NCBI GenBank assembly: GCA_017466065.1
Contig: JAFTUV010000017.1
Span: forward strand, 124,001 to 188,000
Length of the DNA stretch: 64,000 nt
Origin: Bacteroidaceae bacterium
GTDB taxonomy: Bacteria > Bacteroidota > Bacteroidia > Bacteroidales > Bacteroidaceae
Direction of reading: 5' to 3'
Positions 1-64,000 of the stretch are shown in pieces (within the stretch, counting starts at the first letter, position 1; each line of letters starts with the position of its first letter). The position numbers and the translations under genes were made by a program. The notes under the pieces were generated by a model, which was given only the letters and a program-made list of their open reading frames with translations, was not told where the DNA came from and did not search any database.

Positions 1-1
1 G

Positions 2-3000
2 GGTTATGTGGTGAAGACCGAAAAGTACAAAATTGATGAATCCGGCATTTGTGTGGGGGAGTTTTATATGGACCCACTTTATCTGTCGGGTTATTTTGAA
101 GTTCGTGCCTACACACGTTATATGCTCAACTGGGGGCCTTCGGCGGTGTTCAGCCGTGTGTTCCCGGTATTTGACAAGGTGAACGGCAATAATTGGGATT
201 TTAAGAATATGCTCGACCGTCGCCGTGCTTTTGGCAAAGATGGAAAATGGGTGAGAGAGGAAGATGGTTATAATGTGCTTTCTTTCTACCCCGAAGGCGG
301 GCATCTGGTCGATGGGCTGTCGTCGCGCGTGGCGTTTGAAGTGCGTGGCGTGAGAGGGGTGGAACGCAATGACACTATCACCCTTTTTGCCGATGGGGAA
401 CCACTGTTGAAGAGCGTGCCGGTGCATATTGGTAAAGGGTTGTTTGAGTTTACCCCCGAAAAGGATGTGAAATATGCGGCCGAGGTTTATGTAGAGAACG
501 AGAAGGGCAAGCGCAAAAAACATAAAATAAATCTGCCGGAGATTGCCGAAAAAGGAGTTGTGATGCGGGTTGATGATAAGGGCGACAGTGTGAGTCTTAT
601 TCTACACCGGAATTTCAAGGCGCGTGAGGAATTGGGTCTTGCAGTCGTGCATCGCAGCAGTGTGTGCCATTATTCAACTCTCGACAAAAACAGAGAGGCC
701 GACACATTGTTGCTGTCTCTTCACTCTCTCCCCGAGGGCGTTTGTCGCGCAGTGGTGTTTGCCGGGAATGTTCCGCTTGCCGAGCGCATATTTTTCGTGG
801 AGCACAGAATGCGTGAAAGAGATGAAGCGAAAGTCGTAAAACTCAATGTGAAGGCAAACGGTGCCCCATTGAACAAGAGGGAAGCAGAACCGTATAGCAA
901 GGTGTCGATGGTTGTGGAAAGGGAAGATAAACAACCCATAGAAGATAACGCGGAATTCTCGGTGGCGGTGGTGGACAAGGCCGGGAAAGTGACAACCTCT
1001 TGGGGGTGGAATATGTACACTTATATGCTTCTTGGTTCCGAAATTAAGGGGTATATTCCCGATGCTGCACAATATTTCGACCGTGGCAACAAAAAACGGA
1101 AAAAACAACTCGACCTTGTGATGATGACAAACGGTTGGACTGCTTATGAGTGGAGAAGACTGTCGGCTCCGTCGCTCTCGGGACTTGTAGAGGCCGAGAA
1201 GGAGATTACCCTGCGAGGGAAATTCTATCGCCGTTTCAAGAAGAATAATTCTTTGCTCGGCACATACTCTTTGAAAACTATTCCGCAACCCTATAATCTC
1301 ATAAGACTCGATGTTGCCTATACACCCGACACTATAAAAACTTCTACTTTTCGTACCGACGGAAATGCAGCTTTTATGCTGGGGTTAAAGGATTTTTACG
1401 GCAAGAGGGTGGTGGCCCTTTCGCCGAGAACCGCTCTTCGCCACAGTAAATCATCGAGGTATCAGGTGGTGCTCGACCGTTATTTCTCTCCCCGGCCACG
1501 TTCCCTCGCCTATTGGGAACGAAACATCGGCAGTTCCTGTGCTACACAGGCTGAGGATACATTGAAACTGCCGAATGAGTATTATTTCCTCGATAATGTG
1601 GAGGTGGTTGCCAAGAGGAAACGCACAACCTTTGACACACCTCCCATAAGTGAACTGCGGCTCGACTACCTCGAAGAGTGGGAGTATGCCAACGATGTTT
1701 CCTATTTTGGCGGCTACAACTATTCTAATTTTGTCGACAGCCTTAACGATGAGTATAAAACTCCTGAGTATTATGACGAGACTACCGAAGCATCGAAGGC
1801 CGGCATTTACAATATGGACAAGGCTCTCGAAGAGAAAAGGGGACGTTTGGGCAATGCGGGCGATGTGCTCACTGCGAGCGAGGTTGTGAAAAGCGCGTTT
1901 CATCGCTATGATTTAATGTATGCCTATTGGGTCTATAATGTGGTGCCAAAGGGTGGTTACAACAAGGATTCAGCTCTTGTGATAGACCACGAATATCTGC
2001 ACGGAATAAATGTGGAGAAAATGACCAATTTCAAAGAACTTGTGATAACCAGCGACCCAAAGAAAAGGGATATTGTGGAGGTGGGCGACAAAGATGCTTT
2101 TTGGAGTTTTAAACAATTTGCTTATGAGAACAAAGGGGCTCACGCTATGTTCTACGATGGCTTTCTTTCTCCACAAGTGATTACGCCGAAATACAGCGTG
2201 GAATTAGATGGCGATATTTTTGCGAGAAGGATGAAAGAGATGTTCGGTGAAACTTACAAGGATATTATGGTGAGGCCCAAAAAACCTAATTACATTGCCT
2301 GCTATATTCCGTATGACGGGAGAGAGGAGGAAATAGGCATTGTGCCCGATTTAAGCTATCCTACAAGCACGCGCCGATACACAAGCGTTCAGGGTTACAC
2401 AGTGAGCAAGCAATTCTATTCTCCCGATTATTCTTCGGTACCTCCTGTTGAGAAAGATTTTCGCCGCACCCTTCTGTGGGCACCCCGTGTGAGGGCTGTG
2501 GATGGCCGTTTGTCGGTGGATTTTTACAATAGTACCGATTGCACCTTTTTCGATGTGACGGTAGAGGGGCGTTGCGGAGATACTTTCTACTCCGACAGTG
2601 AGATTTTTTCGTCGCGTGCAGAAAGCGGATGCCCTGTGGAGATGATTGCCGACTCTGCCAATGTAGACGGTATTTATAATATTGCCGAGGAATTTGTAGA
2701 GAGGGTTAAAAAGATGCAAAAGGCCAAAGACTCGCTCTTGTTGAAGAAACGAATGACGGAATATGCACACGCCGAGATTTTTTATAACCAGAAGAGATAT
2801 TCCCTTGCTCTGCCACATTATATTGAACTTGCCACCAATGGCTACCCGGCTGCATTTTATCGCATAGGTTTGTTCTATATGCACGGATATTCGTTAAAGA
2901 AGAACCCTGCTCTTGCCTTTGATTTTATGAAGAAGGGTGCCGACAAGGAGTATCCGCAGGCACAGTATGAACTTGCATTGATGTTCCGCCACGGCCGGGG

Positions 3001-3514
3001 CTGCGAGGCAAACGAGGATGCTTCGATTTATTGGTTCGAAAAGGCCATTGAGAATGGTGAGCCTAATGCTATGCTTGAACTTGGTAAATTGTATTTGGAG
3101 TCGAAGGAGCTTCGTGACAGTGTGAAAGGGGGAGAACTGCTGCGCTCTTCGGCAGTGCTCGGCAATGCCGAAGCCCTCTATCGCTATGCGGTTTATATGC
3201 AGGCGGTGGGGGCTGAAAATGATACTCTCCTTGGCACTCCGTATGCTTGTATGGAACGCAGTGCCGTGAAGAAGAATTGCGATGCTATGGTATATATGAT
3301 GCGCTGCGAGGATAATGCCGGTAATTATGCAGAGGCTTATCGTTGGGCTCACGAGCTCTATCTGCAAAAGAACCATTATGGAATGAAATATATGGCCGAC
3401 TGCTCGTTGGAGGGCAGAGCGGTGCGTCGTAACAAGAAACTTGCAAAAGACCTTTATCGCGATGCTGCAAGGCTTGGGAATAGTGAGGCCAAAAGGATTC
3501 TGAAAGAGTGGTAA
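2..3514 (+). CDS. Macroglobulin-like (MG2-type) envelope protein with C-terminal Sel1 repeats, 5' partial
   Basis: The reading frame is open to the left edge of the window, so the N-terminus is missing and the GTG at 8 is probably internal. About 1170 residues are visible. The first ~900 resemble the long beta-rich MG2/alpha-2-macroglobulin-like proteins of Bacteroidota (AYTRYMLNWG-type strand, VAVVDKAG segment, and a DNVEVVAKRK stretch like a TonB-plug strand). From about nt 2740 to the end the sequence changes to helical Sel1/TPR-type repeats, with units such as AFYRIGLFYMHGYSLKKNP and QAQYELALMFRHGRGCEAN. The family is normally exported to the periplasm or outer membrane; the missing start prevents checking for a signal peptide. 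The substrate is unknown. It is followed by a strong terminator at 3542-3575. The domain reading is moderately sure, the role is not. Confidence 0.7.
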   Translation, partial: GYVVKTEKYKIDESGICVGEFYMDPLYLSGYFEVRAYTRYMLNWGPSAVFSRVFPVFDKVNGNNWDFKNMLDRRRAFGKDGKWVREEDGYNVLSFYPEGGHLVDGLSSRVAFEVRGVRGVERNDTITLFADGEPLLKSVPVHIGKGLFEFTPEKDVKYAAEVYVENEKGKRKKHKINLPEIAEKGVVMRVDDKGDSVSLILHRNFKAREELGLAVVHRSSVCHYSTLDKNREADTLLLSLHSLPEGVCRAVVFAGNVPLAERIFFVEHRMRERDEAKVVKLNVKANGAPLNKREAEPYSKVSMVVEREDKQPIEDNAEFSVAVVDKAGKVTTSWGWNMYTYMLLGSEIKGYIPDAAQYFDRGNKKRKKQLDLVMMTNGWTAYEWRRLSAPSLSGLVEAEKEITLRGKFYRRFKKNNSLLGTYSLKTIPQPYNLIRLDVAYTPDTIKTSTFRTDGNAAFMLGLKDFYGKRVVALSPRTALRHSKSSRYQVVLDRYFSPRPRSLAYWERNIGSSCATQAEDTLKLPNEYYFLDNVEVVAKRKRTTFDTPPISELRLDYLEEWEYANDVSYFGGYNYSNFVDSLNDEYKTPEYYDETTEASKAGIYNMDKALEEKRGRLGNAGDVLTASEVVKSAFHRYDLMYAYWVYNVVPKGGYNKDSALVIDHEYLHGINVEKMTNFKELVITSDPKKRDIVEVGDKDAFWSFKQFAYENKGAHAMFYDGFLSPQVITPKYSVELDGDIFARRMKEMFGETYKDIMVRPKKPNYIACYIPYDGREEEIGIVPDLSYPTSTRRYTSVQGYTVSKQFYSPDYSSVPPVEKDFRRTLLWAPRVRAVDGRLSVDFYNSTDCTFFDVTVEGRCGDTFYSDSEIFSSRAESGCPVEMIADSANVDGIYNIAEEFVERVKKMQKAKDSLLLKKRMTEYAHAEIFYNQKRYSLALPHYIELATNGYPAAFYRIGLFYMHGYSLKKNPALAFDFMKKGADKEYPQAQYELALMFRHGRGCEANEDASIYWFEKAIENGEPNAMLELGKLYLESKELRDSVKGGELLRSSAVLGNAEALYRYAVYMQAVGAENDTLLGTPYACMERSAVKKNCDAMVYMMRCEDNAGNYAEAYRWAHELYLQKNHYGMKYMADCSLEGRAVRRNKKLAKDLYRDAARLGNSEAKRILKEW

Positions 3515-3541
3515 ACGCTTTTTGCCTTATATTACACGATG

Positions 3542-3575
3542 GCCCCCGATTTAAAATCGGGGGCTTTCTTGTTTT
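3542..3575 (+). terminator. Intrinsic terminator after the MG2/Sel1 gene
   Basis: A perfect 9-bp stem (GCCCCCGAT at 3542-3550 with ATCGGGGGC at 3556-3564) encloses a 5-nt loop and is followed by a T-rich run. It lies 27 nt after the stop codon and separates this gene from lepA. Confidence 0.85.
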
Positions 3576-3606
3576 TATATATAATATATAATTTAAAAAT
3601 TATTGT

Positions 3607-3614
3607 TATCTTTG
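3607..3614 (+). promoter_or_regulatory. -7 box of lepA
   Basis: TATCTTTG matches the Bacteroidota -7 consensus TAnnTTTG and lies 64 nt upstream of the lepA ATG. No clear -33 TTTG element is visible. Confidence 0.5.
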
Positions 3615-3678
3615 CACGTTTAATGCAATAATGGGCACTTTTGCCTTTTGTGTTTGTGAATAAGAATAAAAACGATAT

Positions 3679-5460
3679 ATGGATAAAATAAGAAACTTTT
3701 GCATTATCGCGCACATTGACCACGGAAAATCGACCTTGGCCGACCGTTTGCTCGAAACTACCAAGACTATAAATATTACCGAGGGACAGATGCTCGATAA
3801 TATGGACTTGGAGAAGGAGCGTGGAATTACCATCAAGAGCCACGCTATTCAGATGGAGTATATGTACAACGGGGAGAAGTACACCCTTAATCTGATAGAC
3901 ACTCCGGGGCACGTTGACTTTTCCTACGAGGTGTCACGCTCCATTGCTGCTTGCGAGGGTGCCTTGCTTGTGGTAGATGCTACACAGGGTGTGCAAGCAC
4001 AGACAATTTCGAACCTTTATATGGCTGTGGACCAAGGGTTGGAGATTATTCCCGTGATTAACAAGTGTGATATGATAAATGCTATGCCCGAGGAGGTAAA
4101 GGATGAAATCATCGACCTCATTGGTTGCGACCGCGAGGATATAATCGAGGCTTCGGGAAAGACAGGAATGGGCGTGGAGGAGATTTTGCAGGCTGTGGTG
4201 GAGAGAATACCTGCTCCCGTTGGCGACGAGGAAGCTCCCTTGCAGGCTCTTATATTCGACTCGGTGTTTAACTCGTTCCGCGGCATTATAGCATATTTCA
4301 AGATTGTCAACGGCGTATTGCGCAAGGGCGACAAGGTGAAATTCTTTAATACCGGCAAGGAGTATGATGCCGATGAGATTGGTGTTCTGAAAATGGACCT
4401 GTCGCCACGACAGGAACTGCGCACGGGTGATGTAGGATATATTATTTCGGGTATAAAGACCTCGCGCGAGGTGAAAGTGGGCGACACAATCACTCACATT
4501 GCCAAGCCTTGCTCGGCTGCCATTGCCGGGTTCGAGGAGGTGAAGCCTATGGTGTTTGCCGGTGTCTATCCTATCGAGGCCGAGGATTATGAGGATTTGC
4601 GTGCTTCGCTCGAAAAATTGCAGTTGAACGATGCTTCGCTCACATTCTCGCCCGAGTCGTCGGCTGCGCTGGGCTTTGGCTTCCGTTGCGGTTTTCTGGG
4701 ATTGTTGCATATGGAGATTGTACAGGAACGCTTGGACCGCGAATTTGATATGAGCGTTATTACAACTGTTCCCAACGTGTCGTATATGGTGTATGACAAG
4801 CAGGGTGGTGTTCAGGAGGTGCATAATCCGGGAGGAATGCCCGACCAGACACTGATAGACCACATTGAGGAGCCTTATATTAACGCAAGCATAATTACAA
4901 GAGCCGAATATATAGGCCCCATTATGACTCTTTGCCTGTCGAAGCGTGGCGAGTTGTTGAAACAGGAGTTTATAACCGGTAACCGCGTGGATATTCGTTT
5001 CTTGTTGCCTCTGGGAGAAATTGTGATTGATTTTTACGATAAGTTGAAGAGTATCTCAAAGGGTTATGCATCGTTCGACTATCATCCGGCCGGGTTCCGC
5101 ACTTCGAAACTGATAAAGTTGGATATACTGCTTAACGGAGAACCCGTGGATGCTCTTTCCACTCTCACACACGTTGATAATGCGTATGGCCTTGGCCGAC
5201 AGATGTGCGAGAAGCTGCGCGACCTTATTCCTCGTCAGCAGTTCGACATTGCTCTTCAAGCGGCAATAGGCACTAAAATTATTGCTCGTGAAACAATAAA
5301 GCAGGTGCGCAAGGATGTGACAGCGAAGTGTTATGGTGGCGACGTGTCGCGTAAACGTAAATTGCTCGAAAAGCAGAAGAAGGGTAAGAAACGTATGAAA
5401 CAGATTGGCAATGTGGAGGTTCCTCAAAAGGCATTCCTTGCTGTTCTTAAACTCGATTAA
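3679..5460 (+). CDS. lepA: Elongation factor 4 (LepA), back-translocating ribosomal GTPase
   Basis: The protein has 593 residues, close to the usual ~600. The G domain is intact: [16 protein letters not shown] (P-loop), a RGITIKS switch, [11 protein letters not shown] (G3) and NKCD (G4). The LepA-specific C-terminal domain follows, ending with a basic stretch ([19 protein letters not shown]). LepA binds ribosomes as a GTPase and helps ribosome assembly and recovery under stress. The start is the ATG directly before [15 protein letters not shown], as in the family. It has its own promoter and is followed at 90 nt by ftsY. Identification is secure. Confidence 0.97.
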
Positions 5461-5549
5461 AAGTGTTGTTCCTTGCCTGAGAGAGCGTGACATTTAAATT
5501 ACCGCATCGGGCAGAATGACAATGGATATTAATGAAATTAGGAAAGAAT

Positions 5550-6503
5550 ATGGGAATATTCAGTTTTTTTACAAAGGAGAAAAAAGAGGTTCTTGACAAG
5601 GGATTGTCAAAGACAAAAGAGAGTGTATTCGGGAAAATAGCCCGTGCAATAGTTGGAAAGACACAGATTGATGATGAGGTGCTCGATAATTTGGAGGAGG
5701 TGCTCATCACTTCGGACGTGGGCGTGGAAACAACGCTTAAAATAATAGAGCGCATACAGGCTCGTGCCGCACGCGACAAATATATGGGTACTTCGGAGCT
5801 GAATGCTTTGTTGAAGGACGAAATTGCGGCTCTGCTTATGGAGAATAACACCGAGGATAATGGTACTTTTGATTTTCCGACAACACCCGGCAGCCCATAC
5901 GTTATTATGGTCGTTGGCGTAAACGGCGTGGGCAAGACTACCACAATAGGCAAGCTGGCCCATCAGTTCAAGAAGGCCGGGAAGAAGGTGTATCTTGGTG
6001 CCGCCGACACGTTCCGTGCAGCTGCCGTGGAGCAGCTTGTGGAGTGGGGGCATCGTGCCGATGTTCCTGTGATTAAACAGGGAATGGGCAGCGACCCTGC
6101 ATCCGTGGCCTACGACACACTGTCGTCGGCTGTGGCAAACGGTGCCGATGTTGTGATAATTGACACTGCCGGTCGCTTGCACAATAAGGTGGGGCTTATG
6201 AATGAGCTCACCAAGATAAAGAATGTGATGAAGAAGATTCTGCCTACCGCGCCCAATGATGTGCTTCTGGTGCTCGACGGCTCCACCGGACAGAATGCTT
6301 TTGAACAGGCGAAGCAATTTACCAAGGCTACCGAGGTTTCTTCGCTTGCAATCACAAAGCTCGACGGAACGGCCAAGGGCGGTGTTGTTATCGGAATAAG
6401 CGACCAATTTAAAATTCCTGTAAAGTATATAGGCTTGGGCGAAGGTATCGACCATTTGCAGATTTTTAATCGCGCCGAATTTGTGGATTCTCTTTTTGGT
6501 TAA
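5550..6503 (+). CDS. ftsY: Signal recognition particle receptor FtsY
   Basis: FtsY is the membrane-associated GTPase that receives SRP-ribosome complexes and passes them to SecYEG. The NG domain is complete: helical N domain, VNGVGKTTTIGKLA P-loop, DTFRAAA, DTAGRLH, TKLDGTAKGG and the GLGE closing motif. An in-frame ATG lies upstream at 5532, but Bacteroidota FtsY proteins start MG(I/L)FSFF, and a purine-rich GGAAAG precedes the ATG at 5550, so 5550 is chosen (317 residues). There is no long acidic A domain, as is usual in this phylum. rimO starts 7 nt after the stop, so the two are probably cotranscribed. Confidence 0.95.
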   Translation: MGIFSFFTKEKKEVLDKGLSKTKESVFGKIARAIVGKTQIDDEVLDNLEEVLITSDVGVETTLKIIERIQARAARDKYMGTSELNALLKDEIAALLMENNTEDNGTFDFPTTPGSPYVIMVVGVNGVGKTTTIGKLAHQFKKAGKKVYLGAADTFRAAAVEQLVEWGHRADVPVIKQGMGSDPASVAYDTLSSAVANGADVVIIDTAGRLHNKVGLMNELTKIKNVMKKILPTAPNDVLLVLDGSTGQNAFEQAKQFTKATEVSSLAITKLDGTAKGGVVIGISDQFKIPVKYIGLGEGIDHLQIFNRAEFVDSLFG

Positions 6504-6510
6504 TTGAAGA

Positions 6511-7812
6511 ATGAAAAGGAATTGCGTAGATGTTATAACAATGGGGTGTTCCAAGAATCTTGTCGATTCGGAACGGCTTATGCGACAATTGCAGGAGTGT
6601 GGCTACGAGGTTACTCACGACAGTGAGCAGCCCTGTGGCGAGATTGCTGTGATAAACACTTGTGGTTTTATAGGCGATGCGAAACAGGAGTCTATAAATA
6701 TGATTCTCGAATTTTGCGAGCGAAAGGAGAAGGGTGACCTAAACAAATTATATGTTATGGGTTGTCTTTCGCAGCGTTACCTCACAGAACTGAGCGAGGA
6801 GATTGCACAGGTGGATAAATTCTACGGCAAATTCAACTGGAACGAACTGCTCGACGACCTTAAACAGCAGTATAAAGAGGAGATAGCCAATGAAAGGTTG
6901 CTCTCGACTCCCACACACTATGCCTACCTTAAAATATCGGAGGGGTGCAATCGCAACTGTGCCTATTGTGCAATACCTATAATCACGGGCGCACACGTTT
7001 CGCGTCCCATAGAGGAGATACTCGATGAGGTGCGCTATCTTGTGTCGAAGGGTGTAAAGGAATTCCAGATTATTGCACAGGAACTTACATACTATGGCAT
7101 AGATCTTTGCAAGAAACAGGCGATTGCCGAGCTTGTGGAGAGAATGTCGGAGATTGATGGTGTTGAGTGGATACGCTTGCATTATGCCTATCCGCTGCAT
7201 TTCCCCGAGGAATTGTTGCGTGTGATGCGTGAGAAAAAGAACGTGTGCAAATATCTTGACATTGCCTTGCAGCACGTTAGCACAAAAGTGCTAAAAAAAA
7301 TGCATCGTAATGTTACAAAAGAGGATACATATGCGCTCATTGAGAAAATGCGCCGCGAGGTTCCCGGAATTTGCATACGCACCACGATGATGGTGGGCTT
7401 CCCCGGCGAAACAGACAAGGAGTTCGAAGAACTTATAGAATTTGTAAAGTGGGCGAAATTCGACCGTTTGGGCGCATTCGCATACAGCGAAGAGGAGGGA
7501 ACTTTTGCTGCCGGGAATTACAGGGACAGTGTATCGAAGAAGAAAAAACAGGAAAGGCTCGACACTCTTATGGCTGTGCAGCAGCGAATATCCACCCGCT
7601 TGAACGACGAAAAGGTGGGCAAGGTGTTCAGAACCATAATAGACAAGATTGAAGGCGACTACTATATAGGACGTACGGAATTCGACTCGCCCGATGTTGA
7701 TACAGAAGTACTTATACACAGGAGCGAGGGGGAGTTGGCCATTGGGGAGTTCTATGATGTACTCATTACCGATGCTACTGAATTTGACCTAATGGGAACA
7801 ATAAAGAAATAA
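6511..7812 (+). CDS. rimO: Ribosomal protein S12 methylthiotransferase RimO
   Basis: The protein has 433 residues, the normal RimO length. The N-terminal MTTase domain has the three cysteines of the auxiliary Fe-S cluster (MGCSKN, NTCGFI, MGCLSQRY). The radical-SAM core carries the CxxxCxxC motif CNRNCAYC. A C-terminal TRAM-like domain (about residues 360-433) binds the substrate. RimO adds a methylthio group to the conserved Asp of ribosomal protein S12. The close relative MiaB modifies tRNA; the VDVITMGCSKNLVDSERL opening is the RimO form. It follows ftsY by 7 nt and precedes the HU gene by 17 nt. Confidence 0.95.
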   Translation: MKRNCVDVITMGCSKNLVDSERLMRQLQECGYEVTHDSEQPCGEIAVINTCGFIGDAKQESINMILEFCERKEKGDLNKLYVMGCLSQRYLTELSEEIAQVDKFYGKFNWNELLDDLKQQYKEEIANERLLSTPTHYAYLKISEGCNRNCAYCAIPIITGAHVSRPIEEILDEVRYLVSKGVKEFQIIAQELTYYGIDLCKKQAIAELVERMSEIDGVEWIRLHYAYPLHFPEELLRVMREKKNVCKYLDIALQHVSTKVLKKMHRNVTKEDTYALIEKMRREVPGICIRTTMMVGFPGETDKEFEELIEFVKWAKFDRLGAFAYSEEEGTFAAGNYRDSVSKKKKQERLDTLMAVQQRISTRLNDEKVGKVFRTIIDKIEGDYYIGRTEFDSPDVDTEVLIHRSEGELAIGEFYDVLITDATEFDLMGTIKK

Positions 7813-7829
7813 TATAAAACCATCTATCT

Positions 7830-8105
7830 ATGAACAACAAAGAATTTGTCGGCAAATTGGCCAAGCGATGCGGAATAACCACCGCAGAAGCTACAACCAC
7901 TATTGAGGAGTTTGTGGAGGTGATGACCGAGTGTTTGAAGGATAATAATCAGCTCAATGTATCGGGCTTCGGAGTTTTTGAGGTAAAGACACGCAATGAA
8001 AGGGTTTCGGTAAATCCAAAGACCGGGCAGCGTTTCCTTGTGCCACCAAAAATAGTTCCGGCTTTCCGTCCCAGCAGCAAACTTAAAGATAAATTTAAAG
8101 ATTAA
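7830..8105 (+). CDS. HU/IHF-family DNA-binding protein
   Basis: At 91 residues this is a full-length HU/IHF-type nucleoid protein. It has the N-terminal helical dimerisation part (NNKEFVGKLAKRCGITTAEA) and the beta-arm region (GFGVFEVKTRNERVSVNPKTGQ) with the conserved NPKTG tip. It binds and bends DNA as a dimer. It sits between rimO and the larger HU-like/LysM protein, 16 nt upstream of the latter. The pair may act together, since both carry an HU fold. Whether it is a general nucleoid protein or a dedicated partner of its neighbour cannot be told from sequence. Confidence 0.93.
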   Translation: MNNKEFVGKLAKRCGITTAEATTTIEEFVEVMTECLKDNNQLNVSGFGVFEVKTRNERVSVNPKTGQRFLVPPKIVPAFRPSSKLKDKFKD

Positions 8106-8121
8106 GGAGGGGTATTGAATT

Positions 8122-9210
8122 ATGGACACGAAACTGAATCACTCCGATTTAACGAGCCTCTTGGCAAAGAACACCAAGCTCACTGCCGCCAAGGCCGAAT
8201 TGTTTACAAAAACTTTTTTCGATATTATAATCGAGGGACTCGAAAAAGATGGTCTTGTGAAAATCAACGGGCTGGGAACATTCAAGGTTACCGATGTTGC
8301 CAGCCGTGGAAGCGTGAATGTGAACACCGGCGAGAAGATTGAAATTAAAGGACACAGAAAACTCACATTCCTGCCGGCCGACACTCTTAAAGAGAAGGTG
8401 AACAAGCCTTTTGCAATGTTTGAGCCCGTGGAAATTGACGATAGTTATGTGGATGATGATGCGACCATACAAGAGGATGCAGAGGAGATTGTTCCCACTG
8501 CTGTTGTTCCCGAGGTTGCAAGCGAAACTGTCGAGCCGGTGGAAGCAGTAGTTGAAGAAGAAACAGAAACGGCTGCCGCAGAGGAGGAAGAAGCCGTTGT
8601 TGAGAGTGCTCCCGTTGCAGAATGTGCAGAAGAGATATCCGCTCCCGTTGCAGAGGAGCCTGCCGCAGAGCCTGTGAACGTGGCTCACGCTGATGCAGAA
8701 AAGCCTGTGCGAAAAGGCGGAAACAAGATTACCTGCTTGGTAATAGTGCTTATTGTGATACTTATTGCCCTCTTGGCAATATCGGTGCCTTCGTTGCTGG
8801 TGTTGCTCACAGGCAAGAATGCCAATGTGGTGCCCGCTGCAAAATTGGAGCCGGCAACAGCCATCGTGAAGCAGGAGAGCCTGCCTGTCGATTCTGTTGC
8901 AACAGTTGCGCAAGATACCCTGCCGGTTACTCCCGTTGCCGAAGAGCCATATAAGTTCAGCCTTGTGGACGAACTTGCCGGCAAAAGAGTGGGTGCCGTT
9001 ACCGCTGGCGATACCTTGCTCTACACGGCAAACGCCTCCATTGAAACACATATTGTTGCCGAGAATGAAACACTCACACGTATAGCTCTGAAATACTATG
9101 GCGACAAACGCTTGTGGCCCTACATTGTGCAGTATAACCGCCTTGCCGACCCTAATGGCTTGTGCAAGGGAATGAAGTTGGAAATTCCTCGTTTGGAACC
9201 TGTAAAATAG
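8122..9210 (+). CDS. HU-like domain, transmembrane helix and C-terminal LysM domain in one protein
   Basis: Residues 1-95 form an HU/IHF-type fold (LTAAKAELFTKTFFDIIIEG, LGTFKV, beta-arm region with NVNTGEKI). About 100 acidic, Ala/Val/Glu-rich residues follow, then one hydrophobic helix (TCLVIVLIVILIALLAISV, about residues 204-225), a Pro/Val-rich linker and a C-terminal LysM motif (ETLTRIALKYYGDKRLWPYI ...). The layout predicts a DNA-binding-like domain in the cytoplasm and a peptidoglycan-binding LysM in the periplasm. Similar proteins occur in Bacteroidales, but I know of no established function. A role linking nucleoid to envelope is inference. The ATG at 8122 follows an AGGAGGGG Shine-Dalgarno-like run, which is unusually strong for this phylum. 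Confidence 0.85.
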   Translation: MDTKLNHSDLTSLLAKNTKLTAAKAELFTKTFFDIIIEGLEKDGLVKINGLGTFKVTDVASRGSVNVNTGEKIEIKGHRKLTFLPADTLKEKVNKPFAMFEPVEIDDSYVDDDATIQEDAEEIVPTAVVPEVASETVEPVEAVVEEETETAAAEEEEAVVESAPVAECAEEISAPVAEEPAAEPVNVAHADAEKPVRKGGNKITCLVIVLIVILIALLAISVPSLLVLLTGKNANVVPAAKLEPATAIVKQESLPVDSVATVAQDTLPVTPVAEEPYKFSLVDELAGKRVGAVTAGDTLLYTANASIETHIVAENETLTRIALKYYGDKRLWPYIVQYNRLADPNGLCKGMKLEIPRLEPVK

Positions 9211-9272
9211 AATTATAGTGTTAAACATTCTTTAATGTAACAATGCTTAAAGCTATTTTTAAAATATTAACA

Positions 9273-9301
9273 TTGAATGTTAATGCAATGTCCTAATTTT
9301 G
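9273..9301 (+). promoter_or_regulatory. Promoter of the moxR-bat operon
   Basis: TTG at 9273-9275, an 18-nt spacer and TAATTTTG at 9294-9301 fit the Bacteroidota -33/-7 pattern. The box lies 37 nt before the moxR ATG. The whole 9211-9338 gap is AT-rich and holds nothing else clear. Confidence 0.6.
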
Positions 9302-9338
9302 GAATAGAATTAAATAATAAAGGAAAAAATATATAACT

Positions 9339-10334
9339 ATGAATGGTGCAATTGACATCAGAGAATTAAATGAAATGATTGAGAAGCAGAGTGGCTTTGT
9401 TACCAATCTGCTCACCGGAATGGACCAAGTGATTGTTGGTCAGAAACATCTTGTGGAATCGTTGCTCATTGGTCTGCTGGCCGATGGACACGTGCTGTTG
9501 GAGGGCCTTCCCGGATTGGCAAAGACCTTAGCCATAAAGACATTGTCGGAACTTATAGATGCCGATTTTAGTCGCATACAGTTTACCCCCGACCTGTTGC
9601 CTGCCGATGTTATAGGTACTATGGTTTACAGCCAGAAGGATGAGGAATTCAAGCCTAAACGCGGCCCTGTTTTTGCAAATTTTGTATTGGCCGACGAGAT
9701 TAACCGTGCTCCGGCGAAGGTGCAGAGTGCATTGCTCGAAGCTATGCAGGAGCGTCAGGTGACAATAGGCAAGGAGACTTTCAAATTGCCTTCGCCTTTC
9801 CTTGTGCTTGCCACACAGAACCCTATCGAGCAGGAAGGTACCTATCCGCTTCCCGAGGCACAGGTGGACCGCTTTATGTTGAAAGTGGTTATCGGGTACC
9901 CCGAATTGTCGGAGGAGAAAAAGATTATACGACAGAATATTTCGGGCGACAGAGTGGCTGTAAAGCCTATTCTTAAACCCGAGGAGATTATAGAGGCTCG
10001 CAAGGTTGTGCGTCAGGTGTATCTCGATGAGAAAATCGAACAGTATATTGCCGACATTGTGTTTGCCACACGTTTCCCCGATAAATATGGAATGAAGGAG
10101 TTGAAGGAGATGATCTCTTTCGGTGGCTCGCCCCGTGCGTCTATTAACCTTGCACTTGCTGCGCGTGCCTATGCATTCATCAAGCGTCGTGGTTATGTGA
10201 TTCCCGAGGATGTACGTGCCGTGGCACACGATGTGTTGCGTCATCGTATAGGTTTGAGCTATGAGGCCGAGGCAAGCAATATGACTGCCGACGAGATTGT
10301 AAGTACTATATTGAACCGTGTAGAGGTGCCTTAA
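9339..10334 (+). CDS. moxR: MoxR-family AAA+ ATPase
   Basis: The 331-residue protein is a MoxR-type AAA+ ATPase, with Walker A GLPGLAKT (about residues 55-62), Walker B VLADEINRAPAK, sensor 1 ATQNPIEQ and a sensor-2 region near FGGSPRASINLA. MoxR ATPases act as chaperones that load cofactors or activate VWA-domain partners. This is the first gene of the bat operon, directly upstream of a DUF58 protein (10 nt) and two VWA proteins, which is the classic MoxR setting. It has its own promoter at 9273-9301. Identification is secure; the client is not known. Confidence 0.95.
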   Translation: MNGAIDIRELNEMIEKQSGFVTNLLTGMDQVIVGQKHLVESLLIGLLADGHVLLEGLPGLAKTLAIKTLSELIDADFSRIQFTPDLLPADVIGTMVYSQKDEEFKPKRGPVFANFVLADEINRAPAKVQSALLEAMQERQVTIGKETFKLPSPFLVLATQNPIEQEGTYPLPEAQVDRFMLKVVIGYPELSEEKKIIRQNISGDRVAVKPILKPEEIIEARKVVRQVYLDEKIEQYIADIVFATRFPDKYGMKELKEMISFGGSPRASINLALAARAYAFIKRRGYVIPEDVRAVAHDVLRHRIGLSYEAEASNMTADEIVSTILNRVEVP

Positions 10335-10344
10335 CAAGAGGAGT

Positions 10345-11214
10345 ATGGAGACAAGTGAGCTTATAAAGAAGGTTCGCAAGATTGAAATAAAGACCCGCGG
10401 TCTGTCGCATAATATTTTCGCCGGACAGTACCATTCGGCCTTCAAGGGGCGTGGTATGTCGTTCAGCGAGGTGCGCGAGTATCAGTATGGCGACGATGTG
10501 CGCGACATTGACTGGAATGTTACTGCGCGTTTCAACAAGCCCTTCGTAAAGGTTTTTGAGGAGGAGCGGGAACTCACTGTGATGCTGCTTGTAGATGTGT
10601 CGCAGAGTCTCGATTTTGGTACCGTGAAACAGACGAAACGTGATATGCTCACAGAAATTGCAGCCACCATTGCATTTGCTGCAATACAGAATAATGATAA
10701 GATTGGTGTTATTTTCTTCTCGGATAGGGTGGAGAAGTTCATTCCTCCACAGAAGGGGCGCAAACATATTCTTTATATAATAAGGGAATTGATAAATTTT
10801 GAGCCCGCAAGCCACGGTACCGATATAAAAGTTCCTTTGCAATTCCTTACAAACGCTATTAAAAAGAGGTGTACGACTTTTGTATTGAGTGATTTTATCA
10901 CTCAGTATGACTACAAGAATGCTCTCACGATTGCCAACAGGAAACACGATGTCGTGGCTGTGAGGGTGTATGACCGTCGTCTTGTGGAACTGCCTAAAAT
11001 AGGCCTTATGAGAGTTAAGGACGCCGAAAGTGGTGAGGAAATGTATATCGACACTTCGTCGGCAAAGGTGCAGAATGCGCAGCGTGAATGGTGGAAGGCA
11101 CAGTGTGCCACCGTAGAGGAGATTTTCAAGAAGAGCCACGTCGACTCTGTGTCGGTACGCACCGATCAGGATTATGTAAAAGCCTTGATGTCGCTCTTTG
11201 CGATGCGTGCATAG
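10345..11214 (+). CDS. DUF58 domain protein of the bat operon
   Basis: This 289-residue protein has the DUF58 signature (REYQYGDDVRDIDWNVTARF, about residues 44-63) and a VWA-like fold with a MIDAS-type LLVDVSQSL and LSDFI. There is no signal peptide or membrane helix, so it is probably cytosolic and partners with the MoxR ATPase 10 nt upstream. DUF58 proteins almost always accompany MoxR. In Bacteroides fragilis the homologous operon supports tolerance to oxygen. The molecular function is unknown. Confidence 0.92.
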   Translation: METSELIKKVRKIEIKTRGLSHNIFAGQYHSAFKGRGMSFSEVREYQYGDDVRDIDWNVTARFNKPFVKVFEEERELTVMLLVDVSQSLDFGTVKQTKRDMLTEIAATIAFAAIQNNDKIGVIFFSDRVEKFIPPQKGRKHILYIIRELINFEPASHGTDIKVPLQFLTNAIKKRCTTFVLSDFITQYDYKNALTIANRKHDVVAVRVYDRRLVELPKIGLMRVKDAESGEEMYIDTSSAKVQNAQREWWKAQCATVEEIFKKSHVDSVSVRTDQDYVKALMSLFAMRA

Positions 11215-11233
11215 GAGATTTAGAGAATTCTTT

Positions 11234-12310
11234 ATGATGAAAAGATTATTATTCGCAATATCGCTTGTTGTAGCATTTTCCGTTACAGCTGCGGCACAGA
11301 ATGTTTCGGTAAATGCCGAAATGGATTCGTGCCAAAGACTTATTGGCGAGCAGGCAAGGATTAAATTGAAGGTGGGTGTAGATGCCGGCAGAAGAGCTCT
11401 TCTCCCACTCTTCGAAAAAGAGATTGTAGAGGGGGTGGAGATTGTTGAGAAGTTACCGATCGACACACAGCTGCTTAACGATGGCAAACGCCTCTTGTTG
11501 ACGGAGGAATATGTAGTTACATCGTTCGATAGTGCTTTGTATGTGATTCCTCCATTTGAGGTTCTTGTCGATGGCCTTCCTTACTACTCCGAGGAGTTGG
11601 CTCTTGCCGTTTATATGATGCCGGTAGATACCACGAACCTCGACAAATTCTTTCCGCCGAAGGATGTCTGGGCAATAGAACTTACTTGGGACGATTATAG
11701 AAGCAGTGTCGGATATTTTATTTTGTTCATCCTTCTCCTTTCGTTGCTTGCGTGGATAATTGTGAGATACATAAACAACAAGCCCATAATACGCATAGTG
11801 AAGATTAAGCCCAAGCTCCCTGCTCACTTGGTGGCGCTTGGCGAGATTGAGCGTATTAAGGAGGATGGTTCTTGGCGCACTTCGGGCAACAGCAAGGAGT
11901 ATTACACGGCTCTCACCGATGCTTTGCGTGTCTATATGAACGAACGCTTCGGGTTTAATGCAACGGAAATGACGACAGAGGAGATTGTGGAGCACTTGTT
12001 GCAGATTAAGGACAAGGAGAGTATAAAGGAGGTTCGTGAACTGCTCGAAACATCGGACTTGGTGAAGTTTGCAAAATTCAACCCGCCAATGAATGAGAAC
12101 GACCGTAATCTGGTGAGTGCGAGGGATTTTGTGAACGAAACAAAACCCGAAGAGGGAGAAATACCTGCACAGCCTACCGAAAAGAGAATTGTGAACGAGC
12201 GTTCGTTGCGTTCAAAGAGATTGTTGCTTGCTGCAATAGTGATTCTCTCGATTGCAGTGTGCTTTGTTCTTGTGCAATTTATTCTCGACCTCTATTATTT
12301 GATAAGTTAA
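11234..12310 (+). CDS. Bat-operon membrane protein between DUF58 and BatA
   Basis: The start at 11234 (MMKRLLFAIS) gives a clean signal peptide (LLFAISLVVAFSVTAAAQ). An upstream ATG at 11198 would overlap the DUF58 gene and put a basic 12-residue stretch before the signal. The exported N-terminal part (about residues 20-155) is beta-rich. A membrane helix follows (SVGYFILFILLLSLLAWIIV), then a cytoplasmic region with DUF4381-like helices (SKEYYTALTDALRVYMNERF), and a final helix near the C-terminus (LLLAAIVILSIAVCFVLVQF). Proteins of this layout lie between the DUF58 and batA genes in Bacteroidales. It is probably part of a membrane complex with BatA and BatB; that is inferred from position. 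Confidence 0.8.
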   Translation: MMKRLLFAISLVVAFSVTAAAQNVSVNAEMDSCQRLIGEQARIKLKVGVDAGRRALLPLFEKEIVEGVEIVEKLPIDTQLLNDGKRLLLTEEYVVTSFDSALYVIPPFEVLVDGLPYYSEELALAVYMMPVDTTNLDKFFPPKDVWAIELTWDDYRSSVGYFILFILLLSLLAWIIVRYINNKPIIRIVKIKPKLPAHLVALGEIERIKEDGSWRTSGNSKEYYTALTDALRVYMNERFGFNATEMTTEEIVEHLLQIKDKESIKEVRELLETSDLVKFAKFNPPMNENDRNLVSARDFVNETKPEEGEIPAQPTEKRIVNERSLRSKRLLLAAIVILSIAVCFVLVQFILDLYYLIS

Positions 12311-12321
12311 TTTGTTAAGTT

Positions 12322-13308
12322 ATGTTTTTTTCCAAAATAGGATATTTGCTTCTCTTTATACCGCTTGCGGCCTATGTGGTGTGGTATATTCTGAAAGGGC
12401 GCAAGATGGAACCGTCGATGAAGGTGTCGACTGTTGCTCCATTTTTAAAGAATGTGAAGAGTTACAGGAACTATATAATCGACCTGCCATTCGTGTTGCG
12501 CGTAATCACATTGTCGATGGTGATTATAGTGCTTGCACGCCCGCAAAGCACCAATCGCTGGCAAAATACCGAGGTTGAGGGAATTGACATAATGCTGGCT
12601 ATGGATGTTTCCACGAGTATGCTGGCGATGGACCTCACCCCCAACCGTTTAGAAGCTGCCAAGATGGTTGCTGCCGATTTTGTAAACAGCCGCCCTAACG
12701 ACAATATGGGACTTACCATTTTTGCCGGCGAGAGTTTTACACAGTGCCCATTGACTATCGACCACGCGGTTATGCTCAATATGCTTAATTCTGTAAAATG
12801 CGATATTGCTGCACAAGGAATTATTGAGGATGGAACGGCTATTGGAATGGGAATTGCCAATGCTGTGAGCCGTTTGAAGGAGAGCAAGGCAAAATCGAAG
12901 GTGATAATTCTGCTCACCGACGGTTCGAACAACCGTGGCGAAATATCGCCGGAGGCTGCTGCGGAGATTGCCAAGAAATTCGGCATAAGAATATATACAA
13001 TAGGTGTGGGCACAAATGGAACAGCTCCCTATCCTTATGGCGGACAGATTGTAAATGTTCCTGTGGAGATTGACGAAACAACACTTAACAAGATTGCTAC
13101 AATAACCGATGGCAACTATTATCGCGCCACAAGCAATTCAAAATTAAAGGAGGTTTATGAGAAGATTGATAAATTGGAGCGTACAAAATTGAATGTAAAG
13201 GAATTCAGCACCCGCGAGGAGAATTTCCAGATATTTGCATTGGTGGCATTCGTTGCGCTCCTGCTTGAATTGCTGTTGCGGAATACTATACTTAAAAAGA
13301 TACCTTAA
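12322..13308 (+). CDS. batA: Aerotolerance protein BatA, VWA-domain membrane protein
   Basis: The 328-residue protein has an N-terminal membrane helix (IGYLLLFIPLAAYVVWYI), a second near residues 55-72, and a periplasmic or cytoplasmic VWA domain with a complete MIDAS: DVSTSM, a downstream Thr and TDGSNN. A C-terminal helix (FALVAFVALLLELLLR) closes the protein. This matches BatA of the Bacteroides aerotolerance operon. It is followed 15 nt later by the paralogue batB, with which it shares the DLTPNRLEAAK-type segment. VWA domains of this type bind partners through Mg2+; the partner is probably activated by MoxR. Confidence 0.92.
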   Translation: MFFSKIGYLLLFIPLAAYVVWYILKGRKMEPSMKVSTVAPFLKNVKSYRNYIIDLPFVLRVITLSMVIIVLARPQSTNRWQNTEVEGIDIMLAMDVSTSMLAMDLTPNRLEAAKMVAADFVNSRPNDNMGLTIFAGESFTQCPLTIDHAVMLNMLNSVKCDIAAQGIIEDGTAIGMGIANAVSRLKESKAKSKVIILLTDGSNNRGEISPEAAAEIAKKFGIRIYTIGVGTNGTAPYPYGGQIVNVPVEIDETTLNKIATITDGNYYRATSNSKLKEVYEKIDKLERTKLNVKEFSTREENFQIFALVAFVALLLELLLRNTILKKIP

Positions 13309-13323
13309 AAACAGAAACTTGAA

Positions 13324-14343
13324 ATGAAATTTGCAACTCCCGAATATCTCTATCTGCTGATATTTGTGCCTATAATATTAGCGGTGTACATATACTCGAA
13401 TTATCGCCGTAGAAGGAATTTGAAGCTATACGGCGATGTTGAGTTGTTGCGTAATCTTATGCCCGATGTTTCGAACTACCGTCCGAGAATAAAATTCTGG
13501 CTTTCGCTTGCAGCACTTGCCTTTATAGCGATAGCTCTTGCACGCCCGCAGTTCGGTTCAAAGAAGGAAACTATTACACGACAGGGTATCGAGGTTGTGA
13601 TTGCGTTGGATATTTCAAACTCAATGTTGGCCGAGGATATTGCTCCCAACCGTTTGGAAAAGGCAAAAAAAATAATATCGCGTTTGATTGACAAATTCGA
13701 GAATGATAAAGTGGGGCTTATTGTTTTTGCCGGCGATGCCTTTGTGCAGCTGCCTATTACAAATGATTTTATATCGGCAAAAATGTTTCTGGAAACAATT
13801 TCTCCCGACCTTATCTCACGACAAGGTACCGATATTGGCGGTGCCATAAGTTTGGCAATGAAGAGTTTTACGCCCAAAGAGGGAATCGGAAAAGCGATTA
13901 TTGTAATTACCGATGGTGAAAATCACGAGGGTGGTGCCGAGGATGCAGCCAAGCTCGCGTCGGAAAAGGGGATGAATGTATATATGCTTGGCGTGGGCTC
14001 GCTCGATGGCGCTCCTATTCCTATTGCCGGCACAAATGATTATCGTCGCGACAAGGAGAATAATGTGGTTGTGACAAAATTGAATGAGCAGATGGCGCAA
14101 TCTATCGCAAAAGCCGGAAACGGTGCATATATTCGTGTCGATAATACCAACAGTGCACAGAAATTGCTCGAAAGTGAGGTCAACAAACTTGCGAAAGCCG
14201 ATGTTGAGACAGAGGTGTTTACCGAATATAATGAGCAGTTCGAATTTATAGCTTGGGTGGCTTTGCTGCTCTTGGTTATTGAGATTATGATACTTACAGG
14301 CAAAAGCCGCCTTACAAAAGGCTTTAAATTATTTGACAAATAA
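13324..14343 (+). CDS. batB: Aerotolerance protein BatB, VWA-domain membrane protein
   Basis: This is a 339-residue paralogue of BatA with the same architecture: N-terminal helix (YLYLLIFVPIILAVYIY), second helix near residues 60-75, VWA domain with MIDAS DISNSM and TDGENH, and a terminal helix (FIAWVALLLLVIEIMILTG). BatA and BatB share the IAPNRLEKAK and IVFAGDAFVQLP segments, showing an old tandem duplication. It lies between batA and batC in the operon, so it is probably cotranscribed with both. Confidence 0.92.
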   Translation: MKFATPEYLYLLIFVPIILAVYIYSNYRRRRNLKLYGDVELLRNLMPDVSNYRPRIKFWLSLAALAFIAIALARPQFGSKKETITRQGIEVVIALDISNSMLAEDIAPNRLEKAKKIISRLIDKFENDKVGLIVFAGDAFVQLPITNDFISAKMFLETISPDLISRQGTDIGGAISLAMKSFTPKEGIGKAIIVITDGENHEGGAEDAAKLASEKGMNVYMLGVGSLDGAPIPIAGTNDYRRDKENNVVVTKLNEQMAQSIAKAGNGAYIRVDNTNSAQKLLESEVNKLAKADVETEVFTEYNEQFEFIAWVALLLLVIEIMILTGKSRLTKGFKLFDK

Positions 14344-14351
14344 CTTTGAAT

Positions 14352-15065
14352 ATGCTTAAATTGAGATATTTGATATTATTGTGTGCAACGCTCCCGTTTC
14401 TGGGCCTGTCGGCTCAGAAGAGCTATCGTGAATATTTGAGAAGCGGCAACAAACTCTACGCCGACAGCCTCTTCGACAAGGCGGAAGTGGAGTATCGCAA
14501 GGCGTTGGAGCTTGACCCCGATGGCAGCCAAGCACTCTTTAATTTGGGTAATTCTTTGCTCTATCAGGATAAAGCACAGGATGCAATGGACCAATATATG
14601 ATGGCCGAGAAACGTGAGAGCGAAAAGAGCAATCTTGCACAAATACATCACAATATGGGTGTTATTTGTCAAGCGTCAAAGGATTATGCCCGTGCCGTGG
14701 AGTTCTACAAACAGGCATTGCGGGAAAATCCCACCGACCACGAGACACGCTACAATCTTGCAGTTGCAATGAAACAATTAAAGGACCAGCAGCAACAACA
14801 AGAACAACAGCAACAAAAGCAAAAAGAAGAGGAACAAAAGCAGGAGCAACAGGAGCAGAAACAAGAAGAACAACAGCAACAGCAGAACCAACAACAGGAA
14901 CAGCAAGAGCAAGAACAGCAACAAGCACAAGAGAAAGAGGAGGAAATGTCAAAAGAGAATGCCGAACAGTTGCTCGAATCGGCAATGCAGGACGAGAAGG
15001 ATGTACAGGAGAAGGTGAAAAAGATGATGCAGATAAAAGGTCGCAAATTGGACAAGGACTGGTAA
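14352..15065 (+). CDS. batC: BatC, TPR protein with a Gln/Glu-rich tract
   Basis: The ATG at 14352 gives a signal peptide (LRYLILLCATLPFLGLSAQ). Three TPR units follow (SLFDKAEVEYRKALELDPDG, AQDAMDQYMMAEKRE, ARAVEFYKQALRENPTDHE). Residues ~140-200 are almost only Gln, Glu and Lys, encoded by a CAA/CAG/GAA-rich stretch at 14785-14945. The C-terminus (EDVQEKVKKMMQIKGRKLDKDW-like end) is typical of BatC. TPR domains hold protein complexes together; BatC is thought to act with BatA/B. The low-complexity tract could vary in length between strains. Confidence 0.9.
   Translation: MLKLRYLILLCATLPFLGLSAQKSYREYLRSGNKLYADSLFDKAEVEYRKALELDPDGSQALFNLGNSLLYQDKAQDAMDQYMMAEKRESEKSNLAQIHHNMGVICQASKDYARAVEFYKQALRENPTDHETRYNLAVAMKQLKDQQQQQEQQQQKQKEEEQKQEQQEQKQEEQQQQQNQQQEQQEQEQQQAQEKEEEMSKENAEQLLESAMQDEKDVQEKVKKMMQIKGRKLDKDW
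14785..14945 (+). repeat. CAA/CAG/GAA low-complexity tract inside batC
   Basis: This is an imperfect trinucleotide repeat encoding a Gln/Glu/Lys run. It keeps the reading frame and is probably prone to in-frame length change. It also creates long open frames in other phases, which are not genes. Confidence 0.8.
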
Positions 15066-15122
15066 TGCTTAAAATGGTTGCGTTGGGGCATAGAACAGAA
15101 TAGAACAAATAAAAGATATATA

Positions 15123-16949
15123 ATGAGAAGATTTTTTCTGACAACACTGATATTGTTGACTACATTTGTAGCCTTTGCCGATGATGTTACATTTGTGACA
15201 TCGGCACCAAAGGCTGTGGCTGTAAATCAGACATTTAGATTGAAATATACGATAAACAGACGCAATGTGAAGGAACCAAGAGTTCCACAGATTGGGAATT
15301 TTACCATATTGTCGGGCCCGAGTCGCTCGGAACAATCGAGCACCCAGATTATAAACGGCAATGTAACCACATCGCAGTCGGTAACATTCACTTATATATT
15401 GATGGCCGAGAAAGAGGGTGAGTTTTCAATTCCCGGTGCAACAATATCGGTCGATGGCGACGAAATTACATCGAACAAAGTTACCATTAAAGTGCTGCCC
15501 GAGGATAAAACCACTGCACAGCAGAATGGCTCGCAACATCGCGGCTCTCAACGCCGGAGTGCAAGCGGCTCGGTAGATATTGCCGCGAATGACCTCTTTA
15601 TGACAGCGACCCTTAATAAAACGACTGTGGTGGAACAGGAGGCTGTGCTGCTTACATTCAAGGTATATTCGGCAGTGAACCTCACGGCGTTGAATGGGAA
15701 AATCCCCGACCTTAAAGGCTTCCAGATACAGGAAGTGGAGCTCCCGCGCGACAAGGAGTGGCAGATGGAACATTACAACGGGCGTAATTACCGCACAATT
15801 CTGTGGCAACAATATGTGCTGTTCCCCCAACAGAGTGGTGAGATTGAAATTCCATCGGCGACCTTCGAGGGTGTTGTCGCACAGCAGGTGCGTTCATTCG
15901 ACCCGTTCGACAGCTTTTTTGGAGGTTCGAACTATGTGGAGGTGAAAAAGGAATTGCGCACGCCCAAACTCAAATTGAATGTGCAGAAGCTGCCGGCCGG
16001 CAAGCCCGAGAGTTTTTCGGGTGCTGTGGGCAACTTTAAAATATCATCGACAATAAGCACCACCGAACTTAAAGCAAACGAAGCAGTTACGCTGTGTCTT
16101 GTAATTTCGGGTACAGGAAATATGAAACTTATAAAGACTCCCGAAGTGCAGTTCCCCGAAGATTTTGAGGTGTACGACCCGAAAGTGGAGAATAAAATAT
16201 CGCTTCGCGTAAACGGCTTCTCGGGAAATAAAATCATAGAATATCTTGCAATACCTCGTTTCGGTGGCGAGTTTACCGTGCCGGCTGTGAAATTCTCGTA
16301 CTACGACATTGCAAGCAAGCAATACAAGACTTTGGAGAGTGAAAGTTATACTCTTAAAGTAGAAAAAGGCAAGGACGAGGGTAATGCGGCTGTGGCATCG
16401 TACGTGAGCAAGGAGGAATTTAAATTGCTGGGCCAAGATATTCGCTTCATAAAGCGAGGCGATGTTAAATTCGGCAAGAAGGGTAGCCACCTGTTTGCTT
16501 CTACGCTTTACTACGTGTGTTATCTTCTCCCTTTATTGCTGTTTGTGGCGTTTGTACTTGTACATAGAAAAAAGGTTGCCGAGGATGCCAATATTGCCAC
16601 TATGCGTACAAAGAAGGCGAACAAAGTGGCTGTCAAACGATTGAAGGTTGCGAAGAAACTCCTGAAAGAGAACAAAAAGGGGGAATTCTATGATGAAATT
16701 CTTAAAACATTGTGGGGATATATGAGCGATAAGTTAAGCATCCCCGTGTCGCAACTCTCGAAAGAGAATATTGCCGCAGAACTCGAAAAGAAGGGAGTGG
16801 AGGCAGATGTCATCACTGAAATGCACAATGTGCTGAATGAATGTGAATTTGCGCGCTATGCTCCCGGTGATGCAGGTGCTGCTATGGACAAGGTCTATAA
16901 TATGTCTATCGAGGCTATAAGTAAAATGGAAAACTCTATAAAAAGATAA
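15123..16949 (+). CDS. batD: BatD oxygen-tolerance protein
   Basis: The start is the ATG at 15123 (MRRFFLTTLILLTTFVAFA), which begins a signal peptide; an upstream in-frame start would add 15 charged residues before it. The 608-residue protein has a long periplasmic part built of beta-sandwich repeats typical of the BatD family (FRLKYTINRR, FTILSGPSRSEQSSTQIING, VTFTYILMAEKEGEFSIPGA), a membrane helix near residues 460-480 (LYYVCYLLPLLLFVAFVLVH) and a cytoplasmic helical tail. In the homologous Bacteroides operon, bat mutants are oxygen-sensitive. The exact activity is unknown. batE starts 1 nt after its stop codon. Confidence 0.92.
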   Translation: MRRFFLTTLILLTTFVAFADDVTFVTSAPKAVAVNQTFRLKYTINRRNVKEPRVPQIGNFTILSGPSRSEQSSTQIINGNVTTSQSVTFTYILMAEKEGEFSIPGATISVDGDEITSNKVTIKVLPEDKTTAQQNGSQHRGSQRRSASGSVDIAANDLFMTATLNKTTVVEQEAVLLTFKVYSAVNLTALNGKIPDLKGFQIQEVELPRDKEWQMEHYNGRNYRTILWQQYVLFPQQSGEIEIPSATFEGVVAQQVRSFDPFDSFFGGSNYVEVKKELRTPKLKLNVQKLPAGKPESFSGAVGNFKISSTISTTELKANEAVTLCLVISGTGNMKLIKTPEVQFPEDFEVYDPKVENKISLRVNGFSGNKIIEYLAIPRFGGEFTVPAVKFSYYDIASKQYKTLESESYTLKVEKGKDEGNAAVASYVSKEEFKLLGQDIRFIKRGDVKFGKKGSHLFASTLYYVCYLLPLLLFVAFVLVHRKKVAEDANIATMRTKKANKVAVKRLKVAKKLLKENKKGEFYDEILKTLWGYMSDKLSIPVSQLSKENIAAELEKKGVEADVITEMHNVLNECEFARYAPGDAGAAMDKVYNMSIEAISKMENSIKR

Positions 16950-16950
16950 T

Positions 16951-17730
16951 ATGAAAAATATAATAGCATATATTCTTGTGATGCTCCTGCCGGGTATTCT
17001 GCTTGCGCAGGATGCCAATTCCGGGGCAACGACACAAACCTATACAAAAGCAATGGGAGATAGCTTGTATATGGCCAACAACTATAAGGAAGCTGCCTAT
17101 GTGTATGAGCAGTTGCTTGCGAGAGAAGGAGAGTCGGCCGATGTCTATTACAATCTTGCTAATTCCTATTACAAGGAGAATGAGATTGCAAAGGCCATTC
17201 TTAACTATGAAAGGGCACTATTGCTTGCTCCTGCCGACAAGGATGTAAAATTCAATCTGGCAATAGCAGGAAGCAAGACTGTCGATAAGGTGAGCGAGCC
17301 GTACAGAATGTTCTTTGTTGTGTGGATTGAGGCTGTGGTAAACCTGTTCGGTATAACAACTTGGGCCATTATTGCCATTATTGCATTTGTTGTGTTGCTC
17401 ACAACATTATTGATGTTCCTCTTCGGCAAGAGTGTTACAACGAGAAAAATAACATTCTTTGTTGCTCTTGCGGCTCTTTTTATCACCGTGTTTGCGAACT
17501 TGTCGGCATTGCACCATTATAACAATATAACCGATGGAAGAGCTGCTATTATAATGTTGCCGAGTGTTACGGCAAAAAGCACCCCCGATGCATCTGGTAC
17601 CGATTTGTTTGTTATTCACGAAGGTCGCAAGGTTTATATATCGGACGACACTATGAAAGGGTGGAAAGAGATAGAATTGGAGGATGGCACTCTTGGATGG
17701 GTTCCTGCCAATGCGATTGAAAAGATTTAA
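16951..17730 (+). CDS. batE: BatE, TPR protein with SH3-like C-terminus
   Basis: The 259-residue protein starts with a signal peptide (IIAYILVMLLPGILLAQ), then two TPR units (YKEAAYVYEQLLAREGESAD, EIAKAILNYERALLLAPADK), two membrane helices (TTWAIIAIIAFVVLLTTLLM and ITFFVALAALFITVFANLSA) and a C-terminal SH3b-like segment (VTAKSTPDASG ... GWKEIELEDGTLGWVPANAI). This is the standard BatE layout. It ends the bat set; the PAP2-like gene follows after 17 nt and may be cotranscribed. Confidence 0.9.
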   Translation: MKNIIAYILVMLLPGILLAQDANSGATTQTYTKAMGDSLYMANNYKEAAYVYEQLLAREGESADVYYNLANSYYKENEIAKAILNYERALLLAPADKDVKFNLAIAGSKTVDKVSEPYRMFFVVWIEAVVNLFGITTWAIIAIIAFVVLLTTLLMFLFGKSVTTRKITFFVALAALFITVFANLSALHHYNNITDGRAAIIMLPSVTAKSTPDASGTDLFVIHEGRKVYISDDTMKGWKEIELEDGTLGWVPANAIEKI

Positions 17731-17747
17731 AGTAGGGTAAAGGGAAA

Positions 17748-18446
17748 ATGTACACTATACAGGAGATTATTGATTTTGACAATTACCTGTTGCAGTCGGT
17801 CAACGGTAGTAATTCGGAATTCTTCGAAGGGTGCATAACTGCTTATGTAACACCTTGGGTGTGGGTGCCATTGGCTTTTGTACTGCTGTATGTGTTGATG
17901 AAGAATAATACATTTTCCAACTTTTTGGCAATAATAACATTAACATTGTCGATGCTTGGGGTTTCGGTCCTGCTCACTACTTACGCTTTGCAGCCTCTAT
18001 CGGTATATTTGCGACAGGCACACGATGGTGAGATGATGGAGGTGCTTAATGCGTTGAACGAGTATCGTGTGGGTGGTGCTTCATTGCTGACACTGTCGGC
18101 TGTCGTGACATCGCTTGCCTGCTTCTTTATGCTTATTGTGAGGCACACTGCGTTGAGTGTGTCGTTGGTTCTTTGGGCAGGTATAAATTGTTTCGCAGGT
18201 GTGTATATGGCGGTGTTTTATCCTTGGGATGTGGTTGCCGGCATTCTGCTTGGGTTGCTTTGCGGAATTGTGGCCTATAAATTGTTTGAGCTTTACCAGA
18301 AAAAGCAACGTGTGCGTCGGGATTGGGTGAGCAACCGTTATACGAAAGGCGGTTACGAGGTTCCCGATGTTTATTTGCTGCTTGTATTTATGTATGCGAC
18401 TTTTGCTGCCGTTCCTGTTATATCATTCTTTATTCTGCCTCATTGA
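17748..18446 (+). CDS. PAP2-superfamily-like membrane protein with degenerate active site
   Basis: The 232-residue protein has five to six membrane helices in the PAP2 (type 2 phosphatidic acid phosphatase) arrangement, and the family's third motif is recognisable as VFYPWDVVAGILLG. In active enzymes that motif has a His before YP and an Arg upstream; here they are Phe and a non-basic residue. The second motif (normally PSGH) reads VGGAS. It is therefore probably not an active phosphatase and may bind lipid or act structurally. It follows batE closely and overlaps the convergent editing-protein gene by 7 nt at the 3' ends. Confidence 0.75.
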   Translation: MYTIQEIIDFDNYLLQSVNGSNSEFFEGCITAYVTPWVWVPLAFVLLYVLMKNNTFSNFLAIITLTLSMLGVSVLLTTYALQPLSVYLRQAHDGEMMEVLNALNEYRVGGASLLTLSAVVTSLACFFMLIVRHTALSVSLVLWAGINCFAGVYMAVFYPWDVVAGILLGLLCGIVAYKLFELYQKKQRVRRDWVSNRYTKGGYEVPDVYLLLVFMYATFAAVPVISFFILPH

Positions 18447-18940
18447 TAGAGTGATATAAATTCGTAGCTGTTGCCTACGATTGAGAGATAGCGCATAAAT
18501 TCGGCTTGCGAAATTACAACTGTCGCGTGGTTGTCGTTGGGGTGAAAGCTCAACGACTTTTCTTTTTTAAGGTTCTCGTCGATGAAGAGGTGAACGTGGT
18601 TGTCGGTGTCGTTTATAAGACCGAACGGTGAAACGGAACCCGGTTGCAGCCCTAAGTATTTATCCATACGCTGTGGCGATGCAAAGGAGAGTTTGCCTTG
18701 GTGCAACAGTTGTTCAAGGTCGTGTATGGCAAGGTCGCGCTCACAGTCAAGCACCACCAGATAGTGTCTGTTCCCTTTGTGGTTGCGAAAGAAGAGATTT
18801 TTGCAGTGTTTCGAACCGTCGGCGCGCCATTGTGTGCGTGCAATCTCAATGGTGGGTGCCTCTTCGTGTGTGTACCAGCTATGTTCAATGCCATTGTCGG
18901 CAAGGTATTTCAATACTTTTTCTATGCGTTCGCTATTCAT
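18440..18940 (-). CDS. YbaK/ProX-type aminoacyl-tRNA editing domain protein
   Basis: The 166-residue stand-alone YbaK/ProX domain has the family's GxxxP-type loop (LGLQPGSVSPFGLIND) and a conserved Lys near residue 47 (GSKHCKNLFF). Such proteins remove wrong amino acids, mostly Ala or Cys, from tRNA(Pro) or related tRNAs in trans. The ND(T)DNHVHLFIDENL segment matches the PrdX/ProXp-ala subgroup best. The exact substrate is not decidable. A TATCTTCG -7 box lies 18 nt upstream of its ATG. Confidence 0.88.
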   Translation of the reverse strand: MNSERIEKVLKYLADNGIEHSWYTHEEAPTIEIARTQWRADGSKHCKNLFFRNHKGNRHYLVVLDCERDLAIHDLEQLLHQGKLSFASPQRMDKYLGLQPGSVSPFGLINDTDNHVHLFIDENLKKEKSLSFHPNDNHATVVISQAEFMRYLSIVGNSYEFISLYQ

Positions 18941-18957
18941 ATATTGGGTTGTTTTTG

Positions 18958-18965
18958 CGAAGATA
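18958..18965 (-). promoter_or_regulatory. -7 box of the ProX-type gene
   Basis: TATCTTCG on the minus strand, followed by CA as in most -7 boxes of this window. The 5' UTR would be about 14 nt. There is no clear -33 box. Confidence 0.4.
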
Positions 18966-19060
18966 GGGATAATTTATCGTAGTATCGTATATAATTTTCA
19001 AAATGCTCTTTATTTTATTAAATAAATGTAAACGAGGATGGGTAAACGGATTTTATTGAG

Positions 19061-19068
19061 TATCTTCG
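19061..19068 (+). promoter_or_regulatory. -7 box of the M16 protease gene
   Basis: TATCTTCG, 30 nt before the start codon, is a TAnnTTCG variant of the Bacteroidota -7 box. The -33 box is not clear. Confidence 0.4.
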
Positions 19069-19098
19069 CGGTGATTTTTGTAAAATGACAAATAATAT

Positions 19099-21915
19099 AT
19101 GAAAAGCGAATTTAAAAGAGCGTTTATGCCGTTGTTGCTTCTTCTTTGTGTGGCAATTCAGGCTGTGGCGCAGAAGGGTATCGAGCAGTTGCCCATCGAC
19201 CCGAGCGTGAGAATGGGTAAACTGAAAAACGGGCTCACATATTACATCAAGCACAATGAGGAGCCGAAGAAAAAAGTCAACTTTTATATTGCTCAAAAGG
19301 TGGGCTCTATTCAGGAGGAAGATAACCAACGTGGTCTTGCTCACTTCTTGGAACATATGTGTTTTAATGGAACCGAGCATTTCCCCGGCAAGAGCCTGAT
19401 AAATTATCTTGAAACGATAGGTGTTAAGTTCGGCGTGAACCTGAATGCATATACCTCAATCGAGGAAACTGTATATAATATAAATGATGTTCCGGTGGAT
19501 AGTGCAGGAGCTGTCGATTCGTGTTTGTGGATTTTGCGCGACTGGGCCGACGGACTCACTCTCGATGGTGAGGAGATTGACAAGGAGCGTGGCGTAATTC
19601 ACGAGGAGTGGCGACAGAGAAGCAATGCAACTTCGCGTATGTTCGACCAAGTGCTGCCAATTGTCTATCAGGGTGAGAAATACGCCTATCGTATGCCCAT
19701 AGGCACAATGGAGATTATCGACAGTTTCCCTCACAAGGCGTTGCGCGATTATTATGAAAAGTGGTACCGCCCCGACCTGCAAGGAATTATAGTTGTGGGT
19801 GATGTGGATGTTGACAATGTTGAGAAGAAGATAAAAAAGATTTTTAAGGGTATAAAGAAAGCCAAGAATCCTGCCGAGAGGGTATATTACCCTGTCTCGG
19901 ACAACGAGGGGCTCATTTTTGCACAAGGTACCGACAAGGAACAGCAGAATTATGCCTTCCAACTTATCTTCAAGCGCGATGCTACTCCACGTGAGCTGCG
20001 TAACACAAAGGAGTATAAACGTAACGACAGCAAGATGGCAATGATGACCAGTATGCTGAACACTCGTTTCACCGAGATTGCGATGAAGGAAAATCCTCCC
20101 TATCTTGGTGCCGGTGTCGATGATGATGATTTTATAGTGGCAAACACGAAGAAAGGTTTTATGTTTGCATTAAGCTGTAAAGTGGAGCGCATAAATGAGG
20201 CACTGCCTTCGGCACTTTGTGAGTTTGAACGTGCCAAACGCTTCGGCTTTACCGAGGGTGAGCTGCAACGTGTGAAGGCTTCTATGAATGCTGCAATAGA
20301 CAAGGCCTTTGCCGAGCGCGATAAAATGTCGAATGCTCAACGTGCACAGGATTATATAAGGAATTTCCTCGATAATACTTCGGCAATGTCGGTAGAGGAG
20401 GAATGCACACTCTTGAAGGAGATTGTGGAGAGTATTACACTCGAAGAGGTGAATGCGCTTCTGCCCGCACTGTGCACGAAGGATAATCGTGTGGCAATAT
20501 CGCTGGCACCGGCCAACGACAGTATAAAATATCCGGTGAAAGAGCAGATTGAAATGTTGTTGGCAGCTGTGGAACAGGCTCCCCTTCAACCTTATGTAGA
20601 TTCGATGAACGACGCTCCCTTGCTCGAAAATATCCCCGATGGTGGCAAGATTATCTCTACCGAAGAGGGTGTGTGGGGCTCCACTGTCTGGAACCTTGCC
20701 AATGGCATAAAGGTTATTGTGAAGCCCACCGATTTTGCAGCCGACAAAGTGTTGCTGAATGGTTACAGCTATGGTGGTACGGGCCGTTATGCTCACAATG
20801 AGCGAGTGAACCTGTTGCTTATTGGCCCGGTGATGCAGCTTGGCGGTGCAGGAGCATTTGATGCAATGCAACTGAACAAGAAGATGGCCGGTAGCACTGC
20901 TGTTGCCGGAGTGAGCACATCGACCTATCACGACAAAGTCTCCGCAACTTGCTCTCCAAAGGACTTGGAGGATATGTTCAAACTGCTTTATCTTAAATTC
21001 ACCGCACCGCGTAAAGACGAGGCTGCCTTGGAGGGATTCAAGACTCGTATGTATGGTTCGTTGAAGGATAGAGATATGAATCCTATGACTGCGATAAGCG
21101 ATTCTGTCAATAAGGCTATGTTCAATGGTCATCCAAGAATGGAACCCTTGCGTGCCGCCGATGTTGACAGCATCAGTTATGACAGAATAATGGAGATTTA
21201 CAACGACCGTTTCGGTGATGCCGGCGATTTTACTTTTGTGATAGTCGGTAATATTGAGAGCGATAAACTGCAACCGCTTGTCGAGAAATACATCGGCGGG
21301 CTGCCTGCTAACGGGCGCAAAGAGGTTCCGGTGGACCATAATGTGAACATACGCAAAGGTAAATTTATAAATAACTTCACAAGGAAGATGGAAACACCTG
21401 CCGGTACCGAGGTTATTATATATTCGGGCGATATTGAGGCAAATTTGCGCAACTCCATCCTGATGAGCTATTTGCAGCAGGTGATGACACTTGTCTACAC
21501 TACCGAGGTACGCGAGAAGGAGGGTGGCACATACGGAGTGGGTGTGCGTGGCAGCATCGACCGTTTGCCCAAGGGTGAATTTTTCTTCAATATAGAATTC
21601 AATATGGCTCCCGAACGCCGTGAGGAACTTACCGATATTATAATCGCGGAGTTGGAAAAAGTTGCCAAAGAGGGGCCCTCGCCCGAATATGTAGAGAAGG
21701 TGCGCAGCTATATGCTTAAAACTTTCGACGATGAGGGTAGGGAGAATTCCGCTTGGAGCAATTGGTTGCTCACCTATTATTTCTATGGCGAGGATTATTA
21801 TACCGAGTATAAGAATATTGTGAACAGCATCACTCCCGACGATATACGCCTTTTCCTCGATTATATAATAGGGCAGGGTAATTTCATAGAAGTGAGTATG
21901 GTGCCCGAGAAATAA
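19099..21915 (+). CDS. M16-family zinc metallopeptidase (pitrilysin-like), exported
   Basis: The 938-residue protein has a signal peptide (FMPLLLLLCVAIQAVAQ). The inverted zinc motif HxxEH is at H82-E85-H86 (AHFLEHM), with the third ligand region at ERGVIHEEWRQR. Two pairs of M16 halves follow, as in PqqL-like proteases; the second, inactive half carries the usual (R)EKEGGTYGVGVRG substrate-binding segment. It degrades peptides, probably in the periplasm. It is monocistronic, ends before a 40-bp perfect palindrome with a T-tract, and has its own -7 box. Confidence 0.93.
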   Translation: MKSEFKRAFMPLLLLLCVAIQAVAQKGIEQLPIDPSVRMGKLKNGLTYYIKHNEEPKKKVNFYIAQKVGSIQEEDNQRGLAHFLEHMCFNGTEHFPGKSLINYLETIGVKFGVNLNAYTSIEETVYNINDVPVDSAGAVDSCLWILRDWADGLTLDGEEIDKERGVIHEEWRQRSNATSRMFDQVLPIVYQGEKYAYRMPIGTMEIIDSFPHKALRDYYEKWYRPDLQGIIVVGDVDVDNVEKKIKKIFKGIKKAKNPAERVYYPVSDNEGLIFAQGTDKEQQNYAFQLIFKRDATPRELRNTKEYKRNDSKMAMMTSMLNTRFTEIAMKENPPYLGAGVDDDDFIVANTKKGFMFALSCKVERINEALPSALCEFERAKRFGFTEGELQRVKASMNAAIDKAFAERDKMSNAQRAQDYIRNFLDNTSAMSVEEECTLLKEIVESITLEEVNALLPALCTKDNRVAISLAPANDSIKYPVKEQIEMLLAAVEQAPLQPYVDSMNDAPLLENIPDGGKIISTEEGVWGSTVWNLANGIKVIVKPTDFAADKVLLNGYSYGGTGRYAHNERVNLLLIGPVMQLGGAGAFDAMQLNKKMAGSTAVAGVSTSTYHDKVSATCSPKDLEDMFKLLYLKFTAPRKDEAALEGFKTRMYGSLKDRDMNPMTAISDSVNKAMFNGHPRMEPLRAADVDSISYDRIMEIYNDRFGDAGDFTFVIVGNIESDKLQPLVEKYIGGLPANGRKEVPVDHNVNIRKGKFINNFTRKMETPAGTEVIIYSGDIEANLRNSILMSYLQQVMTLVYTTEVREKEGGTYGVGVRGSIDRLPKGEFFFNIEFNMAPERREELTDIIIAELEKVAKEGPSPEYVEKVRSYMLKTFDDEGRENSAWSNWLLTYYFYGEDYYTEYKNIVNSITPDDIRLFLDYIIGQGNFIEVSMVPEK

Positions 21916-22013
21916 AGGGGTCCATCCACTATAATCAGAAGATGAACCAAGAAGGCTCTTTTGCCGTTACGCTCATAAGCCTAAAAAAACAGTTCATTTT
22001 ATCCGACCTCCAA

Positions 22014-22062
22014 TCAATAAATGCAGTGTCCCGCGGGACACTGCATTTATTGATTTTTTTTG
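22014..22062 (+). terminator. 40-bp perfect palindrome with T-tract, terminator of the M16 gene
   Basis: Bases 22014-22033 and 22034-22053 are exact reverse complements, with TCCCGCGGGA at the centre, and are followed by TTTTTTTT. It lies between the convergent M16 and beta-barrel genes and may terminate both. The absence of any spaced loop is unusual for a terminator. Confidence 0.8.
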
Positions 22063-22074
22063 CTGCAAAGATTG

Positions 22075-22701
22075 TCAGAATGCAATTCCGAACCTTAATC
22101 CAAAGTTATTCAGGTTATTCTGTCGGTAGCTCATAATGTTGCATTTGTTTGTCGAGAAACTATAATACATTGCAATGTGAAAACCTATGCTGTTGGCCCA
22201 AGGGTAGAAATTGAAGCCTACTTCGGGTTGCATATAGAAGCCCCACGTCTTTTCCCTTCTCATAAAAATGTAATAGTAATTGGTGAATTCGGCGTAACAG
22301 GCTCCCAACTTCATTCCAACGTATGGTTGAAAGTCGCTCTCCACGAAACGGTAGCGTGCAAGCACACCGAAGGGAAGTGTGAACATCTGATGCTGTTGGT
22401 CGGTGCTTATCGACTGCGTTGCCGCAATGTTTATTGTGCGCCGCGACAAATATTCGTTGTTGGTGTGAAAATTCGCAAAACCACCCACTGCTATTCCGGA
22501 AGTTACATAGTATCCTCCCTCAAAGTTCATTCCCCAGCCGCTGGCGACATTGGAGAATTCATTATTCAAAGGAATGTTGAACTGCCAATCGACATTATAA
22601 TAACTGTCGAGCGATATTTGCGCCTTTGCCGTAGAGGTGGTAAACAACGTTGCGATTGCAACGATGAACCATATTTTTATAACTCGTTTCATAAAACTCA
22701 A
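22075..22701 (-). CDS. Small outer-membrane beta-barrel protein
   Basis: The 208-residue protein has a signal peptide (FIVAIATLFTTSTAKAQ) followed by alternating beta-strands of an 8-stranded OMP-type barrel (FEGGYYVTSGIAVGGFANFH, FGVLARYRF, YVGMKLGACYAEF), and ends with a Phe (FGLRFGIAF), the usual outer-membrane assembly signal. It is last in a three-gene minus-strand cluster, 12 nt after the DUF4136 lipoprotein. The function is unknown; OmpA/OmpX-like structural or receptor roles are possible. Confidence 0.82.
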   Translation of the reverse strand: MSFMKRVIKIWFIVAIATLFTTSTAKAQISLDSYYNVDWQFNIPLNNEFSNVASGWGMNFEGGYYVTSGIAVGGFANFHTNNEYLSRRTINIAATQSISTDQQHQMFTLPFGVLARYRFVESDFQPYVGMKLGACYAEFTNYYYIFMRREKTWGFYMQPEVGFNFYPWANSIGFHIAMYYSFSTNKCNIMSYRQNNLNNFGLRFGIAF

Positions 22702-22713
22702 ATTTAAATGTAA

Positions 22714-23328
22714 CTACTTTGTCAAGTATGGCGATTGTACAAAGGCTTGGTTAATGGCATTCATTGTTCTGAAATAACTCAGGCTGTTACCATATAGCAA
22801 GCCCGAGATGTAGGTATTCCAAATGATAGTGAGTTTCTTATCACTTCTGTTGGTCCTTTTGTCAACAAGCTCTCCAATAATAGAACCGGTGCTATAAGTA
22901 TAGTAGAACGAAAAGGGATAATACCAGCCGCCTCCGCCCCAATTCCAATAGCCGGGGTAAGCGTACCACCAAGGCCCGATGGTGTTGCTGAAATAATATG
23001 TGGTGTTCACATAACTTAATTGCAGAACAATGTCGGCATCGTTGCCTTTTGCAACTTTTGTGTAGCCACGCGCCTCGAAATGCCCGTTGAAGGCATCTAT
23101 TATGCGCTGTGAATTTTCGTTCTTCCAATAGGTGGGTTTTGTCTGGTCGTTGATAATGAGTATGCTGTCTATCACATAGAAATTATCAAAGGAGGCAAAG
23201 TCGGTGCCACTGTCGTAGTTGGTGAGCACAAGGTAATTGTCATCGAGTTTGTTGGTGTCGGGGTCCTTCTCGCACGATGTAAGAATGGCAAGCAGTGCCA
23301 GAAACGGTATTATTAGAATTCGTGTCAT
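22714..23328 (-). CDS. DUF4136 lipoprotein
   Basis: The 204-residue protein has a lipoprotein signal with lipobox LTSC at the end of ILIIPFLALLAILTSC. The mature part has the DUF4136 pattern: a YFSNTIGPWWYAYPGYWNWG stretch rich in Tyr and Trp, then IGELVDKRTN and a final helical QAFVQSPY segment. It is probably in the outer membrane facing the periplasm. It is the middle gene of the cluster with the NlpE-like lipoprotein (32 nt upstream) and the beta-barrel (12 nt downstream), which suggests a joint envelope role. No biochemical role is known for this family. Confidence 0.85.
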   Translation of the reverse strand: MTRILIIPFLALLAILTSCEKDPDTNKLDDNYLVLTNYDSGTDFASFDNFYVIDSILIINDQTKPTYWKNENSQRIIDAFNGHFEARGYTKVAKGNDADIVLQLSYVNTTYYFSNTIGPWWYAYPGYWNWGGGGWYYPFSFYYTYSTGSIIGELVDKRTNRSDKKLTIIWNTYISGLLYGNSLSYFRTMNAINQAFVQSPYLTK

Positions 23329-23360
23329 AATTTATCTGTTTAATGTGATTGATGAATTTG

Positions 23361-23849
23361 TTATTTCTTCCTTGTAAGTTTATGTGCCTGATTCTTTGAT
23401 GCAGGCTGCATATTCTTGTCGAGTTTCACAAGAGAGGTGTCGGCCGATAGTTTGAAATTCATTTTGGGCTTGCCTGTTTCCGACACAAATTCATATACGA
23501 CGGCAGTGCTGTCATTAGGTATTCCAATCATCACAAGTACTTCGCCTTTGTCGGTTTCTGCGGCAATGGCCTCGTCTATATAATTGGTGGTGATGGTGTA
23601 GGTGCCGTCGTCGTTAAGGCTTAATGTCTGAATAGTCAGGAGCACGTTGCCTATGTTGCCGTTGTTCATAGGAACTGTTCCTTCGAATGTGTAGGTCTGT
23701 AAATCGCCGATGGTGGAATCGTTGACCATAAAGATGCTGTCGCTCTCTACAACTACTCCTTGGGGTTGCGAATTACAACTGCCGCAAGAATTGCACGATG
23801 ATAATAAAATGGAAAGGGCGGTTGCCGATAGGATAATTACTTTTTTCAT
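23361..23849 (-). CDS. NlpE-like lipoprotein
   Basis: The start at 23849 gives a lipoprotein signal (VIILSATALSILLSSC) followed by a Cys-rich patch (CNSCGSCNS). The mature part matches the N-terminal domain of NlpE: TYTFEGTVPMNNGNIGNVLL, then LNDDGTYTITTNYID. NlpE senses envelope stress or copper through a CxxC in this loop; here the loop reads MNNG, without cysteines, although the extra N-terminal cysteines might replace it. An alternative start at 23879 adds 10 residues before the signal and is less likely. It is the first gene of the minus-strand envelope cluster. Confidence 0.75.
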   Translation of the reverse strand: MKKVIILSATALSILLSSCNSCGSCNSQPQGVVVESDSIFMVNDSTIGDLQTYTFEGTVPMNNGNIGNVLLTIQTLSLNDDGTYTITTNYIDEAIAAETDKGEVLVMIGIPNDSTAVVYEFVSETGKPKMNFKLSADTSLVKLDKNMQPASKNQAHKLTRKK

Positions 23850-23948
23850 TGTTGTTGATATTTTATGGTTATTCAGCAAAATAACATTTCAACAACAAGG
23901 TAGGTTTCTGCCCGTTTCGTTTAAGAAATAAAAAAATATTTATAATGT

Positions 23949-24005
23949 GTAAATAGAAATACGAGACTTCCGAAATTTATTCAGAAGCCTCGTATTTCTA
24001 TTTAC
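23949..24005 (-). terminator. Long hairpin terminator after the S41-type lipoprotein gene
   Basis: A 17-bp perfect stem (23949-23965 with 23989-24005) is extended after one mismatch by four more pairs. It lies 11 nt past the stop of the minus-strand gene at 24017. A strict T-tract is not directly adjacent, but the stem end is AT-rich. Confidence 0.65.
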
Positions 24006-24016
24006 CGCTCAACACT

Positions 24017-25243
24017 CTATTCTGTTGGCGGCAATGTTCCGTTGGCTATTATATAACTTATATTATTAAGGATATTTTCTTGCTTTGAGCCAAGCGGATA
24101 GATTGTGTAATAATTGCTGTATTCGTCAATGTTAAAGTCGGGTACCGATGCGGTGAGCGGCTCACCGGTTGCATCGAGTATGTAGGCTGTTACAGGGTTT
24201 ATCTTGAAGAGGTAGGGCGATTCATAGCATTCGGTATATAGAGCCATGCTATTGGATGCCTTGCCCACAATCCTTACATCGTTTCGTGCTGCTTGTATGG
24301 CTTTTATGAATACACTTGCAACGCCTTGGGTGCGGGCGGTGGTTATTATGTAGAGTGGTTTTTCGCTGACATTTAAACTTCCGGATGGAGTGAGTATATT
24401 CTCGCGACTGTCGCTGTCGATGTTTTTTGTGAGCGAACAGAATGTTCCTTGTTTGCCGGCCGGGATAAACGGGCTTGCTGCAACAGCTGCATCTGCGAGT
24501 GAGGTGCTGTTGTTGTATCGCAGGTCTATTATGATATTGTCGATTGCCTCGCCCGAGATTGTAGCAAGAGCGTTGTAAAGGGCATCGGCAGCCTCCTGCC
24601 CGTCGAATGTGTTACAAAGTATGTAACCGCTTCTGGTGGTAATATCGTCAATAATTGTTGTTACAGGAGTGGGGGACGGGGATATCTCAGTTGCTGCCGG
24701 CAGTGTTACCTTGTCGAGATTATCCCAAAAGTATTGCTCGGCAATGTCGTCGTAATCTATTGTGTGAACAGTGAGTTCCACCCCTGTGCCGGTGGAGAGC
24801 CTGTTTCCCGAACTTGTCGTAATTCTGTTACCGTCAATTTCGGATATCCACATACCACGCACAAGCCCGGCAGCAGCAGCCACGGAGGCGGGCTCTACAT
24901 ATTCTACAAGGGCGTATGTCTTTGATGGAGTTATCCCCAGCGGGTCACGCATAAGCGAATAGGTTATTCCATAGCTTGTTGCTGCAAGCGTGTCGGTGAA
25001 GAACGATACATTATCCTGTTGCAGAAGCAGTTTCTTGAAAAATTCTTTGGGAGTGGAAAAATAGATATTCTGTTTAACCTCTCCAATCGCTTCTGCCCAC
25101 AGATACACTTCTTTCATTTGGGAATAGATCCATTGATTCTCTTGTGTGAGCGAGTTAAATTCACCCGAACGGTCCTCTCCGCAACTGCACAGAAGCAGTG
25201 CGAACAAGGGGAGTGTGACGATTTTCTTTAATATCTTTTTCAT
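24017..25243 (-). CDS. S41-family (C-terminal protease-like) lipoprotein lacking the catalytic pair
   Basis: The 408-residue protein has a lipobox (LFALLLCSC), a PDZ-like domain (about residues 95-160: YALVEYVEPASVAAAAGLVR, GMWISEIDGN) and an S41 protease-like domain (IIDLRYNN, LYIITTARTQGVAS, VRIVGK). Compared with the active S41 enzyme at 61083-62693 in this window, where Ser 295 and Lys 320 form the dyad, the equivalent positions here read Val and Met. It is therefore probably a pseudoprotease that binds peptides. A TAAATTTG -7 box lies only a few bases before the ATG. It is monocistronic. Confidence 0.8.
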   Translation of the reverse strand: MKKILKKIVTLPLFALLLCSCGEDRSGEFNSLTQENQWIYSQMKEVYLWAEAIGEVKQNIYFSTPKEFFKKLLLQQDNVSFFTDTLAATSYGITYSLMRDPLGITPSKTYALVEYVEPASVAAAAGLVRGMWISEIDGNRITTSSGNRLSTGTGVELTVHTIDYDDIAEQYFWDNLDKVTLPAATEISPSPTPVTTIIDDITTRSGYILCNTFDGQEAADALYNALATISGEAIDNIIIDLRYNNSTSLADAAVAASPFIPAGKQGTFCSLTKNIDSDSRENILTPSGSLNVSEKPLYIITTARTQGVASVFIKAIQAARNDVRIVGKASNSMALYTECYESPYLFKINPVTAYILDATGEPLTASVPDFNIDEYSNYYTIYPLGSKQENILNNISYIIANGTLPPTE

Positions 25244-25248
25244 ATTTG

Positions 25249-25278
25249 CAAATTTACTCCTTTTCGGGTTAATTGCAA
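25249..25278 (-). promoter_or_regulatory. Promoter of the S41-type lipoprotein gene
   Basis: On the minus strand, TTG (25278-25276), a 19-nt spacer and TAAATTTG (25256-25249) fit the phylum consensus. The ATG begins only 6 nt after the -7 box, so the transcript may be leaderless. Confidence 0.55.
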
Positions 25279-25350
25279 GGGGTGGGGTGCTTTTATTGTG
25301 TTTAAAGCCCTATAAAATTAAGAAGCCGTTTTAACAAATCCCCCATTTAC

Positions 25351-25380
25351 TATTGAACCTTAAATAAATTTATTTATTTT
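25351..25380 (+). promoter_or_regulatory. Promoter of the candidate structured RNA
   Basis: TTG at 25351-25353, a 19-nt spacer and a TATTTTTG -7 box at 25373-25380 form one of the best promoter matches in the window. The predicted start is near 25384. Confidence 0.65.
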
Positions 25381-25383
25381 TGC

Positions 25384-25720
25384 AATTGCATATCGCTTGC
25401 AGAAGCCCGATATGGGTTATGTGGGAGGGTGCAAAATTTTATTGAAAAGCGTTTACTAACGCTCTTTCTTGGCTGTCTGGAACTTCGCAACTTCTAATCT
25501 CTGTCAAGAATGTAGCAGCGGTAGATGCCTTGTGGTGTGTCTATGCATGCCGTTTACACTATGGTTGTTGATGTTTATACATCATTGACAACTGTTAGTG
25601 TATAGGTTTGTTATATACATACAGCGTGAGGCTTCTGCGTTGCTCGTTCAACAGAGATAGGCAATGCGAAGGCCTCAGATAGCGGGACGAGTAACAGGTA
25701 TGGACTCTCACGCTTTTTTT
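25384..25720 (+). ncRNA. Candidate structured non-coding RNA, about 335 nt, identity unknown
   Basis: This region has a strong upstream promoter, no plausible coding sequence and several stable helices. A long hairpin at 25556-25601 pairs ACACTA with TAGTGT, GTTGT with ACAAC and TGATGT with ACATCA. A second hairpin pairs 25628-25643 with 25661-25676, with two G-U pairs. The 3' end is closed by AGCGTGAG (25623-25630) with CTCACGCT (25707-25714), followed by TTTTTT. CTCGTT near 25644 could also pair with GACGAG near 25686. It does not show the tmRNA, SRP RNA or RNase P core. A 6S-like or Bacteroidales-specific regulatory RNA is possible. It could also be a leader of the downstream operon, but the terminator argues for a separate transcript. 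Confidence 0.55.
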
Positions 25721-25808
25721 GTGTCCGATAGGCACATTTAATCAAAACATAATAGTCAGGTTATTAGAAGTCCGTAACCAAAAGAGCATTAGGCACAATG
25801 GTTGGGGA

Positions 25809-28800
25809 ATGGAGATAATCGACAATATACACAAAACACTAAAAGAGGATTTAGTTGTAGAGTTGCGCGAGGGCAGTAAACTCTCTATCGCAGCTTCCTG
25901 CTTCTCTATCTATGCTTTTCAAGAATTGAAAGAGCAGCTAAAAGATATTGAAGAGTTACGTTTTGTGTTTACCTCTCCCACCTTTACCACCGAAAAGGCA
26001 AGCAAGCAGAAACGTGAATTCTACATTCCGCGTCTCAATCGTGAACGCAATCTTTACGGCTCCGAGTTTGAAGTAAAGCTCCGCAATGAACTTACCCAGC
26101 GTGCCGTTGCCAAAGAGTGCGCCGAGTGGATAAAGAAAAAAGCCTGCTTCAAGTCCAATCGCACAGGCGAGAATATGATGGGCTTTGCCAATGTCGATAA
26201 TACCTCGTATATGCCATTGAACGGCTTTACAACAGTTGAACTTGGTTGTGAACGTGGCGACAATGCCTATACGATGATAAATAAGCTCGAAGCACCGTTC
26301 TCACAGAGATACCTCTCACTCTTCAATCAGCTTTGGAATGATAGCGAGAAGTTGCAGGTCGTTACCGACGAGGTGATAGAGAATATTTCCAACGCTTACA
26401 AGGAGAACGCGCCCGATTTCCTCTATTTCGTAGCACTTTACAATATCTTCCACGAGTTTTTGGAAGATATTTCCGAAGATGTACTGCCTAACGAGGCAAC
26501 AGGCTTCAAGGACAGCGTTATATGGAACAAGCTATACAATTTCCAGCGCGATGCCTCACTTGCCATAATCAACAAATTGGAGAAGTACAACGGCTGTATT
26601 CTTGCCGACAGCGTAGGTTTGGGAAAGACCTTTACCGCACTTTCGGTAGTGAAGTATTATGAGAGCCGTAACCGCAACGTGCTTGTACTTTGCCCCAAGA
26701 AACTCTATGACAACTGGACTACATACCGCAGCAACTACATAAACAACCCATTGGCGAAAGACCGCTTGCGTTACGATGTCCTTTTCCATACCGACCTATC
26801 GCGTGAACACGGTGTTTCCAACGGGTACGACCTTGACAAGATAAATTGGGGAAACTATGACCTTGTCGTTATCGACGAGAGCCACAATTTCCGCAACGGT
26901 GGCAAGGTTACAACAGATGATGACGGCAACCAACGTGAGAACCGTTATTCTCGCTTGCTTAATAAGGTTATATGCAAAGGAGTAAAGACCAAAGTGCTTA
27001 TGCTTTCGGCCACTCCCGTAAACAACCGCTTCAATGACCTTAAAAACCAGCTGCAATTAGCATACGAGGGCGACAGTTCAAATATAGACGGCCTGCTCAA
27101 TACATCGCGTTCTATTGATGACATCTTCCGTCAGGCACAGGCAGCATACAATCGCTGGGCTCGTATTCCAAAAGAAGAACGAACCACAGCAAAGCTGCTC
27201 CAAGAACTCGATTTCGATTTCTTCGAGGTGCTTGACTCCGTTACAATCGCACGCAGTCGCAGGCACATTGAGCAGTATTATGATACCACCGATATTGGCA
27301 AGTTTCCCAAACGCCTGAAGCCTATCTCGCGTCGCCCACATCTTACAAGCCTTAATTCCGCTATCACATACAACGAGATATACGGGCTAATCAACAGCCT
27401 TAACCTCGCCATTTATACTCCGTCGGATTTTCTTCTGCCGAGTGCAAGAGACAAGTATATGACCTCCGACGGCGACGGCCACAACTTTGCAGGCAAAGGA
27501 ATGTCAGGACGCGAAAAGGGTATCCGTCGCCTTATGGGTATAAATATGCTCAAACGCTTGGAAAGTTCTGTAAACTCATTCCGTCTTACCTTGTCGCGCA
27601 TCGAGGCACTTATAAAAGGCGTTGTAGATAAGATTGAGGTTGCCGAAAGAACTGGCAACAGAGCCGGTGCAGCTGTTGACGATTACGATTTCAGTGCAGG
27701 GCTTGATATGGACGAGCAGAACGATGACATTTTCATCGGTGGCAAGAAGTCGCAAATCCTGTTGGACGACTTGGATTATGTAAAGTGGAAGCACTACCTT
27801 GTACAAGACCTTGAAACATTGCAGTTGCTCCTGATGATGCTTAAAGACATCACACCTCAGTACGACAGCAAGCTGCAACAGCTCATTGAGGACTTGCGCA
27901 ATAAGTTCGCAAATCCCATTAACGAGGGCAACAAGAAGATAATAATCTTTACCGCCTTCTCCGACACGGCTGTATATCTCTATGAGAATTTGGCCGACCG
28001 TATCAAGGAGCGCACAGGGCTTAACGTGGCACTGATTACAGGCGATGTAGAGGCACGAAGCACCGTCAAGCTCCGTCAGAAGCTCGACTTCAATACAGTG
28101 CTTACACTCTTCTCGCCATTGTCAAAGGATAAGGCAACACTCCTTCCGAATGTCAATGAAGAAATAGATGTGCTTATTGGTACAGACTGTATTTCGGAAG
28201 GACAGAACTTGCAGGACTGCGACTACCTCATAAACTACGATATACATTGGAATCCGGTGCGTATTATCCAGCGTTTCGGGCGTATTGACCGAATAGGCTC
28301 AAAGAACGAGGTTGTCCAGCTCGTGAACTATTGGCCGGATATGACACTCGATGAATATATCAACCTCAAAGAACGTGTAGAGGCACGAATGAAAGTATCT
28401 GTTATGACCTCGACGGGCGATGACAACCTGCTTTCGGACGAAGAGAAAGGCGACCTTGAATATCGCCGTTCACAGCTCAAACGCTTGCAGGAAGAGGTTG
28501 TAGATTTGGAAGAGATGAACAGCGGTGTCAGCATAATGGATTTAGGCCTGAATGAATTCCGTCTCGACCTATTGGAGTATATGCGTACCAACCGCGATGT
28601 AGAACACACCCCGTTTGGACTCCACGCCGTTGTGCCCTCTACAGAGAATACACCGCCCGGAGTAATTTATATACTCAAGAATCGTTCCGACGGAGTGAAC
28701 ATCGACCACAAGAACCAACTACACCCATTCTATATGGTGTATGTAAAAGATGATTGTCATTTTTCGGGACAAGCCCTCAACAACACGTCTGAACGAAGTG

Positions 28801-29102
28801 AAGAATCTATTTTTATCAATCATTTACAACCGAAAGAGCTCCTCGACCGTATGCGTCAGTTGTGCAAGCCACACAATACCCCTCATACGGAATTGTGCCG
28901 TGAGTTTAATCGTGTTACTCGTGACGGAAAGAATATGCAGCAATACTCCGATTTATTGGGAGATGCTATTTCTTCCATTATCAATGTGAAGGAAGAAAGC
29001 GATATTGATTCTTTCCTCAGTGGTGTACAAGGCTCGCTCTTCACCGAAGAAATACGGGGATTGGATGACTTTGAGTTAATCTGCTTTTTGGTAATCAAAT
29101 AA
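25809..29102 (+). CDS. SNF2/DEAD-like helicase with degenerate phospholipase-D-like N-terminus, in a type III R-M operon
   Basis: The start at 25809 (MEIIDNIHKTLKED) gives 1097 residues; a longer frame from 25719 overlaps the upstream terminator. Residues 1-190 look like a PLD-like domain (KLSIAASCFSIYAFQELKEQ, ELRFVFTSP) but lack the HxK catalytic motif. The SNF2-type motor follows: Walker A DSVGLGKT (about 266-273), DESH (about 356-359), SATP (about 399-402) and motif VI QRFGRIDRIGS (about 821-831). This is an ATP-dependent DNA translocase or helicase by family. It begins the operon with DUF4391, mod and res and probably helps that system. A REP-like insert (SERSEES) lies at about residues 994-1000. 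Confidence 0.88.
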   Translation: MEIIDNIHKTLKEDLVVELREGSKLSIAASCFSIYAFQELKEQLKDIEELRFVFTSPTFTTEKASKQKREFYIPRLNRERNLYGSEFEVKLRNELTQRAVAKECAEWIKKKACFKSNRTGENMMGFANVDNTSYMPLNGFTTVELGCERGDNAYTMINKLEAPFSQRYLSLFNQLWNDSEKLQVVTDEVIENISNAYKENAPDFLYFVALYNIFHEFLEDISEDVLPNEATGFKDSVIWNKLYNFQRDASLAIINKLEKYNGCILADSVGLGKTFTALSVVKYYESRNRNVLVLCPKKLYDNWTTYRSNYINNPLAKDRLRYDVLFHTDLSREHGVSNGYDLDKINWGNYDLVVIDESHNFRNGGKVTTDDDGNQRENRYSRLLNKVICKGVKTKVLMLSATPVNNRFNDLKNQLQLAYEGDSSNIDGLLNTSRSIDDIFRQAQAAYNRWARIPKEERTTAKLLQELDFDFFEVLDSVTIARSRRHIEQYYDTTDIGKFPKRLKPISRRPHLTSLNSAITYNEIYGLINSLNLAIYTPSDFLLPSARDKYMTSDGDGHNFAGKGMSGREKGIRRLMGINMLKRLESSVNSFRLTLSRIEALIKGVVDKIEVAERTGNRAGAAVDDYDFSAGLDMDEQNDDIFIGGKKSQILLDDLDYVKWKHYLVQDLETLQLLLMMLKDITPQYDSKLQQLIEDLRNKFANPINEGNKKIIIFTAFSDTAVYLYENLADRIKERTGLNVALITGDVEARSTVKLRQKLDFNTVLTLFSPLSKDKATLLPNVNEEIDVLIGTDCISEGQNLQDCDYLINYDIHWNPVRIIQRFGRIDRIGSKNEVVQLVNYWPDMTLDEYINLKERVEARMKVSVMTSTGDDNLLSDEEKGDLEYRRSQLKRLQEEVVDLEEMNSGVSIMDLGLNEFRLDLLEYMRTNRDVEHTPFGLHAVVPSTENTPPGVIYILKNRSDGVNIDHKNQLHPFYMVYVKDDCHFSGQALNNTSERSEESIFINHLQPKELLDRMRQLCKPHNTPHTELCREFNRVTRDGKNMQQYSDLLGDAISSIINVKEESDIDSFLSGVQGSLFTEEIRGLDDFELICFLVIK
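28740..28815 (+). repeat. REP-like element captured inside the SNF2 gene
   Basis: CTGAACGAAGTGAAGAATCT at 28789-28808 matches the core of a dispersed intergenic repeat common in Bacteroidota and other phyla, whose in-frame translation is SERSEES. A TGTCATTTTT-like piece lies shortly upstream at 28755. The reading frame is kept. Confidence 0.5.
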
Positions 29103-29104
29103 CT

Positions 29105-29704
29105 ATGTACGGTCTTCCCATATCCACAGAGCGCAAGAAGCAACTTCCAAAGAAAGCCATCTATGCGAAGTTCGATTTGAAACCCTCACAACGTGAGAGC
29201 TTCGATGCCGACATTGCACGTATTGATATTGTAGCAGTTGTTTCTGCTGCAACTGTTCCGGCTTTGAGTGAGGGTACAGAGATTAAAGAATTCTACATAC
29301 TTGCCGTGCAGATGAAACGCAAGGAGTATGATAGCAAAAATATCGCTTTGCTAACGAAACTCATTCCACAAAAGATGGTGTTTGCCCTGCAATTTGAGGA
29401 GCAAACCCAATTTGCCATATACCATACCAAACTCATTTCATCGGAATGGAAAGCCACTGAAGAAGCCACCCTCTCATTGTCGGGATTGAATCTCGATGCC
29501 GTTTGGGAGAACATTGTAAAGAGCATCGGGCAAATTGAAGTCGAAAGTGGGAATACACTTGCCGAACAAATTACAGCCAATGAACAACGGGCGAAACTTC
29601 TTGCACAGATTGCCACGCTTGAACGCAAAATGGCAAGTGAGAAGCAGCCACGCCGCAAGCGAGAATACTTTGAACAGATTAAGAAATTAAAAAATCAGAT
29701 ATAA
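29105..29704 (+). CDS. DUF4391 protein of the type III R-M-like operon
   Basis: The 199-residue protein matches the DUF4391 family: MYGLPISTERKKQLPKKAIY at the start, an EFYILAVQMKRKEYDSKNIA strand region and a hydrophobic core with FALQFEEQTQFAIYH. The C-terminal ~45 residues are a predicted coiled coil (ANEQRAKLLAQIATLERKM). It starts 2 nt after the SNF2 gene and its stop overlaps the mod start (TAATG). The function of the family is not known to me. Tight coupling on both sides suggests an adaptor joining the SNF2 motor to the methyltransferase or nuclease; this is inference. Confidence 0.85.
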   Translation: MYGLPISTERKKQLPKKAIYAKFDLKPSQRESFDADIARIDIVAVVSAATVPALSEGTEIKEFYILAVQMKRKEYDSKNIALLTKLIPQKMVFALQFEEQTQFAIYHTKLISSEWKATEEATLSLSGLNLDAVWENIVKSIGQIEVESGNTLAEQITANEQRAKLLAQIATLERKMASEKQPRRKREYFEQIKKLKNQI

Positions 29705-31626
29705 TGGAGAAGCTGAAAATGCAGAGCCACGATGTGATAGGCTCGAATACACAGAAGATTGCCCAACTGTTCCCCAACTGCGTAACGGAACGCTTGGGCA
29801 AAGGCGGTAAGCCCGAATTGGCCATCGACTTTGAGAAATTACAAGCAGAGTTATCCAATGAAATCATAGCAGAAGGCGAAGAACGCTATCAGTTCACTTG
29901 GCCCGATAAGCGTGTAGCTGTTCGTTTGGCAAATATGCCTACGACAATGACACTTCGCCCTTGTCGCGAGGAGAGTATGGATTTTGACAACACACAAAAC
30001 CTTTACATTGAAGGCGACAATCTTGATGTATTGAAAGTATTGCGTGAAACATATTTGGGTAAGGTGAAGATGATCTATATTGATCCTCCTTACAATACAG
30101 GCAATGACTTTGTGTATAATGATGATTTTGCTCAAAGCAAAGCAGAATTTGAGGCGCAAAGTGGTCTATTTGATGATGAAGGTAACCGTACGGTAGATCC
30201 TATGGTGCAGAACACCGAAAGCAATGGTCGTTTTCATACCGATTGGCTCAATATGATTTATCCTCGTTTGAAAGTTGCCAAAGACTTACTATCCGGTGAT
30301 GGGGTTATTTTTATTTCAATAGGTGATGCGGAAATAAATAATCTACATAAAATATGCAATGAGATATATGGTGAATCTAATTTTATTGCTAAGGTTGTTA
30401 TTATTACTGGTGCAAATCAGGCTGGAGAAGGTGTCCTTATTCAAAAGAACATAGAATATGTCTTGTGTTTCAGTAAGAACATAAATAACGCTATAATAAA
30501 TCGTGTTGACAAAACTGAAGAATCTTGGCGTAATTTAAATGACGCTCCAACTCCTCTTATAACTCGACCTGATATGGGATATACTATATATTATAATCCT
30601 ACAACAGAAGAGATGATACCTATATTCGATTATGATAAAACAAGATTAAGTTCTAATGACGAAAACATAATTTATTCAACGGATTTAAATCTAGTTAGAA
30701 AAGGATTTGTTCCTGTTCGACCTGGTAAACGAAATGGATCTTTACATAGATGGAGGTGGGGAATAGAAACTTTTAAAGAGCGTATTGCAGAAATTAAAAT
30801 GTTTTCAAACAAAGGAAACTATATTCCTAAATTTATGCAAGGAGGTTTCAATCCACCAAAAAACTATCACAATTTCTCAGGAGGTGCATCTGAATTAAAG
30901 TTACTTTTTGGAGAAAAAACACCTTTTGATTATCCCAAAGGATTAACTTTTCTAAAATACATTGTCAGCATTGGAGCCAAACAGGACTCTATAATCCTCG
31001 ACTTCTTCTCTGGCTCAGCAACAACCGCTCACGCCGTAATGAAATTAAATGCCGAAGATGGCGGTAATCGCAAATTCATTATGGTGCAATTGCCAGAAAA
31101 AACAGACGAGAAAAGCGAAGCCCACAAAGCTGGATATAAGAATATCTGCGAGATTGGCAAAGAACGTATCCGCAGAGCTGGTAAGAAAGTCAAAGAAGAG
31201 GCAGGACTATCGGCTCAAAATCTTGACACCGGTTTCCGAGTGCTGAAACTCGACTCCTCAAATATGGAAGAAGTCTATTACACTCCACAGGAGTTTGAGT
31301 TGCAATCACTCTTTAATGAGAATGTTAAGGCAGACCGTACCAACGAGGATTTGCTTTTCCAAGTAATGCTTGACCTTGGCATAGAACTTTCTGCCAAGAT
31401 TGAATGCAAGCAGATAGCAGGAAAGAGCGTTCACTTAGTAGATGACAACTATCTTGTGGCTTGCTTCGACCGTGATGTAAACGAATCAGCCATTACGGAA
31501 ATTGCCAAGTTGCAACCTATCTATTTTGTTATGCGTGATGCCTCGGCAGCCAATGACAATGTGATAGACAATTTTGAGCAGATTTTTAAGCACTATTCAC
31601 CCGATACTAATTGCAGAATTATCTAA
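29704..31626 (+). CDS. mod: Type III restriction system DNA methyltransferase (Mod)
   Basis: The 640-residue N6-adenine methyltransferase has the type III (beta-class) motif order: catalytic DPPYNTGNDFVYNDDF at about residue 127, then the target-recognition region, then the SAM-binding FFSGSATTAHAVM at about residue 434. The N-terminus (AIDFEKLQAELSNEIIAEGEERYQF) and the C-terminal part (ETDEKSEAHKAGYKNICEI-like) are typical. Mod alone methylates one strand of an asymmetric site; with Res it forms the cleaving complex. The region 30300-30980 is much more AT-rich than the flanks, consistent with a swapped recognition domain. No simple repeat for phase variation was seen. Confidence 0.95.
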   Translation: MEKLKMQSHDVIGSNTQKIAQLFPNCVTERLGKGGKPELAIDFEKLQAELSNEIIAEGEERYQFTWPDKRVAVRLANMPTTMTLRPCREESMDFDNTQNLYIEGDNLDVLKVLRETYLGKVKMIYIDPPYNTGNDFVYNDDFAQSKAEFEAQSGLFDDEGNRTVDPMVQNTESNGRFHTDWLNMIYPRLKVAKDLLSGDGVIFISIGDAEINNLHKICNEIYGESNFIAKVVIITGANQAGEGVLIQKNIEYVLCFSKNINNAIINRVDKTEESWRNLNDAPTPLITRPDMGYTIYYNPTTEEMIPIFDYDKTRLSSNDENIIYSTDLNLVRKGFVPVRPGKRNGSLHRWRWGIETFKERIAEIKMFSNKGNYIPKFMQGGFNPPKNYHNFSGGASELKLLFGEKTPFDYPKGLTFLKYIVSIGAKQDSIILDFFSGSATTAHAVMKLNAEDGGNRKFIMVQLPEKTDEKSEAHKAGYKNICEIGKERIRRAGKKVKEEAGLSAQNLDTGFRVLKLDSSNMEEVYYTPQEFELQSLFNENVKADRTNEDLLFQVMLDLGIELSAKIECKQIAGKSVHLVDDNYLVACFDRDVNESAITEIAKLQPIYFVMRDASAANDNVIDNFEQIFKHYSPDTNCRII

Positions 31627-31646
31627 CGATGAAATATTGTGCAAAT

Positions 31647-31684
31647 GAGAGCAGAGCGAGCTTGCTTGCTATGCCGAGTGCAGC
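31647..31684 (+). repeat. REP-like intergenic element between mod and res
   Basis: A GC-rich, imperfectly palindromic stretch, with core AGCGAGCTTGCTTGCT then ATGCCGAGTGCAGCC, differs in composition from the surrounding DNA. It resembles dispersed intergenic repeats of Bacteroides genomes. It gives the impression of a longer res N-terminus when translated. Confidence 0.4.
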
Positions 31685-31710
31685 CAATATTCTATAAAAA
31701 TGAAATTTTT

Positions 31711-34700
31711 ATGAAATTCAAGTTTAAGATTCAGCAATACCAGACCGATGCCGTAGAAAATACGGTAGCGGTCTTTACAGGACAGCCATCGCACACCTTG
31801 ACCAAATATCGTCTCGATATGGGTAAGCGCAATGGTGAATTACGATATAAAGGTGATGATGATGCATACTGCAATGCCGATATTGAATTGACAGATGCTC
31901 AATTGTTGGATAATATCCGCAAAATACAGAGCAGTAATCTTATTGCTCCAAGCAATTCGCTTACCAAAGGATTAGGGCGAGTGAATCTTGATATAGAAAT
32001 GGAGACCGGTACAGGTAAAACATACGTTTATATAAAAACGATGTTTGAACTGAACAAGCAATATGGTTGGAATAAATTCATAATTGTTGTACCAAGCATT
32101 GCTATTCGTGAGGGCGTGGCAAAGAGTTTCTCTATGCTTGAAGAGCATTTCATGGAGCATTACAACAAAAAAGCACGTTGGTTTGTATATAACAGTTCGA
32201 ACTTGAATGCTCTTGATACATATTCACAGGATGGCGGTATATCTGTGATGATTATAAACACACAAGCATTTGCTGCCTCGATGAAAGAAGGAGGTAAGAG
32301 CAAGGAGAGCCGTATTATATACTCCAAGCGTGATGAATTTGCCAGCCGCAGGCCTATTGATGTCATTTCCGCCAACCGCCCGATAGTTATAATGGACGAG
32401 CCACAGAGAATGGAGGGTGATGCCACACAAACAGGTATCAGGCGATTTAAGCCATTATTTGTGCTCAACTACTCGGCAACACACCGAACGAGGCACGATA
32501 CTATATACGCACTTGACGCTTACGATGCCTTTAAGCATCAACTTGTCAAGAAAATTCAGGTACGTGGCTTTGAGATAAAGAACTTAAAAGGAACAACTGC
32601 ATATCTGTATGTCGATAGCATTATACTCTCGCCCAAGCACCCACCAATGGCGCGTATTGAGCTGCAATGCAAGAATGCTTCGGGAGCTATAAACCGTCAA
32701 GTGAGAAAATTCTCAGTTGGCGACAGTTTAAGAGCAGAATCGGGGCTTGCAGTATATGATGATTATACAATAACGGAGATAAATCCTCGCGGACGAGGTT
32801 ATGTTACATTCCTAAATGGCGAAACGGTTTATTGCGGACAGGTTATTGGTGATAGCAGTGAAGAAGCAATGCAACGTGTGCAGATACGTGAAACCATTAT
32901 CGCACACTTTGAAAAAGAGAAGGAGTTGTTCAATCGTGGCATTAAATGCCTATCATTGTTCTTTATTGATGAGGTTGCAAACTACCGTCAATATGATGAG
33001 GAAGGCAATGAGATAAAGGGCAAATTCCAAAAGATATTTGAAGAGGAGTATGCCCGAATTGTAAATGATTATATTTCTGTATTTGAAACACCATACGACA
33101 ATTATCTGCGTCGTTTCTATCCCTTTGAAGTGCACAAAGGGTATTTTTCAATAGATAAGCGTAGCGGAAGAGTTATTGACAGTAAAATCCCTGCCAGGAG
33201 TGATGTATCGGATGATATTTCGGCATACGAGCTTATTCTCAAAAACAAGGAGCGTCTGTTGAGTTTTGAAGAGCCTACACGCTTTATCTTCTCGCACTCG
33301 GCACTGCGTGAGGGTTGGGACAATCCTAACGTGTTTCAGATATGTACTCTCCGTCATAGCAATTCCACCACAGCCAAACGGCAGGAGGTGGGGCGCGGTT
33401 TGCGTATATGTGTAAACAAGGAAGGTATAAGACAGGACAAAGAGACGCTTGGCGATGATGTACACAACATAAATGTACTCACTGTCATTGCCAACGAAAG
33501 TTATAACGATTTCACTACCGCATTGCAGCGTGAGACACGCGAGGCGTTGCGTGAGCGTGCTGTTATGGCAACTTCCGAATACTTTGCAGGCAAGCGTGTT
33601 AAAGACAACGAAGGTGCAATACATGAAATTACACCGCAAGAGGCAAGTCGCATAATAGTTTATCTTGAAGACAACAATTATATAGACAGCAACGGCTATT
33701 TGACAGCAATATATCATACTGCCTTTGCAGAAAACAGGCTTGTGCCTTTTGGAGAGAAATTGCAGCCGATTGCAGAAGGTGTTACGGCTCTTATACAATC
33801 AATCTTTGACCCGAAAGTGCTTGATGACATGGTTGAAGAGGCTGCTAACAGCACCGACGGCAATGAACTTAATGATAACTTCAACGATGAGCGTTTCCAA
33901 AAACTTTGGAATGAGATAAATCATCAGTATGTATATACTGTGCATTATGACAGCGAAGAACTTATCAAAAAAGTTATTGAAAAATGCAGAACCGATTTGA
34001 CTGTAACGAAATTGCAGTACGTTAAGGTTGTTGGCGACCAGCAGGATGCCGTATCATTCGGCAATACAAAATCTACTACCCGTGAATTGACCGATGTCTG
34101 CACTTCTACCGTTTCATACGACCTTGTGGGTGATATTGCAAAAGGTGCAAGGCTCACCCGTCGCTCTGTCGTGAAGATACTTCAAGGCATAGGCAATCAA
34201 GCGTTGATGTTCAAGAACAATCCCGAAGAGTTTATACGCAATTTGATTAAAATTATACGCGAACAGAAGGCTACGATGATTGTAGAGCATATTACATATA
34301 ATAGGACAAAAGCGGTTTATGATAGCAACATCTTTGTTCCCGAACGAAAGTTGAACATAAATAAAGTGCTTGAAGTACAAAAGCATGTTACTCCATATAT
34401 TGCATTTGACAGCGAGGGTGAACGTGAATTTGCAAAGGCTCTTGACGGAGCAACCGAGGTACATGTGTATGCAAAACTTCCCCGAAAACTAAAAATTCCA
34501 ACTCCTGTTGGCGATTATGCACCCGATTGGGCTATAGTTTTCAATGAAGGAGTTGTACGACACGTGTTCTTTATTGCTGAAACAAAAGGTTCACTCGACG
34601 GTATGGAATTGCGTGGTGTTGAAAAAGCAAAGACTCAATGTGCGAAAAAACTGTTCAATAGCCTTTCTACCTCCACTATAAAATATGGCGTTGTAGATAA

Positions 34701-34737
34701 GTTTGAGAATCTTTACAATATTATCAATGGAGTATAA
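31711..34737 (+). CDS. res: Type III restriction system endonuclease/helicase subunit (Res)
   Basis: The start at 31711 (MKFKFKIQQYQTDAVENT) is chosen because an earlier frame runs through the REP-like repeat. The 1008 residues form a superfamily 2 motor with METGTGKT (about 98-105), MDEPQ (about 228), SATHRTRHD and QEVGRGLRI (motif VI, about 560). The C-terminal PD-(D/E)xK nuclease has SEGEREFAKAL, YAPDWAI and FIAETKG, so the catalytic D, E and K are all present. It translocates or diffuses along DNA and cuts at paired unmethylated sites together with Mod. It ends the four-gene operon. Confidence 0.94.
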   Translation: MKFKFKIQQYQTDAVENTVAVFTGQPSHTLTKYRLDMGKRNGELRYKGDDDAYCNADIELTDAQLLDNIRKIQSSNLIAPSNSLTKGLGRVNLDIEMETGTGKTYVYIKTMFELNKQYGWNKFIIVVPSIAIREGVAKSFSMLEEHFMEHYNKKARWFVYNSSNLNALDTYSQDGGISVMIINTQAFAASMKEGGKSKESRIIYSKRDEFASRRPIDVISANRPIVIMDEPQRMEGDATQTGIRRFKPLFVLNYSATHRTRHDTIYALDAYDAFKHQLVKKIQVRGFEIKNLKGTTAYLYVDSIILSPKHPPMARIELQCKNASGAINRQVRKFSVGDSLRAESGLAVYDDYTITEINPRGRGYVTFLNGETVYCGQVIGDSSEEAMQRVQIRETIIAHFEKEKELFNRGIKCLSLFFIDEVANYRQYDEEGNEIKGKFQKIFEEEYARIVNDYISVFETPYDNYLRRFYPFEVHKGYFSIDKRSGRVIDSKIPARSDVSDDISAYELILKNKERLLSFEEPTRFIFSHSALREGWDNPNVFQICTLRHSNSTTAKRQEVGRGLRICVNKEGIRQDKETLGDDVHNINVLTVIANESYNDFTTALQRETREALRERAVMATSEYFAGKRVKDNEGAIHEITPQEASRIIVYLEDNNYIDSNGYLTAIYHTAFAENRLVPFGEKLQPIAEGVTALIQSIFDPKVLDDMVEEAANSTDGNELNDNFNDERFQKLWNEINHQYVYTVHYDSEELIKKVIEKCRTDLTVTKLQYVKVVGDQQDAVSFGNTKSTTRELTDVCTSTVSYDLVGDIAKGARLTRRSVVKILQGIGNQALMFKNNPEEFIRNLIKIIREQKATMIVEHITYNRTKAVYDSNIFVPERKLNINKVLEVQKHVTPYIAFDSEGEREFAKALDGATEVHVYAKLPRKLKIPTPVGDYAPDWAIVFNEGVVRHVFFIAETKGSLDGMELRGVEKAKTQCAKKLFNSLSTSTIKYGVVDKFENLYNIINGV

Positions 34738-34801
34738 GTTGTTTTACATTTTCAAATAACCGAACAGGGGTTCTGGCAAATCAAGGAGATACGTTCTCCA
34801 C

Positions 34802-34838
34802 GCCCCGATGCTTATTTGCGCCGGGGCTTTTTGTTTTA
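34802..34838 (+). terminator. Intrinsic terminator after the res gene
   Basis: GCCCCG (34802-34807) pairs with CGGGGC (34822-34827), followed by TTTTTGTTTT. It lies 64 nt after the res stop and ends the R-M operon. Confidence 0.75.
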
Positions 34839-34897
34839 TCTCGATGTTATCAACGAGGACAACGGAGATAAAATTGTAGATAAGAATTACAATAATT

Positions 34898-35061
34898 ATG
34901 GCAACAGAAAAAACGAATAGGGGAAAGAGGTGCCGATATTACAAAGATGGTTAGATTAGTGAGGATGGCACTATGGTGACAATTAAACAAAAACGGCTCT
35001 TGGAAATATTCTGAGGCACTTATACAAGGTTAAAATAGAAGAAGTGTACAACTTAAGTTAA
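34898..35061 (+). pseudogene. Frameshifted remnant of a short unknown gene
   Basis: Three overlapping fragments in different frames read like one short protein: MATEKTNRGKRCRYYKDG, then ISEDGTMVTIKQKRLLE, then ILRHLYKVKIEEVYNLS and a stop at 35059-35061. Two frame changes are needed to join them. I do not recognise the product. It fills most of the 34738-35101 gap and lies at the edge of the R-M block, so it may be debris from insertion of the block. The rest of the gap holds only the terminators. Confidence 0.3.
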
Positions 35062-35082
35062 AGTGTACACTTCTTCTATTTT
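35032..35082 (-). terminator. Hairpin terminator after rpsP
   Basis: An 18-bp perfect stem (35032-35049 with 35065-35082) and a 15-nt loop lie 19 nt beyond the rpsP stop on the minus strand. The AT-rich stem ends supply the T-run. Confidence 0.75.
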
Positions 35083-35101
35083 GAGCAATTTACCTCGAAG
35101 G

Positions 35102-35665
35102 TTAAGCCTCTGCGGGAGCCTCGGTTGCTTCCTCGGCAGGTGCTTCTGTTGCCTCTGCATTCTCGGCAGCGGCAGCAGCTTCTGCTTCGGCTTTTGCAAG
35201 AGCCTCGGCAGCTTTCTTGTCGGCTACCTTCTTGGCAATAGCTGCATTTACCTCTTTCTCGGCCTCCAAGCGTGCTTTCTTCTCGTCACGTTTAGCCTGC
35301 TCGTCGGCACTCTTGATACCGTTCAATGCGTTCTCCTTGGCAGTCTTCCAAGCGTTGAATTTTGCCTGTGCTGTTGCCTCGTCGAATGCACCTTTCTTAA
35401 CACCGCCCTGCAAGTGCTTCATCATATAAACGCCCTGTGAAGAGAGGATGCTGCGAACTGTGTCGGTAGGAGTTGCACCGTTGTTAACCCACCACAATGC
35501 TCTCTCGAAGTTGATGTCGATGGTAGCAGGGTTTGTGTTGGGGTTGTAGGTACCGATTTTCTCGGTAAACTTTCCATCACGTGGAGCTCTCGAATCTGCA
35601 ATCACGATAGAGTAGAATGCGTAGTGTTTACGGCCTCTTCTCTGAAGTCTGATTTTTGTTGCCAT
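35102..35665 (-). CDS. rpsP: 30S ribosomal protein S16 with long Ala/Glu-rich C-terminal extension
   Basis: The first ~80 residues are canonical S16 ([43 protein letters not shown]). Residues 100-187 are an extension rich in Ala, Glu and Lys, ending in [17 protein letters not shown]; such tails are common in Bacteroidota S16. S16 binds 16S rRNA and is needed for 30S assembly. It is monocistronic here, with a promoter at 35726-35756 and a hairpin terminator, and is divergent from the DUF115 gene. Confidence 0.97.
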
Positions 35666-35725
35666 TTTTTAAATGTTTTTAATTGGTTAAAGATTTGAGT
35701 TATCCGATAACTCGTATCGGCGGTG

Positions 35726-35756
35726 CAAAAGTAGTGCTTTTTTTGCAAACAGGCAA
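35726..35756 (-). promoter_or_regulatory. Promoter of rpsP
   Basis: On the minus strand, TTG (35756-35754), a 20-nt spacer and TACTTTTG (35733-35726) form a good consensus promoter 60 nt upstream of the ATG. Confidence 0.6.
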
Positions 35757-35829
35757 TAAATCTACCGTTTTTATGCTTGTTGCAAAGGGTATTTTGTGGT
35801 TTTTTGAGGTGTTTTTAAAGAAAATATAC

Positions 35830-35837
35830 TATTTTCG
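35830..35837 (+). promoter_or_regulatory. -7 box of the DUF115 gene
   Basis: TATTTTCG followed by CA, 29 nt before the start codon. It is a TAnnTTCG variant with no clear -33 box. Confidence 0.35.
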
Positions 35838-35866
35838 CAAGTGTTTTAATTTATTCTGAATTTATT

Positions 35867-36598
35867 ATGCTCGCTTGGCTGTGGTTTAAAATGTGGAATG
35901 CGCTCAACTTTCTCTATGGTTTTTTCCAATGGGGCAGTGTGCATCGATTGCGTTCCTTAAAGAATGCCTGCAAAGGGAAAAGATGCTTCATCGTGGGCAA
36001 CGGCCCCAGCCTGCGTAGCGAGGATTTACGTTTGCTGCACGAACGAGGGGAGTTTACGTTTGCGTGCAATTCGTTGATTAGGTTGTTTGAGGAGATTCCT
36101 TTTCGTCCTTCTTTTTATTTTGCACAGGATAATAAAATTATTCTCGACAACAAGGAACTTATAAACAGCTACACGGGCACAAAGTTTATAAAGGCTCATT
36201 ATGCACGCCGCTACCATCTGCCGGGTGTTACATATTATAATATGCTGCTTAACCCAAAAGGGTTTTCCAAAAATATTCCTCTTGTGGTTTATAGCGGTCA
36301 GACGGTGGTCTATTCGATGATTCAGTTTGCTGTGTATATGGGATTTTCCGAGATTTACCTCATAGGGGTCGATTGCAACTATTCGCCCGGGAATACCACA
36401 ATTTCGGCCGATAGCTATTTCGACAAACGCCTTTTTAACGGCAAACGCCATTATGCTCCGCCCGAAGTGAATACCAACCTGTTGGCTTATGAGTGTGCGC
36501 GTGATGAATGCAAGAAAATGGGGGTTAATATCTTGAATGCGTCACGCGGTGGCAAACTCGAAATTTTCCGTCGGGTGGATTTTGATACTCTTTTTTAG
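35867..36598 (+). CDS. DUF115 / MptE-like protein
   Basis: The 243-residue protein has the DUF115-type Rossmann-like core: FIVGNGPSLRSEDLRLL (nucleotide-binding loop), FACNSLIRLF, YFAQDN and IYLIGVDCNYS. Members are annotated as 6-hydroxymethylpterin diphosphokinase MptE-like in archaea; in Bacteroidota they often sit with polysaccharide or glycosyltransferase genes and are related to sialyltransferase-like folds. This one stands alone between rpsP and a thioredoxin-like gene, so the substrate cannot be assigned. A membrane-adjacent N-terminus (AWLWFKMWNALNFLYGFF) is visible. Confidence 0.7.
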   Translation: MLAWLWFKMWNALNFLYGFFQWGSVHRLRSLKNACKGKRCFIVGNGPSLRSEDLRLLHERGEFTFACNSLIRLFEEIPFRPSFYFAQDNKIILDNKELINSYTGTKFIKAHYARRYHLPGVTYYNMLLNPKGFSKNIPLVVYSGQTVVYSMIQFAVYMGFSEIYLIGVDCNYSPGNTTISADSYFDKRLFNGKRHYAPPEVNTNLLAYECARDECKKMGVNILNASRGGKLEIFRRVDFDTLF

Positions 36599-36607
36599 CA
36601 GTTCTCC

Positions 36608-37177
36608 TTAAAATTCATTTACTTCTGCAAGAAGGCTGTCTATTGTGGCAACCAGCCCTGCAAATTCCTCTTCGTTGAACAGACGGGTGAGCTTTATTAT
36701 GCGTCCATCCTTGCCCACAAGCACGTTGCGGGTTATGCCGGAATTGCGCAGGGCATAGCTTGCAAACACATTGGCGGCTGTGTCCATAGCCATAGGGTAG
36801 GTTGTTCCCACTTGTGCCGTGTAGTTGTCGATAACCTCTTTCGGCTCTTCGCGGTCAACGCCAACAAGCACAAAGGAGGGATTTTCCTTGTGACGCTGCC
36901 ATATTTCTTTCTCTATGTGCGGCATTTCGCGACGGCACACTCCGCACCAGCTGGCAGTAAATTGCAGCATAACCACTTTGCCTCGTTGCGACGACAGGGT
37001 AAAATCGCTTCCGTTGGTGAGCGGGAGAGTAAAATCGGGGGCAACATCGCCCACTTTCACTATATATTGGTTATCATAGACTGTGGGGGAGGTGAGGGCT
37101 TTTTCAGTCTCGGCAGTTTGTTTACCGTTGCCGCAAGCGACAAGAATGGGGAGGATAAATAACAGAATGTGTTTCAT
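36608..37177 (-). CDS. TlpA-like thioredoxin-fold lipoprotein
   Basis: The start at 37177 gives a lipoprotein signal ending in the lipobox LVAC (MKHILLFILPILVACG). The mature domain is a TlpA/ResA-type thioredoxin fold with the redox motif WCGVC, and a typical TlpA insertion (VGVDREEPKEVIDNYTAQVG). It probably reduces disulfides or acts in extracytoplasmic redox homeostasis. It is followed 27 nt upstream by the dihydrouridine synthase gene in the same direction, so it is likely the second gene of a pair. Confidence 0.9.
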   Translation of the reverse strand: MKHILLFILPILVACGNGKQTAETEKALTSPTVYDNQYIVKVGDVAPDFTLPLTNGSDFTLSSQRGKVVMLQFTASWCGVCRREMPHIEKEIWQRHKENPSFVLVGVDREEPKEVIDNYTAQVGTTYPMAMDTAANVFASYALRNSGITRNVLVGKDGRIIKLTRLFNEEEFAGLVATIDSLLAEVNEF

Positions 37178-37204
37178 AATTATTTGATTGTTCATTGGTT
37201 AACT

Positions 37205-38137
37205 TCATTGGAACGATGCAAGTGCCACATTCACTGCTTGCTGATATTTGTCGGCAGTGGTGGCTTTGAGAATAGCTTTACGATGGCGTTTCTCTATTTC
37301 GGGGAGCAGATATTCCCAATAGGGCTTCAATTTGCTCAATAATTGTGTGTTTCCTTGCAGGCTTGACGACATTGAGCGAAACATAGCTTCGTGCATAGAG
37401 TGAACGAGGGAGCGCAATTCATCGCGGCTCAACAATTTCCCTTGCTTGTATTCACTGCCAAGCGCAGGGTTGGAAAGAAGCCCGCGACCTACCATAATTC
37501 CTTGCAAACGAGGGAATTGTGCTTCTATTCTTTTAATATTGTCGAGCGTGGTAATATCACCATTGTATATAAGAGGGTGGCCGCATTTTTCATAAAAGCG
37601 TGCAAAGGCCTCAATGTCGGCCGGTTGCTTATATTGCTCGCGTCCCAAACGAGGGTGCATTGTAATATGAGAAAGGGGTGCGGCATTAAGAATGTCGATT
37701 AGGGCCTCCCATTCATTCTTATTATCCCAGCCAAGGCGCATTTTAACCGAGAAACTCACATCGGGGTGGTTGGTTGCTTCATCCATCAAGGCAGCAACCA
37801 TTCCGGGGAAGGGCAAAATGCCGGCACCGTGACGCTTGCGTGCCTGCAACGGAAAAGAACAGCCCATATTTATATCTATGCGCCTGTATCCCTCGCTTTT
37901 TATAAATTGCACAAGGGGGCGCATCTCCTCGGGTGTCGCAGCGATTATTTGCGGCACAAGATTTTCGGCCGTGTTATTTTTCCTCTCAACATCGCGAATA
38001 TCCTTGCTGCGTATCTCGCCGTGCTCGTAACGTATGAACGGAGTGAAATAACAGTCGATGCCTCCAAATATCTCATTGTGCAGATTGCGCCATCGGGCCT
38101 CGGTGTATCCTTGCAGGGGTGCGGAATAAATTTCCAT
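37205..38137 (-). CDS. dus: tRNA-dihydrouridine synthase
   Basis: The start at 38137 (MEIYSAPLQGYTEARWRN) matches the family opening; an earlier start at 38158 adds seven residues without homology. The FMN-binding TIM barrel has APLQGYTE, the catalytic Cys in DINMGCSFPLQ followed by RKRHGAG, VKMRLGW and the phosphate-binding VGRGLLSNP. Dus enzymes reduce uridine in the tRNA D-loop using FMN and NADPH. The subfamily is probably DusC-like, not certain. A TATCTTTG -7 box lies at 38172-38179. Confidence 0.93.
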   Translation of the reverse strand: MEIYSAPLQGYTEARWRNLHNEIFGGIDCYFTPFIRYEHGEIRSKDIRDVERKNNTAENLVPQIIAATPEEMRPLVQFIKSEGYRRIDINMGCSFPLQARKRHGAGILPFPGMVAALMDEATNHPDVSFSVKMRLGWDNKNEWEALIDILNAAPLSHITMHPRLGREQYKQPADIEAFARFYEKCGHPLIYNGDITTLDNIKRIEAQFPRLQGIMVGRGLLSNPALGSEYKQGKLLSRDELRSLVHSMHEAMFRSMSSSLQGNTQLLSKLKPYWEYLLPEIEKRHRKAILKATTADKYQQAVNVALASFQ

Positions 38138-38171
38138 TCTCTTTATGATTTTGTGCAAAGCATTTTCGATG

Positions 38172-38179
38172 CAAAGATA
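38172..38179 (-). promoter_or_regulatory. -7 box of the dus-tlpA pair
   Basis: TATCTTTG followed by CATC on the minus strand, 35 nt upstream of the dus ATG. The rest of the 38138-38395 gap is AT-rich with no other gene. Confidence 0.45.
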
Positions 38180-38359
38180 GCCTTTGTGTGGATAAGTTTT
38201 TTATTTCGGCCCAAATTTTTAAAAATTCGGACGAGAGATAGAGGAGTTTGCAAATTTAAAAATCATAGTAAACATAATATTCATTATCAACGAATGGTGA
38301 ATTAAAATTGTGTGACAAGGTTTTTATAGTAAATTACATATTTAATTAGGTTTTTTTTA

Positions 38360-38367
38360 TACATTTG
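38360..38367 (+). promoter_or_regulatory. -7 box of the aminotransferase gene
   Basis: TACATTTG followed by CA, 29 nt before the start codon of the aminotransferase. No strong -33 element is visible. Confidence 0.45.
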
Positions 38368-38395
38368 CAGGCAAAATTTTAATTAAAGATTATTT

Positions 38396-39595
38396 ATGCC
38401 TGAATTATCGGAAAGAGCCATACTGATGCCTTCGTCGCCAATCAGGAAATTGGCACCTTTTGCCAATGAGGCAAAGGCACGCGGCATTAAGGTGTATCAT
38501 TTAAATATCGGACAGCCCGATCTTGATTCTCCTGCGGTTGCCATTGAGGCTATCAAGAAAATCGACCGCAAGATTCTTGAATATAGCCCCAGCGACGGTT
38601 TTTTATCGTTGCGTGAAAAGCTCGTGGGTTATTACGACCAATATCAGATTAAGTTGAAGGCCGACGATATTATTATAACAACCGGTGGTTCCGAAGCTGT
38701 GCTTTTTGCATTTATGTCGTGCCTTAATCCGGGCGATGAGATTATTGTTCCCGAGCCGGCATACGCCAACTATATGGCCTTTGCAATATCGGCAGGTGCG
38801 GTTATACGCCCCATACGTTCGACCATTGAGGAGTCGTTTGCATTGCCTCCAATGGAACGCTTCGAGGAGCTTATCAACGAGCGTACACGCGGTATTCTCA
38901 TCTGTAACCCCAATAATCCCACGGGTTACCTATATACACGCAGCGAGATGAACCGCATACGCGACCTTGTGAAGAAGCACAATCTTTACCTTTTTTCCGA
39001 CGAGGTTTATCGTGAATTCATATACACAGGCTCGCCCTATATTTCAGCCTGCCACTTGGAGGGTATTGAAGAAAATGTTGTTTTAATCGACTCTGTTTCA
39101 AAACGTTACTCGGAGTGTGGATTGCGCATCGGTGCTCTTATTACAAAGAACAAGGCTTTGCGTGCGGCGGTGATGAAATTCTGTCAGGCGCGTTTGAGCC
39201 CTCCCTTGCTCGGGCAGATTGCTGCCGAGGCTTCGCTCGATGCCCCCCGTTCCTATGCAATAAATACATACGAGAAATATATCGAGCGTCGTAACTGTCT
39301 CATTGACGAATTGAATAAACTCCCGGGGGTTTACTCCCCTATTCCTATGGGCGCATTCTACACAGTGGCCCGCTTGCCCATCGACGATAGTGACAAATTC
39401 TGCGAGTGGTGCCTGACCGATTTTTCTTATGAGGGCGAAACTATTATGATGGCTCCTGCATCGGGTTTTTACTCCGACGAGGGATACGGCAAGAATGAGG
39501 TGCGCATAGCTTACGCTATTGACAAGGCCGACCTTAAACGTGCTATCTTTATCCTTGGAAAGGCCCTTGAACAATATCCCGGCCGTGTGGATTAA
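38396..39595 (+). CDS. PLP-dependent class I/II aminotransferase
   Basis: The 399-residue fold-type I aminotransferase has NIGQPDLDSP near residue 37, the cofactor stacking region ITTGGSEAVLFAF, CNPNNPTGYLY with the PLP-binding Asn, FSDEVYREF and the PLP lysine in DSVSKRYSECGLRIGALI. The C-terminal Arg of NEVRIAYAID binds the substrate carboxylate. It resembles aspartate/tyrosine-type aminotransferases; the amino donor is not decidable. It is monocistronic and ends at a bidirectional terminator. Confidence 0.92.
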   Translation: MPELSERAILMPSSPIRKLAPFANEAKARGIKVYHLNIGQPDLDSPAVAIEAIKKIDRKILEYSPSDGFLSLREKLVGYYDQYQIKLKADDIIITTGGSEAVLFAFMSCLNPGDEIIVPEPAYANYMAFAISAGAVIRPIRSTIEESFALPPMERFEELINERTRGILICNPNNPTGYLYTRSEMNRIRDLVKKHNLYLFSDEVYREFIYTGSPYISACHLEGIEENVVLIDSVSKRYSECGLRIGALITKNKALRAAVMKFCQARLSPPLLGQIAAEASLDAPRSYAINTYEKYIERRNCLIDELNKLPGVYSPIPMGAFYTVARLPIDDSDKFCEWCLTDFSYEGETIMMAPASGFYSDEGYGKNEVRIAYAIDKADLKRAIFILGKALEQYPGRVD

Positions 39596-39620
39596 AAAAA
39601 AGATAAATATTATAAAAATT

Positions 39621-39660
39621 AAAGGGTTGCATCAAAAACAGATGCAACCCTTTAATTTTA
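39621..39660. terminator. Bidirectional terminator between the aminotransferase and HD hydrolase genes
   Basis: AAAGGGTTGCATC (39621-39633) pairs with GATGCAACCCTTT (39641-39653), with a 7-nt loop. A-rich and T-rich flanks on either side suit both transcription directions. Confidence 0.85.
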
Positions 39661-40290
39661 CTCTTCACAGGAGTTATCCTCTTTCTGCAAATGCTTTATG
39701 CGTGAAATTATCGCGCCACGTTTGCGCTGGAAATGGTCGGCAATCTCGTCGTAGGAGAGCTGCCCGGCAACAAAATCTCGCAAGGCTGCATCCTCTTCCT
39801 CCTCCCACGGCTTGTAGGCATTGGGAAATTCGGCCTTTGCCGCATCCTGCGAATAGACCGGCTCGCCGGTGAGTCTTTTATAGGCTTTCAGGTAGCGTTT
39901 GAGGCGTTTTACATCTTTGTCCGAGAGGTAAGGCAAGCGGCGTATATCCATATTGTCGGTGAGGTCGTTCAGCTTAACGGCTGTTGCCAACGGATTCTTT
40001 TTTACACGGGCTATAAACTTGTCATAGGGCTCCGAGGGTGACAATCTTGTCACGCATCGGAGAGCGGCTATAATGTGTGGCGGGAAGCCCTCGGCAGCAA
40101 GAGCATCGAAAGTCCACTCGCTATCTTCCACAACATCGTGCAGAATGCCCACTATCTTTTCATCAATATTTGTGCCGCTATTCATCACACGCAAAGGGTG
40201 CTCAATGTATGGCGCACCGGCTTTGTCGGTCTGCCCCTTGTGTGCTTCGGTGGCAATCTCAATGGCTCGTTGCAGGAGTTTGTTGCTCAT
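39658..40290 (-). CDS. HD-domain hydrolase with C-terminal helix-turn-helix
   Basis: The N-terminal ~140 residues are a SpoT/MESH1-like HD domain: KGQTDKAGAPYIEHPLRVM, the catalytic ILHDVVEDSEWTF, and KLNDLTDN. The C-terminal ~60 residues (PWEEEEDAALRDFVAGQLSY, DEIADHFQRKRGAIISRIKH) look like a Myb/SANT-type DNA-binding helix-turn-helix. A nucleotide such as (p)ppGpp or a related compound is the likely substrate. The start may be 40302 (four residues longer) or 40290; 40290 avoids most of the overlap with the upstream gene. It is the last gene of a four-gene minus-strand operon. Confidence 0.82.
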   Translation of the reverse strand: MSNKLLQRAIEIATEAHKGQTDKAGAPYIEHPLRVMNSGTNIDEKIVGILHDVVEDSEWTFDALAAEGFPPHIIAALRCVTRLSPSEPYDKFIARVKKNPLATAVKLNDLTDNMDIRRLPYLSDKDVKRLKRYLKAYKRLTGEPVYSQDAAKAEFPNAYKPWEEEEDAALRDFVAGQLSYDEIADHFQRKRGAIISRIKHLQKEDNSCEE

Positions 40291-40295
40291 AAAAT

Positions 40296-40856
40296 TCAGC
40301 ATAATGGTAAGTTAACTTTCCGGCAGGTGTATCCTAAACGCATAAGTTCTATGCTTGCACCAATGCGGTACATTACGTTTACCACACGGGTATATGCGTA
40401 GAAAGCCGACGGGCTCTGCGGTTCAATCCTTTCGTGTCGCAACAGGGAGAGTGCCTGTTGCGCGAGGCGACGCATCATAGCTTCGGCATCTTTTGCCTCC
40501 TGCGACGATGGAGCGAGGCTCATTATATTGAACAGGATATTTTCGTCCATATCATCGAATCCCTGTACACCATAGAATTCCTTATAGGGGCGATTGGAGA
40601 GCAACTCCCAATTTGTGTCCCAATCGTTTGCCACTGCCATTCCCAAATAACCGGCCCAAGCGATGGAAACTGTGGGATAATCGCTTATCTGCGGAATTGC
40701 ATCGTGCAGATATTCGGGTGCAAGCTTTTTCCAACGTTCCTCAACATCCTGTGACGAGGGCATAAGCCCGTCGATTGCGATGTATGAGCCACACAGTTTC
40801 ACAAGTTCTTTATATACTTTATTCTCAAAAGTATCGAGGTAGGTATTCATTTCCAT
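40296..40856 (-). CDS. Conserved hypothetical protein of Bacteroidales
   Basis: The 186-residue protein is all-alpha in appearance, with no signal peptide or membrane helix, and a motif-like YLGMAVANDWDTNWELLSNR stretch. I recognise it only as a conserved hypothetical of this order. Its stop codon lies within the first bases of the possible HD gene start, and it is 21 nt from the NifX-like gene, so it is probably cotranscribed in the order yqaE, nifX-like, this gene, HD hydrolase. Confidence 0.75.
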   Translation of the reverse strand: MEMNTYLDTFENKVYKELVKLCGSYIAIDGLMPSSQDVEERWKKLAPEYLHDAIPQISDYPTVSIAWAGYLGMAVANDWDTNWELLSNRPYKEFYGVQGFDDMDENILFNIMSLAPSSQEAKDAEAMMRRLAQQALSLLRHERIEPQSPSAFYAYTRVVNVMYRIGASIELMRLGYTCRKVNLPLC

Positions 40857-40877
40857 CGGTAGAATTCTTCGTTATAA

Positions 40878-41228
40878 TCAGCCGTTACATTCGTGATGCG
40901 AACAACCCTCGCCCGAGTCACTCACCTTGCCGGCAAGATAGGCAGCCACAAGCTCGTCTATATTTCCACTTTGCCCGCGAATAACCTCTATATTGTTCGA
41001 TTCGAGCACATTCCTTGCTCCTTCGCCCATATTTCCGGCCAGCATCACCTGCACACCTTTCTGACGAAGCACAAGGGCTATACCCGACTTGCATCCGCAA
41101 CCCTGTGGCGAGGGAAGAATCTCCTTCATCTTCACCACTCCATCGTTTATAGTAAATATTGTATAATGGTCGCAATGACCAAAATGATTGTCGACCATAT
41201 TGTCGCGTGTGGGAACTGCTATTTTCAT
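40878..41228 (-). CDS. NifX/NifB C-terminal-like dinitrogenase cofactor domain protein
   Basis: The 116-residue protein has the NifX/NafY-like fold (MKIAVPTRDNMVDNHFGHCD, with a cluster of metal-ligand-like residues) and a Cys/Gly-rich segment GCGCKSGIA, then a tail ending in GCSHHECNG. Family members bind Fe-S or Fe-Mo cofactors or act as iron-sulfur carriers. There is no nitrogenase in the window, so a general metal-cluster role is likely. It follows the yqaE gene by 4 nt. Confidence 0.88.
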   Translation of the reverse strand: MKIAVPTRDNMVDNHFGHCDHYTIFTINDGVVKMKEILPSPQGCGCKSGIALVLRQKGVQVMLAGNMGEGARNVLESNNIEVIRGQSGNIDELVAAYLAGKVSDSGEGCSHHECNG

Positions 41229-41232
41229 TTTA

Positions 41233-41385
41233 TCAATTTTTATTCAAGATAATAAGTGCTGCAATTACGCCGGGCACCCAACCACAGCCGGTTAACAGAA
41301 GAACAATGAGAAATGAACCACACCCCTTGTCAATTACAGCCAAAGGTGGGAATATTATCGCTAAAAGAGCTCTTAAACAAGACAT
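41233..41385 (-). CDS. yqaE: YqaE/PMP3-family small membrane protein, 50 residues
   Basis: Read on the minus strand, the ATG at 41385 begins MSCLRALLAIIFPPLAVIDK and continues through GCGSFLIVLLLTGCGWVPGV to a TGA at 41233. This is the complete PMP3/YqaE pattern: two hydrophobic helices joined by the conserved PPLAV and GCG segments, and a short polar end. These proteins sit in the plasma membrane and are linked to salt or envelope stress in several organisms. It is too short for a 60-residue cut-off. It lies 4 nt before the NifX-like gene and is the first gene of that operon. Confidence 0.88.
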   Translation of the reverse strand: MSCLRALLAIIFPPLAVIDKGCGSFLIVLLLTGCGWVPGVIAALIILNKN

Positions 41386-41459
41386 CGTTGATGGATTTAT
41401 AAATGTTTCTGTGTAAAATTACAACAATATTTGTAATCTGCAAAATTGATGCAATCCGA

Positions 41460-42359
41460 TTAAATGCGCCGGGCTGCACGGCTGTAATTAACAAGTATCA
41501 CTCCGGCAAAGACCATTACCGCCGCCACAAATTTTCCCCATCCGGGCGTGTCCATTCCTATATAAATACTTACCGCAGAGGCAACTATCGGTTGCATATA
41601 GGAATACATACTCACGAGTGTAGGGCGCAGTATTTTCTGTCCTATGGGTATGAGGAAATAGGTGATGAATGTGGAAAATACTATTGCGAAAAGCAGTTCC
41701 ATCGTAAACGAGAGAGGAACATTAACATAATCGACACCCGCAATCTCTTTACCTGCAAACGGCAAAGATAGGAGCGACGAAAATAGAAAAATCCACTTCA
41801 TAAATGTAATTGCCGAGTAGCGCATAATCACAGGCTTGAACACTCCTAAATATATTGAGAAGCAAAAACCGTTGAGAAACATCAGGAATACTCCTAACGG
41901 CTCTGTGGCGGCAGCTCCACCCGTGGATGCTATACTGTTGGAAATGAGAAGCATCACACCCGAGAAACTCAACAGCACACCACCCGCTTTTTTAAACGTG
42001 ATAGGTTCTTTGAGCACCACCGCGGCAATGAACATTGTGTATATGGGCGATAAAGAGGTCATTATGGAACAATCGACCGGAGTAATGTGTGATATTCCCA
42101 CAAGGAAAGTCAACTGTGTGAGAAAAAAGCCTGTGAACGAAGCTGCAAAAATCTTTATATAATCGGCCGGGGCAACTTTTTCGCTCGGCATAAAAGCCGA
42201 CACAAGCCAGAAGAGCACACCGGCTCCCAGCGAACGCAAGCAAAACAGTGCCATTGGAGAAATTATGTCACACCCCATAATGTCCTTTGTGACTATTATG
42301 TTGAACCCGAATATCACATAGGCAATAAAGCAGGCCAGATGTCCTTTAATATTACTCAT
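41460..42359 (-). CDS. EamA-family (DMT) transporter
   Basis: The start at 42359 (MSNIKGHLACFIAYVIFGF) gives 299 residues with ten predicted membrane helices in two EamA halves (for example ISHITPVDCSIMTSLSPIYT and LVSMYSYMQPIVASAVSIYI). DMT transporters export or import metabolites such as amino acids; the substrate is unknown. It stands alone, with a TAATTTTG -7 box at 42390-42397, and is divergent from the porin-like gene. Confidence 0.9.
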   Translation of the reverse strand: MSNIKGHLACFIAYVIFGFNIIVTKDIMGCDIISPMALFCLRSLGAGVLFWLVSAFMPSEKVAPADYIKIFAASFTGFFLTQLTFLVGISHITPVDCSIMTSLSPIYTMFIAAVVLKEPITFKKAGGVLLSFSGVMLLISNSIASTGGAAATEPLGVFLMFLNGFCFSIYLGVFKPVIMRYSAITFMKWIFLFSSLLSLPFAGKEIAGVDYVNVPLSFTMELLFAIVFSTFITYFLIPIGQKILRPTLVSMYSYMQPIVASAVSIYIGMDTPGWGKFVAAVMVFAGVILVNYSRAARRI

Positions 42360-42389
42360 TTTATCTATTGAAAAAGATTGTTCCGGATG

Positions 42390-42397
42390 CAAAATTA
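42390..42397 (-). promoter_or_regulatory. -7 box of the EamA transporter gene
   Basis: TAATTTTG followed by CATCC on the minus strand, 31 nt upstream of the start codon. Confidence 0.4.
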
Positions 42398-42459
42398 CAA
42401 AAAAAGCAGAAACGAAACAGTTTTTATAGCACATAGAGTGTAGTAGAAATATATTTTAC

Positions 42460-42467
42460 TATATTCG
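42460..42467 (+). promoter_or_regulatory. -7 box of the porin-like gene
   Basis: TATATTCG followed by CG, 23 nt before the chosen start at 42490. It is a TAnnTTCG variant. Confidence 0.35.
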
Positions 42468-42489
42468 CGTGTTAAAAAACACAAATATT

Positions 42490-43656
42490 ATGAAACGCAC
42501 ACTCTTTTCAGCATTACTGTTGCTGACAGCGCTTGGCATTGCAACAGCCGACGATGGAGAAACAACACCCATCGAGAAAAAGATAAATTTCGGATTATCG
42601 ACAACCACATATCCCGATGCCAATGTGGCAAAGAGCCTTGAAACAGGTGCCGAAACAAACTCACTCAACCTTGATATTGGGTTAAGCCGTTTGCGCCTCT
42701 TCGGATACGGGCAAATGTGGTTCAACTACAAGCACGCCAACAAGAAGAACAGCAACAGCGGCGAGGTTAAGCGCATAATACTTATGGCCGATGCGCAGAT
42801 TACCAAGAAACTGAGTTTCTTCCTTATGTACGATGCAGCAGTGTCGGAGTTGCACGAATATTATGCGCAATATGCATTCAAGCCTTGGTTGCAGTTGCGC
42901 GTGGGACAGTTCAAGCAGCCCTTCACGCTCGAAAGTATCTACTCCCCCACTTTTATGAGCACCATATTCTACGACCCGTCGGTGCTCTATCTGGCCGGCA
43001 TTGCTACCGACCCGCTGATGGGTAACAATGTTGCTCGTGATATGGGTATTATGTTCACCGGCGACTTTTGGAAGAATGGCAACGGTCGCCATTTGATGAA
43101 TTACAGCATAGGTGTGTTCAATGGCCCGGGTATGAACAAAAAGGAGAATAACAGCCAAAAGGACATCATTGGTATGCTTAAATTTATGCCTACAAAAAAT
43201 CTGCTCATCGAGGGTTCGTTCCTTGTGGGCACGGGGCACGCACAGGCAAGTTCGGTCTATGGTAATATAAAACTTGGCGAGGACTATTCGAGGCATCGTT
43301 GGAATGTGGGCATCGAGGCTACATTCGCTCCATTTTATTTGCGTGGGGAGTATATTCAGGGATACGATGGAGGCATACATTCGCGTGGAGGGTATGTAAA
43401 CCTCATATATACCCCGATAAAGAAATTCGATATTATTCTTAATTGGGATTATCTCGACAAGAATACCCATTGCCATAAAAAGGCACAAGCCGATTTTACG
43501 ATGAACGGATGGGTTACCGAACTGCACACCTACACTGCCGGAGTACAATATTGGATATACAAGCGTTGCCGTCTGTCGGCACAATTTGTGTACACCCGCC
43601 CGCGTGTGGGAGCAATAACCCGGGAGGTTATTTCGCAACTGCAAATATCGTTCTAA
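42490..43656 (+). CDS. Phosphate-selective porin O/P-like outer-membrane protein
   Basis: The start at 42490 gives a signal peptide (MKRTLFSALLLLTALGIATA). The 388-residue mature protein has regularly alternating strands and ends in Phe (LQISF), typical of a 16-strand barrel. OprO/OprP features are visible: AYQYAFKPWLQLRVGQFKQP-like strand with VGQFKQPF, MGIMFTGDF and YLRGEYIQGY. It probably lets anions, such as phosphate or pyrophosphate, cross the outer membrane. It is monocistronic with a terminator at 43715-43753. Confidence 0.88.
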   Translation: MKRTLFSALLLLTALGIATADDGETTPIEKKINFGLSTTTYPDANVAKSLETGAETNSLNLDIGLSRLRLFGYGQMWFNYKHANKKNSNSGEVKRIILMADAQITKKLSFFLMYDAAVSELHEYYAQYAFKPWLQLRVGQFKQPFTLESIYSPTFMSTIFYDPSVLYLAGIATDPLMGNNVARDMGIMFTGDFWKNGNGRHLMNYSIGVFNGPGMNKKENNSQKDIIGMLKFMPTKNLLIEGSFLVGTGHAQASSVYGNIKLGEDYSRHRWNVGIEATFAPFYLRGEYIQGYDGGIHSRGGYVNLIYTPIKKFDIILNWDYLDKNTHCHKKAQADFTMNGWVTELHTYTAGVQYWIYKRCRLSAQFVYTRPRVGAITREVISQLQISF

Positions 43657-43714
43657 AAAATTAGGCAATAATATAGCAGTTGACCCAAAAATTGTTTGGT
43701 TGATGTCATATTGA

Positions 43715-43753
43715 AAAAGCATAGCGACTGAGATATCTCAACGATGCTTTTTT
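43715..43753 (+). terminator. Terminator of the porin-like gene
   Basis: AAAAAGCAT (43714-43722) pairs with ATGCTTTTTT (43744-43753), and an inner palindrome TGAGATATCTCA sits between. It ends in a T-run and lies about 60 nt after the stop. Confidence 0.65.
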
Positions 43754-43768
43754 GATTACTGAAAATTA

Positions 43769-43804
43769 TTATCGGCGAGCCACAGTATCTTGGCTCGCCG
43801 ATAA
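43769..43804 (-). terminator. Terminator of the degQ-like gene
   Basis: TTATCGGCGAGCCA (43769-43782) pairs with TGGCTCGCCGATAA (43791-43804), with an 8-nt loop. It is positioned downstream of the minus-strand protease gene. Confidence 0.75.
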
Positions 43805-43824
43805 TATGTAATATGAAAAAGTTT

Positions 43825-45306
43825 TTATTGCAGAGGTACGGAATAGAACACGCGCTGTCCGGTTGCATTGTAACCCGAAATAAAGAGCACCGGCTCGGTG
43901 GAACTGTTGGCCTGTTTCACAACTTTCTGCAAGTCCTCTATTGTGCGCATTGCCGTTCCGTTCACTTTTTGTATGACAATGCCTTTCTTTACTCCGTATT
44001 TCGAGAAGAGTCCATTTTCGAGTGCCGTAACTTTAAGGCCGTATGAGATTTTAAAGAATTGCTTTTCTTTGTCGTTGATAGGCTTGAATTCGGCTCCCAG
44101 AATGTCGAGGTCGACGTTCTTCACAACATTGGTGTTACCCTGCACATTCACAAGGGTAACATCGAAGGTTTTTTCCTTCTTGTCGCGCAGCACGGTCACT
44201 TTAACCTCGGTACCCGGAACGGTCTTTGCAAGGGCCTCTTGTAATTCGGCCATTGTTTTTATGGGTTTCTCGTTGAACTTTATTATAACATCGCCCTTTT
44301 CAATGCCGGCACTCTTCGCTGCCCCACCCTCGGTTAAATCGGACACATATACTCCATCGACGGTGCCAAGATTTTCCTTCTCATTCAGTTCCGCCGTTAC
44401 TGTGCCACCGACAATTCCAAGCACGGCACGTTGCACAGTTCCAAATTCTTTAAGGTCGGAAACAACTTTGGTCATTATGGAGGTGGGAATGGCAAAACCG
44501 TAACCTGCATACGACCCTGTGGGCGAAGATAGCACAGCGTTTATTCCTACAAGCTCTCCGTTGGCATTAACGAGTGCACCTCCACTGTTGCCCTGATTTA
44601 TGGCAGCATCGGTCTGTATGAACGACTCAATGCCACCGTTGTATATGCCCAATGAACGGGCTTTTGCGCTCACAATGCCTGCTGTAACGGTGGATGTAAG
44701 GTTGAAAGGGTTACCCACTGCAAGCACCCACTCGCCTATCTTCAAATTATCGCTGTCGCCCACGGTGAGGAAGGGAAGTTTGTCGTCGGCCTCAATTTTA
44801 ACCAAGGCAAGGTCGGTGTTTGCATCTGCGCCAATGAGCCTTGCAGGGAATGTGCGGTTGTCGTTGAGTGTAACCATAATTTCGTCGGCACCATCAATAA
44901 CGTGATTATTGGTAACGATGTAACCGTCGTCGCTCAAAATAACTCCCGAGCCGAATCCCACTCGCGGTTGTGTCTGCACACGTTGCTGACGGCCCGTTCC
45001 GTCGCCAAAGAAAAAGTCGTAAATATCGGGGGCGCGACGTATCACCGCAGTCTTTCCCTTTTCGGTCGATTTTATGTGAACTACTGCGTGTACCGACTTA
45101 TCGGCAGCATCGGTGAGGTCGATACGTTGCAATCCGTCGGGCTGCACAGGCATTGCTGCTTTTGTTATAAAACTCTCTGCAACAGGCTCGTCGCTCATTG
45201 CAACCATATTATGGTTCGAGATTTTGTAGGCGGTATATCCGGCAACAATGCTGCTTGTTGCAATTACCACTGTTCCAAAGAATAGTTTTTTAAATACCTT
45301 TTTCAT
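43825..45306 (-). CDS. DegQ/HtrA-family periplasmic serine protease
   Basis: The 493-residue protein has an N-terminal helix (FFGTVVIATSSIVAGYTAYK) as anchor or signal, a trypsin-like domain with the full catalytic triad (His135 in TNNHVIDG, Asp165 in TDLALVK, Ser241 in QGNSGGAL) and two PDZ domains (about residues 280-370 and 390-490). The LA loop with RAPDIYDFFFGDG is characteristic. HtrA/DegQ acts on misfolded periplasmic and outer-membrane proteins. A promoter lies at 45398-45427 with an ~90-nt 5' UTR. Confidence 0.96.
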   Translation of the reverse strand: MKKVFKKLFFGTVVIATSSIVAGYTAYKISNHNMVAMSDEPVAESFITKAAMPVQPDGLQRIDLTDAADKSVHAVVHIKSTEKGKTAVIRRAPDIYDFFFGDGTGRQQRVQTQPRVGFGSGVILSDDGYIVTNNHVIDGADEIMVTLNDNRTFPARLIGADANTDLALVKIEADDKLPFLTVGDSDNLKIGEWVLAVGNPFNLTSTVTAGIVSAKARSLGIYNGGIESFIQTDAAINQGNSGGALVNANGELVGINAVLSSPTGSYAGYGFAIPTSIMTKVVSDLKEFGTVQRAVLGIVGGTVTAELNEKENLGTVDGVYVSDLTEGGAAKSAGIEKGDVIIKFNEKPIKTMAELQEALAKTVPGTEVKVTVLRDKKEKTFDVTLVNVQGNTNVVKNVDLDILGAEFKPINDKEKQFFKISYGLKVTALENGLFSKYGVKKGIVIQKVNGTAMRTIEDLQKVVKQANSSTEPVLFISGYNATGQRVFYSVPLQ

Positions 45307-45397
45307 AATCTTAAAATCCTATTTTGTTAATTTTATAATCAAATGTTAAACATCTTCTAATATATTCAAAGGAATATTTGTTGCATCCTTCCTATTG

Positions 45398-45427
45398 CAA
45401 ATATAAGACAAGGAGAGTAACAAACAA
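45398..45427 (-). promoter_or_regulatory. Promoter of the degQ-like gene
   Basis: On the minus strand, TTG (45427-45425), a 19-nt spacer and TATATTTG (45405-45398) match the consensus closely. The leader is about 90 nt. Confidence 0.6.
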
Positions 45428-45561
45428 TAAATAGGTGTGTTTTTTTGGAGCTAATTAACAATGCAGCCTTTCTTTTAACAATAATTCAAAATAGGCAGGT
45501 TCTATTTTACATTTGTTAAAAGAGGGGATGAAGAAAATTTCCTTGTTCCTGAAATTTTAGT

Positions 45562-45569
45562 TACCTTTG
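45562..45569 (+). promoter_or_regulatory. -7 box of rnpB
   Basis: TACCTTTG, directly before the RNase P RNA. A TTG at 45543-45545 could act as -33 box with a short spacer (16 nt). Confidence 0.5.
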
Positions 45570-45574
45570 CAACC

Positions 45575-45940
45575 GACAGAAATTCTACAGTCGGCCGGCT
45601 TGTCGCTGTTGTCGCAAGACAAAAGAGGAAAGTCCGGGCAGCGCAGAGCACTCCACTTCCTAACAGAAAGCTGTCTGCGAAGGCGGAGTAACGCAGAAGA
45701 AAATAACCGCCCGCAAGGGTAAGGGTGAGAAGGTGGGGTAAGAGCCCACCGGCCGTGCAGTGATGTACGGGCCGTGCGTCTTGGAGGCTGCAAGTTCGTG
45801 TAAACCGGCATTTGAGGGTTGCTCGCCCGAGCCGGAGGGTAGAACGCTTTAACAATGTGGTGACATATTGTATAGATGAATGACAGGCACCCCGCAAGGG
45901 GTACAGAACCCGGCTTATAGGCCAACTGGAAACAGAAGAG
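45575..45940 (+). ncRNA. rnpB: RNase P RNA, bacterial class A
   Basis: The conserved 5' core GAGGAAAGTCCGGGC is at 45625-45639 and the 3' core ACAGAACCCGGCTTAT is at 45903-45918, the two strands of the P4/universal catalytic core. P1 is formed by AGTCGGCC (45589-45596) with GGCCAACT near the 3' end. The GGTAGAACGCTTTAA-type and CCCGCAAGGGG segments fit known type A RNAs. It is the catalytic RNA that matures tRNA 5' ends. The exact ends are estimated. A terminator with T-run follows. Confidence 0.95.
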
Positions 45941-45968
45941 GGGCATTTTTGCTTGCCCCTCTTATTTT
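45936..45968. terminator. Terminator of rnpB, overlapping the convergent GNAT gene end
   Basis: AAGAGGGGC (45936-45944) pairs with GCCCCTCTT (45955-45963), with a 10-nt loop, followed by ATTTTATTT. It includes the stop codon of the minus-strand acetyltransferase gene. Confidence 0.8.
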
Positions 45969-46564
45969 ATTTCCTTCCTATATACATAGACCACAAAATC
46001 TGTGTCGTATTTATCGAAACTCTTTTCGCTGACAAGTTCAAAGCCATTGCGTGGGTAATAGCCGTGATTACAGGTTATGTCGGTCCACAGGAACATATTG
46101 TTGTAATTTCGTGATTTAAGCAATTCGTTCATCGCTGCCAACAGGCGTTTGCCACAGCCCTTTTCGGAACTTAAAAAGAAGGTGAGCATTACATCGTTGT
46201 CGCCCATTTCACGCAACACCATCTCTTCGTTGCTGTGTGACGACGATAGTAGCATATTGAGAATATCTCTCTGTGCATCGTCGTTGATTTTTTCTCCGGA
46301 GAGGGAATACCATTCATCGGCAACGGCATTGCCGCTTGTTGCCGATGATGCGAATATAAAGCCTTTCATTCCTGTGCCGTCTGTGATTTTCAAAGCCAAT
46401 GAGGGGTCCTGATATTCGTAGCGCACGCTGTATTCGCACACGATGCGCGCAACCTCTTTGTCCCAAGTTGCAAGAGCATCGTTCCACGCTGCAATCGTCA
46501 GTTCCACTGCTGCGGGAATATCATCGGGGGTAAACGGCTCTATATGCAACGCTTCCGGGTTCAT
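45962..46564 (-). CDS. GNAT-family N-acetyltransferase
   Basis: The 200-residue GNAT fold has the opening IEPFTPDDIPAAVELTIAAW, an acetyl-CoA-binding segment LSSEKGCGKRLLAAMNELLK (motif A) and a C-terminal LWTDITCNHGYYPRNGFELV with the conserved YxxxGF. The substrate is unknown. It is convergent with rnpB and 90 nt from the nitroreductase gene. Confidence 0.88.
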   Translation of the reverse strand: MNPEALHIEPFTPDDIPAAVELTIAAWNDALATWDKEVARIVCEYSVRYEYQDPSLALKITDGTGMKGFIFASSATSGNAVADEWYSLSGEKINDDAQRDILNMLLSSSHSNEEMVLREMGDNDVMLTFFLSSEKGCGKRLLAAMNELLKSRNYNNMFLWTDITCNHGYYPRNGFELVSEKSFDKYDTDFVVYVYRKEIK

Positions 46565-46654
46565 TTTTCATCAATATTTGAGGGAAACCTCGAATATTCC
46601 TGCACTCGCTGTGAAAAATATTCAAGTAAACTTGATATTTCTCGCTCGTTTGTA

Positions 46655-47194
46655 TCAATATTTGTTGAAAGAGATTACCTTTCCCCACTCTTTGCGCACT
46701 TTCTTGCGTTTGGGCTTTGCTGCATAGCCGAGAGCTATTATTAGCATCAAGCGTTTCTTTTCGGGTATTCCCGTGAGCTGTTTTATCTTCTTTTCGTCGA
46801 ACCAACCGAGAATGCAACTGCCCACTCCCTCATCTTCGGCGGCAAGGGTTATGTAGGACGAGGCAATGCCAAGGTCCATCATTGGAAAGTCCTTGTCCTT
46901 TATTCCGCAACCGAGTTTCGATGTTATATTGGTCGATTCGTGCGTGATGAGCACAAGTGCCGAGGCATCCTTTACAAACTTGTTCATTCCCAAACTCGCA
47001 GTTGCCCTTCCCACCTGTACAAGCAACGCGGGCTCGTCTACAACCGTAAAGTGCCAAGGCTGTCCGTTACAGGCCGAGGGTGCGATGCGCCCTGCTTCCA
47101 ATATGCGGCAGAGCACCTCTTTGTCTATTGTACGCCCGGCCTCGAATGAACGGTCGCTCTGTCGGGCTTGTGCAAGTTCAAGAAAGCTATTCAT
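46655..47194 (-). CDS. Nitroreductase-family oxidoreductase
   Basis: The 179-residue FMN-binding nitroreductase fold has the opening RQSDRSFEAG, the flavin-binding GRIAPSACNGQPWHF and a C-terminal LALGYAAKP-like segment (IIALGYAAKPKRKKVRKE). These enzymes reduce nitroaromatics or quinones, or work in flavin or other cofactor metabolism, as dimers using NAD(P)H. The riboflavin synthase gene lies just upstream in the same direction, 62 nt away, which may be chance or point to a flavin link. Confidence 0.92.
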   Translation of the reverse strand: MNSFLELAQARQSDRSFEAGRTIDKEVLCRILEAGRIAPSACNGQPWHFTVVDEPALLVQVGRATASLGMNKFVKDASALVLITHESTNITSKLGCGIKDKDFPMMDLGIASSYITLAAEDEGVGSCILGWFDEKKIKQLTGIPEKKRLMLIIALGYAAKPKRKKVRKEWGKVISFNKY

Positions 47195-47256
47195 TGTTTG
47201 GAAACTGTTTATTTATTATAAAATATATCAAAGCTGAATAAATTTCAAGCAGCTTC

Positions 47257-47856
47257 TTATTTGTTTATCATACGGGCAATATATTTGCCTATAATGTCAA
47301 ACTCGATGTTGACGATTGTTCCCTTTTTTATTGTGTGGAAATTGGTATTTTCGTATGTGTAGGGTATTATGGCCACCTTGAAGGAGTCGTCGGTAGGCTC
47401 ACACACGGTGAGGCTCACGCCATTAACGGTTACCGACCCTTTGTCCACGGTGAGATAGCCCTTTGCCGCCATTTCGGCATCGTGCTTGTAACGGAATGTA
47501 TAGTACCAACTGCCATCGGCATCCTTTACATCGACACACTCGGCTGTTTCATCGACGTGTCCTTGCACTATGTGTCCGTCGAGACGACCGTTCATCATCA
47601 TACTGCGCTCAACATTAACTTTGTCGCCCACTTGCAGAAGACCTATATTGGAACGTTCGAGTGTTTCGTGCATAGCTGTAACCGTATATTCATTATCGGT
47701 AATATCTACTACTGTGAGGCACACTCCGTTGTGCGAAACGCTCTGGTCTATTTTCAACTCTTTTACAAACGAGCAAGTGAGAGTAAGGTGCAGATTGCCT
47801 TGCTCGCGCACCAGCTTGGTAACTGTTGCAAATTCTTCAACTATTCCTGAAAACAT
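47257..47856 (-). CDS. ribE: Riboflavin synthase, alpha subunit
   Basis: The 199-residue protein has the two lumazine-binding repeats: MFSGIVEEFATVTKLV ... SVSHNGVCLTVVDI, and QGHVDETAECVDVKDADGSW ... SVTVNGVSLTVCEP. It condenses two molecules of 6,7-dimethyl-8-ribityllumazine to riboflavin. The MFSGI start is the family start. The C-terminal IGKYIARMI helix for trimerisation is present. A promoter lies at 47892-47922. Confidence 0.96.
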   Translation of the reverse strand: MFSGIVEEFATVTKLVREQGNLHLTLTCSFVKELKIDQSVSHNGVCLTVVDITDNEYTVTAMHETLERSNIGLLQVGDKVNVERSMMMNGRLDGHIVQGHVDETAECVDVKDADGSWYYTFRYKHDAEMAAKGYLTVDKGSVTVNGVSLTVCEPTDDSFKVAIIPYTYENTNFHTIKKGTIVNIEFDIIGKYIARMINK

Positions 47857-47891
47857 ACTATTCTTTATTTATATCTATTTTTATTATTATG

Positions 47892-47922
47892 CGAAGATAG
47901 CCATTCTTTGGCACACCGCCAA
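47892..47922 (-). promoter_or_regulatory. Promoter of ribE
   Basis: On the minus strand, TTG (47922-47920), a 20-nt spacer and TATCTTCG (47899-47892), 36 nt upstream of the ribE ATG. Confidence 0.55.
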
Positions 47923-47943
47923 GAAAAGCGATGTTACTATTGG

Positions 47944-49236
47944 TTAATTACGGCACGTGGGGAAGCGGAAAAGAATGGATAAGATTACCATTATTCCCAC
48001 TCCCATAGGGTAATAGAGGTGCGGTATTATAGCCACAGGAGATACCGACGCAAGGCCGGCCGCCATAAGCAGTTGCGCTCCATAGGGAATAACTCCCTGC
48101 ACGAAACACGATGTTGTATCCATCAGGCTTGCCGAGCGACGCGGTGCAATGCCGAAACGCTTTGCAATGTCGCGCGACACATCACCTGCGGTGAGTATGG
48201 CAATGGTGTTGTTTGCCGTACACAGGTTCGACAAGGCAGTGAGGTTTACTATGGCAAATTCGGCTGCACGCTTCGATTGCACCCTGAAAGTGACTATCTT
48301 AATAAGAAAGTCGAGCCCGCCGTTCACACGCACTATTTCGAGCAATCCTCCGGCAAGCATAGTGACAATTATAAGTTCGGCCATAGAGGTTATTCCGTTT
48401 CCCATTGTGGTAAATATCTCTATAATGCCGAATGAACCGGTTGCAACGCCTATTGCGCCCGATGCAATTATTCCAAAGACGAGCACCAGCAGCACATTCA
48501 CTCCGCACAAGGCTGTTATTATGACAAGAATATATGGCAACACCTTGATGCAATCCACTATGCCAATCTCGGTTGCGGGCACATTGTCAATGCCGCTTCC
48601 CGTGAAGAGATATATGACTATGACAAAAAGAGTTACCGGCAACACCAACAGGAAATTTGTCTTGAACTTATCCTTCATTTCGCAACCTTGTGTCTGTGTG
48701 GCAACTATTGTAGTATCGGAAATAAAAGAGAGATTATCGCCAAAGAAGGCTCCGCCTACCACTATTGCCACCATCCAAGCAGTGTCGCACCCCACCTGTG
48801 CAGCGAGTGCGGTAACCACAGGGGCCAATGCCACTATTGTGCCCACCGATGTACCGATGGACATAGAAATGAAACAAGCTGCAATGAATATTCCCGCCGG
48901 GAGATAATTCCCCGGAATAAGTTCAAGTGTAAGTGCTACGGTTGCATCTACTGCACCCATACTCTTTGCAACAGCGGCAAAAGAACCGGCAAGCACAAAA
49001 ATCCACACCATCAGCAACAAACGCGAATTTGCCACGCCGTTCGAGAAGGTATCTATCTTTTCGCTCAATGTCCCGCCGCGGGTAATTGCTATTGCATAGA
49101 CCGATGCCACCAGAAATGCCGCAGTAATTGGAATTTTATAAAAATCTCCTGCTATTATTGAACCTGCGAGATATACTGTCAACAACACTGCAATCGGTGA
49201 GAGAGCCAAAAAACCGTTCCTTTTAATTTTTCCCAT
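47944..49236 (-). CDS. NhaC-family Na+/H+ antiporter-like transporter
   Basis: The 430-residue protein has 11-12 hydrophobic helices and the NhaC-family signatures SIGTSVGTIVALAPVVTALA and GAFFGDNLSFISDTTIVATQ, with the conserved Asp and Asn of the ion site. It is probably a sodium/proton or related exchanger; some NhaC relatives take organic acids or amino acids. A TATCTTCG -7 box lies at 49268-49275. It is monocistronic and divergent from the efflux operon. Confidence 0.9.
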   Translation of the reverse strand: MGKIKRNGFLALSPIAVLLTVYLAGSIIAGDFYKIPITAAFLVASVYAIAITRGGTLSEKIDTFSNGVANSRLLLMVWIFVLAGSFAAVAKSMGAVDATVALTLELIPGNYLPAGIFIAACFISMSIGTSVGTIVALAPVVTALAAQVGCDTAWMVAIVVGGAFFGDNLSFISDTTIVATQTQGCEMKDKFKTNFLLVLPVTLFVIVIYLFTGSGIDNVPATEIGIVDCIKVLPYILVIITALCGVNVLLVLVFGIIASGAIGVATGSFGIIEIFTTMGNGITSMAELIIVTMLAGGLLEIVRVNGGLDFLIKIVTFRVQSKRAAEFAIVNLTALSNLCTANNTIAILTAGDVSRDIAKRFGIAPRRSASLMDTTSCFVQGVIPYGAQLLMAAGLASVSPVAIIPHLYYPMGVGIMVILSILFRFPTCRN

Positions 49237-49267
49237 TATCTATTATTATATTCACTATAATTTTTTG

Positions 49268-49275
49268 CGAAGATA
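49268..49275 (-). promoter_or_regulatory. -7 box of the NhaC-type gene
   Basis: TATCTTCG followed by CA on the minus strand, 32 nt from the start codon. There is no good -33 TTG at the expected distance. Confidence 0.4.
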
Positions 49276-49369
49276 AATATAAAAATATTAAAAAAACAGA
49301 CAGAATCTTAATCTTTTTACTTTTTTTTGCGTCATAGAAAGTATCAGTATAAAATTTTACAAATTACCT

Positions 49370-50737
49370 ATGTATAGAAAAGTAGTACTCACGCTCACCG
49401 GCATTGCAGTATCGGCAATTCTCGTAGCGCAAGAACCGCAACGGTGGAGCCTTAAAGAGTGTATCGACTACTCGTTGGAACACAACATCGAGCTTAAAAT
49501 GGAACAGCTCTCCCTCGAAGAGAGTAACATTAACGTAAAGAGTGCAAAAGCCGCGCTCTTCCCTTCGCTATCGTTCAGCACCAGCCAGAATGGGCGATAC
49601 AAACCCTATTTCGACGATAGCGGCAACAACGCCTTTATAACCTCCGACGGTTCGGGCGGCAGCCGTGTGAGTGCCTCACAAAATCATTTCAGCTATTCGG
49701 GCAGCTACGGGATAAATGCAGGCGTAACAATATTCAATGGAGGAAAGAACATAAACAACATAAAGCAACAAAAACTATCGCGCGACATAGCACTGTTATC
49801 GGTAAAGGAACGCGAGAATGCTCTAAAAGAGGAGATTGCCAAGCTGTTTGTGCAGATACTCTACTCCACCGACGCAATAGAGGTGAGCAGAGCCACCCTT
49901 GCCGCAGCAAAGGAGAATTTAAAACAGGGTAACGAGAAATATGCCGAAGGAAAAATGTCCCGCAGCGAGGTTGTCCAATTACAGGCACAGGCGGACAATG
50001 CCGAATATGGGCTTGTGAACAGCGAAGCTCAATTGTCGAAATTCAAATTACAATTAAAGCAGTTGTTGGAGATTACCGACAACAGCGATTTTCTCATAGA
50101 GGCTCCCGAGGCCTCCGATGCGCTGGCTCTCACACCCGTAGCCTCGGTTACCGACGCATATAACACTGCTCTTGCCGGCCGCCCCGAAATTGAGAGCAGC
50201 CGCCTGTCGGCCGAATCGTCGGAGTTGTCCGTCAAGATTGCAAGAGCCGGATACTACCCTACAATATCACTCAACGCAGGTGCCGGCACAAGCAACAGCG
50301 ACAACACCGGCAACGGCTTCGGACATCAAATGAAGCATAATCTCAACTGCTCTATGGGAGTAACCCTCTCGGTTCCCATCTATGACAACCGCAACACAAA
50401 GAGCAATATACAGAAAGCCAAAATACAGCAATCGACAAGCCGTTTGCAGGAACTGAATGCACAAAAGGAGCTTTACAGCACCATTGAAACATTGTGGCAG
50501 GATGCCAACAGCGCACAAAAGAAATTCATTTCGGCAAAGAGCAATGTAGAGAGTGCGCAAGCAAGCTACAACTATGTAAACGAGCAGTTTAATGTAGGAT
50601 TGAAGAATGCCACAGAGCTTCTCACCGAGCGCAGCAACCTGTTGAGTGCGCAACAGGAGTTTTTGCAGGCAAAATACACTGCAATACTCAACGTGCAGCT
50701 GCTGAAATTCTATATGGGAGAGGATATACTATTCTAA
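49370..50737 (+). CDS. TolC-family outer-membrane efflux protein
   Basis: The 455-residue protein has a signal peptide (VVLTLTGIAVSAILVAQ), followed by the long-helix repeats of TolC proteins (LKECIDYSLEHNIELKMEQL, YGINAGVTIFNGGKNINNIK, then a second copy with LSVPIYDNRNTKSNIQKAKI). It forms the trimeric outer-membrane duct of a tripartite exporter. Its gene is first in an operon with the adaptor, ATPase and permease that follow within 16-23 nt of each other. Confidence 0.95.
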   Translation: MYRKVVLTLTGIAVSAILVAQEPQRWSLKECIDYSLEHNIELKMEQLSLEESNINVKSAKAALFPSLSFSTSQNGRYKPYFDDSGNNAFITSDGSGGSRVSASQNHFSYSGSYGINAGVTIFNGGKNINNIKQQKLSRDIALLSVKERENALKEEIAKLFVQILYSTDAIEVSRATLAAAKENLKQGNEKYAEGKMSRSEVVQLQAQADNAEYGLVNSEAQLSKFKLQLKQLLEITDNSDFLIEAPEASDALALTPVASVTDAYNTALAGRPEIESSRLSAESSELSVKIARAGYYPTISLNAGAGTSNSDNTGNGFGHQMKHNLNCSMGVTLSVPIYDNRNTKSNIQKAKIQQSTSRLQELNAQKELYSTIETLWQDANSAQKKFISAKSNVESAQASYNYVNEQFNVGLKNATELLTERSNLLSAQQEFLQAKYTAILNVQLLKFYMGEDILF

Positions 50738-50760
50738 AATAATCAATACACAATAATGCA

Positions 50761-51942
50761 ATGAAAAGAAGAACAAAAAAAAGAGTGCTGTTGCTGGCAG
50801 CCTTCGCCTGTGCCGTGGTGGGTGCAGCGTGGATATTTAGCGGCAAGAGCCACAAGCTACCCATCAAGATTAGCTACACAAAAGTAGAGAACAAAGATAT
50901 ATGCAGCGGAGTTACTGCCACCGGAACCATAGAACCTGTAACAAAGGTAGAAGTGGGAACACAGGTGTCGGGCATAATAAGCAAAGTATATGTCGATTAT
51001 AACAGCATAGTGAAAAAAGGCGATGTAATTGCCGAGCTCGACCGCACAAACCTCATAAGCGAGCTGTCGAGCAGCGAGAATAATATGAAGAGCGCACAGG
51101 TGGAATATGAATACCAGAAGAGGAACTGTGAGCGTGTGAAAAATTTGTATGACAAAGGGCTTGTGAGTGCCGATGAATATGAAACTGCCGACCTCGCCTT
51201 TCAAAAATCGAGGAACAGCTACGAAACGGCAAAGTTCGGCGTGGAGAAGGCACGCACCAATCTTGGTTACGCAACAATTACATCACCCATCGACGGTGTT
51301 GTGCTGAGCAAAGCAATAGAAGAAGGACAGACTGTTGCATCGTCATACAACACTCCCACCCTCTTCACCATAGCTGCCGACCTCACAGATATGCGCCTCA
51401 TAGCCAATGTCGATGAAGCAGATATTGGCAGTGTACAAGTGGGACAGAATTGTGTATATACCGTCGATGCCTTCCCTAACGACCAATTCGAGGGAAAGGT
51501 AACACAAGTGCGTCAGGAACCGACAACCACAAGCAATGTTGTAACATACGAAGTAGTAATATCGGCACCCAACCCCGAACTTAAACTTAAACCGGGGCTC
51601 ACAGCCAATGTCACCATATACACTCTTGAACGTAAAGGAGTTATAGGTGTGAGCAGCAAGGCACTGCGCTTCACTCCCAATGCTGCATTGCTGGGCGAGG
51701 ATTACACTATACGCGATTGTGAGGGCAAGAATAAACTATGGGTCCTCGATGGAAAGACTTTTGTGGCACACAGTGTGGGCACAGGCCTTTCCAACGGCTC
51801 CCTCACCGAGATTTTGGAAGGAATCCCCGAGGGCACTACCGTTGTGAGCGAAGTGAACGTAACCACCGGCAGCACTGCAAGAAATGAGCAGATGGAACGC
51901 AGCCCGTTTGCTCCCGGTCCCAGAAACAATAAGAAAAAATAG
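50761..51942 (+). CDS. macA: MacA-like periplasmic adaptor (HlyD/RND family)
   Basis: The 393-residue protein has an N-terminal membrane anchor (VLLLAAFACAVVGAAWIF), a lipoyl/barrel-sandwich domain (VGTQVSGIISKVYVDYNSIV, then YATITSPIDGVVLSKAIEEG), a coiled-coil hairpin (about residues 100-165) and a beta-barrel domain near 215-300. It connects the inner-membrane MacB-like ATPase-permease to the TolC channel. It lies directly before the ABC ATPase gene (7 nt). Confidence 0.92.
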   Translation: MKRRTKKRVLLLAAFACAVVGAAWIFSGKSHKLPIKISYTKVENKDICSGVTATGTIEPVTKVEVGTQVSGIISKVYVDYNSIVKKGDVIAELDRTNLISELSSSENNMKSAQVEYEYQKRNCERVKNLYDKGLVSADEYETADLAFQKSRNSYETAKFGVEKARTNLGYATITSPIDGVVLSKAIEEGQTVASSYNTPTLFTIAADLTDMRLIANVDEADIGSVQVGQNCVYTVDAFPNDQFEGKVTQVRQEPTTTSNVVTYEVVISAPNPELKLKPGLTANVTIYTLERKGVIGVSSKALRFTPNAALLGEDYTIRDCEGKNKLWVLDGKTFVAHSVGTGLSNGSLTEILEGIPEGTTVVSEVNVTTGSTARNEQMERSPFAPGPRNNKKK

Positions 51943-51949
51943 GGGTAAA

Positions 51950-52696
51950 ATGAACAAGCCAATCATAGAACTTGAAAATGTAAAAAGGGAGTTCATTGTG
52001 GGTGAAGAGAGGGTGCGTGCTCTTCGCGGGGTGAGTTTCACAATAACCGAGAATGAGTTTGTTACCATAATGGGTACTTCGGGCTCGGGAAAATCGACCC
52101 TGTTGAACCTGCTCGGTTGCCTCGACACCCCGACAAGCGGTGAATATAAGCTCGACGGAATTCCGGTGCGCAAAATGAGCAAGAATCAGCGGGCAGGAAT
52201 GCGTATGCGTAAAATAGGATTCGTGTTTCAGAATTACAATCTCCTTGCAAAGACCACAGCCGTGGAGAATGTGGAACTGCCCCTTATGTATAACCCGCGC
52301 ATAAGCTCCGCGGAACGCCGCACACGTGCCATCGAAGCATTGAAAGCCGTGGGGCTCGGCGACAGGCTTATGCACAAGAGCAACCAGATGAGCGGTGGTC
52401 AGATGCAACGTGTGGCCATCGCACGCGCCTTGGTGAACAACCCCTCGGTGATACTTGCCGACGAGGCTACGGGTAACCTCGACACACGCACTTCGTTCGA
52501 GATTTTAACCCTCTTTCAGCGTCTGCACGCCGAAGGGCGCACCATTATATTCGTTACTCACAACCCCGAAATTGCGCAATACAGCAGCCGTAACATTGTA
52601 TTGAAAGACGGGCGCATCAAGGAGGACACCATAAACAGAAACATTCTGTCGGCAGCAGCAACGCTCGCATCGTTGCCCGTGCAGAACGACGATTAA
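51950..52696 (+). CDS. MacB-type ABC transporter ATP-binding protein
   Basis: The start at 51950 ([20 protein letters not shown]) is chosen; an earlier in-frame ATG at 51884 runs inside the macA gene. The 248 residues contain Walker [10 protein letters not shown], the Q-loop region [18 protein letters not shown], the signature SGGQMQR, Walker [13 protein letters not shown] and the H-loop TH. It powers the FtsX-like permease encoded next, 16 nt downstream. In E. coli these two parts are fused as MacB; in Bacteroidota they are often separate. Confidence 0.95.
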
Positions 52697-52712
52697 AGAA
52701 AGGGTTTTTATT

Positions 52713-53933
52713 ATGAATTTTGCAAATTTGTTCAAAATAGCATTACGGGCCATTGCCGGCAACAAGTTGCGTGCCTTTCTCACGATGCTTGGAATTATCA
52801 TAGGTGTTGCATCGGTAATAACGATGCTCGCCATCGGGCAAGGCTCGAAGCGCAGCATACAGGCGCAAATATCGGAAATGGGGTCTAATATGATTATGAT
52901 ACACCCCGGTGGCGACCGTCGTGGAGGAGTGCGACAGAACAGTGCGGATATGCAGACTCTCAAACTCGAAGATTACGAAAGTATAATGCACGAGGCGCAG
53001 TTGCTGTCGGCCGTGAGCCCAAGCGTGAACAGTTCGGGACAGCTAATACGCGGTAACCATAATACCCCCACTACCATCTATGGAATAAGCGAGGACCATC
53101 TTGCCATACGCCAGCTTGAAATACTCGATGGTGAAATGTTCGGCGAGCAGGATATTAAAACCGCTTCAAAAGTGTGCCTGCTTGGTAAAACCGTGATTGA
53201 GGAACTTTTCCCCGACGGCGAGGACCCTGTGGGCAAAGTTGTACGTTTCAACAGCATTCCGTTCACGGTTGTGGGAACGCTGGTACCCAAAGGATATAAC
53301 AGTATGGGACACGACCAAGATAACATTGTGCTTGCGCCATACACAAGTGTGATGAAACGCATTCTCGCAATAACCCATCTGCAAGGCATAAATGCTTCGG
53401 CCATAGAAGAGGAACTGACCGATAAAGCGATTGAGGAGGTTACGGCCATTCTGCGGCGCAACCACAAACTTGCCGATGGGCAACCCGACAATTTCACCAT
53501 ACGCTCGCAACAGGAGTTGAGCGAAATGATGAACAGCACCACAGATATGATGACTATACTGCTCGGCTGTGTAGCCGGAATTTCGCTTGTGGTGGGAGGC
53601 ATTGGTATTATGAATATTATGTATGTGTCGGTTACCGAGCGCACAAAGGAAATTGGCCTGCGTATGTCGGTGGGCGCACGCGGCATTGATATTTTGAGCC
53701 AGTTTCTCATTGAGGCCATACTCATCAGCATTACCGGCGGTATTATAGGTGTGCTTGTGGGTGCAGGCTGTTCCTATCTTGTGAAGATAATTGCAGCTTG
53801 GCCGGTGTATATACAGCCGTGGAGCGTGGTTTTGAGTTTTGCTGTGTGCACGTTCACAGGCATATTCTTCGGATGGTACCCGGCAAAGAAGGCTGCCGAT
53901 TTAGACCCGATTGAGGCTATAAGGTATGAGTAG
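52713..53933 (+). CDS. macB: MacB-type FtsX-like permease
   Basis: The 406-residue protein has an N-terminal membrane helix (LRAFLTMLGIIIGVASVITM), a periplasmic MacB_PCD domain (about residues 45-260) and three further helices (VAGISLVVGGIGIMNIMYVS, IEAILISITGGIIGVLVGAG, VVLSFAVCTFTGIFFGWYPA). The ending DLDPIEAIRYE is the classic FtsX-family C-terminus. With the ATPase, adaptor and TolC it forms a tripartite exporter; the cargo could be macrolides, peptides or lipoproteins. The operon ends at 53951-53993. Confidence 0.94.
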   Translation: MNFANLFKIALRAIAGNKLRAFLTMLGIIIGVASVITMLAIGQGSKRSIQAQISEMGSNMIMIHPGGDRRGGVRQNSADMQTLKLEDYESIMHEAQLLSAVSPSVNSSGQLIRGNHNTPTTIYGISEDHLAIRQLEILDGEMFGEQDIKTASKVCLLGKTVIEELFPDGEDPVGKVVRFNSIPFTVVGTLVPKGYNSMGHDQDNIVLAPYTSVMKRILAITHLQGINASAIEEELTDKAIEEVTAILRRNHKLADGQPDNFTIRSQQELSEMMNSTTDMMTILLGCVAGISLVVGGIGIMNIMYVSVTERTKEIGLRMSVGARGIDILSQFLIEAILISITGGIIGVLVGAGCSYLVKIIAAWPVYIQPWSVVLSFAVCTFTGIFFGWYPAKKAADLDPIEAIRYE

Positions 53934-53950
53934 GATGCGTGGTGTCGTTA

Positions 53951-53993
53951 ACAACGAAAAAGGGTGCAGGAATTCTACACCCTTTTTCGTTGT
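53951..53993. terminator. Bidirectional terminator between the efflux operon and glnN
   Basis: ACAACGAAAAAGGGTG (53951-53966) pairs exactly with CACCCTTTTTCGTTGT (53978-53993). The A-run on one arm and T-run on the other serve both directions. Confidence 0.85.
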
Positions 53994-54006
53994 TGCGTGT
54001 AACTGA

Positions 54007-56190
54007 TTAACAGAAGAAAAGGAGCTCGCGATATTTGGGAAGTGTCCACAATTCGTTATCCACAACAAGTTCGAGTTTGTCGATGTGTGCGCGTATCTCT
54101 TCGAGCATAGGAGCCACGGTGTCGTGGTAGGCGATGGCTTTGTCTCGCTCGGTTGCTATTTTGTTGGCTACTTTGCGGCGTTCAACCATTTCGGCTACGA
54201 GGCGGCGTATTTCGGACACGCGCATTGCCATCTCTTTTACCAAAGAGATATTCTCGGCCGATAGTTTGTCGCCCTCTTCCTTGCCGATTACCTGTTCCAT
54301 TTTTATTACATTGTCCAGAAGGGAACTTTGGTATTTTGTTGCGGTGGGAATTATGTGGTTAAGAGCAAGGTCGCCAAGCACACGAGCCTCTATTTGCACT
54401 TTTTTCGTGTACATTTCCCACTTAATTTCGTTGCGGGCACGAAGCTCTGTTTCGGTCATTACCTCCATTGAACGGAACATTTCAACGCTCTCTTTGTCGA
54501 GGTAGCGGTCGAATACCAACGGGGCACTTGCTTCGCAATCGAGCCCGCGCTTCATTGCTTCGCGACGCCACTCGTCGGAGTAGCCGTTACCGTCGAAACG
54601 CACAGGCTTGCTGTATTTTATATACTTACGGATTATTTTCACAAGCGCATCTTCCTTGGTGGCTCCACGTTCTATGAGGGTGTCTACCTCTTTTTTGAAG
54701 ATTGTGAGCTGCTCGGCCATTGCTGTATTGAGAGCAATCATTGCGCTTGCACAATTGGCCTCGGAGCCTACGGCGCGAAATTCGAAACGGTTGCCGGTGA
54801 AGGCAAATGGCGAAGTGCGGTTGCGGTCGGTGTTGTCTATCATTATCTCGGGAAGGGCCGGAATGTTGAGGCGTAGCTCGCGCTTGCTCAGGATTTTCAC
54901 AACATCGTCGGTTGTTTCCATATGGTCGAGAATGGACGAGAGGTGTGAGCCCAAGAAACTCGATATTATAGCCGGTGGTGCCTCGGCTGCGCCCAGACGG
55001 TGCGCATTGGCCGCCGACATTATGCTGGCTTTAAGCAGGCCGTTGTGACGATAAATGGCTGCAAGGGTGTTCACGACAAAGGTGATGAAACGCAGGTTGT
55101 CTTTGTCGGTCTTTCCGGGGGCCATAAGCAGTGTGCCGGTGTCTGTTCCCAACGACCAGTTATTGTGCTTTCCCGAGCCGTTAACACCTTTGAACGGTTT
55201 TTCGTGCAGCAACACGCGGAAGCCGTGGCGACGGGCAACCTCTTTCATCAGTGCCATTATGAGCATATTATGGTCAACGGCAAGGTTACACTCTTCGTAG
55301 ATGGGTGCAAGCTCGAATTGGTTGGGGGCTGCTTCGTTGTGACACGTTTTTGCCGGAATACCCAACTTCATTGCCTCTATTTCAAGATCTTTCATAAAGG
55401 CTGCCACACGGGCGGGAATTGAACCGAAATAGTGGTCTTCGAGCTGTTGGTTCTTTGCGCTGTCGTGCCCCATAAGGGTGCGGCCGGTGAGCAATAGGTC
55501 GGGACGGGCAAGCAACATTCCTTCGTCGACAAGGAAATACTCTTGTTCCCATCCAAGATAAGTGGTTACTTTCTTTACATTCTTGTCGAAGTAACGGCAC
55601 ACTTCGGTTGCTGCCTTGTCGACTGCACGGAGCGATTTTAGCAACGGGGCTTTATAGTCGAGAGCCTCGCCGGTGTAGGATATAAAGACGGTGGGAATAC
55701 ACAATGTGTCGCCTATGAGAAAGGCCGGCGAGGTGGGGTCCCAAGCACTGTATCCGCGGGCTTCAAAGGTGGAGCGTATTCCGCCGTTGGGGAACGATGA
55801 TGCATCGGGCTCTTGTTGCACGAGCAGCTTGCCCGAAAATTCTTCGAGCACCCCACCCTTTCCATCGTGTTCTATGAAGGCATCGTGTTTCTCGGCTGTT
55901 GTCTCGGTGAGGGGGTGGAACCAATGGGTGTAGTGCGTGGCACCATTGTCCACGGCCCAACGTTTCATTCCTTCGGCCACAGCATCGGCCATAGAACTGT
56001 CGAAAGTGGCACCGTTGTCTATTACATCGACGAGGTTATTGTAAATTTCTTTCGGGAGGTATTTATACATTTTCTCGCGGTTAAACACCTTTACCGCATA
56101 ATAATCGGAGGGGCGTTCCGCACTGTCGGGAACATCTACTGCGCTTTTGGCAAAAGCGGCTGTAATAACTTCGAATCGGAGTTTTGACAT
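54007..56190 (-). CDS. glnN: Glutamine synthetase type III
   Basis: The 727-residue length matches GSIII (GlnN), which is much larger than GSI. The catalytic core has YLGWEQEYFLVDE, NEAAPNQFELAPIYEECNLA (glutamate/ATP site) and VNGSGKHNNWS (GSIII signature KHNNWS), and FRAVGSEANCASAMIALN. It makes glutamine from glutamate and ammonia with ATP as a hexamer or dodecamer. GSIII is the main or only GS in many Bacteroidales. It has a perfect consensus promoter at 56278-56308. Confidence 0.97.
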   Translation of the reverse strand: MSKLRFEVITAAFAKSAVDVPDSAERPSDYYAVKVFNREKMYKYLPKEIYNNLVDVIDNGATFDSSMADAVAEGMKRWAVDNGATHYTHWFHPLTETTAEKHDAFIEHDGKGGVLEEFSGKLLVQQEPDASSFPNGGIRSTFEARGYSAWDPTSPAFLIGDTLCIPTVFISYTGEALDYKAPLLKSLRAVDKAATEVCRYFDKNVKKVTTYLGWEQEYFLVDEGMLLARPDLLLTGRTLMGHDSAKNQQLEDHYFGSIPARVAAFMKDLEIEAMKLGIPAKTCHNEAAPNQFELAPIYEECNLAVDHNMLIMALMKEVARRHGFRVLLHEKPFKGVNGSGKHNNWSLGTDTGTLLMAPGKTDKDNLRFITFVVNTLAAIYRHNGLLKASIMSAANAHRLGAAEAPPAIISSFLGSHLSSILDHMETTDDVVKILSKRELRLNIPALPEIMIDNTDRNRTSPFAFTGNRFEFRAVGSEANCASAMIALNTAMAEQLTIFKKEVDTLIERGATKEDALVKIIRKYIKYSKPVRFDGNGYSDEWRREAMKRGLDCEASAPLVFDRYLDKESVEMFRSMEVMTETELRARNEIKWEMYTKKVQIEARVLGDLALNHIIPTATKYQSSLLDNVIKMEQVIGKEEGDKLSAENISLVKEMAMRVSEIRRLVAEMVERRKVANKIATERDKAIAYHDTVAPMLEEIRAHIDKLELVVDNELWTLPKYRELLFFC

Positions 56191-56277
56191 TATACCTTAT
56201 TTTAAGAAGTGGTTTTTGAGAGCCACCTGTTTTTAACTGTTGTAAAATTTACTTTTTGACATTTTATTATGCCGATG

Positions 56278-56308
56278 CAAATATAGTGCACAATAGCTAA
56301 AAGACAAA
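56278..56308 (-). promoter_or_regulatory. Promoter of glnN
   Basis: On the minus strand, TTTG (56308-56305), a 19-nt spacer and TATATTTG (56285-56278) fully match the Bacteroidota consensus. The leader is about 85 nt. The rest of the 56191-56708 gap is AT-rich, with A/T runs and short inverted stretches, and no gene or further motif I can support apart from the nagA -7 box. Confidence 0.7.
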
Positions 56309-56631
56309 GTTTTTCACAAAAAAAGAGGTTCCAACAAGGCGTTTTTCACAAAAACAGCTTCCCTTTTTGGAAAAACGGTACCTGTTTTTGGATTTACGGA
56401 CGCAAAAATTGGGGTAATTTCAAAAAACGCCGCATTTTTAAAGAATTTGACAAAATTGCAGCAATTATCCAATTTTAGACTACAAAATGAAATAAAATAT
56501 ATACTATCTGCAAAAAAGTAATATTCAACAAGGGTGATCGCAAAGGGCAGGTTACACAAAAAATACTGCCTAATGTGAAAATATGTAATAAAATTATTGC
56601 AAAAAGGCTTTAATTTAAATTTAAAATTAAA

Positions 56632-56639
56632 TAACTTTG
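56632..56639 (+). promoter_or_regulatory. -7 box of nagA
   Basis: TAACTTTG, 69 nt before the nagA ATG, matches TAnnTTTG. No -33 TTG is found at the usual distance. Confidence 0.45.
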
Positions 56640-56708
56640 TGGCTGTGGTGCCCTACACATAGGTTGCCATTATAAGGAAAAACACTATAAATTAAACCAT
56701 AAATTATT

Positions 56709-57872
56709 ATGCTTACGCAGATTATAAATGCGAAAATTCTTACACCACAAGGTTGGTTGAAGGATGGTTCTGTTATCATTAGGGATAACAAGATTTTGGA
56801 GGTTACCAACTGCGACCTTGCAGTAATCGGTGCCGAGGTTATTGATGCAAAAGGCATGTTTGTTGTGCCCGGCGGTGTTGAAATTCACATACACGGCGGT
56901 GGTGGCGGCGACTTTATGGAGGGCACCGAAGAGGCTTTCCGCACGGCCATCAATGCCCATATGAAGCACGGAACAACAAGTATATTCCCCACTCTCTCAT
57001 CTTCTACCGTGCCTATGATTGAGGCTGCCGCAGAAACCTGTACAAAATTGATGGCCGAGCCTAACAGCCCCGTGCTTGGCTTGCACTTGGAGGGCCACTA
57101 TCTTAATATGAAGATGGCCGGCGGACAGTTGCCCGAAAATATCAAGGACCCCGATCCTAACGAATATATCCCATTGGTTGAAAAATGGGATTGTATCAAA
57201 CGTTGGGACGCTGCCCCCGAGCTTCCCGGTGCAATGCAGTTTGGCAAATATATAACTTCAAAAGGTATTTTGGCTTCGGTGGCTCACACACAGGCCGAAT
57301 ATGACGATATTCACTCGGCACACGAGAATGGTTACACTCACGCCACACACTTCTACAATGCTATGCCCGGTTTCCACAAACGCCGCGAGTATAAATACGA
57401 AGGTACTGTCGAGAGTATCTATCTGCACGAGGATATGACCGTTGAGGTTGTTGCCGACGGTATTCACGTTCCTCCCACAATCTTGCGCCTTGTTCACAGA
57501 ATAAAGGGTGTGGAAAAGGCTTGCGTCATTACCGATGCTCTTGCCTGTGCCGCCAGCGACAGCACAACCGCATTCGACCCTCGCGTAATAATTGAGGATG
57601 GCGTGTGCAAACTTGCCGACCGCACAGCTCTTGCCGGCAGTGTGGCTACAATGGACCGCCTTATCCGTACATTGGTGCAGAAGGCCGAAATTCCTTTGGA
57701 AGATGCTATCCGTATGGCCTCGGAAACTCCTTCGAAGATTATGGGTGTTTACGACCGCAAGGGTTCTTTGCAGAAGGATAAGGATGCCGACATTATGATT
57801 CTTGACGAGAATCTGAATATCCGTGCCGTTTGGGCTATGGGTAAACTTGTCGAGGGTACATACAATCTTTAA
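56709..57872 (+). CDS. nagA: N-acetylglucosamine-6-phosphate deacetylase
   Basis: The 387-residue amidohydrolase removes acetate from GlcNAc-6-phosphate. The metal-binding part has GGVEIHIHGGGGGDFMEGTE, the HLEGHYLNMKMAGG segment with the metal-site Glu, VAHTQAEYDD and ATHFYNAMPGFHKR. The catalytic Asp is in the VITDALACAAS region and the end LDENLNIRAVWAMGKL is typical. It feeds amino sugars from peptidoglycan or host glycans into metabolism. It is monocistronic with a terminator at 57901-57932. Confidence 0.95.
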   Translation: MLTQIINAKILTPQGWLKDGSVIIRDNKILEVTNCDLAVIGAEVIDAKGMFVVPGGVEIHIHGGGGGDFMEGTEEAFRTAINAHMKHGTTSIFPTLSSSTVPMIEAAAETCTKLMAEPNSPVLGLHLEGHYLNMKMAGGQLPENIKDPDPNEYIPLVEKWDCIKRWDAAPELPGAMQFGKYITSKGILASVAHTQAEYDDIHSAHENGYTHATHFYNAMPGFHKRREYKYEGTVESIYLHEDMTVEVVADGIHVPPTILRLVHRIKGVEKACVITDALACAASDSTTAFDPRVIIEDGVCKLADRTALAGSVATMDRLIRTLVQKAEIPLEDAIRMASETPSKIMGVYDRKGSLQKDKDADIMILDENLNIRAVWAMGKLVEGTYNL

Positions 57873-57900
57873 TATAAGTACCTACACAAATAGCTCCACA

Positions 57901-57932
57901 GGGAGAGGAAGTTTGTTTCCTCTCCCTTTTTT
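57901..57932 (+). terminator. Terminator of nagA
   Basis: GGGAGAGGAA (57901-57910) pairs with TTCCTCTCCC (57917-57926), with a 6-nt loop, followed by TTTTTT. Confidence 0.88.
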
Positions 57933-58049
57933 CATAAATACCACCCTCGCTCACCTGAACAAACAGAAACTGCTGCTTGTTATTATATATAAATTAAATT
58001 TATTAGTAAATATTGTAACAAATAATGTGGCGAAAGAGGATTTTATAAT

Positions 58050-58057
58050 TATCTTCG
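58050..58057 (+). promoter_or_regulatory. -7 box of the M3 peptidase gene
   Basis: TATCTTCG followed by CA, 20 nt before the start codon; same sequence as the -7 boxes of the M16, ribE and NhaC-type genes. Confidence 0.4.
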
Positions 58058-58077
58058 CATAATTTTAGAACATTAAT

Positions 58078-60156
58078 ATGAGTAGTTTAAACGATAGCAT
58101 AATAGAGAATAACCCCTTTTGCTCGCCCTACAATACACCGTTCGATTCAATACCGTTCGACAGAATAGCATTAGAGCATTTTATACCCGCACTGAAAGAG
58201 GGAATAAGAAGGGAGCAGGAGAATATTGACAATATTTGTCGCAACACCGGGCCTGCCACTTTCGAAAATACCATTACGGCCTATGAGAACAGCGGCCGGA
58301 TGATAAGTGATGTATTATGCGCATTCAATGCCATAATATATTCACACAGCAACGACAAGTTGGTGGAAGTGGAGAGCGAATTGCAACAATTATACACCGA
58401 GCATAGGAACAACGTAACGCTTAACGAAACTCTGTTTGCCCGCATAAAGAGCGTTTACGACAACACTCCCCGCACACTGACCGGCGAACAGGAGAGACTT
58501 CTCGAAGATATATACACGGGCTTTGTGAGAGCCGGTGCCAACCTCAAAGGCGAGGAACGCAACGAATATCGCCGTTTGAGCAAGGAACTCACACTGCTGT
58601 CACTGAAATTTCAGGAAAACATCATCAAAGACACCGATGCATTCACCCTGCTTGTCACAAACAAGGAGGATATTGAAGGATTGCCGGCCGACCTTGTGGA
58701 AACTGCAAAGAAAAGTGCAGAGGAGAATGGCAAAGAGGGGTGGTTGTTCACACTGCACCGCCCCAGCTATCTGCCGTTCATCACATTCTGCAAGAACCGT
58801 GAACTGCGTCGGCAGATGTATATGGAGTACAGCACCATCGGCGCAAAGGGGAACGAGCACGACAATCGCAACATTGTAAAAGAGATTGTGAATGCACGCT
58901 TGCAGTTTGCGCATCTGTTGGGTTATAATACATACAGCGATTATGTTCTTGCCGAGCGTATGGCACAGACAACCGATGCTGTATTTTCGATGCTCGGCAA
59001 GCTCACTTGGAGTTATCTGCCCGCTGCACGCAAGGATGTTGACGAGGTAAAGGATTTTGCAGCAGAATGCGAAGGTGAAGAGTTCAGTTTCGAGCCTTGG
59101 GACTTTGCCTACTACTCCGAAAAACTTAAAGAGAAGAAATATAATTTGAGCGACGAGCAGGTGCGCCCCTATCTTAACCTCGACCAAGCTATATATGGGG
59201 CTTTTTATCTTGCTACCAGACTATACGGAATAAATTTCAAACAGAACCACGACATTCCGACATTCAACCCCGATGTAAAAGTGTGGGAGGTATATGACTA
59301 CGACGGCAGGTACCTCGCACTGCTCTATTGCGACTTTTATGCACGCAAGGGCAAGCACGCTGGTGCTTGGATGGACTCCATAAAGGCACAATATCGCGAT
59401 GCCGACGGCACCGACCATCGGCCTCACATCACACTTTCGACAAATTTCCGCAAGCCTCTGCCGGGGAAACCCACACTGCTGAACTTTGACGAACTGAACA
59501 CTCTGTTGCACGAATTCGGGCACTGCTTGCACGGCATTCTCTCGGATGTGACATACGCAAGCCTTTGCAGCCCCAATGTATTGTGGGACTTTGTGGAAAT
59601 GCCTTCACAGATTATGGAGAACTACACCACCGAAGAGGAGTTCTTGAAGGCATTTGCTTTTCACCACGAAACAGGTGAGACAATTCCCGCTTCTATGCTC
59701 GACAAGATACGGGAGGCACGCACCTTCCGCGCAGCCTATCAATGCATACGTCAAGTGGGGCTGGGGCTCACCGACCAAGCGTGGCACAATATTTCGGAGC
59801 CGTTCGATGGCGATGTTCTCGAATATGAGCATCAGGCAACAGCGGCAATAAGATTGTTGCCTGTTAAAAAAGAAGTGGGAATAACTCCGCAGTTCAGTCA
59901 CATAATGTCGGGGGGCTATGCAGCCGGATATTACAGTTACAAATGGGCAGAAATGCTCGACGCCGACGCATTCTCACGTTTCAAGGAGGAGGGCGTGCTG
60001 AATATGAAGGTGGCACAGTCGTTCCGCGACAACATTCTTTCAAAAGGGAACACCGGGCATCCGATGGAGTTGTATATGCGTTTCCGTGGGCACAGGCCGC
60101 AAATTGAACCACTCTTGGAACGCGACGGCATAAAGACTATCTGTCCGCATTTATAA
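58078..60156 (+). CDS. M3-family zinc metallopeptidase (Dcp/oligopeptidase A-like)
   Basis: The 692-residue thimet-type peptidase has the zinc motif HEFGH (in LLHEFGHCLHG) and the downstream Glu region FVEMPSQIMENY, with MSGGYAAGYYSYKWAEMLDA near the C-terminus. It cleaves short peptides, as dipeptidyl carboxypeptidase or oligopeptidase A. There is no signal peptide, so it is probably cytoplasmic (some Bacteroidota Dcp are exported). It has its own -7 box and is followed at 23 nt by the DUF4847 lipoprotein, possibly in one operon. Confidence 0.93.
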   Translation: MSSLNDSIIENNPFCSPYNTPFDSIPFDRIALEHFIPALKEGIRREQENIDNICRNTGPATFENTITAYENSGRMISDVLCAFNAIIYSHSNDKLVEVESELQQLYTEHRNNVTLNETLFARIKSVYDNTPRTLTGEQERLLEDIYTGFVRAGANLKGEERNEYRRLSKELTLLSLKFQENIIKDTDAFTLLVTNKEDIEGLPADLVETAKKSAEENGKEGWLFTLHRPSYLPFITFCKNRELRRQMYMEYSTIGAKGNEHDNRNIVKEIVNARLQFAHLLGYNTYSDYVLAERMAQTTDAVFSMLGKLTWSYLPAARKDVDEVKDFAAECEGEEFSFEPWDFAYYSEKLKEKKYNLSDEQVRPYLNLDQAIYGAFYLATRLYGINFKQNHDIPTFNPDVKVWEVYDYDGRYLALLYCDFYARKGKHAGAWMDSIKAQYRDADGTDHRPHITLSTNFRKPLPGKPTLLNFDELNTLLHEFGHCLHGILSDVTYASLCSPNVLWDFVEMPSQIMENYTTEEEFLKAFAFHHETGETIPASMLDKIREARTFRAAYQCIRQVGLGLTDQAWHNISEPFDGDVLEYEHQATAAIRLLPVKKEVGITPQFSHIMSGGYAAGYYSYKWAEMLDADAFSRFKEEGVLNMKVAQSFRDNILSKGNTGHPMELYMRFRGHRPQIEPLLERDGIKTICPHL

Positions 60157-60179
60157 ATTATAATAGAAGTTTTTACACG

Positions 60180-60611
60180 ATGAAACAGTTTTTGAGAATT
60201 ACAGCAGGATTTATATTGGCAATGACAATGTCACTCACATTTACAGCGTGTGACAATGACGATGATTTAGAGGAAATCTTCACCGGCAAGGCTTGGAACC
60301 TTACATTCATTCAGAATGGAGTAGAAAGGATTGTTCCGCAGGAAGAGGGCTACACACTAATCTTCAACAATGCAACATTCCTCTTCACCACCCCCGCCGC
60401 TGCAACGATAAACGGTAATTGGTATGCCGACGGAGAAGCACGCACATTCGGCTGTAACGAAATTATAACAAGTGGTGATATTGAGAATGATGCTGTGGCT
60501 GACGCTGTGCTGAAAATACTGAAAAACTCGGTTATGTATAACGGTGATGCCAACTGGATACAGATTGTGGAACAGCCCGGCAATATTTATATGCAATTTT
60601 ATAACAGATAA
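60180..60611 (+). CDS. DUF4847-like lipoprotein
   Basis: The 143-residue protein has a lipoprotein signal (ITAGFILAMTMSLTFTAC) followed by acidic DNDDDLEEIF. The mature part resembles the DUF4847 family (GKAWNLTFIQNG, NNATFLF, NGNWYADGEARTF). It is probably an outer- or inner-membrane lipoprotein of unknown role. The dCMP deaminase gene starts 2 nt after its stop, so they are likely cotranscribed. Confidence 0.75.
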   Translation: MKQFLRITAGFILAMTMSLTFTACDNDDDLEEIFTGKAWNLTFIQNGVERIVPQEEGYTLIFNNATFLFTTPAAATINGNWYADGEARTFGCNEIITSGDIENDAVADAVLKILKNSVMYNGDANWIQIVEQPGNIYMQFYNR

Positions 60612-60613
60612 CT

Positions 60614-61057
60614 ATGACAAACAGCGAAAAACAGAGAATACTCGATTGGAGATATATGCGTATGGCTATTATATGGGCCGAGAATTCCTATTGCCAACGC
60701 CGCAAGGTGGGCGCACTCATAGTTAAGGATAAGATGATTATATCGGACGGATACAACGGCACTCCTTCGGGATTCGAAAATGTGTGCGAAGATGAAGATG
60801 GGCTCACAAAGCCATACGTGTTGCACGCCGAGGCCAATGCTATTACCAAAATTGCACGTTCCAACAACAATAGCGAGGGGGCAACTCTGTATGTAACCAC
60901 TTCGCCCTGTATCGAGTGCTCGAAACTTATAATTCAGGCAGGAATAAAGCGCGTTGTATATTTTAACGAGTACCGCATTACCGACGGGCTCGACCTTTTA
61001 AAAAGAGTGGGAGTGGAGGTTGTGCATTTGACCGAGGAGGAAGAAGAGGGAAAATAG
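60614..61057 (+). CDS. dCMP deaminase-like protein (ComEB family)
   Basis: The 147-residue zinc deaminase has HAEANAI (His and catalytic Glu) and the PCIECSKL motif (PCxxC) that binds zinc. The VGALIVKDKMIISDGYNGTP segment matches the deoxycytidylate deaminase family. It converts dCMP to dUMP for thymidylate synthesis. It lies 2 nt after the DUF4847 gene and 25 nt before the processing protease. Confidence 0.92.
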   Translation: MTNSEKQRILDWRYMRMAIIWAENSYCQRRKVGALIVKDKMIISDGYNGTPSGFENVCEDEDGLTKPYVLHAEANAITKIARSNNNSEGATLYVTTSPCIECSKLIIQAGIKRVVYFNEYRITDGLDLLKRVGVEVVHLTEEEEEGK

Positions 61058-61082
61058 AACTTTATACAAGAGCAAGGAGATT

Positions 61083-62693
61083 ATGAAAAAGTTTGCACCT
61101 ACCCTATTGGTTTTTTTCACGTTGCTCGGGTTTATTGCCGGCATTTATATATCGCAGGGAAAGGGAAGTACCATTATTGTTTCGACCCCGGGAAGCACAA
61201 AAGTCGACGAACTTGTGCGGCTTATGCAGAATAATTATGTGGACACGCTCAATGTCGATGATATAATTGAAAAGGCGATGCCCAAGATTCTCGATGAATT
61301 AGACCCGCACAGCACATATATCCCGGCAAAAGAGTTAGAGGCTACCAATGCCGACCTTGCCAGCAGTTTCAGTGGAATAGGCATACGTTTCTTGATACAG
61401 GAGGATACCATAAACATTACCGATGTAATAAGAGGCGGCCCATCGGAGGCTGTGGGATTGCTTGCCGGAGATTGCATTGTGATGGTAAACGACACGCTGT
61501 TCGTGGGCAAGGCCTGCACACAGGATGCTGCAATGAAGAAGCTGAAAGGTCCCAAGGGCACAAAGGTGAAGGTGAGTGTGAAACGCTTTGGCGAGCCCGA
61601 CCTGCTGCACTTTAATATTGTGCGAGGAGAAATTCCAATGGAGAGTATCGAGGCGGCATATATAATAGATGGCAAGTGGGGCTATGTGCAGGTGGAACGT
61701 TTCGCCGAAAATACGTTTGCCGAATTTATTTTGGCTATGGCACGTTTCCTGCACGGTGGTTGCAAGGGTGTCATCATTGATGTGCGTGGCAACGGTGGCG
61801 GTTACCTTGGTGTTGCGTTGCAGATGGCCAATGAGTTTCTGCATCGGGGCGATATTATAGTGTACACCGAGGGAGAAAATTCTCCCCGCAACATTGAGTA
61901 TGCCAACGGGCGAGGCAATTTCCCCGAAATTCCTTTGGTGGTCCTCACCGATGAAACCTCGGCCTCGGCAAGCGAGATTATAGCCGGCACCATACAGGAC
62001 AACGACAGAGGCACAATCATCGGCCGCCGCACATTTGGCAAGGGGCTTGTGCAGCAACCGTTTGAGTTCAAGGATGGCTCGGCTGTGAGGCTGACCATTG
62101 CCCGATACTACACGCCGTCGGGGCGGTGTATTCAAAAGCCTTACAAGAACGGCGAGGGAAAGGAGTATGAAATGGATATAATAAACCGTTACGAAAGGGG
62201 TGAGTTCTTCTCGCAGGACAGCATACACCAGAATGACAGCCTTGTCTATAAGACCGGGCTCGGGCGCACGGTGTATGGCGGAGGAGGTATTATGCCCGAT
62301 ATTTTCGTACCGAGCGACACTACCCGATTCACGCCCTACATAAGCGAGGTTTCACGCAAACGGTTGTTCTCTATTTTTGCATTCAAATACAGTAAAGAGA
62401 ACCGCAGGAAGCTCGAAACATTCTCCACTTATGAGGAAATGGTGAAGCATCTGTCGACACAGGGTGTCGTGGAGAAGTTCATTGCTTTTGCCAAAGAGAA
62501 AGGCATTGAGCCGCCTGTAACACAATTGGAGCAGAACCGTAAAATGATTTACGAGATTTTGAATTCCAATATAATATACGATATTTTAGGAATGTTGGAG
62601 CACGTTAAATATGTAAATCTCACCGATGAAACGGTGTTGAAGGCTGTCGAGGTGCTTGAAAATGGCGATGCGTTTCCAAAAAAAGAGGAATGA
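61083..62693 (+). CDS. C-terminal processing protease (S41 family, CtpA-like)
   Basis: The 536-residue protein has an N-terminal signal/anchor helix (TLLVFFTLLGFIAGIYISQ), a PDZ domain (about residues 90-185, SSFSGIGIRFLIQEDTINIT) and an S41 protease domain with the catalytic Ser295 in ETSASASE and Lys320 in TFGKG. It cleaves the C-terminal tails of periplasmic or membrane proteins. It is the active counterpart of the degenerate S41-type lipoprotein at 24017-25243. It is probably cotranscribed with the dCMP deaminase. Confidence 0.94.
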   Translation: MKKFAPTLLVFFTLLGFIAGIYISQGKGSTIIVSTPGSTKVDELVRLMQNNYVDTLNVDDIIEKAMPKILDELDPHSTYIPAKELEATNADLASSFSGIGIRFLIQEDTINITDVIRGGPSEAVGLLAGDCIVMVNDTLFVGKACTQDAAMKKLKGPKGTKVKVSVKRFGEPDLLHFNIVRGEIPMESIEAAYIIDGKWGYVQVERFAENTFAEFILAMARFLHGGCKGVIIDVRGNGGGYLGVALQMANEFLHRGDIIVYTEGENSPRNIEYANGRGNFPEIPLVVLTDETSASASEIIAGTIQDNDRGTIIGRRTFGKGLVQQPFEFKDGSAVRLTIARYYTPSGRCIQKPYKNGEGKEYEMDIINRYERGEFFSQDSIHQNDSLVYKTGLGRTVYGGGGIMPDIFVPSDTTRFTPYISEVSRKRLFSIFAFKYSKENRRKLETFSTYEEMVKHLSTQGVVEKFIAFAKEKGIEPPVTQLEQNRKMIYEILNSNIIYDILGMLEHVKYVNLTDETVLKAVEVLENGDAFPKKEE

Positions 62694-62720
62694 ATAAGTA
62701 AAAAGCGATTAAATAATATT

Positions 62721-62728
62721 TATATTTG
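62721..62728 (+). promoter_or_regulatory. -7 box upstream of the nucleotidyltransferase-kinase gene
   Basis: TATATTTG followed by CA; the predicted leader is about 105 nt. No -33 element is obvious. Confidence 0.45.
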
Positions 62729-62835
62729 CAAAAGGACATACGGGAAAGGTTTTTTGCATAATATCTCTCTGTTCACACATTTGATTATAAACAATGGTAA
62801 TGACCAAAAATAATTACCACGATAAATATTAATTT

Positions 62836-63975
62836 ATGAGTAAAAAAGTTTTTGTATCGGGTTGCTACGATATGTTGCATTCGGGACACGTTGCCTTTTT
62901 TAAAGAGGCATCACAATATGGCGATTTATATGTGGGCATTGGCTCGGACAGTACTATTCAGGACTTGAAGAACCGTAAAACCATAAATACTCAGGAAGAG
63001 CGTCTTTATATGGTAAAGGCTATACGCTATGTAAAAGATGCGTTTGTAAATTCGGGTAGCGGAATTATGGATTTTGCCGAGGATGTAAAGGCTTTAAAGC
63101 CCGACATTTTCTTTGTTAACTCCGACGGATATACACCGGAAAAGAAACGTTTTTGCCAAGAGAATGGCATTGAGCTTATGGTGAGCACAAGAATTCCCGA
63201 GGCGGGATTGCCCGTGCGTTCTACCACGGCATTGCGCCAAGAGTGCAAGATTCCTTACAGGATAGACCTTGCCGGCGGATGGCTCGACCAGCCTTATGTA
63301 AATAAATTTGCCGAGGGACCGGTACTTACCATTAACATTGAGCCCGACTATGACTTCAACAACCGCAGCGGAATGAGTACTTCGTCGCGCAAGGCTGCCA
63401 TTGAAATGTGGCACATTGATATTCCAAAAGGCGACCGTGAGGTGCTTGCAAAGGAGTTGTTCTGCTTTGAGAACCCTCCCGGTTCTCCCTATATCAGCGG
63501 TTCGCAGGATGCAATAGGTGTTGTTATGCCCGGTCTTAACCGTTTGAACTACAAGGATGAAAAATATTGGCCCAACAAGATAGAGAGTGTTAAGGATAAT
63601 AAGATTCTCGATTTTATAGAAAAGAATATCTGGCTGGTTCCCCTTTCGCCCCGCAAAGGAGATTACGATGTGCTTGCCAACACAAAGATTGACAAGGAGG
63701 GTGCCGAGCGTTTGGCAAAAGCTGCGTGCGATTGTTGGGAGGCTGTGAACAGAATGGATATTGATGCTTGGGGAAAGGCGACAACAGAGTCGTTCAAGGC
63801 GCAGATTGCAATGTTCCCCAATATGGCTCCCGATTATGTATTCGAAACTATCAACGAATATATCAACGATGTTAAGGGTATTAAGATAACCGGTGCCGGC
63901 GGTGGCGGTTATCTGGTAATTATCAACGACACTCCCATCAAGGATGCGTTGCAGATTAGAATACGCCGTAACTGA
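62836..63975 (+). CDS. Nucleotidyltransferase and GHMP-kinase-like fusion protein
   Basis: The N-terminal ~135 residues are a cytidylyltransferase-like fold with HSGH (in GCYDMLHSGHVAFFKEASQY) and STRIPEAGLPVRSTT, as in RfaE/TagD-type enzymes. The C-terminal ~240 residues have a GHMP-kinase-like pattern: RIDLAGGWLDQPYV, a weak ATP loop GMSTSSRKAA and the C-terminal KITGAGGGGYLVI. The two domains would phosphorylate a sugar and then activate it with a nucleotide. The domain order is opposite to HldE (kinase first). The substrate is unknown. Its TGA overlaps the start of the next gene (TGATG). Confidence 0.8.
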   Translation: MSKKVFVSGCYDMLHSGHVAFFKEASQYGDLYVGIGSDSTIQDLKNRKTINTQEERLYMVKAIRYVKDAFVNSGSGIMDFAEDVKALKPDIFFVNSDGYTPEKKRFCQENGIELMVSTRIPEAGLPVRSTTALRQECKIPYRIDLAGGWLDQPYVNKFAEGPVLTINIEPDYDFNNRSGMSTSSRKAAIEMWHIDIPKGDREVLAKELFCFENPPGSPYISGSQDAIGVVMPGLNRLNYKDEKYWPNKIESVKDNKILDFIEKNIWLVPLSPRKGDYDVLANTKIDKEGAERLAKAACDCWEAVNRMDIDAWGKATTESFKAQIAMFPNMAPDYVFETINEYINDVKGIKITGAGGGGYLVIINDTPIKDALQIRIRRN

Positions 63976-64000
63976 TGAAAAGAACATTGTATAAAGGTTG
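63975..64000 (+). CDS. Start of a gene cut by the window edge
   Basis: An ATG at 63975 overlaps the preceding stop and reads MKRTLYKG to the end of the window. Only eight codons are visible, so no identity can be given. Translational coupling to the nucleotidyltransferase-kinase gene suggests one operon. Confidence 0.45.

Follow-up and report, generated by a model that had tools for sequence, protein, structure and literature searches.

Genes and leader RNA of the locus

In the window, a stretch of 64,000 nucleotides from a Bacteroidaceae bacterium, four intact, closely coupled genes in the order SNF2 > DUF4391 > mod > res fill positions 25809-34737, and all four frames are open (4/4). The SNF2 and DUF4391 genes are separated by 2 bases, and the end of DUF4391 and the start of mod have TAATG in common. 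Thus, the tight coupling and the overlap of DUF4391 and mod that were described in the first-pass annotation are indeed seen. The features are as follows.

25610..25726, + strand: structured leader RNA, candidate attenuator (fold z -3.2; its end lies 82 bases upstream of the SNF2 start codon)
25809..29102, + strand: SNF2/RapA-like motor with a PLD-like N-terminal domain without HxK (PF00176, 1.4e-12; PF00271, 5.2e-15; PDLC01075, 4e-117; RapA as best fold match)
29105..29704, + strand: DUF4391 protein of 199 aa, likely adaptor (PF14335, 5.3e-29; AlphaFold2 pLDDT 89.9)
29704..31626, + strand: mod, type III N6-adenine methyltransferase (PF01555, 4e-28; MTase_III, 1.1e-211; EcoP15I Mod 4zcf, 2.1e-59)
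31711..34737, + strand: res, SF2 ATPase with a C-terminal endonuclease domain (PF04851; PF19778 nuclease, 5.4e-29; REase_III, 9.4e-280; EcoP15I Res 4zcf, 2.9e-73)

The program-called open reading frame of SNF2 opens at TTG 25719, and most plasmid homologues start at its residue 31, the ATG at 25809, which agrees with the start assigned previously. Since the PRK15483 match starts at residue 25, res likely starts at ATG 31711 rather than at GTG 31639, where the frame opens.

Homologues of the leader RNA were found upstream of SNF2 in other loci, and the RNA recurs across Bacteroidales. The RNA covaries, with double changes present in 12 of 17 pairs in 50 copies, and it contains a T-run; an Rfam search gave no match at the gathering score. 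Forty high-scoring copies were inspected. A leader specific to the operon was rejected, because the RNA belongs to a family that is dispersed beyond this system and not to the cassette alone.

The SNF2 motor and the DUF4391 protein

The PLD-like domain of the window SNF2 comprises residues about 1-176 and has MMG at the place of HxK in an alignment of relatives. A Pfam search of the protein listed no PLD family; the domain is called PLD-like because relatives such as the SNF2 protein of locus L165 show an aligned HGK...GSSNFT. HxK was kept in 1/126 full-length SNF2 proteins of a first set and in 6/190 of a larger set, and it was absent from 162 of the 163 SNF2 proteins with mod or res adjoining, the exception being L165, which keeps HxK inside a normal four-gene locus. 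The loss of HxK proposed in the first-pass annotation is therefore family-wide, and the window SNF2 was rejected as a stand-alone PLD nuclease because the motif is absent. RapA was the best match in a fold search with the SNF2 model, which is of modest confidence (pLDDT 69). Since the SNF2 motor domains are kept beside a degenerate nuclease-like domain, we infer a role as an extra translocase. The PADLOC model PDLC01075 (C3a139, "HKD+Snf2") matches the window SNF2 over its full length. This model looks chimeric, and because unrelated proteins of 1293 and 1321 aa match it too, it is a poor test of membership.

Outside four-gene loci, HxK is kept by five SNF2 relatives, which group in a single clade (support of 1.0, midpoint-rooted tree). 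Neither mod nor res nor a separate DUF4391 gene was seen beside its members; four of them (L361, L365, L367 and L382) adjoin an Eco57I-type methyltransferase, and L369 is cut. Comparison of profiles showed DUF4391 to be homologous to the N-terminal domain of this methyltransferase (hhalign, 96.4%, E 1.1e-9, in a single comparison with a methyltransferase alignment of 5 rows). The short DUF4391 branch to which the window belongs matched the domain weakly (35.8%), and the link runs via the longer DUF4391 branch. Moreover, Pfam DUF4391 matches two of these methyltransferases, below its cut-off. The HKD-SNF2/Eco57I pairs thus have the SNF2 family and a DUF4391-like domain in common with the cassette but differ from it in that HxK is kept and mod, res and a separate DUF4391 are absent. 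Judging from these relatives, the cassette may have taken over its motor from another restriction system.

The AlphaFold2 model of the window DUF4391 protein has an alpha/beta domain followed by a helical hairpin (residues 152-178 and 182-198). The earlier assignment to DUF4391 (PF14335) holds, and the "coiled coil" reported with it corresponds to this predicted hairpin, which has the nearly invariant residues E179 and Q181. In a fold search, no PDB entry matched at E 0.001 or below, and a second look turned up weak, mixed matches only; the missing match at this threshold does not demonstrate a new fold. No family was listed for the protein in NCBIfam and PADLOC searches, and in the full-text literature DUF4391 was met in one paper only, an unrelated study that lists it in a table. 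With tblastn, DUF4391 was found in 0 plasmids and 2 phage records, the plasmid miss being a limit of sensitivity: a DUF4391 gene is annotated next to SNF2 in four of the five plasmid SNF2 loci opened, and in the fifth (L003) the gene at this place is annotated as hypothetical and was entered in the profile by position. A complete environmental homologue of the cassette is L005, on a plasmid of Methylotuvimicrobium 20Z. DUF4391 is likely an adaptor; the sister system, whose methyltransferase includes a DUF4391-like domain of its own, lends support to this guess.

Conservation of the four-gene core and its internal positions

Of the genomes drawn from three phyla, about 6-8% contain DUF4391, which was taken as the marker of the four-gene form. 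The draws contained 78 DUF4391 rows (26, 28 and 24), 61 of which were complete and were classified; the remaining 17 were fragments, split copies or weak matches in long frames and were cut by eye with profile coordinates. In these even draws, SNF2 or its remnant adjoins 56/56 complete DUF4391 genes for which the sequence extended far enough upstream, and mod adjoins 56/57 for which it extended far enough downstream, where a remnant was counted as SNF2 (L169) and split or damaged mod as mod (L145, L147 and L210). The DUF4391 genes of L173 and L177 were missed by our own profile, found by Pfam and entered by hand. In the reverse direction, DUF4391 adjoins all 21 SNF2 places (21/21) found in 299 genomes by a scan that scored two candidates per genome at E 1e-60 and may miss more distant SNF2 genes; G565 and G573 (PDLC01075 places), whose proteins have no detectable similarity to the window SNF2, were left out of this count. 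The first-pass annotation had named as the adverse case SNF2 and DUF4391 homologues that lie mostly without mod/res, and the opposite was found. These data show that SNF2-DUF4391-mod-res is a conserved core in draws from three phyla, and, given the adjacency counts, the association of the four genes exceeds chance.

Most loci were retrieved through their similarity to the window SNF2, and our profiles were built from the window and L001-L006. The order SNF2-DUF4391-mod-res was found in 70/87 loci, broken genes included, and one genome locus (L067) has the permuted order mod-res-SNF2-DUF4391. In L246, L179 and L160, SNF2 and DUF4391 are fragmentary or gone beside open mod and res; therefore, mod-res can persist without them. 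Erosion also goes the opposite way, with mod and res damaged and SNF2 and DUF4391 open in L147. Distances correlated most highly within pairs (SNF2-DUF4391, 0.72; mod-res, 0.75) and at 0.61-0.68 across pairs, with species kinship ignored.

The positions between DUF4391 and mod and between mod and res often host other genes, known abortive-infection types included. We found 184 inserted open reading frames in 118 clusters, and the 59 chosen for scanning included PrrC-related AAA_13, an AAA+DUF4276 pair and Fic, AbiH, AbiJ, RhuM and GmrSD types. In 27 of the 88 complete loci, including the window, both main internal positions are empty (gaps within 60 bases); the permuted L067 and L066, which has an overlap, are not counted among the 27. 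A type IC locus with embedded prrC is likewise a restriction operon with a guard gene inside, as described in PMC12707154; unlike that locus, the cassette is built on a type III core and has two internal positions, which take up inserts of many kinds.

Relation to known systems and interpretation

By the usual definition, type III restriction-modification systems have two subunits only, Mod and Res, and in most descriptions these two proteins form a machine that slides from one inverted site to the other; two inverted unmethylated sites are required, and methylation is on one strand. The window Mod, an N6/N4-type methyltransferase related to EcoP15I Mod, and the window Res, an SF2 ATPase with a C-terminal endonuclease domain, are clear relatives of EcoP15I (4zcf), with like methyltransferase, helicase and endonuclease domains. 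Unlike EcoP15I, the cassette is not made up of Mod and Res only: it adds two conserved genes, and many relatives have variable genes inside the operon. Since SNF2 and DUF4391 regularly adjoin mod, we call the cassette a variant rather than a plain type III member. In a Res tree from which EcoP15I was left out, the two-gene Res proteins of L243 and L244 are distant outliers, with the nearest others at 4.6-4.9. The window Res retains its nuclease domain (PF19778), which was counted in favor of the explanation preferred below.

As in DISARM (DrmD), BREX (BrxH) and Hma (HmaA), a RapA-like SNF2 motor lies here in a methylation-based defense locus, but the other three cassette proteins have their matches in DUF4391 and in type III families. 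The window SNF2 scored 144.7 bits with DrmD (cut-off, 610), and its matches to the models of DrmA (61.6 bits) and BrxH (92.8 bits) reflect only that it is a helicase. Among the matches listed for the four cassette proteins, there was none to DrmB and none to PglZ, BrxC/PglY or PglX; membership in DISARM and in BREX was rejected on these grounds. Hma consists of the helicase HmaA, the m5C methylase HmaB and the ATPase HmaC (PMC8565338); it was rejected because the methylase is of the N6/N4 type III kind and the operon has no gene for an HmaC-like ATPase. Type 2 BREX-related systems (PMC12839542) have an SNF2 helicase with an HKD domain fused at its N-terminus, as in the cassette family, but differ in having a DUF499 ATPase and DUF3780 and in that HKD is taken as the effector; in the cassette, which includes DUF4391, the nuclease is likely Res. 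A literature search recognized no named system composed of SNF2, DUF4391, mod and res, in line with the first-pass annotation. Its candidate for an undescribed system holds in this respect; the system is widespread, not peculiar to the window, and PADLOC already has a matching SNF2 model.

We favor, with a probability of about 0.57, a four-subunit type III restriction-modification variant in which a motor derived from HKD-SNF2/Eco57I systems and a docking DUF4391 protein serve Mod/Res. DUF4391 would dock the SNF2 motor onto Mod or the Mod-Res complex at unmethylated sites, and the motor would travel along DNA and either remove bound proteins or extend the range over which a second site is sought. 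Res would perform the cutting, and methylation by Mod would protect self DNA for the whole complex. Counted against this explanation were the retrieval of most loci through the window SNF2, the weak match of the short DUF4391 branch, the HxK of L165 and the damaged mod and res of L147. The cassette may descend from a type III Mod/Res pair that acquired the motor and docking domain of an HKD-SNF2/Eco57I system; the helicase-nuclease would have lost its nuclease and then been recruited with the methyltransferase-docking domain. A fuller picture can be offered tentatively: a separate type III lineage, in which the captured nuclease-dead SNF2 and docking domain give powered translocation or roadblock clearing, and whose operon also hosts interchangeable abortive-infection genes and, in Bacteroidales, often stands under a new family of attenuator-like leader RNAs.

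Three other explanations were weighed. SNF2-DUF4391 might be a separate effector of the DISARM/BREX-helicase type that uses the methyl marks of Mod as a self label beside an ordinary type III Mod-Res. The proximity of SNF2 to the RapA-like defense helicases DrmD, BrxH and HmaA, the higher correlation of distances within pairs and the permuted locus L067 would fit, but a stand-alone effector would have no obvious nuclease given the family-wide absence of HxK, and the resemblance of DUF4391 to a methyltransferase-attached domain suggests physical docking; we consider this rather unlikely. Even less probable is that the pair detects when the type III enzyme is inhibited or fails and acts as a switch for toxic genes at the internal positions. 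The kinds of genes found there would fit, and PrrC in the type IC locus is triggered upon inhibition of the restriction enzyme (PMC12707154), but the loci with both positions empty indicate that the pair is maintained where no cargo is present. Related mod-res loci without SNF2 do exist (L231, L233, L234, L236, L237, L238 and L241-L244), as expected if the locus were a plain two-gene type III system whose defense-island neighbors are unrelated to it; this explanation is contradicted by the near-perfect two-way adjacency, the almost invariant order and the close spacing, and we regard it as very improbable.

Our verdict is that the cassette is a new, widespread variant of type III restriction-modification, a common form, so far apparently undescribed, of a classic antivirus system. 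If the four-subunit explanation is true, communication of type III enzymes along DNA becomes testable by the removal of one motor, and DUF4391, so far without an assigned function, can be examined for a defined role. New antiphage genes can readily be sought at the internal positions.

Four-gene cassette in the window and its conservation

The first-pass annotation had placed four genes, SNF2, DUF4391, mod, and res, in one operon in the window, and the open reading frame (ORF) coordinates together with Pfam, NCBIfam, and PADLOC scans bear this out:

25809 (ATG) to 29102, plus strand: SNF2, with SNF2/Helicase_C domains
29105 to 29704, plus strand: DUF4391 gene (PF14335, 5.3e-29)
29704 to 31626, plus strand: mod, type III N6/N4 methyltransferase
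end at 34737, plus strand: res, type III Res (helicase and endonuclease domains)

Window Mod and Res matched their EcoP15I counterparts in the PDB (2.1e-59 and 2.9e-73, respectively), and the best fold match of SNF2 was RapA. Minus-strand ORFs flank the operon at 24017 to 25243 and 35102 to 35665, the latter of which we take to be ribosomal protein S16. An inverted repeat with 25-base arms and a 1-base spacer (35032 to 35082) lies between the operon and the S16-like ORF. Elsewhere in the window, a class A RNase P RNA was found at 45587 to 45933 (plus strand); the mechanical ORF calls in this region are on the opposite strand.

All 7,994 scored SNF2 candidates matched, giving at least 7,994 relatives, and 3,954 of 4,115 scored DUF4391 candidates did so. 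The best 80 loci among the matches listed in a genome scan with the SNF2 alignment were pooled with seven others (five loci on plasmids, one on a "phage" contig, and the window itself), and these 87 sources were scored with profiles built from those seven, split genes counting as present. The order SNF2-DUF4391-mod-res was found in 70 of the 87; one locus (L027) had an additional mod plus a fragment of Res lodged inside the cassette, one (L067) had a permuted order, and parts were missing in the other 15, 14 of which end at or within about 550 bases past the last gene seen. In the remaining one, L009, an opposite-strand ORF separates SNF2 from a DUF4391 fragment.

In even draws around one centre genome per phylum, PF14335 was present in 19/296 Bacteroidota, 25/299 Bacillota, and 21/349 Pseudomonadota genomes (18/295, 24/298, and 20/348 without the centre, a known positive) and in 0 of 14 control genomes. 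SNF2 lay directly upstream of 56 of 61 complete DUF4391 genes (as a remnant in L169), the other 5 being at a contig edge; mod lay downstream of 56 (split or damaged in L145, L147, and L210), with 4 at an edge and none found in L212; res was within reach of 43, with 16 running off the stretch and 2 lacking res. With the three centre genomes removed, the testable genes had SNF2 upstream in 53/53 cases and mod downstream in 54/55. We also searched in reverse with PDLC01075 (PADLOC "C3a139," "HKD+Snf2"), which matches the window SNF2, at E 1e-60, scoring two candidates per genome in the same 299 genomes. Of 23 places in 21 genomes, 2 were unrelated proteins and the remaining 21 SNF2 places all adjoined DUF4391 by coordinates. 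The condition that would have refuted the first-pass reading, SNF2 and DUF4391 homologues occurring mostly apart from mod/res, was thus not observed. PDLC01075 itself looks chimeric, since it also matches unrelated proteins of 1,293 and 1,321 amino acids (L225:8129-12010, 1.3e-174, and L226:8086-12051, 3.8e-77).

Among 74 loci on viral contigs, 43 had DUF4391, mod, and res, 20 were consistent but cut, and 11 lacked at least one part. A close copy of L002 occurred in 10 of 5,426 Escherichia coli genomes; plasmids carried 10 of its 11 occurrences. In L380, SNF2-DUF4391 is followed by a 684-amino-acid Piwi-domain protein (4442 to 6493), and no mod or res was found in reach.

Gene pairs, inserted genes, and the SNF2 N terminus

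The gap between SNF2 and DUF4391 was at most 60 bases in 74 of 88 complete loci, that between DUF4391 and mod in 41, and that between mod and res in 42; the last two were both this short in 27, including the window. Protein distance correlations were highest inside the pairs SNF2-DUF4391 (0.72) and mod-res (0.75), against 0.61 to 0.68 across pairs, and none was reached in 100 permutations, which did not control for the species tree. In the main clade (80 loci), likewise without that control, the values were 0.64 and 0.72, against 0.44 to 0.59 across. Erosion was mixed in direction and is suggestive only: SNF2 and DUF4391 are fragments in L246 and L179 and a DUF4391 fragment alone is left in L160, all with mod and res open; in L245, mod is split besides damaged SNF2/DUF4391; and L147 is the opposite case, with SNF2 and DUF4391 open, mod split, and only a Res remnant in the stretch. 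In L145 and L210, with SNF2 and res open, mod is in two open frames split near the middle, likely in the target recognition region.

A Res tree of 129 sequences held 109 from loci with SNF2 or DUF4391, 13 labeled two-gene, and 7 cut. At least 3 of the 13 (L160, L235, and L246) come from eroded or broken loci and are close to four-gene Res; L243 and L244 Res are far outliers. Three two-gene loci (L231:6072-8444, L233:10630-13002, and L234:9441-11867) encode Res of about 790 to 808 amino acids with no endonuclease domain recognisable by Pfam.

Relatives carried 184 inserted ORFs; the window cassette had none. For the 59 chosen for scanning, the Pfam families listed (25 of 40) included Schlafen/AlbA (4), AAA_15 (3), DUF4276, GmrSD, TIR, and Fic (2 each), and RhuM, YhcG, AbiJ, AbiH, Abi_C, HerA, and AAA_13 (1 each). 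PADLOC identified the AAA+DUF4276 pair of L001 as HEC-01A/B, the RhuM protein as PDC-S05, and the AAA_13 protein of L172 as PDC-S06 (PrrC weaker).

The PLD-like SNF2 N terminus had been described as having lost HxK, the catalytic motif of PLD/HKD nucleases, and indeed, 125 of 126 full-length proteins lack it; L165 keeps HGK...GSSNFT, and a GSxxFT-like frame is left in many divergent members. In an extended set of 190 proteins including viral contigs, HxK was found in 1/163 SNF2 with mod or res, in 1/15 with a DUF4391 match alone (L367, where the match sits at a methyltransferase), and in 4/12 with neither. The five HxK proteins not encoded in four-gene loci group together in a single clade with support of 1.0 under midpoint rooting. 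In L361, L365, L367, and L382, they are followed by an Eco57I-type methyltransferase of 1,200 to 1,560 amino acids, with a KilA-N gene between in L361, and its N terminus is homologous to DUF4391. The fifth locus, L369, is cut; it retains the first 440 amino acids of a protein, which align with these methyltransferase N termini and had no Pfam match.

Candidate leader RNA upstream of SNF2

A candidate leader RNA was delineated with a model, R1:

25610 to 25726, plus strand: candidate leader RNA upstream of SNF2

Window positions 25615 to 25725 have a folding z score of -3.2, a fold matched by 1 of 200 shuffled sequences. In 12 other loci (L007, L008, L010, L011, L017, L018, L020, L021, L043, L051, L060, and L076), an R1 homologue closely precedes SNF2; no match was found in 81 further sources. 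Three of the 12 loci were outside model building: L051 (E 0.0011), L011 (E 0.0065, cut), and L018 (E 0.38, chance level if alone). Three weak opposite-strand echoes were also returned. The element is multicopy: when echoes are counted, each of 12 genomes has between 4 and 16 matches, and 67 of 374 Bacteroidales genomes have at least one.

An alignment of 50 copies, fitted to the model and so favoring its structure, had pairing in 98.2% of pair cells (slid controls, 42 to 54%) and double changes at 12 of 17 pairs (shuffles, mean 5.2). The loop can form at least 6 consecutive pairs with the 5' arm in 46/50 (mean, 9.0, versus 6.1 for shuffled loops), and therefore, an attenuator is a fair guess. 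Downstream of 39 of 40 opened copies were 41 proteins, among them SNF2 (5), ResIII (6), PLDc_2 (4), Eco57I (3), C5 methylase (2), and BspA-type repeats (6); no enrichment is claimed, because the opened copies score highly against a model trained on SNF2 leaders. Rfam at gathering score matched neither the window element nor 13 further loci, and a permissive Rfam scan of the window gave no match over the element. R1 describes a covarying, structured family without an Rfam match, dispersed in Bacteroidales a short distance 5' of SNF2, restriction-modification, surface protein, and other genes. In L290, where the stretch contains no SNF2, it lies close upstream of a 717-amino-acid ORF, probably mod, and a type III Res.

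Proposed role of the additional genes

In full-text searches covering few subscription journals, DUF4391 appeared in one paper of 5.39 million, as a table entry, no mention of "C3a139" was found, and no matching type III system with SNF2, PLD, or extra genes was recognised among the matches listed. EcoP15I is reported to act solely where two sites are both unmethylated and inverted (PMC12707154). In the cassette, Mod would provide site choice and self marking, Res would cut, and DUF4391 may couple the SNF2 protein to Mod or Mod-Res; SNF2, provided that it does act as a motor, could remove roadblocks or lengthen reach. Type III methylation marks one strand, and a motor licensing cuts at single sites would therefore endanger the host; thus, we favor help with search or clearing rather than abolition of the two-site rule. 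A SNF2 motor docked by DUF4391 on a type III Mod or Mod-Res, with Mod marking self and Res cutting, is the best explanation, in which our confidence is about 0.57. We class the cassette as a new type III restriction-modification variant.
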